From contig CALXQH010000005.1 of assembly GCA_944390525.1 (NCBI GenBank), forward strand, positions 1 to 42,210: a DNA stretch of 42,210 nucleotides, written 5' to 3'. Source of the stretch: an uncultured Clostridia bacterium. GTDB taxonomy: Bacteria > Bacillota > Clostridia > TANB77 > CAG-508. The position numbers and the translations under genes are program-made. Shown piece after piece: positions 1-42,210 of this stretch; position 1 is the stretch's first letter, and each line of letters opens with the position of its first letter. The notes beneath the pieces are model-generated. The model did not search any database, was not told where the DNA came from, and saw only the letters and a list, made by a program, of their open reading frames with translations.

Positions 1-893
1 TCTCCTAAATCTGGAATTCTTTGATTATATTGTAATTTTTCTGCATTGCTTGTTACAAATTCACCTTCTGGATTTTTTAATGACATACTTAAATCTTTTA
101 ATATTTCTGTAGCATTTTGATATCTTAAACTTATTTCTTTTTCCATAGCTTTCATTACAATTTTGTTAACAGCAAAAGGTATAGAAGGATTTAATTTTAT
201 TGGTTCTACAGGTTTTTCTTGCATATGTTTTAAAGCTATAGATACAGGTGTATCTGCATCAAATGGAACTCTACCTGTTAGCATTTCATACATTACAACT
301 CCTAGTGAATAAATATCTGACTTAGCATCTGTATAACCTCCACGAGCATGTTCAGGCGAAAAATAATGTACAGAACCTATAGTAGCCCCAAAAGCAGTAA
401 TTGTTGAGTTTGAAACAGCTTTAGCTATTCCAAAATCTGTTACTTTTGCTATTCCATCTTCTGTAATCATAATATTATGAGGTTTAATATCTCTATGAAT
501 TATATTATTTTTGTGTGCTGTTTCTAATGCTGAAGCTATTTGAATTGCAATATTAGCAGACCATTTCCAAGGCAATACTCCATCTTCATTTATGATTTGC
601 TTTAAAGTTTTTCCTTGAACTAATTCCATTACAATATAGTGTATATTTTCTTCTTCCCCTACATCAAAAATAGATACAATATTAGGATGTGTAAGACTCG
701 CTGCTGATAGTGCTTCTGTATTAAATCTTCTTACAAATTCTTCATCTGTTGTAAATTCTTCTCTAAGTACTTTTATTGCTACATATCTTTTTAGAGTATT
801 GCATCTTGCTTTATATACTGTAGCCATTCCTCCTTCTCCTATTTTTTCTAGTATTTCATATCTATTTCCTATTACTTTACCTACTAAATTCAT
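1..893 (-). CDS. prkC: PASTA-type serine/threonine protein kinase, N-terminal part (cut by left edge)
   Basis: This is a Hanks-type serine/threonine kinase. Reading leftward from ATG at 893, the translation has the glycine loop GEGGMATVY at residues 20-27, the ATP-anchoring lysine in VAIKVL (K41), the catalytic loop HRDIKPHN (D135) and the magnesium-binding DFG (D153). The frame is still open at base 1, so the C-terminal part is missing: the membrane segment and the extracellular PASTA repeats expected of PrkC/StkP relatives are not visible. Such kinases sense muropeptides or lipid II and phosphorylate cell-wall and translation proteins. The gene follows the phosphatase gene by 14 bases in an rlmN-stp-prkC operon, an order common in Clostridia. 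The kinase call is certain; the PASTA type is inferred from context. Confidence 0.93.
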   Translation of the reverse strand, partial: MNLVGKVIGNRYEILEKIGEGGMATVYKARCNTLKRYVAIKVLREEFTTDEEFVRRFNTEALSAASLTHPNIVSIFDVGEEENIHYIVMELVQGKTLKQIINEDGVLPWKWSANIAIQIASALETAHKNNIIHRDIKPHNIMITEDGIAKVTDFGIAKAVSNSTITAFGATIGSVHYFSPEHARGGYTDAKSDIYSLGVVMYEMLTGRVPFDADTPVSIALKHMQEKPVEPIKLNPSIPFAVNKIVMKAMEKEISLRYQNATEILKDLSMSLKNPEGEFVTSNAEKLQYNQRIPDLG

Positions 894-907
894 ATTATTT
901 CTCTCCC

Positions 908-1633
908 CTATAATATTGTTATAACAGTAATATTGTCATAGCCACCTTTTTGGTTAGCTAAATCTACTAATTTTTCTGATGCATTCTTAGCATCTTCTTT
1001 AATTAAATTATAAATTTCTTTTTCTTGTATCATATTAGTTAGTCCATCTGAACACATTAATAAAATGTCTCCCTTTTCAAGGTTTCTTGCTCTAATGTCT
1101 GGTTCAACATATGTTGTACAACCTAAGGCTTTTAAAAGCATATTTTTTTTGGGATGATTTTGCGCCTCTTGTCTAGTAATTTTACCATCTTCTACTAATT
1201 GTTGAACATAACTATGGTCTTTTGTTAGTTTACGTATTACATTTCCTCTAATACGATATATTCTACTGTCTCCAACATGTCCTATATATATCTTATTATT
1301 ATATATGAAACAAATATCTAAAGTAGTACCCATACCTTGTAAATTTTTATTGTTTTTAGATTTTTCATAAACAACAAAATTTGCATATTCCATAGCTTCC
1401 TTTATAAGATTTAAAATATTTTCTTTTACAGGTTCTATTTTGGTAAAATTATTATATATATATTCTTTTGCAGATTCTGTTGCTAATTTGCTTGCTACTT
1501 CTCCTCCATTATATCCGCCCATTCCATCTGCTAAAATATGTATTTGTAATTTATCTTCTGGAGAAGGAATATAATAATAGTCTTGATTCATTTCTCGTGC
1601 TTTGCCAACATCAGTTTTAGCAAAACTTTTCAT
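908..1633 (-). CDS. stp: PP2C-family serine/threonine phosphatase, partner of PrkC
   Basis: This 241-residue protein is a PPM/PP2C phosphatase of the Stp1/PrpC type, which removes phosphate from targets of the adjacent kinase. It begins with the family's start KTDVGKAREMNQD and carries the metal-binding motifs DGMGGYNGGE (near residue 36), GDSRIYR (near 120) and SDGLTN (near 195), plus a C-terminal DNITVI whose Asp is the last metal ligand. It has no membrane segment, so it should be cytosolic. The start is ATG at 1633 with GGAGG seven bases upstream. It sits 16 bases after rlmN and 14 bases before prkC, so it is probably co-transcribed with both from the promoter at 2702-2730. The length is normal for the family. 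Confidence 0.95.
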   Translation of the reverse strand: MKSFAKTDVGKAREMNQDYYYIPSPEDKLQIHILADGMGGYNGGEVASKLATESAKEYIYNNFTKIEPVKENILNLIKEAMEYANFVVYEKSKNNKNLQGMGTTLDICFIYNNKIYIGHVGDSRIYRIRGNVIRKLTKDHSYVQQLVEDGKITRQEAQNHPKKNMLLKALGCTTYVEPDIRARNLEKGDILLMCSDGLTNMIQEKEIYNLIKEDAKNASEKLVDLANQKGGYDNITVITIL

Positions 1634-1649
1634 ATATTTTCCTCCTATT

Positions 1650-2669
1650 TTAAATATTTTTTCTTCTTAATTGTCCGCAGGCTGCGTCAATGTCACTTCC
1701 AAGTTCTCTTCTAATAGTAGCTACTATTCCGTGGTCATTTAAATAATCTCTAAATCTAATAATGTTTTCATTACTGCTTTTAGTAAATTTTCCATTTTCT
1801 ATTTTATTTATTGGTATTAAATTTACATGACAAAGCATACCATTTAATAAGCTTACTAAAGCTTTTGCATCTTCTATATTATCATTATTGTCTTTTGCTA
1901 AAGCATATTCAAATGAAATTCTTTTATTTGTTTTTACTATATATTCTTTGCACGCTCTTATTAATTCTTCTATTGGATATAATTTATTTACTGGCATCAT
2001 TTTGCTTCTTTTTTCATTATTTGTAGCGTGTAAAGAAATTGATAAAGTACACTGTAGTTCTTCTTTTGCAAAATCATAAATTTTAGGAACTATTCCAGAA
2101 GTAGATATGCTAATATGTCTTGCTCCTATATTTAATCCTTTTTGATTATTTATAATTTTAATTGCGTGCATTACATTATCATAATTGTCAAAGGGTTCTC
2201 CTATTCCCATAAATACTATGTTTGAAATATGTTCTCCTATGTCTTGTTCTACTGCTAATATCTGTTCTACTATTTCTCCTGCTGTTAAACTACGCACAAA
2301 AGCAATACCTGTTGATGCACAAAATTTACAGCCCATTTTACATCCAATTTGTGAAGAAACGCATATTGTTTTTCCATGGTGATACTGCATTAATACTGTT
2401 TCTATAGCATTTCCGTCTAATGTATCAAATAAATACTTTTTAGTACCATCTACAGCTTCTTGTTTTTTTATAATTTTAAAATTACACATTGTATAATTTT
2501 TTTTTAATTTTTCTCTTAAGTCTAAAGACAAATTAGTCATTTCATCAAAACTTTTTACTTTTTCTATATAAAGCCATTTAAATATTTGTTCAGCTCTATA
2601 TGCTTTCTCTCCCATGGAAACAAGTTCTTGTTTTAATTCTTCTAAATTGTATCCTTTTATATTTTTCAT
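1650..2669 (-). CDS. rlmN: Dual-specificity 23S rRNA A2503 / tRNA A37 C2-methyltransferase RlmN
   Basis: This is a radical-SAM methyltransferase that methylates C2 of A2503 in 23S rRNA and A37 in some tRNAs. The 339-residue protein carries the iron-sulfur cluster motif CKMGCKFC (C110, C114, C117), the SAM-binding GIGEPFDN, and the second catalytic Cys near the C-terminus in AACGQL (C331). Both cysteines used in the methyl-transfer mechanism are therefore present. Length and motif order fit RlmN rather than Cfr, although that split cannot be proven by eye. The start is ATG at 2669 with AAGGA seven bases upstream. It is the first gene of the operon with stp and prkC. Confidence 0.95.
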   Translation of the reverse strand: MKNIKGYNLEELKQELVSMGEKAYRAEQIFKWLYIEKVKSFDEMTNLSLDLREKLKKNYTMCNFKIIKKQEAVDGTKKYLFDTLDGNAIETVLMQYHHGKTICVSSQIGCKMGCKFCASTGIAFVRSLTAGEIVEQILAVEQDIGEHISNIVFMGIGEPFDNYDNVMHAIKIINNQKGLNIGARHISISTSGIVPKIYDFAKEELQCTLSISLHATNNEKRSKMMPVNKLYPIEELIRACKEYIVKTNKRISFEYALAKDNNDNIEDAKALVSLLNGMLCHVNLIPINKIENGKFTKSSNENIIRFRDYLNDHGIVATIRRELGSDIDAACGQLRRKNI

Positions 2670-2701
2670 TAACTATTCCTTTTTATCTTTGCTTTTAATT
2701 A

Positions 2702-2730
2702 TTTATATCATAATATGCTAATTTTTTCAA
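2702..2730 (-). promoter_or_regulatory. Sigma-A promoter of rlmN-stp-prkC
   Basis: Read leftward, there is TTGAAA (2730-2725), a 17-base spacer and TATAAA (2707-2702), preceded by TGA so that it forms an extended -10. It lies 33 bases upstream of the rlmN start and just after gatD, so rlmN need not depend on readthrough from murT-gatD. No convincing terminator was seen between gatD and this promoter. Confidence 0.7.
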
Positions 2731-2753
2731 TATTTTTGAAATACTATTATTTA

Positions 2754-3458
2754 TTAATTACTAATAGTTTTAAATTTTTTTAGTCTAACATTATATGCTT
2801 CTAAAACAGCATGTTCAAATGCAAGTTTTGGTTCTTTTATTCCCATAACTTTTAATAACTTTAAAGTAAAATATGGATTTAAAATTAAAAATGGACCTAT
2901 TAAATATGTTGCAAAGAAATTGTTTTGGTGAATTCCTTCTAAAGTTGAATTTTCATTAATTCCTATTCCCATATTTACTTTAAATAAATAATTTTGTTCA
3001 TTGTTTCCATATAACATAGTAAATTGGCTTTTAAAACCAAGTATTTCTATATCTTCATATTCTCCTAAATAGAAACTATTGTGTCTATGTAACATATCTC
3101 TTTTTGCATATATGTCAAAAATATTAAGACCTTCTATTTTACTCTTATCTTCATTTTCAATATATTTGCCCAATACTTCCACACTATTTCCTGTAAATAA
3201 ACACACTTGTCCATGTTCTATTTTTTGCTTAATATTTTCTGTATAAGGTTTTAATTGTTTAATTACTATTTCTTGCGATCTTTCTGATAGTGTTCCCATA
3301 TATACAAGAGCAATATCTTCTTCATTTATAAATTTAGGTTGTTCATTTATTGATGTTTCTATAATTTGCGAATCTGGTAAACATTTTTGTAAATACTTTA
3401 TATTTCCAATATCTCCATTTAAATTACAAAGTTCTGGATATAAAACTTCTATTTTCAT
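2754..3458 (-). CDS. gatD: GatD-like class I glutamine amidotransferase subunit, catalytic residues replaced
   Basis: GatD normally releases ammonia from glutamine and passes it to MurT, which amidates the D-Glu of lipid II. This 234-residue protein follows the GatD fold: NLNGDIGN near residue 12 matches the family's NLYSDIGN, and the C-terminal TYLIGP (184-189) followed by NP matches TYLHGP. The catalytic machinery is missing. The family nucleophile elbow xCGGYQxLG reads FTGNSVEVLG here (88-97), with Gly or Thr in the Cys position; the His of TYLHGP is Ile187; and the GFENHGG loop reads GFKSQF (141-146). The nearest Cys (C86) is four residues too early. The start overlaps the murT stop as ATGA, so the two are translationally coupled. 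A glutaminase-dead scaffold or altered amidotransferase is inferred. Confidence 0.8.
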   Translation of the reverse strand: MKIEVLYPELCNLNGDIGNIKYLQKCLPDSQIIETSINEQPKFINEEDIALVYMGTLSERSQEIVIKQLKPYTENIKQKIEHGQVCLFTGNSVEVLGKYIENEDKSKIEGLNIFDIYAKRDMLHRHNSFYLGEYEDIEILGFKSQFTMLYGNNEQNYLFKVNMGIGINENSTLEGIHQNNFFATYLIGPFLILNPYFTLKLLKVMGIKEPKLAFEHAVLEAYNVRLKKFKTISN

Positions 3459-4849
3459 ATTTTCCTCATTTCTTCTTTATTATTAATTAATTCTTTAACT
3501 TTAAGTTTTATTTGTTTTGTTTCTTCTATTGAATATAAATCATGTAAAATAAATATTTTTTCTATATCTTCTAATTTTAATTGGCTTGTTGCCTCAATTA
3601 TATCTTTTTTATATACTATTTTTTCAGGGCTAATATTTGCCATTAACAAACGTATATAGGAGTCTAAATAACGTGGTCCTGCAACAATAATTTGTTTTAT
3701 GCTTTCATTATTTAAAAATTCATAATCTGCATCATACTGCCAGGCTGTATCCTCAGACCCTTTAGCTTCTTCATGTAAATCATCTAAAATAAGAATTACA
3801 GCTTTCTTTCCTGTTTGTGTTCTTATATAATCAAATGCTCTTGAGCAAGCTATTGGATTCATTCCTTTTGCTAAATGGGTTATTATTTCATATTCATTAT
3901 ATTTTTCCTGACTAAATCTTGTTTCTACAATTTTTAAGCCTTTAAATGAATCATTTATTTTTTCTTGTGAGAATCCTAATTTCTTTAATACAATAATTAC
4001 AGCTAACATATTGTATATATTTATAATACTGTCATTTATTAAATCATATTCTTCTTCTGCATTTTTTGTTTTTATAGTCATTTTTTTATTTTTTATATCT
4101 AATTTTGTTACTATATAATCTGCTTTTGGTGTTTTAAATCCACATTTTGGACAATATGCTTTTCCAATATGATGATATCTTACATATTCATATTCTAACT
4201 TGGTATAGCACTTAGGACATATTCTTATATCTCTTGTAATATTTTCACATTTTTCTAAATCTGTTGGTAATCTATCTATGCTAAAATATATTTTTGAATT
4301 GTCATTTGCAATATTACTGCAAATAATATCATCTGCATTTTCTATCATTATGGTTTCTTTTGGTATATATTTATTTAATATATCTGCCATAAATTCAGTA
4401 TGTGCATTTCTCATTAAAGAATCTCTAAATAAATTTGTACAAACTAAATATGTTGGTGTAATATAAGGATATATTTTATTTGCACTTCTTTCATCTATTT
4501 CTAAAACCGCTAACTGTTTTTTGGCTTTTCCCGTAAAAGTTGAACCCTGAATAAGCGTAGTGGCTATTCCACCATCTATATTTGACCCATATTTATTATT
4601 TATAAAATCAAATTTATTTTTACTTAATATATCATTTATCATATTACATACTGTAGTTTTTCCATTTGTTCCTGTTACACCAATGATAGTTTTGGGTTTT
4701 TCTAACATTCCTAAAAAATTTGGACATAATTGTAAAGCTATTTTCCCAGGAAAATATGTTGCATTTCTTCTTAATATTTTTAATGCAAAAGATGAAACCT
4801 TTGCTATCCAAAGTGTTATATAAAATTTAAATGTTTTTTTATTGCTCAT
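3455..4849 (-). CDS. murT: MurT-like Mur ligase: lipid II D-Glu amidotransferase ATPase subunit
   Basis: MurT is the Mur-ligase-like ATPase that activates the D-Glu carboxylate of lipid II for amidation. The 464-residue product has the Walker A GVTGTNGKTT (57-66), a four-Cys zinc ribbon inserted in the ligase core (C211, C214, C233, C236) that is typical of MurT, and a C-terminal DUF1727-like domain with DTAWQYDADYE (367-377), equivalent to the family's DxSWIWDxDFE. The usual KNPAG motif is altered to AKGMNPIA. The longest open frame starts 57 bases earlier at 4906, but that point lies inside the -35 box. ATG at 4849 has GGAGAGG five bases upstream and the family N-terminus, so it is preferred. 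It is coupled to gatD by a 4-base overlap. Confidence 0.9.
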   Translation of the reverse strand: MSNKKTFKFYITLWIAKVSSFALKILRRNATYFPGKIALQLCPNFLGMLEKPKTIIGVTGTNGKTTVCNMINDILSKNKFDFINNKYGSNIDGGIATTLIQGSTFTGKAKKQLAVLEIDERSANKIYPYITPTYLVCTNLFRDSLMRNAHTEFMADILNKYIPKETIMIENADDIICSNIANDNSKIYFSIDRLPTDLEKCENITRDIRICPKCYTKLEYEYVRYHHIGKAYCPKCGFKTPKADYIVTKLDIKNKKMTIKTKNAEEEYDLINDSIINIYNMLAVIIVLKKLGFSQEKINDSFKGLKIVETRFSQEKYNEYEIITHLAKGMNPIACSRAFDYIRTQTGKKAVILILDDLHEEAKGSEDTAWQYDADYEFLNNESIKQIIVAGPRYLDSYIRLLMANISPEKIVYKKDIIEATSQLKLEDIEKIFILHDLYSIEETKQIKLKVKELINNKEEMRKI

Positions 4850-4877
4850 AAATACCTCTCCTATTTTTTCTTTTATT

Positions 4878-4906
4878 ATTGTATATGTATTTTTTTTATT
4901 TATCAA
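4878..4906 (-). promoter_or_regulatory. Sigma-A promoter of murT-gatD
   Basis: Read leftward, TTGATA (4906-4901) and TACAAT (4883-4878) are separated by 17 bases. The -10 lies about 29 bases before the ATG at 4849. This placement supports the shorter murT start, because the longer frame would begin upstream of the transcription start. Confidence 0.65.
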
Positions 4907-4930
4907 GTATTTTGTGTTATTTTTCTAACT

Positions 4931-4968
4931 AAAAAATAATATACCACAAATTGTAGTATATTATTTTT
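4931..4968 (-). terminator. Intrinsic terminator of the 82-residue gene
   Basis: A 12-base-pair A/T-rich stem has arms at 4933-4944 and 4956-4967 around an 11-base loop. It is followed on the minus strand by a T run. It begins a few bases after the stop codon at 4972 and separates this gene from murT. Confidence 0.7.
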
Positions 4969-4971
4969 ATC

Positions 4972-5220
4972 TTAATAAAATTTTGTCTTTTCTTTTAAAG
5001 ATTTTTCAATGTTTGAAATTCTTCTTTCAAATACTTGGTTTGTCATATCTGCAATTTCACTAAACTCTTTTAGTTTTTGAAGTTTGTGCATTGTTACATT
5101 ATGGTGTTTGTCTAATTTTTTTGCTATATTACTTTGTTCAATTTTTAGTTCAATTAATAGTTCTTGTATTTGTGTAATTAGTGATTTTAAAGTTTCTTGG
5201 TTTTCTACCTTTTTAGGCAT
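4972..5220 (-). CDS. Small predicted coiled-coil protein of unknown function
   Basis: This 82-residue protein is not recognised. It is rich in Lys, Glu, Leu and Ile, with spaced hydrophobic residues suggesting one or two long amphipathic helices or a coiled coil across roughly residues 6-75. It has no Cys, no signal peptide and no membrane segment, so it should be a cytosolic, possibly oligomeric protein. The start is ATG at 5220, preceded by AGAGGTG. It has a near-perfect promoter (5258-5286) and a terminator (4931-4968) of its own, so it is expressed as a single gene between mnmA and murT. That full set of signals makes a spurious frame unlikely. Confidence 0.8.
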   Translation of the reverse strand: MPKKVENQETLKSLITQIQELLIELKIEQSNIAKKLDKHHNVTMHKLQKLKEFSEIADMTNQVFERRISNIEKSLKEKTKFY

Positions 5221-5257
5221 TTTATCACCTCTTTCACAATTTTACTTTACGCTATTT

Positions 5258-5286
5258 ATTATACTATATATTTACACTTAAGTCAA
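5258..5286 (-). promoter_or_regulatory. Sigma-A promoter of the 82-residue gene
   Basis: Read leftward, TTGACT (5286-5281), a 17-base spacer and TATAAT (5263-5258). Five of six -35 bases and all -10 bases match the consensus, so the gene is probably well expressed. It lies between the mnmA stop (5315) and the small gene. Confidence 0.8.
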
Positions 5287-5314
5287 TAATTTTGCGAAAG
5301 TTTGTTCTTATATT

Positions 5315-6376
5315 TTAGTAAATCTTTCCTCCTCCTAGCACAACATCTTCTATATAAAATACAACTGATTGTCCTGGCGTTATCGCTCTCTGAGGTTCTT
5401 TAAATTTTAATTTTGCTATTTTTTCATTTTCTTTATTGTTTATAACTTCTAATACTGCATTTGCAGGTGCTGAACGATAACGTATTTTTGCCATTACTTC
5501 AATAGGCTTGCTTAAATCAATTTTTTCTATTAAAAAATTTAATTCTTTTGCATATAAAGTATATTTATATAATTCTTTTTCAGTTCCTACTATTACTTCA
5601 TTTTTTATACTATCTAACTTTACTACATATAAAGGCTCTTTATATGCTATTCCTAATCCTTTTCTTTGTCCTATAGTATAATGTATTAACCCTTTATGTT
5701 TTCCTAATATTTGTCCATTTTTTAATACTATATTTCCTATTTTTTCATTACTATTTCCATGATTTTGTAAAAATTTTACATAATCATTGTCAGGAATGAA
5801 ACATACTTCTTGACTGTCTTTTTTCTTAGCAACTATTAAATTATTTTCTTCTGCTATTTTTCTAATTTCAGTTTTATCTGTAAAATCTTCTAATGGAAAT
5901 ATAACTTTTTTCAATATCTCTTTTGGAATTTGATATAAAAAATAGCTTTGATCTTTTTTATCTGCTTTAGACTTTGTTAATGTATATTGATTATATTTAT
6001 TGTTCCATTCTATCTTTGCATAATGTCCTGTTGCAATATATTCACAACCTAATTCTTTTGCTTTTTCAAAAAATACTCCAAATTTTAAATATTTATTACA
6101 TTCTATGCAAGGGTTTGGAGTTTGTATATTATTATAACAGGTAACAAAATTATCTATTACGTGCTTTTTAAATTCTTTTTCGCAATGTAAAGTGTAATGT
6201 TGTATTCCTAATTTTTCACACACTCTTTTTGCATCATCAATAGCAGATAAATTACATCCTTCCCATAATACCATTGTTGCACCAATTACTTCATATCCTA
6301 CTTTTTTTAATAGCACTGCTGAAACAGAGCTATCTACTCCTCCGCTCATACCTAATAGTACCTTTTTATTTGCCAT
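5315..6376 (-). CDS. mnmA: tRNA-specific 2-thiouridylase MnmA
   Basis: MnmA installs the 2-thio group on U34 of tRNA-Lys, -Glu and -Gln, taking persulfide sulfur from an IscS-type relay and using ATP. The 353-residue protein has the PP-loop SGGVDSS (11-17), the catalytic Cys in CIECNKYLKF (C93) and the second persulfide Cys in SQEVCF (C192). The central region with GHYAK and the C-terminal beta-barrel ending in PGQSVVFY are as in the family. The start is ATG at 6376 behind AGAAAGGAT. It lies 39 bases after aspS, so the two are probably co-transcribed, and no terminator was seen between them. Confidence 0.95.
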   Translation of the reverse strand: MANKKVLLGMSGGVDSSVSAVLLKKVGYEVIGATMVLWEGCNLSAIDDAKRVCEKLGIQHYTLHCEKEFKKHVIDNFVTCYNNIQTPNPCIECNKYLKFGVFFEKAKELGCEYIATGHYAKIEWNNKYNQYTLTKSKADKKDQSYFLYQIPKEILKKVIFPLEDFTDKTEIRKIAEENNLIVAKKKDSQEVCFIPDNDYVKFLQNHGNSNEKIGNIVLKNGQILGKHKGLIHYTIGQRKGLGIAYKEPLYVVKLDSIKNEVIVGTEKELYKYTLYAKELNFLIEKIDLSKPIEVMAKIRYRSAPANAVLEVINNKENEKIAKLKFKEPQRAITPGQSVVFYIEDVVLGGGKIY

Positions 6377-6415
6377 ATTTTATCCTTTCTTATTTTCTAA
6401 AAGAGGAGTAATAAA

Positions 6416-8161
6416 TTACTCTTCTACAATTTTAATATGTACGTCATCTAATTGTTTTTGATGTACTTTACTTGGAGCTCTCATAAGTAAATCTCTTGCT
6501 TTTTTATTTTTAGGAAATGCTATTACTTCACGAATATTTTTACTATCTGCCACAAGCATTACCATTCTATCTAATCCAGGAGCAGCACCTGCGTGTGGTG
6601 GTGTTCCATATTGAAATGCATTATATAATGCTCCAAACCTATTTTTTACTTCTTCTTCACTATATCCTGCTATTTCAAATGCTTTTACCATTAATTCTGG
6701 ACTATGATTTCTTACAGCACCTGAAGCTACTTCATAGCCGTTACATACTACGTCATATTGATATGCAAGTATTTCAAGTGGATTTTTTGTTGTTAATGCT
6801 TCCATTCCGCCTTGTGGCATAGAAAATGGGTTATGGTTAAAATCAATAGTTCCTTCGTCTGATATTTCATACATTGGAAAATCAACTATATAGCATAAAC
6901 GATACACATTTTTTTCTAATAAGTCTAACCTTTCTCCTAACTCTATACGTATAGCCCCTGCTATTTTTTGGACTACTTTTAATTCATCTGCCATAAAAAA
7001 TACTGCTGAGTTCTTATTCATGCCTATTTTTTCTTCTAATTCTTTTTGTACTTCTTGTGTAATATATTTTGAAATACCTCCTGATAATATTTTTTCATTA
7101 TCTACCTTAATCCAAGCTAATCCTTTTGCTCCTATTTGTGTTGTAGCGAACTCTGTCATACTATCAAAGAATTTTCTTGATTGTTCTGCTCCATTTTCTA
7201 CTACTATTGCTTTTACAGTTTTATTTTTAAATGCTGTAAATTCAACTTTTTTAAATATCTCCGTAACATCTTGTATAATAAGTGGATTTCTTAAGTCTGG
7301 TTTATCACTTCCGTATTTTTCCATTGCTTCTAAATAAGGAATTTTTCTAAAGGGAGCCTCATCTACCTTCCAATTTGTATGTGTTTTAAATACTGTTGTA
7401 AATATTTCTGCTAATACTTTTAATACATCTTCTTGCTCTTCAAAACTTATTTCAAAATCTAGTTGATAAAATTCTCCTGGTGCTCTGTCTGCTCTAGGGT
7501 CTTCATCTCTAAAACAAGGTGCTATTTGATAATATTTGTCAAACCCTGATACCATAAGTAATTGTTTAAATTGTTGAGGTGCTTGTGGAAGTGCGTAAAA
7601 TTCTCCTGGATGTATTCTACTTGGTACTAAATAATCTCTTGCACCTTCTGGAGAAGAATTTGCTAATATTGGTGTTTGAATTTCTGTAAACTCCATTTCA
7701 TCCATTTTTTTGCGTAATGTTTTCATTATTTCACTACGAAGTAAAATTGTTTTATGAAGCTTATCATTTCTTAAGTCTAAAAATCTATATTCTAGTCTTA
7801 AGTCTTCTTTTACTTCTCCTGTTTTTTCAGAATTTACTTCAAAAGGTAATATATTTTTACATTTACCTAAAATTTCTATTTTTTCAGCTTCTATTTCTAT
7901 TTCTCCAGTAGAAATCTTTGTGTTTTTATTGCTTCTTTCTATTACTTTTCCAACAACTTGAATAACACTTTCTGAAACTACATTTTCTAATTCTTTTTTA
8001 TTATTGTCTGATATAACAATTTGAGTAATACCAAATTGATCACGTAAATCTATAAATATCATAGAACCTAGATTTCTTATTTTTTGTACCCAGCCAGCAA
8101 TAGTTACTTTTTCCCCTACATTTTTTATTGTTAGTTCCCCACAATTATGGTCTCTATACAT
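6416..8161 (-). CDS. aspS: Aspartyl-tRNA synthetase
   Basis: This is a class IIb synthetase that charges tRNA-Asp. The 581-residue length fits the bacterial type. It has an N-terminal OB-fold anticodon domain (about 1-110, including AGWVQKIRNLGSMIFIDLRD), class II motif 2 around CFRDEDPRADR, the bacterial GAD-type insertion in the middle, and motif 3 GAAPGLDRMVML near residue 530. Because asnS and gatCAB are also in the window, it may be discriminating (Asp only), with GatCAB serving the Glu to Gln route; that is inference. The start is ATG at 8161 with GAGGAG eight bases upstream. It is transcribed from 8220-8248 and followed by mnmA. Confidence 0.95.
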   Translation of the reverse strand: MYRDHNCGELTIKNVGEKVTIAGWVQKIRNLGSMIFIDLRDQFGITQIVISDNNKKELENVVSESVIQVVGKVIERSNKNTKISTGEIEIEAEKIEILGKCKNILPFEVNSEKTGEVKEDLRLEYRFLDLRNDKLHKTILLRSEIMKTLRKKMDEMEFTEIQTPILANSSPEGARDYLVPSRIHPGEFYALPQAPQQFKQLLMVSGFDKYYQIAPCFRDEDPRADRAPGEFYQLDFEISFEEQEDVLKVLAEIFTTVFKTHTNWKVDEAPFRKIPYLEAMEKYGSDKPDLRNPLIIQDVTEIFKKVEFTAFKNKTVKAIVVENGAEQSRKFFDSMTEFATTQIGAKGLAWIKVDNEKILSGGISKYITQEVQKELEEKIGMNKNSAVFFMADELKVVQKIAGAIRIELGERLDLLEKNVYRLCYIVDFPMYEISDEGTIDFNHNPFSMPQGGMEALTTKNPLEILAYQYDVVCNGYEVASGAVRNHSPELMVKAFEIAGYSEEEVKNRFGALYNAFQYGTPPHAGAAPGLDRMVMLVADSKNIREVIAFPKNKKARDLLMRAPSKVHQKQLDDVHIKIVEE

Positions 8162-8219
8162 TTTTACATCTCCTCTATTTTTTACTTATTAAAGTTAAAC
8201 TTTATTTTATACGTTAAAT

Positions 8220-8248
8220 ATTATACACTATTTTAATACCTATTACAA
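8220..8248 (-). promoter_or_regulatory. Sigma-A promoter of aspS-mnmA
   Basis: Read leftward, TTGTAA (8248-8243), a 17-base spacer ending in TG, and TATAAT (8225-8220). The leader is about 50 bases and carries a short AAAGTTTAACTTT-type palindrome, but no T-box signature was recognised in it. Confidence 0.65.
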
Positions 8249-8357
8249 TAAGATGTTTTTAAATTTAATATGTTAATTTCAAACTTATTTATTTAGATGT
8301 CTATGCGGTCTTCTTGATTTATTTTTTTAATGATTTGGCTGCATCATATAAATAAAC
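8249..8357. other. Non-coding gap between divergent aspS and 98-residue gene promoters
   Basis: Between the aspS promoter and the promoter of the rightward orphan gene there is A/T-rich sequence with one slightly richer patch near 8296-8345. No open frame with an SD, no convincing hairpin and no repeat was found here. The whole gene-free stretch from 8162 to 8459 otherwise holds only the two promoters and the structured leader listed separately. Confidence 0.5.
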
Positions 8358-8386
8358 TTTACTTTTTATTAAAAATGTAGTATAAT
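8358..8386 (+). promoter_or_regulatory. Sigma-A promoter of the 98-residue orphan gene
   Basis: TTTACT (8358-8363), a 17-base spacer and TATAAT (8381-8386). It predicts a transcription start near 8393, just before the inverted repeat at 8396-8436. Confidence 0.65.
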
Positions 8387-8395
8387 ATATATTAC

Positions 8396-8436
8396 GATGT
8401 TTTAATATAGCTATGTTGTAACATGGCTCAAACATC
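8396..8436 (+). promoter_or_regulatory. Nested inverted repeats in the leader of the orphan gene
   Basis: GATGTTT (8396-8402) can pair with AAACATC (8430-8436). Inside it, ATGT (8413-8416) can pair with ACAT (8421-8424). The structure begins almost at the predicted transcription start and ends 11 bases before the SD GGAGGT. It could be a 5' stabilising structure, an operator or a small regulatory fold; nothing in the sequence identifies a ligand. Confidence 0.4.
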
Positions 8437-8459
8437 AAAATTTTATTGGAGGTATGTTT

Positions 8460-8756
8460 ATGACATCAGGAAGACTCACTATTTTGGATCGGTTGGATTA
8501 TCATTCCCTTCAAGGAAAGATGAAAACAACCTTATGCCTGTACCTTAACCAAGAAAAACAGCTTGTTAAGGACGGCTGTACTGTTCAGCGAATATCTTCT
8601 CAAGGTCTGCGGCATGGCCAGCATTTATGTAGTGTTGACTGGAGTAATCCTCCAGCTGATACTGAAGCTCATCGCTTGTTTACTCAGGCTCAGGAAGCCG
8701 CTAAGAGTAAATCAGCTGAAGAGCATGCACCTTTAAACCCACCGTATTCTTATTAA
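8460..8756 (+). CDS. Orphan 98-residue soluble protein, G+C-rich relative to neighbours
   Basis: The product is not recognised. It is hydrophilic, with an N-terminal half containing TSGRLTILDRLDYHSLQGK, two Cys (in TTLCLYL and GCTVQR) plus a third in HLCSVDW, and a C-terminal tail rich in Ala, Lys, Ser and Pro ending PLNPPYSY. No signal peptide or membrane segment is visible. The start is ATG at 8460, six bases after GGAGGT (8448-8453); an in-frame ATG at 8454 directly abuts the SD and is unlikely. By hand count the gene is about 43% G+C against about 27% around it, and it uses codons such as CGG, CTG and GCC that are rare next door. Together with its own promoter and strong terminator this suggests recent acquisition or strong codon selection. 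Confidence 0.75.
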   Translation: MTSGRLTILDRLDYHSLQGKMKTTLCLYLNQEKQLVKDGCTVQRISSQGLRHGQHLCSVDWSNPPADTEAHRLFTQAQEAAKSKSAEEHAPLNPPYSY

Positions 8757-8779
8757 AAGAATACACCCAGTAAAATTTT

Positions 8780-8812
8780 CCCCACTGATTTTTTCAGTGG
8801 GGTTCTTTTTTT
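8780..8812 (+). terminator. Strong intrinsic terminator of the orphan gene
   Basis: CCCCACTGA (8780-8788) pairs perfectly with TCAGTGGGG (8794-8802) around a five-T loop and is followed by TTC and a run of T. This is among the most G+C-rich stems in the window. Confidence 0.9.
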
Positions 8813-8833
8813 ACATTATTTTTATTAAAATTG

Positions 8834-8862
8834 TTGAATTTCACTGCATTTTTTTATATAAT
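8834..8862 (+). promoter_or_regulatory. Sigma-A promoter of asnS
   Basis: TTGAAT (8834-8839), a 17-base spacer and TATAAT (8857-8862). The leader is about 40 bases, too short for a T-box. Confidence 0.7.
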
Positions 8863-8907
8863 TATGGCAATATTTATTAAAAGATTATTTTACTTAAAGA
8901 AAGGGTT

Positions 8908-10311
8908 ATGATAATTATGGTAAACAAAGTATTGGTAAAGGATTTATATAGAAATACAAATAATTACACAAATCAAACTGTAACAGTTTCTGGTTGGGTA
9001 AGAACTATTCGTGATTCTAAAAATTTTGGTTTTATAGAATTAAATGATGGTACTTTTTTTAAAAATGTTCAAATTGTGTTTGACAATACTTTAAATAATT
9101 TTGAGGAAATTAAAAAATTAACAATTAGTTCTTCTATTTCGGTCACAGGAGAGCTTATTAAAACAGAAAATGCCAAACAACCTTTTGAAATTAAAGCTTC
9201 TAATGTAGAAATTATAAATGTAGCTGATTTAGATTATCCTTTACAAAAGAAAAAACATTCTTTTGAATATTTAAGAACAGTATCTCATCTACGTCCAAGA
9301 ACAAACACTTTTAATGCAGTATTTAGAGTACGTAGTGTTTTATCTTTTGCTATTCATAAATTTTTTCAAGACAGAGGTTTTGTATATGTACATACTCCAA
9401 TTATTACAGGTAGTGATTGTGAAGGTGCAGGAGAAATGTTTAGAGTAACAACTTTAGATATGGAAAATTTACCTAAAAAAGAAGATGGCAAAATAGATTT
9501 TTCTCAAGATTTTTTTGCTAAAGAGTCTCATTTAACTGTAAGTGGTCAATTAGACGTAGAAACTTATGCTCATGCTTTTCGTAATGTTTATACTTTTGGC
9601 CCTACTTTTAGAGCTGAAAATTCAAATACTGTAAAACATGCTGCCGAGTTTTGGATGATTGAACCAGAAATTTGTTTCGCAGATTTACAAGATGATATGG
9701 ATTTAGCAGAAGATATGATTAAATATATTATTTCTTATGTTTTAGAAAATGCACCAGAAGAAATGGCATTTTTTAATCAATTTATTGATGCAGGATTACT
9801 TGATAGGTTACACAATGTAATTAATTCTGATTTTGGAAGGATATCATATACAGATGCTATAAAAGAATTAGAAAAAAATAATGATAATTTTGAATATCCA
9901 GTTCATTGGGGTACAGATATACAAACAGAGCATGAAAGATATTTAAGTGAAAAAATATTTGGTAAACCCGTTTTTGTAACAGATTATCCAAAAGAAATAA
10001 AAGCATTTTATATGAAATTAAATCCAGACGGAAAGACGGTTGCTGCTACTGACTTATTGGCTCCTGGAATTGGTGAAATTATTGGTGGTAGTCAAAGAGA
10101 AGATGATTATGAAAAGCTAAATTCTCGTTTAAAAGAACTTGGCTTAAACAAAGAAGACTATTGGTGGTATTTAGACTTAAGAAGATATGGTAGTTGTCCA
10201 CATGCTGGTTTCGGGCTTGGTTTTGAAAGAATGATGATGTACTTAACTGGTATGCAAAATATTCGTGATGTACTTTCATTCCCTAGGACTCCAAAAAATT
10301 GTGAATTTTAA
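8908..10311 (+). CDS. asnS: Asparaginyl-tRNA synthetase
   Basis: This is a class IIb synthetase that charges tRNA-Asn directly. The 467-residue product has the N-terminal OB fold ([19 protein letters not shown]), class II motif 2 near [12 protein letters not shown] and the C-terminal motif 3 [13 protein letters not shown]. The AsnRS-type pattern [18 protein letters not shown] separates it from AspRS. Two starts are possible: ATG at 8908, only two bases after the GGG of AAAGAAAGGG, or ATG at 8917, eleven bases after it; the latter gives [10 protein letters not shown], close to the family's usual beginning. It is monocistronic, with a terminator at 10313-10350. Its presence means GatCAB is probably not needed for Asn-tRNA. 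Confidence 0.95.
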
Positions 10312-10312
10312 G

Positions 10313-10350
10313 TTAAAATAAAGGAAGCTGTGGGGCCTCCTTTATTTTAA
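10313..10350. terminator. Bidirectional terminator between asnS and the SpoU methyltransferase gene
   Basis: TTAAAATAAAGGA (10313-10325) and TCCTTTATTTTAA (10338-10350) form a 13-base-pair stem, flanked by T-rich sequence on either strand. It serves convergent genes and includes the stop codon of the leftward gene (10342-10344). Confidence 0.8.
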
Positions 10351-11136
10351 CTTTATTTTTTCTCTTACATACTCATAAATCATTATTCCTGCTGCTACAG
10401 AAGCATTTAAACTTTCTGTCTTTCCTAGCATTGGTATTTTTACTTTTTCATCTGATATTTCTTGAACTTCTTTAGTAACTCCCTTTGCTTCATTTCCTAT
10501 AACTACTACTTTTTTATTATATTTTATATCATATACGCTTTTGTTTGTATCTAATGATGTAGATACTATTTCAAATTTATGTTTTTTTAATAACTGTAAT
10601 GTTTTTACTAAACTATCTGTTATTATAATATTCATTCTAAATATTGCTCCCATTGTAGAGCGTACTACTTTTGGATTATATGGATCTGCACAATCTTTTG
10701 ACAAAATAATTTGTTTTAAATTTGCACTATCTGCAGTTCTTAATATTGTTCCTAAATTTCCTGGATCTTGTATGCCATCTAAAGCCAGTATTATTTCTTC
10801 TTTATAGTTTATTTTTTCAATACTATCTTCTTTTTTTACTATTGCTAAAATACCTTGTGGGTTTACAACATCTGTTATAGAAAAGAAAAGATTTTTAGTA
10901 ACATATATACAATTATATTTTGCAATTTCATATAATAGTGCTTGCTCAAGTCCTTCTGTGTTTTCACAATCTTCACAGACTACTATTGTTTTTATATTTA
11001 CTCCTTCTTCTATTGCTTCTTTTACTAATTTTATGCCTTCAACAATATACTCATTTGTTTCATCTCTAAGTTTTTTATCTTTTAATTTTTTAATATATTT
11101 AATTTGCTCATTATCTTTACTAGAAATTATTTGCAT
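10342..11136 (-). CDS. TrmH/SpoU-family RNA 2'-O-methyltransferase
   Basis: This 264-residue protein is a SPOUT-class methyltransferase. The N-terminal domain (about 1-95) matches the SpoU substrate-binding fold, starting ISSKDNEQIKYIKKLKDKK. The C-terminal domain has the three knot motifs: LALDGIQDPGNLGTILRTAD (near 115-134), VVIGNEAKGV (near 211) and the final IPMLGKTESLNASVAAGI with its Asn. It probably methylates a 2'-OH in 23S rRNA; which nucleotide (RlmB-, TsnR- or YsgA-type) cannot be told from sequence alone. The start is ATG at 11136. It lies 15 bases after mfd and is probably co-transcribed with it. Confidence 0.9.
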   Translation of the reverse strand: MQIISSKDNEQIKYIKKLKDKKLRDETNEYIVEGIKLVKEAIEEGVNIKTIVVCEDCENTEGLEQALLYEIAKYNCIYVTKNLFFSITDVVNPQGILAIVKKEDSIEKINYKEEIILALDGIQDPGNLGTILRTADSANLKQIILSKDCADPYNPKVVRSTMGAIFRMNIIITDSLVKTLQLLKKHKFEIVSTSLDTNKSVYDIKYNKKVVVIGNEAKGVTKEVQEISDEKVKIPMLGKTESLNASVAAGIMIYEYVREKIKLK

Positions 11137-11151
11137 CTAAAACTTTCCTCT

Positions 11152-14100
11152 CTAAATTTCTATAATATTATTTAAAAATTCTTTAACTTTTTTAATTATA
11201 TCTTTATCTGTATTTTCTCTAATTCTTAGAGTAATATATGGTTCAATTCCATTTGAAAATTTAATTTGCATAGGGTATTTTTTAATTAAAATATTTACCG
11301 TTTCTGGTTTTATTTTTTCTTTTCCAAAATAAAATACTACATTATTTTCTCTTTGTGATATTTTTAACATATTTGCATTTCTTGCTAGTTGTTTTATTCT
11401 TGCTATATCAATTAAATTTTCTAATTCTTTTGGCATTTTACCATATCTATCAATAACTTCATCTATTACATTTTGTAATTCTTCTTCTGTTCTACATAAT
11501 GCAATGTTTTGATATATTTCAATTTTTTGACTACTATTTTCAATAAAGCTATCTGGTATATAACTTGAAATAGATAAATCTATTTGTACGTCATGTTCTT
11601 CTTGTACTTCTATTCCTTGCATTTCTTTTATAACTTCATCTAATAGTTTACAATAAGTATCATAGCCAACTTGTTCCATATGTCCATGTTGCATTTCACC
11701 TAGCATGCTTCCTGCCCCACGTATTTCCAAATCTCTCATAGCAATTTTAAAACCTGATCCAAATTCTGTAAATTCTTTTATAGCTTTTAATCTCTTATTT
11801 GCAACTTCTGTTAAAAGTTTATCTCTTTTATATGTTATATAAGCATATGCTTGTTTATCACTTCTGCCTACCCTTCCTCTAATTTGATAAAGTTGTGATA
11901 GTCCTAGTTTATCTGCATTTTCTACAACTATTGTATTTGCATTTGGTATGTCAATTCCTGATTCTAATATAGTTGTACAAATTAATACATTTATTTCTTT
12001 ATTTATAAATTTTTGCATTATTTCTTCTAGTTCTTTCCCAGTCATTTTTCCATGTGCATACCCTACTTTTGCTTCTGGAACTAATTTTGATATTTCATTT
12101 GCTTTTTTTTCAATATTTTCTACTTGATTATATAAATAAAATACTTGCCCTTCTCTTTCTAGTTCTTTTGTTATAGCTTCTGATACAACTTCTTTATCAT
12201 ATTCTAATACATAAGTTTGCACAGGTTTTCTATTATGTGGTGGTTCATATATAACAGACATATCACGAACTCCAACAATAGACATATGTAAAGTTCTAGG
12301 AATTGGCGTTGCTGTCATTGTTAGTACATCTACATTTGTTTTTAATAGTTTTATTTTTTCTTTATCTTTTACTCCAAAGCGATGTTCTTCATCTATTATT
12401 AAAAGTCCTAAATCTTTAAAACTAACATCTTGACTAAGTAGTCTATGTGTTCCTATTACTACATCTACTTCTCCAAGTTTTAATTTTTTTACTATTTCTT
12501 CCTGTTCTTTTTTTGTTTTAAAACGGTTTAATAGCTCTACTTTCATCGCAAATTCACTCATTCTATTTTTAAATTCTTCATACTGTTGATTTGCCAAAAT
12601 TGTTGTTGGTACTAAATAAGCTACTTGTTTTTGATCCATAACTGCTTTAAAGGCTGCTCTTATAGCTACTTCCGTTTTTCCGTATCCAACGTCTCCACAT
12701 AGTAATCTATCCATTGGAACTGGTTTTTCCATATCCTTTTTTACTTCTTCAATACAACGTAATTGGTCTTCTGTTTCTGTATATGGAAAATTATCTTCAA
12801 ATTGAGTTTGCCAAGGTGTATCTTCAGAGAAACTAAATCCTTGTATTTTTTGACGTTTTGCATATAATTGCACTAAATCTTTTGCTATCTCTTGTAAATT
12901 TTTTCTTACTCTATTAGTAGTTGCACTCCACTCTTTTCCACCTAACTTATTAAGTTTAGGAGTTGTATTTTCTCCTCCACCAATATACTTTCTAACACTA
13001 TCTAAACTATTTGTTGGCACATATAGCATATCATCATTTTTATACTTAATTTTTATATAATCTTTTGTAACTCCATCTGCAGTAATAGTATTTACTCCTA
13101 TAAATTGTCCTATACCATGCGTTTGATGTACTACTATATCTCCTGGAACTAAATCAGCAAACACTATTTTTTCGCTTTCTTTAAAAGTGCTTGAAAATTT
13201 TTTCTTTTTTCTTTTGGGTTCTTCAAAATTATTTTGTAAACTTATTATAATTAAATTTAAATCATAATTTTCAAATCCTGTTGAAAAACCTCCTAAAGTA
13301 ACTATTATTTCTCCATTTTTTACATTACTTTGGAATTCTTCATATTTATAATTTACTTGATTTTCTTTTAAAATTTCACATAACTTTTTAGCATTTGTTT
13401 CATTACCAGCTAAAAGTATTACTTTCTTTTTTTGTTTTTGATAATTTTTTATATCTGAAATTAATAATTCAAGCTCTAAATTATAAAAATTTATTTCTCT
13501 TGTTTCAAAATAATATTTTGGCATATTTTTTAAAGTATCATTTTGCTCTAGATATATTATTTGTTTTTCTTTTAAGTTATATTCAAATTTACTAATATTT
13601 TCTATTGCTTGCGGTATAAATTTTTGTTTTTCTATTAATGATGTGATTAATTTATTATTATCTTCTATTATGTTTTGTCTTCTTTGTTCAATTTTAGATT
13701 TTTCGTCTAATAATAATAAATATTCTTTTGTAATATAATCTACAAATGTTTCTTGTTCTTCATAAAATTCATTAAAATATTTATCTATTTTGTTTGTGTA
13801 ATCTCCACTTTTTATAGCTTCTATATCTTCTAATTTATCTTTATATTTTGTTTCTATATTTTTAATAGCTTTTTTAATGTCTTGTACAATTAATTCATGT
13901 GCTGGAAATATAATTATTTCATTAAGCATCTCTGTAGACCTTTGTGAAGATATTTGAAAAAATCTTATAGAATCAACTTCATCTCCCCAAAATTCAATTC
14001 TAACACCAACCTTTTCAGAAAGTCCTATATCTACTATTCCTCCACGAATACTAAATTGTCCTTTGTTTTCAATTAATTCACTTCTTTCATATCCTAAATT

Positions 14101-14580
14101 TATTAGTTTTTCTTTTAAATTATCTAATAGATAATTTTTTCCAATTTCAAAATAAATTATATTTTTATATAATTCTTTTTTTGAAATCATTTTTTGCATT
14201 ATAGCTTCTATAGTTGTAACTACTATCATCTGTTTTTTTTGTTTTTGAGCTAAAAACATTTTATTTAAAACTTCTATTCTTTTATACTCTATTTCTTTAC
14301 TTTGAGCTATGTAGTCATATGATACAATTTCTCTTTTAGGAAAATAATATACATTCTCAGTAAATTTTTTTAAATCTTGAAATAATTTTTTTGCTTGTAT
14401 TTCATTATATGTTAATAATATTATTGATTGTTTAGTACTATTTAAAATACTTGCTAACATATGCATTTTTTCCACGTCAGTTAAGCCCGATACAGCTATC
14501 GGACTTACTTTTTCTTTTATTTGTTCTACTAATTCTTGAAATTTTTTATTTTCTTCTAATTGTTTAATTAAAAAGTTCAT
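11152..14580 (-). CDS. mfd: Transcription-repair coupling factor Mfd
   Basis: Mfd removes RNA polymerase stalled at DNA lesions and recruits UvrA. The 1142-residue product carries the UvrB-like N-terminal modules (including FPKRE and GGIVDIG), the RNA-polymerase interaction domain beginning LVPGDIVVHQTHGIGQF (near residue 478), and a RecG-like helicase with Walker A GDVGYGKTE, DEEHRFG and the TATPIPRTLH motif. The translocase lobe ends with QIRGRVGRSD, and the C-terminal TRCF domain follows. The open frame can be extended six codons to a TTG at 14598, but that start has no SD, whereas ATG at 14580 has AAAAGGA nine bases upstream. The length is normal. The promoter is an extended -10 at 14612-14620, and a methyltransferase gene follows. 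Confidence 0.96.
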   Translation of the reverse strand: MNFLIKQLEENKKFQELVEQIKEKVSPIAVSGLTDVEKMHMLASILNSTKQSIILLTYNEIQAKKLFQDLKKFTENVYYFPKREIVSYDYIAQSKEIEYKRIEVLNKMFLAQKQKKQMIVVTTIEAIMQKMISKKELYKNIIYFEIGKNYLLDNLKEKLINLGYERSELIENKGQFSIRGGIVDIGLSEKVGVRIEFWGDEVDSIRFFQISSQRSTEMLNEIIIFPAHELIVQDIKKAIKNIETKYKDKLEDIEAIKSGDYTNKIDKYFNEFYEEQETFVDYITKEYLLLLDEKSKIEQRRQNIIEDNNKLITSLIEKQKFIPQAIENISKFEYNLKEKQIIYLEQNDTLKNMPKYYFETREINFYNLELELLISDIKNYQKQKKKVILLAGNETNAKKLCEILKENQVNYKYEEFQSNVKNGEIIVTLGGFSTGFENYDLNLIIISLQNNFEEPKRKKKKFSSTFKESEKIVFADLVPGDIVVHQTHGIGQFIGVNTITADGVTKDYIKIKYKNDDMLYVPTNSLDSVRKYIGGGENTTPKLNKLGGKEWSATTNRVRKNLQEIAKDLVQLYAKRQKIQGFSFSEDTPWQTQFEDNFPYTETEDQLRCIEEVKKDMEKPVPMDRLLCGDVGYGKTEVAIRAAFKAVMDQKQVAYLVPTTILANQQYEEFKNRMSEFAMKVELLNRFKTKKEQEEIVKKLKLGEVDVVIGTHRLLSQDVSFKDLGLLIIDEEHRFGVKDKEKIKLLKTNVDVLTMTATPIPRTLHMSIVGVRDMSVIYEPPHNRKPVQTYVLEYDKEVVSEAITKELEREGQVFYLYNQVENIEKKANEISKLVPEAKVGYAHGKMTGKELEEIMQKFINKEINVLICTTILESGIDIPNANTIVVENADKLGLSQLYQIRGRVGRSDKQAYAYITYKRDKLLTEVANKRLKAIKEFTEFGSGFKIAMRDLEIRGAGSMLGEMQHGHMEQVGYDTYCKLLDEVIKEMQGIEVQEEHDVQIDLSISSYIPDSFIENSSQKIEIYQNIALCRTEEELQNVIDEVIDRYGKMPKELENLIDIARIKQLARNANMLKISQRENNVVFYFGKEKIKPETVNILIKKYPMQIKFSNGIEPYITLRIRENTDKDIIKKVKEFLNNIIEI

Positions 14581-14611
14581 TTTGTTTTTCCTTTTCAATA
14601 ATTACTTTAAT

Positions 14612-14620
14612 ATTATATCA
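14612..14620 (-). promoter_or_regulatory. Extended -10 promoter of mfd
   Basis: Read leftward, TGA is followed by TATAAT (14617-14612). No good -35 is found at the standard distance, so the extended -10 is the main signal. Confidence 0.5.
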
Positions 14621-14732
14621 CTATTTTTGCTATTTTAGAATACTTTTACTATATTTTCAATATATATAAATTGAAAGAAGGTGTTTTATTATTAACAATA
14701 TTTCTATTTGCAATACTAGAAAACAAAATAAT

Positions 14733-15767
14733 GTGAAAATATGGGTATATTCTTTTAGAAAAAATATTATTTCTATTTTATTTTGTTTATTTTGTATTGG
14801 ACTTATATTTTTTTCAAATTCTAATTTAAATGCGGCAAAAAACGGTCTTATTTTATGGGCTACAGCTGTTGTACCTTCTCTTTTTCCTTTTTTTGTTTCT
14901 ACTGAATTATTAAATAATACTAATATTATTTCTTATTTAGGAAAACTTTTAAATCCTATTATGAAACCTCTTTTTAATATTCCTGGAGAAGGTGCTTTTG
15001 CTTTTTTAATGGGTCTTATTAGTGGTTATCCTGTTGGAGCTAAAATTGTTTCTAATTTTGTGGAAAATAAAATTTGTACAAAAGAAGAAGCTGAAAGAAT
15101 GCTTAGTTTTACCAATAACTCTGGTCCTTTATTTATTGTTGGAACTGTTGGTATTAGTTTATTTGGTAGTACAACCATAGGTTTATTACTTTTTGTTACT
15201 CATGTTCTTGCTTGTATAAGTGTTGGTATAACTTTAAAATTTATGTCTAAAAAAAATTTAAACAACAGTTATAAATCTAAGTTAAGTGAAATTGAACATG
15301 TTACTTTCTCATCTTTAGGAGAAGTTTTAAGTAAAAGTATTACAAATTCTATTGCTACTATTTTAATGATAGGTGGTTTTATAGTTGTTTTCTCTGTTAT
15401 TATTTCTATATTAAATCAAAGCTATATTTTAGATGGATTTACAAAAATTATTTCTCCTTTTACTTATTTATTTGGTATTCCAAAAGAATTAACTAAAAGT
15501 TTTTTATCTGGAATTATAGAGTTAACAAATGGTGTAAATTTAGTTGCAAATATTCCTTTAAAATCAATTTCTATTAATATTATTGTATGTTCATTTTTAT
15601 TGGGTTTTGGAGGTATATCTATTTTATTACAAGTTTATAGTATTATTAGCAAAAATAAATTATCTATAAAGCCATATGTATTTGGCAAAATATTGCAAGG
15701 TATTTTTGCTGCTTTTTATACTTTTGTTGCTCTTGAATTTATACCTTTTTTACAATTTAATTTGTAA
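14733..15767 (+). CDS. ylbJ: YlbJ-type sporulation integral membrane protein
   Basis: YlbJ is a polytopic nucleoside-transporter-like membrane protein needed for normal spore formation in Bacillus. The 344-residue product has about eight hydrophobic segments, the family signature LNAAKNGLILW (near 33-43), then VVPSLFPFF, and the gate-like motif GLISGYPVGAKI (near 93-104) that recurs in weaker form as GIIELTNG near residue 270. The start used here is GTG at 14733, which fits the family length. No SD precedes it directly; the nearest good SD, AGAAGGTG (14677-14683), is 50 bases away, followed in frame by ATT codons. The gene is divergent from mfd and ends at its own terminator. It implies a spore-forming ancestry. 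Confidence 0.88.
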   Translation: MKIWVYSFRKNIISILFCLFCIGLIFFSNSNLNAAKNGLILWATAVVPSLFPFFVSTELLNNTNIISYLGKLLNPIMKPLFNIPGEGAFAFLMGLISGYPVGAKIVSNFVENKICTKEEAERMLSFTNNSGPLFIVGTVGISLFGSTTIGLLLFVTHVLACISVGITLKFMSKKNLNNSYKSKLSEIEHVTFSSLGEVLSKSITNSIATILMIGGFIVVFSVIISILNQSYILDGFTKIISPFTYLFGIPKELTKSFLSGIIELTNGVNLVANIPLKSISINIIVCSFLLGFGGISILLQVYSIISKNKLSIKPYVFGKILQGIFAAFYTFVALEFIPFLQFNL

Positions 15768-15817
15768 AATTAAAAAGCCCTGTTCATATTAAATGAAACA
15801 AAGGCTTTTTTAATTTT
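15766..15817 (+). terminator. Intrinsic terminator of ylbJ
   Basis: AAAATTAAAAAGCC (15766-15779) pairs with GGCTTTTTTAATTTT (15803-15817) with one bulged T; TTCAT and ATGAA can pair within the loop. It starts inside the ylbJ stop codon. Confidence 0.75.
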
Positions 15818-15940
15818 AATGTATTTTGTGAGGTATTATTATTTTGTACATTTTTTTATTTTTTATACATATTTAAAAAAGAATATTTTGATATTTCAAG
15901 AATAAAATATATAAAACTTATTGAAGGGAATGTAAATATT

Positions 15941-16162
15941 ATGGATAAAAATGATACTAATTTTAATTTTCCACCTTATATGAATTATGACATTGGTTGT
16001 GATCCAATTATGGGAGATCCAAATATGTTTAATCCTATAGCTCAATATGAGCAAGCCTATATGTATTATCGCTATTTAACACAGCAACTAGAATATAAAA
16101 TCAAATGTAAAGAATATGAAAAAATATGTAGTAATTCTAGAAATGAAAGAAGAGTAGAATAA
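15941..16162 (+). CDS. Small Tyr-rich acidic protein of unknown function
   Basis: This 73-residue protein is not recognised. The N-terminal half is rich in Asn, Asp, Pro and Met (NFNFPPYMNYD, then MGDPNMFNP). The middle is dense in Tyr and Gln (YEQAYMYYRYLTQQLEY), followed by a basic tail with two Cys. There is no membrane segment or signal peptide. Tyr-rich small proteins near sporulation genes are often coat or crust components, but that is only suggestive. The start is ATG at 15941; the SD GAAGGGA ends 11 bases upstream, longer than usual. It follows ylbJ on the same strand beyond a terminator and has its own terminator (16163-16195). No clear sigma-A promoter was found. Confidence 0.7.
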   Translation: MDKNDTNFNFPPYMNYDIGCDPIMGDPNMFNPIAQYEQAYMYYRYLTQQLEYKIKCKEYEKICSNSRNERRVE

Positions 16163-16195
16163 AAAAATAGAAACATAAAATGTTTCTATTTTTTG
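16163..16195. terminator. Bidirectional terminator between the Tyr-rich gene and tRNA-Met
   Basis: AAAAATAGAAACAT (16163-16176) pairs with ATGTTTCTATTTTT (16180-16193) around a three-base loop, with T runs at each 3' end. It starts at the stop codon of the rightward gene and directly abuts the 3' CCA of the leftward tRNA. Confidence 0.8.
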
Positions 16196-16270
16196 GTAGC
16201 GAAGGTGAGATTCGAACTCACGACCTGCCGGGTATGAACCGATTGCTCTAGCCAACTGAGCTACCTCGCC
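16194..16270 (-). tRNA. tRNA-Met (anticodon CAU), elongator type
   Basis: A 77-base cloverleaf reads leftward: acceptor GGCGAGG pairing with CTTCGCT (G1-U72 wobble), D stem GCTC/GAGC, anticodon loop TTCATAC with CAT at 16236-16234, T arm GTGAG-TTCGAAT-CTCAC, and an encoded CCA. The anticodon stem has an A-C mismatch at its outer pair. Initiator tRNA is excluded by the paired 1-72 position and the absence of three G-C pairs in the anticodon stem. The sequence resembles Firmicutes elongator tRNA-Met; a lysidine-modified tRNA-Ile(CAU) is less likely. Confidence 0.93.
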
Positions 16271-16296
16271 ATATTTAATTTCTCAACGTGATTTAT

Positions 16297-16325
16297 ATTA
16301 TATTATCTGTTTTGAATTTTGTCAA
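16297..16325 (-). promoter_or_regulatory. Perfect consensus sigma-A promoter of tRNA-Met
   Basis: Read leftward, TTGACA (16325-16320), exactly 17 bases, then TATAAT (16302-16297). All twelve box bases match. The predicted start is about 20 bases before the mature tRNA 5' end at 16270. Confidence 0.92.
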
Positions 16326-16335
16326 TACACATGAA

Positions 16336-16376
16336 AGAAAAAGCTAAAGAAAATTTAACTTTTTCTTTTATTTAGC
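16336..16376 (-). terminator. Probable terminator of the 96-residue gene
   Basis: Read leftward, GCTAAA (16376-16371) with a following GAAAA tract can pair with TTTTCTTTAGC ending at 16343, leaving a bulge, followed by TTTTTC. It lies 10 bases after the stop codon at 16387. Confidence 0.55.
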
Positions 16377-16386
16377 ATTATAATTA

Positions 16387-16677
16387 TTATCTTTCTATAT
16401 CCTTGTCTATGCTTTCTTTTTTCATTTCAGATGCTTTTGATATTGCTCTAGGGTCAACTACTACGGTTTCTACTATTTTAGTATTTCCTTTTCCACCTTT
16501 TTTACCACTGTTAGAATTTTTACTTGTTGCTTTTTCTTCAAGTGTTTTTATTCTTTCTAAAGATTTTTTTAATTCTGCTAATTCAGGATTATTACTTGTT
16601 TCTATATTTTCTTGTTCTGGAATATCTACTCCTAAAGTTACATTCCAAAAATAACTTATTTTTTCTTTTAAATTCAT
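16387..16677 (-). CDS. Small charged protein of unknown function with hairpin-spaced SD
   Basis: This 96-residue protein is not recognised. It has an N-terminal segment with aromatic residues (KEKISYFWNVTLGVD), a predicted coiled-coil stretch (PELAELKKSLERIKTLEEK, near 31-49), a low-complexity Ser-Gly-Lys linker (NSGKKGGKG) and a charged tail including VVVDPRAISKASEMKKE. There is no membrane segment. An in-frame TAA immediately upstream fixes ATG at 16677 as the first start. The only good SD, GGAGGTG (16718-16712), is 34 bases away, with a perfect 10-base-pair hairpin between. It has its own promoter (16753-16781) but could also receive readthrough from rpoD, since no terminator was seen after rpoD. 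Confidence 0.75.
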   Translation of the reverse strand: MNLKEKISYFWNVTLGVDIPEQENIETSNNPELAELKKSLERIKTLEEKATSKNSNSGKKGGKGNTKIVETVVVDPRAISKASEMKKESIDKDIER

Positions 16678-16683
16678 ATTAAT

Positions 16684-16718
16684 TTCTTAAAATCTAAATT
16701 TTAAGAATATTCACCTCC
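16684..16718 (-). promoter_or_regulatory. SD separated from its start codon by a perfect hairpin
   Basis: On the minus strand GGAGGTG (16718-16712) is followed by four bases, then TTCTTAAAAT (16707-16698), a four-base loop and ATTTTAAGAA (16693-16684), then six bases and ATG at 16677. Folding the 24-base hairpin reduces the SD-start distance from 34 to 10 bases. The leader stretch AAAATCTAA (16738-16730) is complementary to TTAGATTTT (16697-16689) inside the hairpin, so an alternative fold is possible. Confidence 0.6.
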
Positions 16719-16752
16719 ATTTTTAATGGTTAGATTTTCATAGCACATATAT

Positions 16753-16781
16753 ATTGTACCATATTTTGCTATAAAAATCAA
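16753..16781 (-). promoter_or_regulatory. Sigma-A promoter of the 96-residue gene
   Basis: Read leftward, TTGATT (16781-16776), 17 bases, and TACAAT (16758-16753). It sits between the rpoD stop and the orphan gene, giving a leader of about 70 bases. Confidence 0.65.
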
Positions 16782-16811
16782 GGTTTTATATTTAAAGTAG
16801 TTGAAAATCAG

Positions 16812-18050
16812 CTAATTCATATAGTCTCTTAATTTTTTACTTCTGCTTGGATGTCTTAATTTTCTTAAAGCCTTTGCTTCAATTTGTCTAATACGCTCAC
16901 GAGTCACCATAAATTCTCTACCTACTTCTTCTAGAGTTCTTGCTTTTCCATCTTCTAATCCAAATCTTAATTTTAGTACTTTGGCTTCTCTTGGTGTTAA
17001 AGTATCCATTACTTCATCTAATTGTTCTTTTAATAATGTATATGCTGCTGAATCTTGTGGCTCTGGACTGTCTTCATCCTGTATAAAGTCTTCTAAATGA
17101 CTATCATCTTCTTCTCCTATAGGAGTTTCTAGTGATACTGGGTCTTGTGCTATTTTTTGAATTTCCACTACCTTTTCAACAGGAATTTCCATTTCTGCTG
17201 CAATTTCTTCTGGTGTTGGCTCACGTCCATTTTGTTGTAATAAATGTCTTGATGTTCTTATTAATTTATTAATAGTTTCTACCATATGAACTGGTATACG
17301 TATTGTTCTTGCTTGATCTGCTATAGCTCTTGTAATTGCTTGTCTAATCCACCAAGTTGCATAAGTACTAAATTTGTATCCTTTCGTGTAGTCAAACTTT
17401 TCTACAGCTTTTATTAAACCCATATTGCCTTCTTGAATTAAATCTAAAAACAACATTCCTCTTCCAGAATATTTTTTAGCAATACTAACTACTAATCTTA
17501 AATTAGATTCTGTTAATTTTTGTTTAGCTTCTTCACTTCCTTGTAAAATTTTTTGTGCTAGGTCTAACTCCTGTTCGTAATTTAATAGAGGTATTTTTCC
17601 AATTTCTCTTAAATACATTCTTACAGGGTCATCTATACTAATGCCTTCTATATTAGATAAGTCAATTTCATCTAATTTAATATTTTCTACATCTTGTAAG
17701 TCTTCTATGTTTGGTTCTATATCTATGTCATCATCTTTTAAAAGATTTACACCTAAGTCTTCAAAAGCATCAAATACTTTATCTATTTGTTCTGGTTCTG
17801 TATCTTCTAATTCATTAGCTAATTCTCCATAAGTAATTTTTCCATTTTGTTTTGCTTTTTTTATAATATTTTCTACTTTTTCTTTACTATTTTCATCTAT
17901 TAATTTTACATTTTTATTTTCTTCTTCATTGTTTTTTTGCTCATTAAAAACTTTATTTTCTACTTTTGTTTCAATTTCTGCTTTATTTAGTGTATTGTCT
18001 TTATCTATTTTTTCTTCTTCTAGTGGCTTATCTGTTTCTATTTTTTTCAT
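16812..18050 (-). CDS. rpoD: Primary sigma factor RpoD (sigma-A)
   Basis: This is the housekeeping sigma factor. The 412-residue protein begins with a highly charged Lys/Glu/Asn-rich extension (about 1-50), then a region 1.1-like domain ([12 protein letters not shown]). Region 1.2 follows as [16 protein letters not shown] (near 141), region 2 with [20 protein letters not shown] and [11 protein letters not shown], region 3 with [13 protein letters not shown], and region 4.2 with [20 protein letters not shown] and LRKLRHP. The start is ATG at 18050 with AGGAGG seven bases upstream, overlapping the end of dnaG by its leader. It forms the dnaG-rpoD part of the macromolecular synthesis operon. The promoters listed here match its expected sigma-A consensus. 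Confidence 0.97.
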
Positions 18051-18060
18051 TTTAAACCTC

Positions 18061-19851
18061 CTATTTAATTTTTGCTAATTTTAATATTATGCTATTTAAT
18101 TCATTTTCTAATTCCTGTATTTCATCTTTATTTAAATTAGAAGTATCTTCTAATTGTTTTAATATTTTATTTCTTTTATCTATTAATTTCTCTTTTTCAT
18201 ATATACTAATTAAGTCTTCTATTGCTTTTTCTATATCTACAATTTCAAAATCATATGTCATAATTTCTGTAATATGACTAATAATTTTTTCATCTTCAAA
18301 CCAGTCTAGAATTTGATTAGTACTAATATTTCCTTTTTCTAGTTGTTCATACATTTTTTTTAAAATTTGTTTATTTTGTTCATTTTGAAAATCATCTAAA
18401 GTAATTACATCTTTTAGTTTTTTATAAGATTTTTCATATTCATTAATAAGTAAATATATTACTAAATTTTCTCTTTTTAATATAGCATTAGAAATTTGGT
18501 TTTTAGGGTTATCTTTAGACTGTATTGTACTTACTTTTTTTTCTAATTTTTTACTTCCTTTATTATTACTATACATAATTTTATTTACTTCAGAATATAT
18601 TGCCTCTTTTGAGATTTTATATTCTCTGGAAAGCTTGCTAATATATATTTCTCGTTCCATTTGATTTGTTACTTTTGATAATATTTTTGCAATTTCATTT
18701 AAAAATTTTATTTTATCATTTACATTTTCTATATCTAATTCCTTTTTTAAAACTCTTACTTTAAATTCTACTAAAGAAATTGCATTATCTACACATTTTT
18801 GAAATCTTTCTGGACCATATTTTAATACATATTCGTCGGGGTCTTTTGCTCCTTCAATTTGTAAAACACGTATATCACAGCCTAAGTTTTGTAAAATTTC
18901 CATACCTCTTAATATTGCTGTTTGTCCTGCTCCGTCTGAATCATAGCCTAAAATTACTTGTTCACTATATCTCCTTAATAATCTTCCCTGTGCTTCTGTC
19001 ATAGCAGTGCCTAAAGATGCTACTACATTTGTAATTCCTCTTTGATAAAGTGATATTGCATCCATATATCCTTCAACTATAACTATTTTTTTAGTATCAT
19101 ATTTTTTTGCTACATTAAGCCCAAACAAGTTTCTTCCTTTATTATATACTATATTCTCAGGTGAATTTATATATTTAGGTTTACTATCATCTAAAACTCT
19201 ACCACCAAATGCTATAACTCTCTCTCTAATATCCAATATAGGGAACATTATTCTTTTACGAAAACTATCCATATACCCACTATCTTTAGTTTTTTTAATT
19301 AAACTAGAGGCTAACATTTCTTCTATTGTAAAACCTTTTTGTTTTAATAACATATATAATTCATTAAAATTTCCGGAATATCCAATTAAAAAAGCTTTTA
19401 GAGTTTTATTATCTAGTTTTCTTTTTTTAATATATTCTTGAGCAATTTTTGATTTATCTTTATATAAATTTTGATGATAAAATTCTGCAGCAATTTTATT
19501 TATTTCATATACTTTTTGTTTTAGTTTTGCTGTTTTGTCATCTTCATAATTATTTAAAGTAGGAAGCTCTATATTTACTCTATTAGCTAGTATTTCTAAG
19601 GTATCTTTAAAATCTAGTCCTTCTATTTTTGATATAAAATGAATTACATTTCCTCCTGCCCCGCAACCAAAACAGTGAAAAATCTGTTTATCTGGCGAAA
19701 CAGCAAAAGAAGGGGATTTTTCTTTGTGAAATGGACATAATCCAAAAAAATTTCTCCCACTTCTTTTCAAGGTAACATATTTAGATATTACATCAACAAT
19801 GTCATTGCTTGATTTAATTTCTTCAATTAATTCATCACTATATCTTACCAA
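18061..19851 (-). CDS. dnaG: DNA primase DnaG
   Basis: DnaG makes the RNA primers for replication. The 596-residue product has the CHC2 zinc finger (C39, H42, C60, C63), the primase core, the TOPRIM motifs VEGYMDAIS (near 265) and GYDSDGAG (near 310), and a C-terminal DnaB-interaction region. The start appears to be TTG at 19851: AGAAAGG lies ten bases upstream, the following codons match the family N-terminus, and there is no nearby ATG. rpoD follows after 10 bases. No clear -35/-10 pair was found upstream; TATAAA near 19880 is a weak candidate. Confidence 0.95.
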
Positions 19852-19943
19852 TTTATACTTACCTTTCTAAATACTATTTATATTATTCGACATAAAGTTG
19901 ATAAATCCTTCTACATAATGTGACAGCTTTTAAACTACAAAAC

Positions 19944-19970
19944 AAAAAGACGAATTTAAATCGCCTTTTT
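19944..19970 (-). terminator. Intrinsic terminator of carD
   Basis: Read leftward, AAAAAGGCGA pairs with TCGTCTTTTT across TTTAAA with one G-U pair, followed by T-rich sequence. It starts about 20 bases after the carD stop. Confidence 0.7.
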
Positions 19971-19992
19971 GCTTTTGTTTTATGTATATAAT

Positions 19993-20565
19993 TTATAGAT
20001 TATTGTTATTATCATCAAAAGGTATAAATTTATTTACAGCACTAATAGTAAAGTCAATATCTTCATTTGCTGTTTTACACTCATTAAATGATATATTTAT
20101 TTTATTATTAATTAATTCTTCAACCTCATCTTGTGTTGCGTGCTCAGCTAAGACAAGTTCACTAATTAAAATTTGTTTTGCATTAGAAAGCATTTTCTTT
20201 TCACTTGTAGATAATCCTTTTTCTTTTTGTTTAAAGCTTAAATTTCTTACTACGTCAGCTACCTCATATATATTGCCACTTTTCATTTTTTCCATATTGT
20301 CTCTATATCTTTTGTTCCAATTTTGAGACATTTCTGTTTCATCTTCTCCTAAAATGGAAATGACTTTTTCTGCTTCTTCTTTTCCTATTACGTTTCTAAC
20401 ACCTATTTGTTCTGCTTTAGTTGTTGGAACCATTACTTTTACTTCTCCTGGCATTTTTATTATATAATAAGCCTGGTTTTCCCCTAAAATGTTTTTTTCT
20501 TCTATAGCATCTATTGTACCTGCGCCATGCATTGGATATACAATTTTATCGCCTATATTAAACAT
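19993..20565 (-). CDS. carD: CarD/CdnL-family RNA polymerase-binding transcription factor
   Basis: CarD proteins bind the RNA polymerase beta subunit and stabilise open complexes, mainly at rRNA and housekeeping promoters. This 190-residue protein starts with the RNA-polymerase interaction fold FNIGDKIVYPMHGAGTID and continues with the helical DNA-binding domain, including VRNLSFKQKEKGLSTSEKKML (in the family, RDL..R...KGLS..E). The C-terminus is an acidic and Asn-rich tail (DDNNNN). The start is ATG at 20565 behind GGAGATTTTAA. It is monocistronic, and its promoter is embedded in the dut terminator. The leader element CCUUUCU could pair with the SD region. Confidence 0.92.
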   Translation of the reverse strand: MFNIGDKIVYPMHGAGTIDAIEEKNILGENQAYYIIKMPGEVKVMVPTTKAEQIGVRNVIGKEEAEKVISILGEDETEMSQNWNKRYRDNMEKMKSGNIYEVADVVRNLSFKQKEKGLSTSEKKMLSNAKQILISELVLAEHATQDEVEELINNKINISFNECKTANEDIDFTISAVNKFIPFDDNNNNL

Positions 20566-20571
20566 TTAAAA

Positions 20572-20615
20572 TCTCCTTTCTATGCATTTTTTATTTTATA
20601 ACTAGTTAAGAAAGG
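20572..20615 (-). promoter_or_regulatory. Possible SD-sequestering pairing in the carD leader
   Basis: In the carD transcript CCTTTCT (20615-20609) is perfectly complementary to AGAAAGG (20581-20575), which is part of the SD AGAAAGGAG. The 7-base pairing would close a 27-base loop. It is short and A/U-rich, so it would at most tune translation. Confidence 0.3.
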
Positions 20616-20644
20616 TTTTTAGTCTCCTCTTCAACTGCACTTCT

Positions 20645-20673
20645 ATTATACTACAAAAAATGGTAAAAGTCAA
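20645..20673 (-). promoter_or_regulatory. Sigma-A promoter of carD, overlapping the dut terminator
   Basis: Read leftward, TTGACT (20673-20668), 17 bases and TATAAT (20650-20645). The -35 lies in the loop and descending arm of the dut terminator hairpin. Confidence 0.8.
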
Positions 20674-20687
20674 AACTTTTACCATTT
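20658..20687 (-). terminator. Intrinsic terminator of dut
   Basis: A 13-base-pair perfect stem (arms 20675-20687 and 20658-20670) with a four-base loop is followed on the minus strand by TTTTTT. It lies 24 bases after the dut stop. Confidence 0.9.
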
Positions 20688-20711
20688 ATTTTTCTATTTT
20701 TTTATGTATAT

Positions 20712-21173
20712 TTATTTACCTGTTGAGCCAAATCCCCCTACTCGGCTACCTACTGCTGAGTCATTGTCTGCTATTAAAAATTTTTGAAAAATAGCTTGCC
20801 CTATACAATCTCCTTTTTTTATTTCTACAGCTTCTTCTTTTATATTTAAAAAAGAAAACATAAAGTGTCCGTCATTTTCAGGATTTCCATAATAGTCACT
20901 ATCTATAATTCCTATGCTATTTGCCATTACTAAACCTTTTTTCTTTGGATTAGAGCTTCTGTTACAAAGCATTAAATATTCATCTTTTGGCATATAAGCT
21001 TTTAAACCTGTTTTTACTAAAGTTGGTGCTTGTCCTAATTTAAAAGGAGGAATCGTACAATCTTCGGCAGCTTCTATATCATATCCTGCAGAATATTTTG
21101 TTTTACGAATTGGCATGTTAATACCTTTATTTTCAAATCCATTTGCTACTTCAAAGCCTCTTATTTTTTCCAT
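20712..21173 (-). CDS. dut: dUTP diphosphatase (trimeric dUTPase)
   Basis: This enzyme hydrolyses dUTP to dUMP, keeping uracil out of DNA and feeding dTMP synthesis. The 153-residue protein contains the trimeric-family motifs: motif 1 SAGYDIEAAED (near 28), motif 2 NRSSNPKKKGL (near 72), motif 3 NSIGIIDSDYYG (near 85, with the catalytic Asp), motif 4 GDCIGQAIFQKF and the C-terminal phosphate-closing arm RVGGFGSTGK. Motif 3 is followed by a longer loop (NPENDGHFMF) than in the shortest bacterial enzymes. The start is ATG at 21173 with AAGGATG upstream. It has its own promoter and terminator. Confidence 0.94.
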   Translation of the reverse strand: MEKIRGFEVANGFENKGINMPIRKTKYSAGYDIEAAEDCTIPPFKLGQAPTLVKTGLKAYMPKDEYLMLCNRSSNPKKKGLVMANSIGIIDSDYYGNPENDGHFMFSFLNIKEEAVEIKKGDCIGQAIFQKFLIADNDSAVGSRVGGFGSTGK

Positions 21174-21251
21174 TTTTTATTTCATCCTTTCTTTTTTTAA
21201 TTAAAATGTACAATTTATAGTACTAACCAAAATGATTATTTTTATATTGTT

Positions 21252-21280
21252 ATTATATACTATTATTTTGTAAATGTCAT
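21252..21280 (-). promoter_or_regulatory. Sigma-A promoter of dut
   Basis: Read leftward, ATGACA (21280-21275), 17 bases and TATAAT (21257-21252). It begins directly after the ecfT stop and gives a leader of about 70 bases. Confidence 0.7.
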
Positions 21281-21289
21281 TAATTGTTT

Positions 21290-21853
21290 TTAATTTTCAT
21301 AACCTTTTTCTACAAGAGAATCATCTATTTCATTTATTCTTTTTATTATTGATAAAAGCATTTTTGATAAAATAATTTTTATATTTTTAATATTAAAACT
21401 TATATTTTTTGCTTCACAAGCTTCTTTTACTTCTCTATATTCCTTTTTTATAACAGGTATCATTGATAATGAAATACTAACTAATACTTCTATTTCATCT
21501 GTATTTATCTTAAATATTTCTAAAGGTTTGCATATATTCTTTATTGTTTTTGCTAATTTTGCAACAGTAATAGTCTTAGAGTAAATATAAGTAATATTAC
21601 ATACTAATAATAATTTTACCGCCATCCATATAGCATTTATATAATTGTCTAATATACAATTAAATATAAATGTAAATAATATAAATGGCATAAAGTCAAG
21701 TAAATTTTTCATAGTTCTTTTTAGATTTAATTTTATTCTTATCATTAATGTTAGATTTATAATTGCTATTGCTAGTATCCAAATATTGTTTGGTATAAAA
21801 AATATTAAGGTAGCATATATTACAAATATTAAAAATATAATTGTATTTTTCAT
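21290..21853 (-). CDS. ecfT: Short energy-coupling factor transmembrane subunit EcfT
   Basis: EcfT is the membrane scaffold that links the substrate-binding S component to the ATPases of an ECF transporter. This 187-residue protein is shorter than usual (often about 260): it has four or so hydrophobic segments in the first 120 residues and then the cytoplasmic coupling helices. The two coupling-helix motifs, normally Ala-Arg-Gly, appear as EAKNI (near 148) and EKGYE near the C-terminus, with Lys in place of Arg. It overlaps ecfA by four bases (ATGA). With folT and ecfA it makes a full transporter. The family call rests on context and coupling helices as much as on overall sequence. Confidence 0.83.
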   Translation of the reverse strand: MKNTIIFLIFVIYATLIFFIPNNIWILAIAIINLTLMIRIKLNLKRTMKNLLDFMPFILFTFIFNCILDNYINAIWMAVKLLLVCNITYIYSKTITVAKLAKTIKNICKPLEIFKINTDEIEVLVSISLSMIPVIKKEYREVKEACEAKNISFNIKNIKIILSKMLLSIIKRINEIDDSLVEKGYEN

Positions 21854-22656
21854 TTAATAGCTCCTTTTAGCTTGCTTATTAATTCTTCTATTGTATAATC
21901 TGCTAATTTTAAATCTATTCCAATATTTTTTAGCTCTGATAATACTTCTAATAAGGTAGGCAATTTTATTTCATATTTTTTTAATATTTCTGCACTTTTT
22001 ACTAATTCTTTTTTTTCTATTTCTGCTACAATTTTTCCATCGTCTAATATTAAAGTTCTATCTGCTATTAAAACTTCTTCTGCTAAATTTGTAATACAAA
22101 TAATAGTATATCCTTTTTGTTTTAAATTTTTAATGATTTTATATATTTTTTCTTTTCCGGAGCTGTCTATCATTGTTGTTGGTTCGTCCAAAACAATATA
22201 ATTTGGATTTTTAGCTAGTATTTCTGCTATCATTATACGTTGTTTTTGCCCAAGAGATAAATTATATAATTCTTTGTTTTTTAATTCTATCATATCTACT
22301 TGTTCTAATGCTTTATTTATTCTTTCTTCTTTTTCTTGTTTTGATAAATTTTTTAATGAAAAGCTTAGCTCATCTTCAATAGAATTAAATATTATTTGAT
22401 TTTCTGGATTTTGAAATACTATTCCTACTTTATTTCTAATTTGTTTTTTATCTTTCTTTATATTTAAATCATCTATTAAAATATTACCTTCTTTTAAATT
22501 TAGAATTCCTGCTATTAGTTTACCTATAGTAGATTTTCCAGATCCGTTTTTGCCAACTATAGCTACAATTTCTCCTTCTTTTATTTCAAAATTTATATTA
22601 TTTAATATAATATTACTATCTCTATATTTAAAAGAAACATTTTGTATTTTAATCAT
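21850..22656 (-). CDS. ecfA: Energy-coupling factor ATPase EcfA
   Basis: This is the ABC ATPase of an ECF vitamin transporter, 268 residues long. It has Walker A GKNGSGKST (near 36), the Q-loop VFQNPENQI, the ABC signature LSLGQKQR (near 134), Walker B YIVLDEPT (near 154) and a C-terminal extension typical of EcfA. Only one ATPase gene is present, so it would have to act as a homodimer unless a second EcfA is encoded elsewhere. It overlaps folT by eight bases upstream and ecfT by four downstream, which indicates tight translational coupling. Confidence 0.93.
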   Translation of the reverse strand: MIKIQNVSFKYRDSNIILNNINFEIKEGEIVAIVGKNGSGKSTIGKLIAGILNLKEGNILIDDLNIKKDKKQIRNKVGIVFQNPENQIIFNSIEDELSFSLKNLSKQEKEERINKALEQVDMIELKNKELYNLSLGQKQRIMIAEILAKNPNYIVLDEPTTMIDSSGKEKIYKIIKNLKQKGYTIICITNLAEEVLIADRTLILDDGKIVAEIEKKELVKSAEILKKYEIKLPTLLEVLSELKNIGIDLKLADYTIEELISKLKGAIK

Positions 22657-23185
22657 TTGAGCTCCTTACATATTTATCAAATGGATTTCTTAGTATTTTT
22701 TCTAAAAATAAAATTACTATTACATGTATTGGTATCATAATTAATTGTTTCACTATTCTAGTTACAAGTAAAGCCCAAAAAGCTTTTCCTGTAGTTATGC
22801 TTGTCCATAGGGTATTCAACCCCATATTTACAATTATGGCTACTAATGTAGTTGAGATTATAAGTCTTAAAATCAGTTGTTTATCACTGTAACTGTCAGG
22901 TTCTTTTTTATATAGTATAAAAGAATAAATTATTGCAGCTACAGCTGTGCTTATTGTATAACCTATAAAAAATGGGCCTGTTGGAAATAAAGTTGCTCCT
23001 ATAATATCTCCTAATACATTTAATAAAATAGTCCATTTAGGGCCCAACCAAATTGCACATAACATAGTTGGTACAAAAGCAAAGCTTATTTTTGTAATTG
23101 GTGTTTTTATAGATAAAAATCTTGATAAAATAACAAGCATTGCTAATAATATTGCTGTTAATATAATTTTTTTATTTGTACGCAT
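22649..23185 (-). CDS. folT: ECF transporter S component, folate (FolT) type
   Basis: This 178-residue protein has six hydrophobic segments and is the substrate-binding subunit of an ECF transporter. The family pattern is recognisable: TPITKISFAFVPTMLCAIWLGP (near 28-49), GDIIGATLFPTGPFFIGYT (near 59-77), and later NTLWTSITTGK followed by RIVKQLIMIPIH. These match the folate-specific FolT group; another S component of similar fold is possible. The start is ATG at 23185 behind AAAGGAG. It precedes its ATPase and T subunit and follows rimO by 25 bases. Confidence 0.85.
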   Translation of the reverse strand: MRTNKKIILTAILLAMLVILSRFLSIKTPITKISFAFVPTMLCAIWLGPKWTILLNVLGDIIGATLFPTGPFFIGYTISTAVAAIIYSFILYKKEPDSYSDKQLILRLIISTTLVAIIVNMGLNTLWTSITTGKAFWALLVTRIVKQLIMIPIHVIVILFLEKILRNPFDKYVRSSND

Positions 23186-23210
23186 AAAATCTCTCCTTTT
23201 ATATAAAATA

Positions 23211-24515
23211 TTAATAAAATATACCTATCAAGTCATAATTTTCTACATTTATTATTTTACAATTTGCCCAATCTCCTAATTTAAGTTTTTGTGTATTTTT
23301 TACATATATTATTCCATCAATTTCTGGTGTATCCATATAGCTTCTAGTTATATAAAATTTTTTATTTTTAGTTATTCCGTCTATTCTTACTTTTTGTATT
23401 GTGCCAATTTTTCTTTGTAAATTTTCTTTTGAGATTTCTTGTTGTAACTTCATTATTTTATTGTATCTACTTTTCTTTGTAGAGCTATGAACTTGATTAT
23501 TTAATTTTTCTGCTGCTGTTCCTTCTTCTTTAGAGTACATAAAAGCACCCAATTTGTCAAATTTTGCCTCTTTTAAAAATTCATATAATTGTTCAAAATC
23601 TTCTTTTGTTTCTCCTGGAAAACCTACCATTACAGTTGTTCTTAATATAATATCTGGAATTTCTTTTCTTAATTTTTGTATTAGATTTCTTATACTTTCG
23701 CCATTGCTTTTTCTATTCATTCTTTTTAATACACTATCTGATATATGTTGTATTGGAATATCAAAATAATGACATATTTTTGTGTTTTCTTTTACAACTT
23801 TAATTAAATCTTCTGTAATAGTTTCTGGGTATGAATACAATATACGAATCCATTTTATTTTATCTATTTTACAAATTTCTTGCAAAAGCTGTGCAAGCTT
23901 TGGCTGACTGTATATATCCTGTCCATATTTTGTAGTATCTTGTGCGGTTAATATTATTTCTTCATATCCATCATTAGCTATTTTTTCAGCCTCTTTTATA
24001 ATGCTTTCTATTGTTCTACTTTTTTGAACCCCACGTATTTTTGGTATTGCACAATAAGTGCAACAATTACTACAACCATCGGCAATTTTTATATATGCAT
24101 AGTTTGAACCAGTTGTTATTATACGGTTTGTATATTCCTCAAAATTTATACTTTCATTTTTATTTGTATTTACTAAATTTTCTATTTTTTCCCATAATGT
24201 ATTATATTCTTTATATTTTATATATAAATCTACTTCTGGTATTGCTTTTTCTAGTTCTTCTTTATATCTTTCAACTAAGCATCCTATTACTATTAAATAT
24301 TTACAATTCTTATTTTTATACTGTGCCATTTCTAAAATAGTATTTATAGCTTCTTCTTTCGCAGAATTAATAAATCCACATGTATTTATTAATATAATTT
24401 CTGCATCTTCTGCGTTATTTACTATTTTATAATTATGTTCTTTAAATAAGGCTATTACTTTTTCTGTATCTACCAAATTTTTGTTACATCCTAAAGATAT
24501 AAAACCTACTTTCAT
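23211..24515 (-). CDS. rimO: Ribosomal protein uS12 methylthiotransferase RimO
   Basis: RimO is a radical-SAM enzyme that adds a methylthio group to an Asp of ribosomal protein S12. The 434-residue protein has the N-terminal UPF0004 cluster cysteines starting GFISLGCNKNLVDTE (the RimO form; MiaB differs), the radical-SAM motif CSNCCTYCAIP (near 148-158) with the CxxxCxxC triad, and a C-terminal TRAM domain. The start is ATG at 24515 behind AAGGAAATAT. It lies between capA and folT in a probable operon. RimO is preferred over MiaB from the N-terminal SLGCxKNxVDxE motif and the length. Confidence 0.92.
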   Translation of the reverse strand: MKVGFISLGCNKNLVDTEKVIALFKEHNYKIVNNAEDAEIILINTCGFINSAKEEAINTILEMAQYKNKNCKYLIVIGCLVERYKEELEKAIPEVDLYIKYKEYNTLWEKIENLVNTNKNESINFEEYTNRIITTGSNYAYIKIADGCSNCCTYCAIPKIRGVQKSRTIESIIKEAEKIANDGYEEIILTAQDTTKYGQDIYSQPKLAQLLQEICKIDKIKWIRILYSYPETITEDLIKVVKENTKICHYFDIPIQHISDSVLKRMNRKSNGESIRNLIQKLRKEIPDIILRTTVMVGFPGETKEDFEQLYEFLKEAKFDKLGAFMYSKEEGTAAEKLNNQVHSSTKKSRYNKIMKLQQEISKENLQRKIGTIQKVRIDGITKNKKFYITRSYMDTPEIDGIIYVKNTQKLKLGDWANCKIINVENYDLIGIFY

Positions 24516-24527
24516 ATATTTCCTTTC

Positions 24528-25781
24528 TTATTTTATTTTTAAAACATTTTCTAATAACTTTAGTCCATCTATTAAATTATTATATGTTTTTTTGTTAACT
24601 ATACTCGTATCACCATTTGCATAAGCTTTTGCCACAGCTTTCATATCTATTAATTGATATCTATTTTTAGCTTTTTCTCCATTGTCTAATACATATATAG
24701 GCGTATATTCTACTTTTGTTAATATTACTTTTTGTTGCTCTACACTTTTTCTAATTTCAATATTTAATATTAGCTCTATTTTTGAATTGTTATAATTTAT
24801 TGTTGATATGTAGTTTCCTAAAGAATATGCAACTAGTACATTTTCTCCTTTTAAGTTTTGTTTTATTTCCATAGGTTGTATTACTGCAGGATGATTTCCT
24901 AATATTATGTTAGCTCCATTCTCTACTAAAAAATCTGCTATTTCTTTTTGGCTTTGACTAACCGTAGTTGTATACAAATCCCCCCAGTGCATTATAACTA
25001 TAACAAATTCAGAATTTTCTGTTGCATATTTTAAGTCTGCTTCAGCTTTTTCTTTGCTAAAAATATTTACACTATTTAATTCTTCTTTTGATTTATAGTT
25101 AGAATTTTCTATTCCATACGTATATGATAAAAATGCAATTTTAGTATCCTTTATTTCTTTTATAACTACACTATTTTCATCTAATGTATCTCCTACTGTG
25201 TCAAATTTTAATTCTTGTAATTTTTCTTTAGTTTCTTTTAATCCTTCTATTCCATAGTCTAAACTATGGTTTGTGCTAATACTTACTAAATTTATTCCAC
25301 TATTTTTTACAGCTTTTGCAAATTCTATTGGGCTATTACGATTTCCATAACCTGAATATGGCTTATTAGTAAAATTAGTTTCCATAGTACCCAAGGCTAT
25401 GTCGCTACCTTCTATAAAGTTAGTAATATTGCTAAACATATGTGTAAAGTCATAACTTTGACCTTCTTTAGCATCATCTAGCATCTCATTTCCACATAGA
25501 ATGTCTCCCACTGCTGAAATTTTAATTATACTGTCTCTTTTTATATTATTAGAATTAACAATATTTTCACTAGCTTCTATAAAAATGGCTTCTATTTCTT
25601 TATCTAATTCTTCTCTTTGTTTTGCTAAAATTAAATTATTTTGATATTTTTTATATAAAATTATTGCACTTGCTATACTTATAATTAAAATTAGAATTGC
25701 TAGTAACAATAAAAACGTTTTTAAGCTTATTAGTTCTGTCATCTTTTTTGAGCATCTTTTATTTCTACGATTTCTTGGCAT
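24528..25781 (-). CDS. CapA-family membrane-anchored metallophosphoesterase-like protein
   Basis: The 417-residue protein has a basic N-terminus, one membrane segment (about residues 20-45) and an external domain of the CapA/PGA_cap family. That domain starts ISAVGDILCGNEMLDDA (near 92), continues with LGTMETNFTN and VSISTNHSLDYG, and ends with VIMHWGDLY, GANIILGNHPAVIQPME and VAYSLGNYIS. These Asp/Asn/His residues match the metal-binding calcineurin-like fold. CapA homologues support poly-gamma-glutamate capsule synthesis, but a lone CapA need not make capsule, so the role is open. ATG at 25781 has AGGTGA five bases upstream and is preferred to an in-frame GTG at 25790, which lies within that SD. 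It is the first gene of the run to ecfT. Confidence 0.87.
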   Translation of the reverse strand: MPRNRRNKRCSKKMTELISLKTFLLLLAILILIISIASAIILYKKYQNNLILAKQREELDKEIEAIFIEASENIVNSNNIKRDSIIKISAVGDILCGNEMLDDAKEGQSYDFTHMFSNITNFIEGSDIALGTMETNFTNKPYSGYGNRNSPIEFAKAVKNSGINLVSISTNHSLDYGIEGLKETKEKLQELKFDTVGDTLDENSVVIKEIKDTKIAFLSYTYGIENSNYKSKEELNSVNIFSKEKAEADLKYATENSEFVIVIMHWGDLYTTTVSQSQKEIADFLVENGANIILGNHPAVIQPMEIKQNLKGENVLVAYSLGNYISTINYNNSKIELILNIEIRKSVEQQKVILTKVEYTPIYVLDNGEKAKNRYQLIDMKAVAKAYANGDTSIVNKKTYNNLIDGLKLLENVLKIK

Positions 25782-25846
25782 TTCTATCACCTATTAATAA
25801 TTTATCATATATTAAAAAATAAGTAAACAAAAAAATTAAAATAAAA

Positions 25847-25883
25847 TTCCATCAAATTTTTAGTAAACTAAAATTTGATGGAA
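25847..25883 (-). terminator. Intrinsic terminator of the hrcA-dnaJ operon
   Basis: Read leftward, the arm at 25883-25868 pairs with the arm ending at 25847 (16 pairs with one bulge), followed by TTTTATTTTAATTTTTTTG. It begins six bases after the dnaJ stop. Confidence 0.85.
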
Positions 25884-25888
25884 CTATA

Positions 25889-27043
25889 TTATCCAAAAAT
25901 TCCTTTCTTCTTTACAGGTGGTTGTTCATTCATAGTTTTAGCAAGCTTTGTTAAAAGTTCTCTTTGTTCTTGAGATAATTTTTTTGGCACTTGTACTTGT
26001 ACAGTAAATATAAAGTTTCCTTGAGAATTACTATTTAAGTTTTTAAAGCCTTTATTTTTTATTATAAATTTTGTACTTGTTTGTGTAGCTTCTGGTATTT
26101 TATAAGTTTCTTCTGTTCCGTCTACCATAGGTATTTTAAGTTCTGCTCCTAACGTAGCTTGCGTAAAGGTAATTGGTATATCACAAAATACGTCATTTCC
26201 TTTTCTACTATAAATGCTATGTCTTTTAACATGTATTAAAATATATAAATCTCCCTTGCTTCCTCCATTTTGTCCTGGCTCTCCTTCTCCTTTTAATACT
26301 ATAGTTTGATTATCATCTACTCCTGCGGGAATTTTTACACTTAATCTTACTTGTTTGCGAATAGTTCCTTTTCCTTTACAATTTTCACAAGGGTTTGTTA
26401 TTACTTTTCCTGTTCCATGACAATTTGTACATGTTCTTGTTGTTTGCATTTGTCCTAAAATTGTAGTTTGAACCTGTTTAATTTGTCCGCTTCCATGGCA
26501 TACACTACAAGTTTCTGGGTGAGTACCTGGTTTTGTGCCCTCTCCATGGCAAATGTCACATGTTTCTTTACGATTAATAGTAACATATCTTTCTGTTCCT
26601 AAGAATGATTCTTCAAAACTTATTTCTAAGTCATATCTTAAATCAGTTCCTTTTTTAGGTCCATTTTGCCTTGTTCTAGAATTTCCTCCAAATCCTCCTC
26701 CAAAAAATGTTGAAAAAATATCTCCTAAATCTCCAAAATCACTAAAACCATCAAATCCTGTAGAATACGTATAGGTTCCATTTCCAAAAGGTCCTCCTGC
26801 TCCACCAAATCCTTGTGGTCCATCTGCTCCAAATTGGTCATACATTCTTCTTTTTTGAGGATCTGAAAGAGTTTCATAAGCTTCATTTACCTCTTTAAAT
26901 TTAGCTTCTGCTTCTGCTTTATTATTTGGGTTTGCATCTGGATGATATTTTTTTGCCAATCTTCTATATGCTTTTTTTAGCTCTTCATCAGTTGCATTTT
27001 TATTTACTTCAAGTACTTCATAATAATCTCTTTTACTTGCCAT
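25889..27043 (-). CDS. dnaJ: Chaperone protein DnaJ
   Basis: DnaJ delivers unfolded clients to DnaK and stimulates its ATPase. The 384-residue product has the J domain with HPD (KYHPDANP, near 30), a Gly/Phe-rich linker with repeated GGFGG-type segments, four CxxCxGxG zinc repeats ([32 protein letters not shown]) and the C-terminal substrate-binding domains. The open frame runs 12 codons further upstream, but ATG at 27043 gives the family start [10 protein letters not shown] and has GAAGGGA five bases upstream. It is the last gene of the heat-shock operon; a stem-loop (27070-27100) separates it from dnaK. Confidence 0.96.
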
Positions 27044-27069
27044 TTTTATTCCCTTCTTAATAGTAAATG

Positions 27070-27100
27070 TATGGTTCATTTAATTTTAAAATGAACCATA
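27070..27100 (-). promoter_or_regulatory. dnaK-dnaJ intergenic stem-loop
   Basis: TATGGTTCATTT (27070-27081) and AAATGAACCATA (27089-27100) form a perfect 12-base-pair stem with a seven-base loop. On the operon strand no T run follows, so a complete terminator is unlikely. A 3' stabiliser for the upstream mRNA or a partial attenuator that lowers dnaJ relative to dnaK is more plausible. Confidence 0.55.
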
Positions 27101-27120
27101 TATTTTTTATAATATATATT

Positions 27121-28983
<1,863 letters not shown>

Positions 28984-28989
28984 TCATAT

Positions 28990-29526
28990 TTAATTTGCTA
29001 CAACTACCATAGAATGTCTTATAACTTTATCTCCTATTTTGTAGCCTTTTCTATATTCTTCTTTTATTTCTTTTTCACCTAAATTTTCGTCTGTTACAGC
29101 ACTTACTGCTTCGTGAAGTTCAGGGTCAAAAGTTTTTCCTACAGATTCAATTTCTGTTACTCCTTTAGAAGCTAATACATCTTTAAATTGTTTTAATACT
29201 AATTCAACACCTTGTTTATAGCTTTCATTTTCTGTTTCACTTTCTACTGCTTTTTCTAAGTTGTCTACTACAGGTAAAAAGCATAATACTATGTCTCCTA
29301 TAATAGAGCTATATAAACTTATTTTTTCTTTTTCATTTCTTTTTTTATAATTGTCAAATTCAGCAGCTATTCTTTTTAGTCTGTCTTCTGTTTCATCTAG
29401 TTTAATTTTTAATGTTTCGTTTTCTTTTTTTACTTCCATTATTTCATCACATTGACTAGTATCTGTTTTTTGCTCTTGTATTTCTTCTTTTTTGTTTTTT
29501 TCTATAGAATGTTTACCTTCTGCCAT
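28990..29526 (-). CDS. grpE: Nucleotide exchange factor GrpE
   Basis: GrpE releases ADP from DnaK. The 178-residue protein has a charged, low-complexity N-terminus, a long coiled coil (about 30-75, containing AAEFDNYKKRNEKEK) and the C-terminal beta domain with GVTEIESVGKTFDPELHEAVS and KVIRHSMVVVAN, both standard GrpE signatures. The start is ATG at 29526 behind GGAAGGAT. It lies 27 bases after hrcA and 57 bases before dnaK, in the heat-shock operon. Confidence 0.95.
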   Translation of the reverse strand: MAEGKHSIEKNKKEEIQEQKTDTSQCDEIMEVKKENETLKIKLDETEDRLKRIAAEFDNYKKRNEKEKISLYSSIIGDIVLCFLPVVDNLEKAVESETENESYKQGVELVLKQFKDVLASKGVTEIESVGKTFDPELHEAVSAVTDENLGEKEIKEEYRKGYKIGDKVIRHSMVVVAN

Positions 29527-29553
29527 TTTTATCCTTCCTTTCCATTTTTAATT

Positions 29554-30558
29554 TTATTTTCCATTTATTTTTTTACTTATATATTTCATAACAGAAATAA
29601 CTTTTGAGTAATCCATTCTTTTTGGTCCTATAATTCCAATAGTTCCTAAATCTTTATCTTGATAACGGTGTTTAAATGTAATAATGCTAAAATCTTTTAG
29701 TTGTTTATTATCTTTTTCATCTCCAATATATACATTTATATCTTGAGCAAATCCAGTATTTAATAAGTCTAACATTACTTGTTTTGTATCTATTAAATTA
29801 ACAAAACTTTTTGCTACTTCTAAGCTTTTAAACTCTGGTAGTTCAAACGCTTTATTTGCACCTTCTAAATATACTTTAGATTCTTCATTTATTACTTTTT
29901 CTAATTGCTCCATTATTGGTTTTATTACTTTTAAACTATAATTCATCTCTGAAAATATGTATTCTTCTAATGGTTTGTCTATTGCTTGTATAGGTTTTCC
30001 TTTTAGTTTATTATTAAATATAAAATTTAATGTATTTACTTGCTCTTCTGTAATATCTTCATCAAATTTAATAATAGTTTCTTTAATAATTTCTGTATCT
30101 GTTAATATTACTGCCATTAACATTCTACTTCCTAATAATACAAACTTTACTTCCTCAATATTTTGAAATTCTGTTCTAGGCCCAATAGCAACAGATGTAT
30201 AATGTGTTACTTCAGATAAAGTATTTGTAGCAATTTTAGTTAGTTCTTCTATTTCGTTTACTCTGGTTTCTAATTTAGATTGGATATATTTTATCTCTTC
30301 TAAGCTTATATTGTCTTCTTTTAATAATTCATCTACATATAACCTATATCCTTTAGCAGATGGCATTCTTCCACTAGAAGTATGAGGTTTGTCTAAATAT
30401 CCATCTTTTTCTAATTCTACCATTTCATTTCTAATTGTAGCACTACTACATTCCAAATTATATTTTTGAGCTAATGTTCCAGAGCTTACAGGTTCAGCTG
30501 TGTTAATATATTCATCTATTATTGCTTGTAATATCTTTTTTTTTCTATTATCTAACAC
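29554..30558 (-). CDS. hrcA: Heat-inducible transcription repressor HrcA
   Basis: HrcA represses class I heat-shock genes by binding CIRCE and needs GroEL for activity. The 334-residue protein has the N-terminal winged helix (LDNRKKKILQAIIDEYI, then TIRNEMVELEKDGYLDKPHTSSGR), the GAF-like dimerisation region, and the C-terminal TIGIIGPKRMDYSKVI motif. The start is GTG at 30558, with AGAAGGTG just upstream. It is the first gene of the operon and is read from a promoter flanked by two CIRCE-like operators, so it should autoregulate. Confidence 0.96.
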   Translation of the reverse strand: MLDNRKKKILQAIIDEYINTAEPVSSGTLAQKYNLECSSATIRNEMVELEKDGYLDKPHTSSGRMPSAKGYRLYVDELLKEDNISLEEIKYIQSKLETRVNEIEELTKIATNTLSEVTHYTSVAIGPRTEFQNIEEVKFVLLGSRMLMAVILTDTEIIKETIIKFDEDITEEQVNTLNFIFNNKLKGKPIQAIDKPLEEYIFSEMNYSLKVIKPIMEQLEKVINEESKVYLEGANKAFELPEFKSLEVAKSFVNLIDTKQVMLDLLNTGFAQDINVYIGDEKDNKQLKDFSIITFKHRYQDKDLGTIGIIGPKRMDYSKVISVMKYISKKINGK

Positions 30559-30586
30559 ATTTTCACCTTCTTATTTTATTTACCTA

Positions 30587-30613
30587 TTAGCAATTATTAA
30601 GTTTGATTGCTAA
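30587..30613. promoter_or_regulatory. CIRCE-like operator, promoter-proximal
   Basis: TTAGCAATT (30587-30595), nine bases, then GATTGCTAA (30605-30613). This keeps the 9-9-9 geometry of CIRCE; the outer bases TTAGCA and TGCTAA match the classical half-sites TTAGCACTC and GAGTGCTAA, while the inner bases differ. It lies between the -10 and the hrcA start, about where transcription begins. Confidence 0.8.
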
Positions 30614-30622
30614 ACTTTATAT

Positions 30623-30651
30623 ATATTATATCCATTTTTAGCAGTTGTCAA
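30623..30651 (-). promoter_or_regulatory. hrcA operon promoter between the two operators
   Basis: Read leftward, TTGACA (30651-30646) lies inside the distal operator. TATAAT (30630-30625) is 15 bases away and TAATAT (30628-30623) 17 bases away; the second spacing is more usual. Confidence 0.65.
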
Positions 30652-30664
30652 TATCTATTGCTAA
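30638..30664. promoter_or_regulatory. CIRCE-like operator, overlapping the -35
   Basis: TTAGCAGTT (30638-30646), nine bases, then TATTGCTAA (30656-30664). The 9-9-9 layout and outer TTAGCA/TGCTAA are the same as in the other copy. The centres of the two copies are 51 bases apart, about five helical turns. It contains the TTGACA -35 of the hrcA promoter. Confidence 0.75.
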
Positions 30665-30774
30665 AAATTTATGTGAAATTTATGTGAAAATATTTTTTGA
30701 TAATTTAAGTTATTATATTAAATTTATTTTTGTATAATATTTAATTATATGTTAAACAAATTTTTATAAAAGTA

Positions 30775-30803
30775 TTGTCAAAACTCGTTTTGCGTGTTAT
30801 AAT
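30775..30803 (+). promoter_or_regulatory. Sigma-A promoter of rpsT
   Basis: TTGTCA (30775-30780), 17 bases ending in TGT, and TATAAT (30798-30803): a strong promoter with an extended -10. The leader to the ATG is about 40 bases. It is divergent from the hrcA promoter. Confidence 0.85.
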
Positions 30804-30849
30804 AAACAATGTTAATTTATGAACGTTACTTAAAAGGGAGGTGCAAGAC

Positions 30850-31116
30850 ATGCCAAATATCAAGTCAGCAATTAAACGTGTTAGCGTTATTGAAAATAAA
30901 ACTCTTAGAAATAATATGGTTAAATCAGCATATAAAACAGCTGTTAAGAAATTTGAAAAGGCTGTAGAAGCTGAAAATAAAGAAGAAGCAACTAAATTGT
31001 TTTCTTTAGCTACTAAAAAATTAGATCAAGCTTGTACTAAAGGTGTTATTGTAAAAAATACAGCTGCTAGAAAGAAATCTAATATGGCTAAAAAATTAAA
31101 TGCAATGAATGCTTAG
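30850..31116 (+). CDS. rpsT: 30S ribosomal protein bS20
   Basis: S20 is a helical primary-binding protein of the 16S rRNA 5' domain. The 88-residue protein begins [10 protein letters not shown] and is Lys/Ala-rich throughout, ending with [15 protein letters not shown], all typical of the family. ATG at 30850 is seven bases after GGGAGGTG. An in-frame GTG at 30841 lies within that SD and is not the start. It is monocistronic, with its own promoter and terminator. Placement next to the hrcA operon is common in Bacillota. Confidence 0.96.
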
Positions 31117-31148
31117 GTTAAAAAAATTGTGCACAGTTTTTTTAATAT

Positions 31149-31175
31149 GAACACTTTAAAAAGTGTTCTTTTTTT
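31149..31175 (+). terminator. Intrinsic terminator of rpsT
   Basis: GAACACTT (31149-31156), loop TAAA, AAGTGTTC (31161-31168), then seven T. A second, near-perfect palindrome around GTGCAC (about 31121-31143) lies just upstream and may add to termination or protect the 3' end. Confidence 0.9.
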
Positions 31176-31283
31176 ATGTTTTTTACATATATTTATTTTA
31201 AATTAATTTTTGGTAATTATTACCTTTGTTTTTTATATTATTTTATGTTACCATTATATTTAGATAGATTGTGAGGTAATTAT

Positions 31284-31535
31284 ATGAATCAGTTATTAAT
31301 AGAGTTTAAAGAAATGAATTCTTCTATTTTAAAATTAATGAAATCTGGGTTAAAGTTTTCTTTTGTATTTAATATTTTTTCTACTTTAATTTTATTAACT
31401 TATGATTTTGGTTTTGCTTACCCTATTTTATATAATACTGGTATTTCTTTGTTTAAAACTAGTTTATTTTTTATGGTGGGTTTTATTATTTGTGGCTTTG
31501 CTTTTAATAAAATTTATAAAGAATTAAGTAGCTAA
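31284..31535 (+). CDS. Small two-helix membrane protein of unknown function
   Basis: This 83-residue protein is not recognised. After a short amphipathic start (LIEFKEMNSSILKLMKSGLK) it has two hydrophobic segments at about 24-45 and 55-75, joined by a loop containing FAYPILYNTG, and ends with a short charged tail. Both ends are predicted to be cytosolic. ATG at 31284 has GAGGT seven bases upstream. It ends at a bidirectional terminator shared with gatB. The palindrome GGTAATTATTACC (31212-31224) upstream might be an operator. No standard promoter was identified. Confidence 0.75.
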   Translation: MNQLLIEFKEMNSSILKLMKSGLKFSFVFNIFSTLILLTYDFGFAYPILYNTGISLFKTSLFFMVGFIICGFAFNKIYKELSS

Positions 31536-31567
31536 AAAAATATGGAGAGCTTTACTCCATATTTTTT
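31535..31567. terminator. Bidirectional terminator between the small membrane gene and gatB
   Basis: AAAAAATATGGAG (31535-31547) pairs with CTCCATATTTTTT (31555-31567) around a seven-base loop, giving a T run on both strands. Confidence 0.85.
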
Positions 31568-33005
31568 ATTTATTTAATTCTTCTAGGAACATTTTATTAA
31601 GCATTTGTGGATTTGCTTTTCCTTTTGTTTCTTTCATTGCTTGGCCTACTAAAAATCCTAATGCTCTGTCTTTTCCGGCTTTAAAGTCTATAATAGATTG
31701 AGGATTATTTTCTAAAATTCTCATTACTACTTCTTTAATAGCTCCTTCATCTGAAATTTGAATCCAACCTTTTTCTTTTATAATTTCTTCTGGATCTTTT
31801 GGATTTTCAAATAATTCTTCTAATACTTTTTTTCCAATGGCAGTACTTATTGTTCCATTATCAATTAGCTTAATCATTTTTGCTAACTGTTGTGCTGTAA
31901 AAGGTATTTGATCAGCTTCTAGCTCTTTTTCATTTAATATTCTTGAAATATCTGATAGTAGCCAATTTGCTACTGCTTTTGCATTTTGGCATATTTTTAA
32001 AGATTGTTCAAACATATCTGACATATATTTTGAAGAAGTTAACATTTTAGCATCTTTTTCAGATAATTTATATTCTTCTAAGTATCTTTTCTTTCTACTT
32101 TCTGGTAATTCTGGTAAGTTATTTTTTATATTTTCAATATATTCGTCTGATAAACGTATAGCAACTAAGTCTGGCTCTGGAAAATACCTATAGTCCTGTG
32201 CATCTTCTTTATCTCTCATAGAAAATGTTTTTCCTGATACATCGTCCCATCTTAATGTTTCTTGATAAATTTTTCCTCCATTTTCTATTACTTCTATTTG
32301 CCTTTTTGCTTCATATTCAATAGCCCTTACTATAGATTTAAAAGAGTTCATGTTTTTCATTTCTGTACGCGTTCCAAATTCTTTTGTATCTTTTTTCTTA
32401 ACAGAAACGTTAACATCTGCTCTAAAAGAGCCTTCTTGCATTTTACAGTCTGAAACTTCAATATACTCTAATATTGATTTTATTTTTCTTAAATAATTTT
32501 CTGCTTCTTTGCTTGAACGCATATCTGGTTCTGATACGATTTCAATAAGTGGTACTCCTGCTCTATTTAAATCAACTAAACTTCCTGTGCTAAATTCATT
32601 ATGATTTAATTTACCAGCATCTTCTTCAATATGTATTCTTGTTATTCCTATTGTTTTATTTTTACTATTTTCTTCTATTTCTACATATCCGTGTTCACAT
32701 AGTGGTTTATCAAATTGTGATATTTGATAAGATTTAGGAAGGTCTGGATAAAAATAGTTTTTTCTATCATTTTTACTATTTCTTGATATTTCACAGTTTG
32801 TTGCTAATCCTGCTTTTACAGCATATTCAACAACCTTTTCATTTAAAACTGGTAGTGTTCCTGGCATTGCCATACAAATTGGGCATATATGAGTGTTTGG
32901 TTCTGCTCCAAATTGTGTAGAACATGAACAAAATATTTTTGTTTTGGTAGAAAGTTCTGCGTGTACCTCTAAGCCAATTACTACTTCATAATCTTCTATT
33001 GACAT
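31566..33005 (-). CDS. gatB: Asp-tRNA(Asn)/Glu-tRNA(Gln) amidotransferase subunit B
   Basis: GatB is the kinase/transamidase subunit of GatCAB: it binds the mischarged tRNA, phosphorylates the Glu or Asp side chain and accepts ammonia from GatA. The 479-residue protein begins YEVVIGLEVHAEL, has the catalytic-core features FCSCSTQFG, PICMAMPGTLPVLN and RKNYFYPDLPKSYQISQ, and ends with the YqeY/tail domain (KGKANPQMLNKMF). Its ATG overlaps the gatA stop by one base (TAATG). Because asnS is present, its main job is probably Gln-tRNA formation. Confidence 0.97.
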   Translation of the reverse strand: MSIEDYEVVIGLEVHAELSTKTKIFCSCSTQFGAEPNTHICPICMAMPGTLPVLNEKVVEYAVKAGLATNCEISRNSKNDRKNYFYPDLPKSYQISQFDKPLCEHGYVEIEENSKNKTIGITRIHIEEDAGKLNHNEFSTGSLVDLNRAGVPLIEIVSEPDMRSSKEAENYLRKIKSILEYIEVSDCKMQEGSFRADVNVSVKKKDTKEFGTRTEMKNMNSFKSIVRAIEYEAKRQIEVIENGGKIYQETLRWDDVSGKTFSMRDKEDAQDYRYFPEPDLVAIRLSDEYIENIKNNLPELPESRKKRYLEEYKLSEKDAKMLTSSKYMSDMFEQSLKICQNAKAVANWLLSDISRILNEKELEADQIPFTAQQLAKMIKLIDNGTISTAIGKKVLEELFENPKDPEEIIKEKGWIQISDEGAIKEVVMRILENNPQSIIDFKAGKDRALGFLVGQAMKETKGKANPQMLNKMFLEELNK

Positions 33006-34480
33006 TATTCTTTCCCTCCTACAACTGGTTTATATTTATTTCTAAAATTTGCAACTTGTTCATAAGTATATGCTGCATTTAAAATAGTTTCTTCTGCAAA
33101 ACGATTTCCAATTAGTTGCATTCCTATTGGCATATTTTTACTATCTACTCCACAAGGAATAGAAATAGCTGGAAGTCCAGCAATATTTACAGAAACAGTA
33201 CAAATATCTGATAAATACATTTCTAATGGATTGTTAGATTTTGTGCCAATTTCAAATGCTACTGTTGGAGATGTAGGAGTTAATAATATATCATATTTTT
33301 TAAATACTTTTTCAAATTCTTGTTTTATGAGTGTTCGTACTTGTTGTGCTTTTTTATAATATGCGTCATAATATCCAGAAGATAATACATAAGTTCCTAA
33401 AATAATTCTTCTTTTTACTTCACTTCCAAATCCTTCACTTCTTGAGTTTTTAAATAGCTCTTTTAAATTTGTAAAATTTTGTGTACGGTATCCATAACGA
33501 ATACCATCAAATCTTCCTAAATTAGAACTTGCTTCTGCACAAGCAATAATGTAATATGTAGCTAAAACGTACTCTACTGTATTTAATGAAAATTCTTCTA
33601 TAATAGCTCCTAATTCTTTATATTTCTGTATTGCCTGTTCTAATTTTTCCTTTACCTCTTTATTTATACCTTCTCCAAAATATTCTTTTGGCACTCCTAT
33701 TTTTAGCCCTTTTACATTATTTTTTAGAGCCTTAGTATAGTCTTTCTTTTCTATGTTTGCAGATGTTGTATCCTTTTCATCATGTCCTGATATAACATTT
33801 AATAGTATTGCACTATCTGTTACATCTTTTGTTATTGGACCTATTTGGTCTAAAGATGAAGCAAAAGCAACTAATCCATAACGAGATACTAACCCATATG
33901 TTGGTTTTAATCCTACTACACCACAAAAGCTTGCTGGCTGTCTTATTGACCCCCCTGTGTCTGAGCCTAATGCCCAAGGAACTAAGTTTGCAGCTACTGC
34001 TGCTGCAGAACCGCCTGATGAACCTCCAGGAACAGTATTTAAGTTCCAAGGATTTTTTGTTATATGAAAGTATGAATATTCTGTAGAAGCTCCCATTGCA
34101 AATTCATCCATATTTAATTTTCCTAAATTAATCATATTTTCTTTATTTATTTTTTGCATAACTGTTGCATCATATGGTGATATAAAGTTTTCTAACATTT
34201 TAGATGCACATGTTGTTTTTACACCGTTTGTGCAAATATTATCTTTTATACCTATTGGTATTCCTGCTAGGCTATTGGTTATTTCTCCATTTTCTATTTT
34301 TTTATCTATTTCTTCAGCTTTTTTAATTGCTTCTTCTGTTAGAGGTGTAATAAAAGCTTGTACATATTTTTCGTTTTTATTTATTTTATCTACATATGCT
34401 TTTGTAATTTGAGTAGATGTTAATTCTTTGTTTTTTAGTTTTTCTTGAAGTTCTTGTACAGTTAATTCTGTAATATTCAT
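33005..34480 (-). CDS. gatA: Asp-tRNA(Asn)/Glu-tRNA(Gln) amidotransferase subunit A
   Basis: GatA is the amidase-signature glutaminase of GatCAB. The 491-residue protein has the catalytic triad: Lys79 in GIPIGIKDN, cis-Ser154 in [13 protein letters not shown], and the nucleophile Ser178 in [16 protein letters not shown]. The amidase signature continues through [12 protein letters not shown]. The start is ATG at 34480 behind AAGAAGGGAAG. It follows gatC by 24 bases and is coupled to gatB. This is the standard gatCAB order. Confidence 0.97.
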
Positions 34481-34504
34481 ATATATCTTCCCTTCTTAAA
34501 TTTG

Positions 34505-34792
34505 TTATTGAATTACTTTTGGAATTTTAAACATATTTCTTTCTTTTTCTGGAGCATTTTCTAATAATGCTTTTTGATTTTCAAAAGTTTTTACTTCATC
34601 TTTTCTAAAAACATTATAATTATCATTTGCTCCTATAGTTTCTGTTAGTCCTTCTACTGGAGCTTTACTTACTATGTTAGCAAAATTTAAAATATCTTGT
34701 AAATGTAATAAATATGTATCTATTTGGTCTTCTGTTAAGTTTAGACTAGCTAAGTTTGCAATATGTAATAATTCTTCTTTTGATACTTTCAT
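34505..34792 (-). CDS. gatC: Asp-tRNA(Asn)/Glu-tRNA(Gln) amidotransferase subunit C
   Basis: GatC is the small subunit that wraps the GatA-GatB interface. The 95-residue protein has the helical N-terminal half (ELLHIANLASLNLTEDQ) and the C-terminal strand with LRKDEV-like FRKDEV, ENAP and FKIPKVIQ, all characteristic. The start is ATG at 34792 with AAAGGAGATGATATTTA upstream. It is first in the gatCAB operon, under the promoter at 34825-34853. Confidence 0.95.
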   Translation of the reverse strand: MKVSKEELLHIANLASLNLTEDQIDTYLLHLQDILNFANIVSKAPVEGLTETIGANDNYNVFRKDEVKTFENQKALLENAPEKERNMFKIPKVIQ

Positions 34793-34824
34793 TAAATATC
34801 ATCTCCTTTATAAATATGTTTTAA

Positions 34825-34853
34825 ATTATATATTCTTTTTAGTTAAAATTCAA
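34825..34853 (-). promoter_or_regulatory. Sigma-A promoter of gatCAB
   Basis: Read leftward, TTGAAT (34853-34848), 17 bases and TATAAT (34830-34825). It lies directly after the terminator of the ROK kinase gene. Confidence 0.75.
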
Positions 34854-34882
34854 GTGTTTTAAATTTAAGATAAATATTTTAT

Positions 34883-34910
34883 AAAAAAAAGACGATTATT
34901 TATCGTCTTA
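34883..34910 (-). terminator. Intrinsic terminator of the ROK kinase gene
   Basis: Read leftward, AAGACGAT (34909-34902) pairs with ATCGTCTT (34896-34889) across a five-base loop and runs into eight T. It starts nine bases after the stop at 34919. Confidence 0.9.
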
Positions 34911-34918
34911 GTATTTAA

Positions 34919-35815
34919 TTAAGCAATAATGGTTGCTCCTATTATTCCTGCGTCATTACCTAATACAGATAATTTTAATTCTGGTATATTTTCTTTATTA
35001 AACATATATTTTTTACTATAATATTTTTCTACTAATATTTTGTATAGTACTTCTTCAAAATATACAAAGCTTCCTCCAAAACATATTGCTTGTGGCTCAA
35101 ATATATCAATAATATTAGATAAACCAACAATTAAATTTTCTATATATTCATTTAATATATTTTTTACTTTATGTTCATCTTTTCTTTTATTTAATATATG
35201 TAATAATTCTTCACTTTGTATATTTTTAGGTAATTCCATAATTTCTATAAGTTTTTGTTTTAGTCTTTTTATGGAGCAATATGTTTCAAAGCAACCTTTT
35301 TTTCCACATTTGCAGTTAATACCATCTTTTTGAATAATCATATGACCTATTTCTATTCCCGGGTTTCTGTTAAAGCTTAATTCTTTTTTATTTACAAAAA
35401 CGCTTCCCCCAATTCCTGTTCCTAAGCATATAAATATACTGTCTTTATATGGCTTTAGTATGCCATATTTATTTTCTGCTATAGCTGCACATTTAGCGTC
35501 ATTTTTTATAGTAATTGGTATAAAATATTCTTTTTTTATTATATTTGTAATATCAAGTTCTTTTATTCCCAAGTTTACCATTGTTGTTATTTTACCATTT
35601 TTGGGTGTTCCTGGTGCTGCTATTCCTATTGCTTGTATTTTATATTTATTGGTTAATTCTTTTATATTATTTACTATATATTTTATTATAAAACTTTCTA
35701 TGTTTAAATTTTTTACAAGGTTTAAATCTGTTTCTATTTTTTCTATAATTTTTCCTTGTCTATTTACTACTCCAATTCCAATATGGCTTCCACCTAAATC
35801 TATACCTATTTTCAT
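34919..35815 (-). CDS. ROK-family sugar kinase, glucokinase-like
   Basis: This 298-residue protein is a ROK kinase that phosphorylates a hexose, most often glucose, with ATP. It has the N-terminal phosphate motif GIDLGGSHIGIGVVN, the second motif CLGTGIGGSVFVN (near 130-142), the ROK zinc site with the His of EIGHM and the Cys cluster CKCGKKGC (near 163-170), and the adenosine motif CFGGSF near residue 245. It lacks an N-terminal winged helix, so it is a kinase rather than a ROK repressor. Glucokinase is the likely role, but N-acetyl-mannosamine or fructose kinases look alike. It follows pilC after a GC-rich hairpin (35842-35860), and readthrough from the pilus genes is possible. The SD is TAGGAG. 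Confidence 0.9.
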   Translation of the reverse strand: MKIGIDLGGSHIGIGVVNRQGKIIEKIETDLNLVKNLNIESFIIKYIVNNIKELTNKYKIQAIGIAAPGTPKNGKITTMVNLGIKELDITNIIKKEYFIPITIKNDAKCAAIAENKYGILKPYKDSIFICLGTGIGGSVFVNKKELSFNRNPGIEIGHMIIQKDGINCKCGKKGCFETYCSIKRLKQKLIEIMELPKNIQSEELLHILNKRKDEHKVKNILNEYIENLIVGLSNIIDIFEPQAICFGGSFVYFEEVLYKILVEKYYSKKYMFNKENIPELKLSVLGNDAGIIGATIIA

Positions 35816-35841
35816 ATAATTCTCCTATAATTAAGTAATAA

Positions 35842-35860
35842 GCTCTGCTTTTGGCAGAGC
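35842..35860 (-). terminator. GC-rich hairpin between pilC and the ROK kinase gene
   Basis: GCTCTGC (35842-35848) and GCAGAGC (35854-35860) form a perfect stem with a five-base loop. On the minus strand it is followed by TTATTACTTAATTAT, U-rich but interrupted, so it may be a partial terminator at the end of the pilus operon. Confidence 0.55.
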
Positions 35861-35867
35861 ATTGTTT

Positions 35868-37223
35868 TTAAATTTGTGATTCCATTGCTTCAATAAGCCA
35901 ATCACCCATATATAATTGTATACATGGTACTAGTACTACTACTACTAAGAAAATTAATACTATTCCAACAAATAAGTAAGATATTTCTGGTAGTACTTTC
36001 ATAATTTTATTTAAACTATTTTGTATGTCAACATCCATATAGTCTAATAATTTTTCCATCATTTCTGATAAGTCTGTTTGCATACCTATTTTTAACATTT
36101 CAATTTCCATAGATGAGCATAAACCTGATTTTTCAAATGGTTCTATCCAAGATTCACCTGTTAGTATATTGTTAATAGCTGTTTCTACTATAGATAACAT
36201 TACATAATTTTTAGCAACTGATTTGCTAACTTCTAACGCTTCTTGTATTCTCATTCCATTTTGTAAATTTAAAAGCATTGCTCTCATTAGTCTTGAAAAA
36301 TCAATTCCAAATATTAATCTACCAAAAATTGGTGCTTTATATTTAAATAAATGCCAATTATATTTTCCTCTAGGAGTGTTTATATATCCTACTATTATAG
36401 TTATTATTATAGCTATAATACCAACAGGAATATACCAGAATATAATAAGCCAATCTAAAAAGTCCATAAAAGCTAATGTTATTTCAGGTAGTGTTGCATT
36501 GCTTCCAACCTGCACAAATACATCTTCAATAGCTGGTAATACTAATATAGTACCTACTACTAATAATACTAAAATAGCTACAAATTGTATAATATTTGGA
36601 ATTAAAATTCCTCTTATTTTTTTATTTCTGGTTGTGGTATCATCTAAATATTTAACAGCTTGTGATAGCGAAACTGTAAGTGAACCAGACAATTCTCCCA
36701 CTTTAATCATATTTATATATATATAAGGAAATATATTAGAATAATATTCCATAGTAGTATACATATATTCTCCAGCTTCCACTCCTGCTAATATATCCTC
36801 TAATACTCCTTTAAAAGATAAGTTTTCTGTACTATTAATAATAGTACTTAAAGCATGTATATTATTAAAATTAGCCTTTTTTAATAAATAGAAGTTTTGT
36901 GTAAAAATTATAACATCTCTTATTGTAATTCTTTGACCTGCGGAAAGTAATAGGTTTATTTTTTCTTTTATGCTTGGTTTTGTTTTGGCTTCTCCTTGAA
37001 AAATACTTGCAGAGTTTGCTGTATTCATAATTTCATCAATATCTATAATATTTTTTTTGTTTGCTTTTGCTTTTTTTGATCTATAACTAACTTGTATTAC
37101 TTCTATTGGAGTTAGCTGATTTGCTTTTAGCTTTCTTATTAAAGTAGTTTTGCTAGTTTCATCTACTTTATTTCGTATAATTTGCCCTCTAGGGGTAACT
37201 GCTTTATAAATATATTCTGGCAC
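35868..37223 (-). CDS. pilC: Type IV pilus inner-membrane platform protein PilC (GspF family)
   Basis: PilC is the membrane platform on which the PilB and PilT motors act. The 451-residue protein starts YIYKAVTPRGQIIRNKV, the usual T2SSF/PilC N-terminus. It has two cytoplasmic GspF domains (about 95-225 and 300-420), a first membrane segment near 205-230, a second near 260-280 and a last near 425-445. Conserved pieces include KVGELSGSL, followed later by the second-domain counterpart LKIGMQTDLSEMMEKL. The start is GTG at 37223, eight bases after AAAAGGAG. It lies 28 bases after pilT and is the last gene of the visible pilus run. Confidence 0.93.
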   Translation of the reverse strand: MPEYIYKAVTPRGQIIRNKVDETSKTTLIRKLKANQLTPIEVIQVSYRSKKAKANKKNIIDIDEIMNTANSASIFQGEAKTKPSIKEKINLLLSAGQRITIRDVIIFTQNFYLLKKANFNNIHALSTIINSTENLSFKGVLEDILAGVEAGEYMYTTMEYYSNIFPYIYINMIKVGELSGSLTVSLSQAVKYLDDTTTRNKKIRGILIPNIIQFVAILVLLVVGTILVLPAIEDVFVQVGSNATLPEITLAFMDFLDWLIIFWYIPVGIIAIIITIIVGYINTPRGKYNWHLFKYKAPIFGRLIFGIDFSRLMRAMLLNLQNGMRIQEALEVSKSVAKNYVMLSIVETAINNILTGESWIEPFEKSGLCSSMEIEMLKIGMQTDLSEMMEKLLDYMDVDIQNSLNKIMKVLPEISYLFVGIVLIFLVVVVLVPCIQLYMGDWLIEAMESQI

Positions 37224-37251
37224 TGCTTTTTCTCCTTTTCACATATTATAC

Positions 37252-38358
37252 TTAATTTTTACTTTCTCTTTTTATTTTTAATTGCATAATAGTTCTATTT
37301 AATACTTCTATGTTTTTTTCTTCAATTTGTGATTTAGCTTGGTCTAAAGTAATTTTATCTTCAACAAATAGTTGTGCTAAAGAATTTATTAAACCAATAC
37401 TACCTTTATCTGCACTACTTTGAATAGCATCTTCAACTTCTGAAACACTAAATTTTTCTTTTCTTATCATACCTGCTACTATGTTGTCTACTACCATTAC
37501 TTCTGGCACTAATACTAAAGAACCATCTTTACCTTTTAATAATCTTTGAGATATAACTAACTTTAATAAAGATGCTATTAAATATTTTACAGTTTGTTGA
37601 TCTCTTATTTCATAGAAGTTAATCATTCTATCTATAGTTTCTGCACAAGATTTAGTATGTAGTGTTCCTATTACTAAATGTCCTGCTTCTGCTGTTTCTA
37701 TAGCAGCTTCCATTGTTTCTTTATCACGAATTTCTCCTATGATTAATATATCACAATCTTCTCTTAAACAATTTTTTACACCATCACTATAATTTAGGCA
37801 ATCTTTTCCTACTCCAACTTCCTTTTGAACTATGATTGATTTTTTGCAACTATGTTTATACTCTACAGGGCTTTCTAAAGTTAATATTTTTTTATTTTGA
37901 TTTTCATTTATTGAATTTATTAAAGCATTTAATGTAGTAGTTTTTCCTGAATTAGTTTTTCCTGTTACTAATACTAAGCCTTGAGGTTGGTTCATCATTC
38001 TTCTAACTATATCAGGAACTCCTAAATCTTCATATTTTGGTAATTCCTTTTTTATTAACCTTAATACTAGTACAGGTATATCATCTGCAATAGAAATATT
38101 AACTCTTAATCTAGTTTCTTCAAATTCAAATGATGAGTCTAATTTTTTTTCTTTTTTTAAAACTTCATCTTTTTGCAAATTTCCTCTTACAAAATAATCA
38201 TATATATCTAGCATATCTTCTTCTGTTAATTCTTCACATTCTTCTATATGAATTAAATCTCTTTTTATTCTTAAAACTGGTTTAATTCCTGCAATTAAAT
38301 GTATGTCAGAAGCATCCATATCTATTGCTTTTCTTAAAATTTTTTCTATATCAATCAT
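37252..38358 (-). CDS. pilT: Type IV pilus retraction ATPase PilT
   Basis: PilT is the hexameric motor that retracts pili. The 368-residue length and N-terminus (KAIDMDASDIHLIAGIKPVLRI) fit PilT, without the longer MshEN domain of PilB. It has Walker A VTGKTNSGKTTTLNA (near 133), the Asp box LTLESPVEYKH, Walker B ILIIGEIRDKETMEAAIE (near 208) and the His box GHLVIGTLHT. No C-terminal Cys4 zinc site is present, again as in PilT. The start is ATG at 38358 behind AGGAGGAAAAA. It is 23 bases downstream of pilB. Presence of PilT implies retractile pili rather than a pure competence or secretion pseudopilus. Confidence 0.9.
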   Translation of the reverse strand: MIDIEKILRKAIDMDASDIHLIAGIKPVLRIKRDLIHIEECEELTEEDMLDIYDYFVRGNLQKDEVLKKEKKLDSSFEFEETRLRVNISIADDIPVLVLRLIKKELPKYEDLGVPDIVRRMMNQPQGLVLVTGKTNSGKTTTLNALINSINENQNKKILTLESPVEYKHSCKKSIIVQKEVGVGKDCLNYSDGVKNCLREDCDILIIGEIRDKETMEAAIETAEAGHLVIGTLHTKSCAETIDRMINFYEIRDQQTVKYLIASLLKLVISQRLLKGKDGSLVLVPEVMVVDNIVAGMIRKEKFSVSEVEDAIQSSADKGSIGLINSLAQLFVEDKITLDQAKSQIEEKNIEVLNRTIMQLKIKRESKN

Positions 38359-38381
38359 TTTTTCCTCCTTTGTAAGTTGTT

Positions 38382-40004
38382 TTAATAAATAATAAGTTTA
38401 TTATTTATTTCTTCTAAAGTAGTAATTCCATCTAAAACTTTTTTTATTCCATCTACAACAAGTGGTTTGTAACTACCTTCTAATGCTTTTTTTCTTATTT
38501 CTATACTAGAAGCTCCATTAGAAATTAATTCTCTAATTTCATCATCTATATTTAAAATTTCAAATATACCTATTCTATCATAATATCCACTTTGATTGCA
38601 ATATTTGCATCCTACTGCTTGATATGTTTTTTTATTTTCTACATCAAAATTAATATTATATTTTTGACCTATTTTATTTATAATTTGTTTTTCTTGATCT
38701 GTAAAATCTCTTTCTTTAGCACAGTTTTTACAAATTTTTCTTACTAATCTTTGTGATACTGATGTTGCTAAAATACTAGCTATATCATAGTCTGATATTC
38801 CCATTTTTCTAAGTCTTGTAATAACTTCTATACTATCAATAGTATGAATTGTTGACAATACATAATGTCCTGTTTGTCCAGATTGCATTGCTATTTCAGC
38901 TGTTTCTCTATCACGAATTTCTCCTACAAGTATAATGTCAGGGTCTTGTCTTAAAACAGTTCTTAATGAATCTGAAAAGCTTGTTTTTGCATCTATTTCA
39001 ATTTGATTTAATCCATTAATTCTAATTTCTACCGGATCTTCAATAGTTGTAATATTGATTTGTGGTTTATTTAAGTAATCAATTATACTATATAATGTTG
39101 TCGTTTTTCCTTCTCCAGTAGGAGCTGCAACAACAGTAATACTATTTCTCTTATTAAAGCTCCTTTTTACTAGCTCTTCATCATTAGGAAAACCTAATTC
39201 AAAAATTTCACGAATGTTTTCATTCTTTTTTAATAGCCTTAATACAAATTTTTCTCCATATATATTTCTTTGTGAAGATACACGAATATTATAATTTGGA
39301 TAAGTAATTATTCTACCATCTTGTGCTTCTTGCTTTTCTTGGTGCATATTTGATATAGCCTTTAATCTTCCTATTAATTGAGCTTGTTTTTCTTTGTCAA
39401 TTTCTACTGCAGTAATTAATTGTCCGTCAATTCTATATCTTACTCTTATATTACTGTCTAAAGGCTCTATATGAATATCACTTGCTCTTTTTTCTATTGC
39501 TGTTTTTATTATAGTATCTACTAATCCTGAAATATCTGCGTTAGCATTTATATTTTCAGAAGCTGTACCCTCTAATGAGTCAATAATTTTACTTATATTT
39601 GTTTCAAAAGTTATATATTTTTCCATTATTAAACCTTTATTTAATAATAAAAGTCTAATTGCTTCAATAGATCTCTTATTACTTGTGTCTGCAAAACATA
39701 CTTTAATTTTTCCAGAAGCTATTTCAAATGGAATAGCCTTATGTTTTTTTATTAAATCTAACGAAATATAGTCTAAAACATTAACTTTAATATCGTTTTC
39801 TACTAAATATATTGCTTTTTCATCTAATATTTCTCCAATGGTATTAATTAATAATTCTGAATTACAAAGATTTAGTATTTCAATAATATCTCCTATTTTT
39901 TTTTGAGGATGTAACTTTTGATAATCCAAAGCTTTTTCAATGTCCTCTTCAGTAACTATTCCTCGTTTTACTAACTCTATTCCTATTGGTTGTCTTCTTT
40001 CCAT
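38382..40004 (-). CDS. pilB: Type IV pilus assembly ATPase PilB (GspE family)
   Basis: PilB powers pilus extension. The 540-residue protein has an N-terminal MshEN domain (about 1-140), the GspE core beginning SDIHIEPLDSNIRVRYRIDG, Walker A APTGEGKTTTLYS (near 298), the Asp box TTIEDPVEIRI, Walker B IILVGEIRDRETAEIA (near 360) and the His box HYVLSTIHT. A Cys4 zinc site is present (CKNC near 423 and CKYC near 462), typical of assembly rather than retraction ATPases. The start is ATG at 40004. A 92-base gap separates it from the second minor pilin; a TATAAT at 40049-40044 there may be an internal promoter, but no good -35 was found. Confidence 0.94.
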   Translation of the reverse strand: MERRQPIGIELVKRGIVTEEDIEKALDYQKLHPQKKIGDIIEILNLCNSELLINTIGEILDEKAIYLVENDIKVNVLDYISLDLIKKHKAIPFEIASGKIKVCFADTSNKRSIEAIRLLLLNKGLIMEKYITFETNISKIIDSLEGTASENINANADISGLVDTIIKTAIEKRASDIHIEPLDSNIRVRYRIDGQLITAVEIDKEKQAQLIGRLKAISNMHQEKQEAQDGRIITYPNYNIRVSSQRNIYGEKFVLRLLKKNENIREIFELGFPNDEELVKRSFNKRNSITVVAAPTGEGKTTTLYSIIDYLNKPQINITTIEDPVEIRINGLNQIEIDAKTSFSDSLRTVLRQDPDIILVGEIRDRETAEIAMQSGQTGHYVLSTIHTIDSIEVITRLRKMGISDYDIASILATSVSQRLVRKICKNCAKERDFTDQEKQIINKIGQKYNINFDVENKKTYQAVGCKYCNQSGYYDRIGIFEILNIDDEIRELISNGASSIEIRKKALEGSYKPLVVDGIKKVLDGITTLEEINNKLIIY

Positions 40005-40096
40005 TTGTTAATCTCCTTTCTAATTTTTCATTTGCCTAAAATTATTATACAATAACTTTTTTAAAAACAATATATATTTTTTATATTTACAAAAAT

Positions 40097-40534
40097 TTAC
40101 CAGTATTTTAAAACATATTCTATTTCTTTTTGAAACACATTATTTTTTCCTATATTTATGTTTACAGTAATAAGATTTTTTATTGTATTTTTTACTGTAT
40201 ATGTATCTGCTATAAATTGCAAATTTTCTATTTTTTTAGCAATAATCATTCCATTTCGTATTACGCTTTTTTGTGTAGAGTCATATATATAAGTAGTTCC
40301 ATCTTCAAATACAATTTTATTATTAGTTACTTCTGCTGTTGTATTATTTTTTATATCTTGTATAAAAAACATATTGAATTTGTTAAATTCTTCTGCATAT
40401 TCGTTTTGATTTTTTGTTTTATCTACATTAAAGAAAAAGTTAGAACTAATAACTGCCACTGTTCCTATAGCAATAGTAGCTACTGCTATATACAATACCA
40501 ATGAAGTTAGTGTAATTCCTTTGTTTGAATTCAT
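40097..40534 (-). CDS. Minor pilin-like protein (class III signal, no Glu5)
   Basis: The 145-residue protein has a prepilin-type N-terminus: a short basic leader, then KG|ITLTSLVLYIAVATIA, with cleavage expected after Gly6 and a hydrophobic helix at about 7-32. Position +5 of the mature form is Ser, not the usual Glu, so it should behave as a minor or tip-type pilin (PulJ/ComGF-like). The rest is a beta-rich domain without Cys, including FEDGTTYIYDSTQKSVIRNG, a layout often seen in ComGF/GspJ-like proteins. The start is ATG at 40534, with GGAGAG 9-10 bases upstream. It follows the other minor pilin by 14 bases. Confidence 0.82.
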   Translation of the reverse strand: MNSNKGITLTSLVLYIAVATIAIGTVAVISSNFFFNVDKTKNQNEYAEEFNKFNMFFIQDIKNNTTAEVTNNKIVFEDGTTYIYDSTQKSVIRNGMIIAKKIENLQFIADTYTVKNTIKNLITVNINIGKNNVFQKEIEYVLKYW

Positions 40535-40548
40535 AATAATATTCTCTC

Positions 40549-40977
40549 CTAAACTTCTTTTATTTTTAATCTATTAAATACTATTTTTCTATCTTGGTTT
40601 TTAATTTTATAATTAATTTCTATTTTTACTTTTTTGACCATATCCAGATTTTCTCCATCTTGTTCATAATTGTTAACATTAATATTTATAGTAAATGCAT
40701 CTGAAATATTAAATTTTTGTTTTAAAGTTTGTATATCCATTCCAGCTAAAACTTCTTCATAACTAATTTTATCTATATATTCGGTAATTTGAATTGCATA
40801 TAAAGTTGCTATACAATCTATTTTTGTTTCTGTTTGAATATTATATATGGCTAGATATGTTGACCCTATTAAGCTTCCAACTATTAGTATAATTCCAAGA
40901 GCAATAATAAGATCTTGCATTGTAAAACCATTTTTTCCTTTTAAATTAATTATTTTTTTCTTTTTTATATTTTCCAT
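40549..40977 (-). CDS. Minor pilin-like protein (class III signal, Asp at +5)
   Basis: The 142-residue protein has a 17-residue basic leader ending KNG, then FTMQDLIIALGIILIVGSL, a prepilin peptidase site with Phe at +1 and Asp (D22) at +5 in place of Glu. The hydrophobic helix spans about 18-45, and a small C-terminal domain with IEINYKIKNQDRKIVFNRL resembles GspI/PilV-type minor pilins. It begins one base after the prepilin peptidase stop, so the two are translationally linked. No Cys pair is obvious. Confidence 0.82.
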   Translation of the reverse strand: MENIKKKKIINLKGKNGFTMQDLIIALGIILIVGSLIGSTYLAIYNIQTETKIDCIATLYAIQITEYIDKISYEEVLAGMDIQTLKQKFNISDAFTININVNNYEQDGENLDMVKKVKIEINYKIKNQDRKIVFNRLKIKEV

Positions 40978-40978
40978 T

Positions 40979-41797
40979 TTATCCTCTATAAAAAATATTA
41001 AAGTTTATAATAAGTAAACATATTATATTTGAAATACACAAGTAAAAACCTACTGGTATTATAGTTTGCTTTTTTTCTGTTTTTATTACTGTTTTGTGTT
41101 TTTTTGTAAATATTTTTTGTAATATTAGTTTTATTGCTATAGTAATTAAAGTAAGTAATATGGTTGAATATGTAACTATTTCATATGTATATATTAAAAA
41201 CATAATACAAAGTAATAATATTTGTATAAAATATTCATCTTTTAATTTTTTTCTTAAAATATAAGTATCTATTAAAATTAATAAACATATAACTGTTAAA
41301 TATATAACATATCTATATATATTAGTATCTTTTTCTACTATATATAGATAAATTATATATATTGCTTGTACTATATATCCAAATAAAAGAACCCCTTTTT
41401 GAATTTTTATTTTTTCTTTATCTATTCCTGCTATAATAAATAAAGTTGTAAAATATAGTAACCCTACTATAAAATATACTATTGTAGAAAGATTAGTATT
41501 AAATAAGTCCATTTTTAAAGACATAGCAAATAAAACAAAAACTAATCCAGATAAAATTTCTATGAAAAAATATCTTGGTCTTATTTTTTGTTTGCAATAT
41601 CTACATTTTCCTCCTAAAAATATATAACTTAAAATAGGTATTAAGTCAAAAAAAGATAATTTATGATTACAATTTGGGCAAAAAGAATGCTCATATGTAA
41701 TATCTTTCTTTAAAGGAATTCTATATACTGCTAAAGTTATAAAACTACCTATTAATGCTCCTATACAGAAAATAAAAATATATAATATAATATTCAT
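40979..41797 (-). CDS. pilD: Prepilin leader peptidase / N-methyltransferase PilD, variant active site
   Basis: PilD cleaves prepilin leaders and N-methylates the new N-terminus. The 272-residue protein has about eight membrane segments and the N-terminal methylase-type domain with the zinc ligands CPNC (C40, C43) and CRYC (C65, C68), plus KIRPRYFFIEILSG. The first catalytic Asp is D126 in AGIDKEKI. The second motif, normally GxGD, reads KLKD (184-187), keeping only the Asp. The C-terminal IPVGFYL matches the usual IPFGPFL. The open frame extends to TTG at 41821, but ATG at 41797 has GGAG five bases upstream and fits the family N-terminus. It follows the major pilin gene. Confidence 0.88.
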   Translation of the reverse strand: MNIILYIFIFCIGALIGSFITLAVYRIPLKKDITYEHSFCPNCNHKLSFFDLIPILSYIFLGGKCRYCKQKIRPRYFFIEILSGLVFVLFAMSLKMDLFNTNLSTIVYFIVGLLYFTTLFIIAGIDKEKIKIQKGVLLFGYIVQAIYIIYLYIVEKDTNIYRYVIYLTVICLLILIDTYILRKKLKDEYFIQILLLCIMFLIYTYEIVTYSTILLTLITIAIKLILQKIFTKKHKTVIKTEKKQTIIPVGFYLCISNIICLLIINFNIFYRG

Positions 41798-41819
41798 AAG
41801 TTCTCCATTTATAAAACTC

Positions 41820-41848
41820 AAGGCATATACATTTATTGCATATGCCTT
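41820..41848 (-). promoter_or_regulatory. Stem-loop between major pilin and pilD
   Basis: AAGGCATAT (41820-41828) and ATATGCCTT (41840-41848) form a perfect nine-base-pair stem with an 11-base loop. On the minus strand it is followed by TGAGTTTTATAAATG, so it is a weak terminator at best. It could keep pilin mRNA abundant while limiting downstream genes. Confidence 0.5.
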
Positions 41849-41860
41849 TAGCTTGTAATA

Positions 41861-42210
41861 TTAACCATCATCTAATTTTTTATTAACTGTAATTGATCCA
41901 TTAGAATAACCTACAGTATATGTTGTTTCTGAATTAGGTAATTGTACTGTTGCTCCTGTTACACTAACTGTAAGTCCTGAGTCTGTATCATATGTTGCTG
42001 TTACAGTTCCAGAATTAACTGTTGCAGTAGCAGGAAATGCATCTGTAAAAATTTCTTCTTTTGATTGTGTATATGCTGTTGGAGCATATGCAAATGCAGA
42101 TAAGTCATAAACTGCTGATGTTACATAATCTTTTATTGCTGCTATTTCTGTTTCATCTGCTGCTTTTTTAGCTGTGTTAAAAATACCACCTTCTGACATT
42201 ACATAAGTAA
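41861..42210 (-). CDS. Type IV major pilin-like protein, C-terminal part (cut by right edge)
   Basis: The frame is open to the end of the window, so the N-terminal leader and hydrophobic helix are missing; the internal ATG at 42199 is unlikely to be the true start. The visible part begins TYVMSEGGIFNTAKKAADETE, which resembles the segment following the membrane helix in Clostridia pilins (SGENGILxxAxxAxxKTE), and continues into a Thr/Val-rich beta domain with repeated short strands (ATVNSGTVTATYD, LTVSVTGATVQLP), ending KKLDDG. No Cys pair is visible. It is first in the visible pilus run, directly upstream of pilD. The pilin call is inferred from the helix-proximal motif and gene context. Confidence 0.75.
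   Translation of the reverse strand, partial: TYVMSEGGIFNTAKKAADETEIAAIKDYVTSAVYDLSAFAYAPTAYTQSKEEIFTDAFPATATVNSGTVTATYDTDSGLTVSVTGATVQLPNSETTYTVGYSNGSITVNKKLDDG

Follow-up and report, generated by a model that had tools for sequence, protein, structure and literature searches.

What does a MurT–GatD pair do once its GatD has lost the residues that make it a glutaminase? The question is raised by two adjoining genes in the window (the whole stretch of 42,210 nucleotides, from an uncultured Clostridia bacterium, that was analysed here). The original prediction, made from the letters alone, was that the gatD product keeps the landmarks of its fold but has all three signature sites of the glutaminase changed, that the pair is maintained, and that its chemistry differs from that of the known enzyme. 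Features of both genes are collected in Table 1.

Table 1. Features of the murT-like and gatD-like genes; positions are those of the window
Feature	Position	Strand	Source
murT-like gene, 464 aa, Mur ligase middle domain and MurT_C	3455..4849	(-)	
murT P-loop GTNGKTT	4652..4672	(-)	
murT NNKYGSN with the acceptor-carboxylate Asn (S. aureus N85)	4580..4600	(-)	Role of Asn: PMC6085368
murT FRDSLMRNAHT, GatD-facing loop; D137 and E141 of intact pairs replaced	4397..4429	(-)	
murT Cys4 zinc ribbon (CPKC ... CPKC), conserved	4133..4219	(-)	
murT LAKGMNPIA, KNPAG loop with the lineage-marking 2-residue insertion	3848..3874	(-)	
murT DDLHEEAKGSEDTAW, counterpart of the DNAADGRDTSW loop, 3 residues longer	3740..3784	(-)	
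gatD-like gene, 234 aa, GATase_3 fold, without catalytic Cys or His	2754..3458	(-)	
gatD FTGNSVEVLG (residues 88-97), replacing the Cys94 nucleophile elbow ICGGYQFLG	3168..3197	(-)	Alignment
gatD RDMLHRHN (residues 120-127), motif typical of the type A subgroup	3078..3101	(-)	
gatD GFKSQF (residues 141-146), replacing GFENHGG	3021..3038	(-)	Alignment
gatD TYLIGP (I187), replacing TYLHGP (His189)	2892..2909	(-)	Alignment

Alignment to the GatD proteins of S. aureus and S. pneumoniae confirmed the three changes: Gly stands at the position of Cys94, Ile187 at that of His189 and KSQF at that of ENHGG. Cys94 and His189 are catalytic in S. aureus / S. pneumoniae, the third residue being MurT D349 or GatD D19 (PMC6113224, PMC6085368). 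A counterpart of Arg128, the Arg that captures glutamine, is present within the RDMLHRHN motif. A Cys located four residues before the nucleophile position (VCLFTGN) was considered as a substitute nucleophile and rejected, since it is not conserved among relatives. A sequencing error or an odd genetic code was rejected as well: the loss is common to several genera, and the CTP synthase of the same genome has an intact glutaminase site (GICLGMQ, FHPEF); the loss therefore concerns GatD specifically. All five other genomes of the window's genus with a pair aligned in the family scan share the loss.

The fold of GatD is kept, as predicted. The structural model (pLDDT 97, pTM 0.93) matches S. aureus GatD (6h5e_A) with a Z score of 27.5 and an rmsd of 2.4 over 228 aligned residues, and the closest solved structures to the pair are the S. 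aureus and streptococcal MurT–GatD. Carbamoyl-phosphate synthetase I (CPS1) is also among the fold matches; the human enzyme has a naturally dead glutaminase domain and uses free ammonia. Pfam assigns GATase_3 to the window's GatD (34 bits) and Mur_ligase_M and MurT_C to its MurT. Neither protein reaches the cut-off of its NCBIfam equivalog model (69.5 bits versus 400 for GatD and 195.4 versus 800 for MurT).

The murT gene starts with ATG at 4849, with GGAGAGG upstream (a longer ORF begins with TTG at 4906), and is coupled to gatD by an ATGA overlap, in agreement with the original prediction. Its product retains GTNGKT, the acceptor Asn, E108 and the four zinc-ribbon cysteines. The unusual KGMNPIA in place of KNPAG, which had been noticed along with the intact Walker A motif and Cys4 zinc ribbon, turned out to be an insertion of two residues. 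A second intact murT–gatD pair elsewhere in the genome would have spoken against the predicted change of chemistry; no second MurT, and thus no second intact pair, was found in this 81.6%-complete genome, and relatives of the same genus that have MurT (93-98% complete) likewise have one only. The neighbours of the pair in the window are housekeeping genes: aspS, mnmA, rlmN and a PP2C gene. Genes for a Ser/Thr protein kinase and the PP2C phosphatase lie at 3-1633 of the window (-), just downstream of gatD and rlmN; rlmN and PP2C have the same placement in relatives of the window genome.

To place the pair among its relatives, we scanned the window's family, then the order, class and phylum, and added fetched regions. 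MurT is present in 67 of the 145 genomes of the family, with gatD adjoining it in nearly all. Three kinds of pairs occur in this family: type A, to which the window's pair belongs; intact pairs, in which both Cys and His are present; and type C, a further kind that lacks the two residues. The wider scans and fetched regions added type D. In a sample of 168 aligned pairs (167 sampled murT–gatD pairs and that of S. aureus), the state of GatD goes together with that of MurT: the 62 pairs with Cys and His never have the insertion in the KNPAG loop of MurT, the 97 pairs with neither residue always have it (KxxN), and the remaining nine are scattered Cys losses without the insertion. The nucleophile position in the 106 GatD proteins lacking Cys is occupied by Gly, Asn, Ser or Ala.

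A single branch sets the 97 pairs apart in the trees of both MurT (SH-aLRT 95) and GatD (SH-aLRT 93), built with the trait columns excluded. The Cys is present in CobB and CobQ, which are homologous GATase_3 enzymes; therefore, the Cys-less state of the lineage is a loss, and an old one. The loss seen in the window is thus shared far beyond its genus: pairs without Cys and His are one old, widespread MurT–GatD lineage in Clostridia and no isolated decay.

The distribution of types among close relatives is uneven. A genome coded to the window's genus (G243) has an intact-type pair (L087), and two genomes (G236 and G242) have a type A pair inside an otherwise intact-type genus. Different pair types (intact, A or C) among close relatives were observed at L087 of G243, at L118 and L119 and at L048 of G106; genomes with a differing type nearly always hold one pair only, as if one pair had replaced another. 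Two genomes of the window's genus (G028 and G095, 97-98% complete) have no MurT, and the pair is dispensable within this genus. At four loci (L035, L036, L037 and L038, in genomes G035, G142, G100 and G082) gatD is split in two overlapping ORFs, which may be split genes, frameshifts or signs of decay. An ATP-grasp gene associated with sugar transfer (PF14397), possibly encoding a second amino-acid ligase, adjoins murT–gatD at eight loci of types A and D (L028, L029, L030, L129, L131, L037, L038 and L114).

Within the intact-type clade, the nucleophile Cys was lost in at least six further, scattered cases (L046, L153, L154/L155, L162, L166-L168 and L171). Most of these pairs retain the His and MurT D349, and the genome of L162 (G303) also has an intact pair (L185). 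It is possible that such losses are ammonia-using stages.

Genes of the lineage remain under selection. Values of dN/dS for Cys-less gatD genes (0.05-0.23) are close to those of intact gatD and indicate purifying selection, and the order murT then gatD is kept in all 97 pairs. Among MurT positions that do not vary in intact pairs, 25 persist across the lineage, including the P-loop, the acceptor Asn85, E108, Y266, N267, R298, K315 and the zinc-binding Cys residues, and nine are lost: D137, E141, G297, G319, N341, D342, D346, G347 and D349 (residue roles are from PMC6085368 and PMC6113224). Most of the lost positions fall in three loops: the one facing GatD, the KNPAG loop and that from DNAAD to D349. 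This pattern indicates that the lineage has retained the ligase and lost its coupling to a glutaminase. At the last of these positions the window's MurT still has the Asp349 equivalent (SEDTAW), and 65 of the 106 Cys-less pairs have Asn. The new loop motifs differ among types A, C and D. Three observations support the predicted maintenance of the pair with a different chemistry: its conservation across 97 pairs, the purifying selection on gatD and the concerted changes in MurT.

Genes located next to gatD suggest what this chemistry may be. Ornithine racemase directly follows gatD, on the same strand, at 11 of the 26 type C loci, and arginase lies beside the racemase in five type C loci. At five of the 46 type A loci the gene directly after gatD, again on the same strand, encodes the diaminobutyrate transaminase EctB, and at one more (L008) it encodes arginase. 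None of these three genes directly follows gatD in 61 intact pairs; most type A loci and all type D loci have no diamino-acid gene next to gatD. Matches to the EctB model TIGR02407 are above its cut-off; the three racemases checked against model NF040742 scored 318-457 bits, under the cut-off of 480. These counts make no correction for kinship; linkage of diamino-acid genes with the pair appears to have arisen in about four separate events.

The racemase is also associated with type C at the level of whole genomes, being present in 19 of 26 type C genomes, in none of 36 with intact-type MurT and in none of 78 without MurT. Inside the window's family it was found in 10 of 17 type C genomes, leaving seven without it, versus 0 of 128 others (Fisher p ~2e-11, kinship ignored); outside this family it was found in 9 of 9 type C versus 0 of 23 intact-type genomes (Fisher p ~4e-8, kinship ignored). 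The racemase of family f6 was rejected as support: it is catabolic and adjoins OraE/OraS, so racemase presence alone proves little. Ornithine fermentation operons of this family (Orr, OraS, OraE and further genes) were seen at L277, L278 and L279, and their Orr differs from the racemase adjoining type C gatD.

A type A genome (G003) has ectB inside its dcw cluster, in the order rsmH, a short ORF, pyrB, pyrI, ectB, a spoVD-like PBP gene, murE, mraY and ftsW. The MurE of this genome has the DNPR motif of meso-DAP enzymes; hence diaminobutyrate is probably part of the wall, but not as stem residue 3. In some genomes, diamino acids could go to stem position 3 instead. The window genome has arginase on another contig (G000:C11), away from the pair, and the two genomes of its genus without MurT have arginase too. 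Across the lineage, the neighbour evidence suggests that a whole diamino acid is attached to a wall precursor.

Known since the 1970s, group B peptidoglycan has its bridge amino acid on the D-Glu alpha-carboxyl, and so MurT cannot simply amidate this carboxyl there. We are aware of no enzyme to which the attachment of the bridge residue to D-Glu has been ascribed. A genome that is probably that of Acetobacterium woodii (G370) has a type C pair as its only MurT–GatD pair, and the Orr (ornithine racemase) gene is present. The murein of A. woodii was reportedly described as group B by Kandler and Schoberth in 1979; our literature search found no paper on Acetobacterium murein. Eubacterium is listed with peptidoglycan type B2alpha, and in some relatives of type C hosts the D-Glu alpha-carboxyl is known to bear an amino acid (review, PMC11382707). 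Walls of E. limosum contain ornithine, lysine and serine (PMC4791908).

On balance, we think it somewhat more likely than not that MurT of this lineage joins a diamino acid to the alpha-carboxyl of D-Glu, the bridge step of group B, with GatD in a non-catalytic role. MurT and ATP would form an acyl phosphate on the D-Glu alpha-carboxyl of the lipid-linked wall precursor, as before, with D-Glu retained as the acceptor; the acyl phosphate would then be attacked by the amine of a diamino acid rather than by ammonia from GatD. The likely amine would be D-ornithine in type C and ornithine or diaminobutyrate in type A. For the window's genus, ornithine is a guess made from the arginase in the genome, and we hold the diamino-acid reading with less confidence for type A of this genus than for type C.

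In the proposed mechanism, the amino acid would be held by the remodelled KNPAG and DNAAD loops, in the C-terminal domain of MurT, at the place where MurE holds its own; the DNAAD loop was compared with the MurE amino-acid site by the authors of the S. aureus structure (PMC6113224). GatD would complete the active enzyme as a structural subunit, a role made probable by S. aureus MurT, which alone was inactive even with ammonia, GatD-C94G being sufficient (PMC3266927). The GatD pocket was set aside as the site of reaction with the diamino acid, since 20-40 A separate Cys94 from the ATP phosphate in the S. aureus structure (PMC6113224). The resulting diamino-acid branch on D-Glu would serve in the 2-to-4 cross-linking of group B peptidoglycan. 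The broader proposal, that the lineage is the missing group B bridge ligase, derived from an amidotransferase by silencing of its glutaminase and rebuilding of the MurT acceptor loops, is one that we advance more tentatively, with slightly less than even confidence.

Several options for the altered chemistry had been offered at the outset: free ammonia, another source of ammonia, a purely structural GatD or a different substrate. The gene neighbours point to a different amine substrate combined with a non-catalytic GatD; free ammonia is a live rival, though we judge it the less likely explanation. D-isoglutamine would then still be made, from free NH3, with GatD only completing the complex in a CPS1-like manner. 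This agrees with the retained MurT core of the lineage, with CPS1 as a fold match and with S. aureus, where MurT needs GatD and GatD-C94G lost the use of glutamine and kept NH3-dependent amidation of lipid II in vitro at pH 8.5 (PMC3266927). Scattered Cys losses beside an otherwise normal MurT (L046, L153, L162 and L171) also fit an ammonia-using stage. However, S. aureus MurT–GatD did not use NH3 at pH 7.5 (PMC3266927), the diamino-acid genes after gatD are left unexplained, and ammonia requires no new loops, yet the MurT loops have conserved insertions and replacements.

Joining of some other amine (glycine, serine, putrescine or cadaverine) to D-Glu, the diamino-acid genes being marks of some subgroups only, appears improbable to us. 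Differences in the new loop motifs of types A, C and D would be expected if substrates differ, type D lacks a diamino-acid neighbour and sometimes has the ATP-grasp gene, and attachment of glycine or D-serine to the D-Glu alpha-carboxyl has precedent (PMC11555704); still, no gene for glycine, serine, putrescine or cadaverine was found in linkage with the pair. We regard as very improbable a supply of ammonia to MurT in trans by another glutaminase: an intact glutaminase domain does exist in the genome's CTP synthase, but this is the sole PF00117 match in the 81.6%-complete genome, and MurT has lost the residues that contact the GatD active site and gate the passage of ammonia. Least credible is a decaying, non-functional pair, which would suit the absence of MurT from G028 and G095 and the split gatD of G035, G142, G082 and G100 but disagrees with the low dN/dS of gatD, the conservation of new motifs across many families and the operon order kept in every pair of the lineage.

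The link between the group B bridge step and a MurT–GatD-like pair is new here. It provides a concrete two-gene candidate for this step, partly in a culturable organism (probably A. woodii). Judging by their sequences, many genes likely annotated as glutamine-hydrolysing lipid II amidotransferases would be unable to hydrolyse glutamine, and such misannotation affects the predicted wall structure and wall fragments of gut bacteria.

Compared with the MurT–GatD lipid II isoglutaminyl synthase of S. aureus and S. pneumoniae, the lineage has the same folds, operon and gene order, Mur ligase core, zinc ribbon and acceptor Asn, but it lacks Cys94, His189 and ENHGG, its MurT has longer KNPAG and DNAAD loops, and D137, E141, D346 and G347 are replaced. 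The combination of MurT with a glutaminase-dead GatD resembles the laboratory mutant GatD-C94G; that mutant was shown to be active only with NH3 at pH 8.5 (PMC3266927), whereas the lineage is natural, old and has coordinated changes in MurT. Like human CPS1, it keeps a class I GATase fold without the nucleophile Cys; unlike CPS1, which uses free ammonia, it has gene neighbours that suggest an amino acid. As an ATP-dependent Mur ligase that adds an amino acid, the proposed enzyme would resemble MurE and MurF, from which it would differ in its target, the D-Glu alpha-carboxyl, and in having a GatD-like subunit. Its proposed product would match group B peptidoglycan such as the B2alpha type of Eubacterium (PMC11382707), in which the D-Glu alpha-carboxyl bears an amino acid and the bridge contains Orn or Dab.
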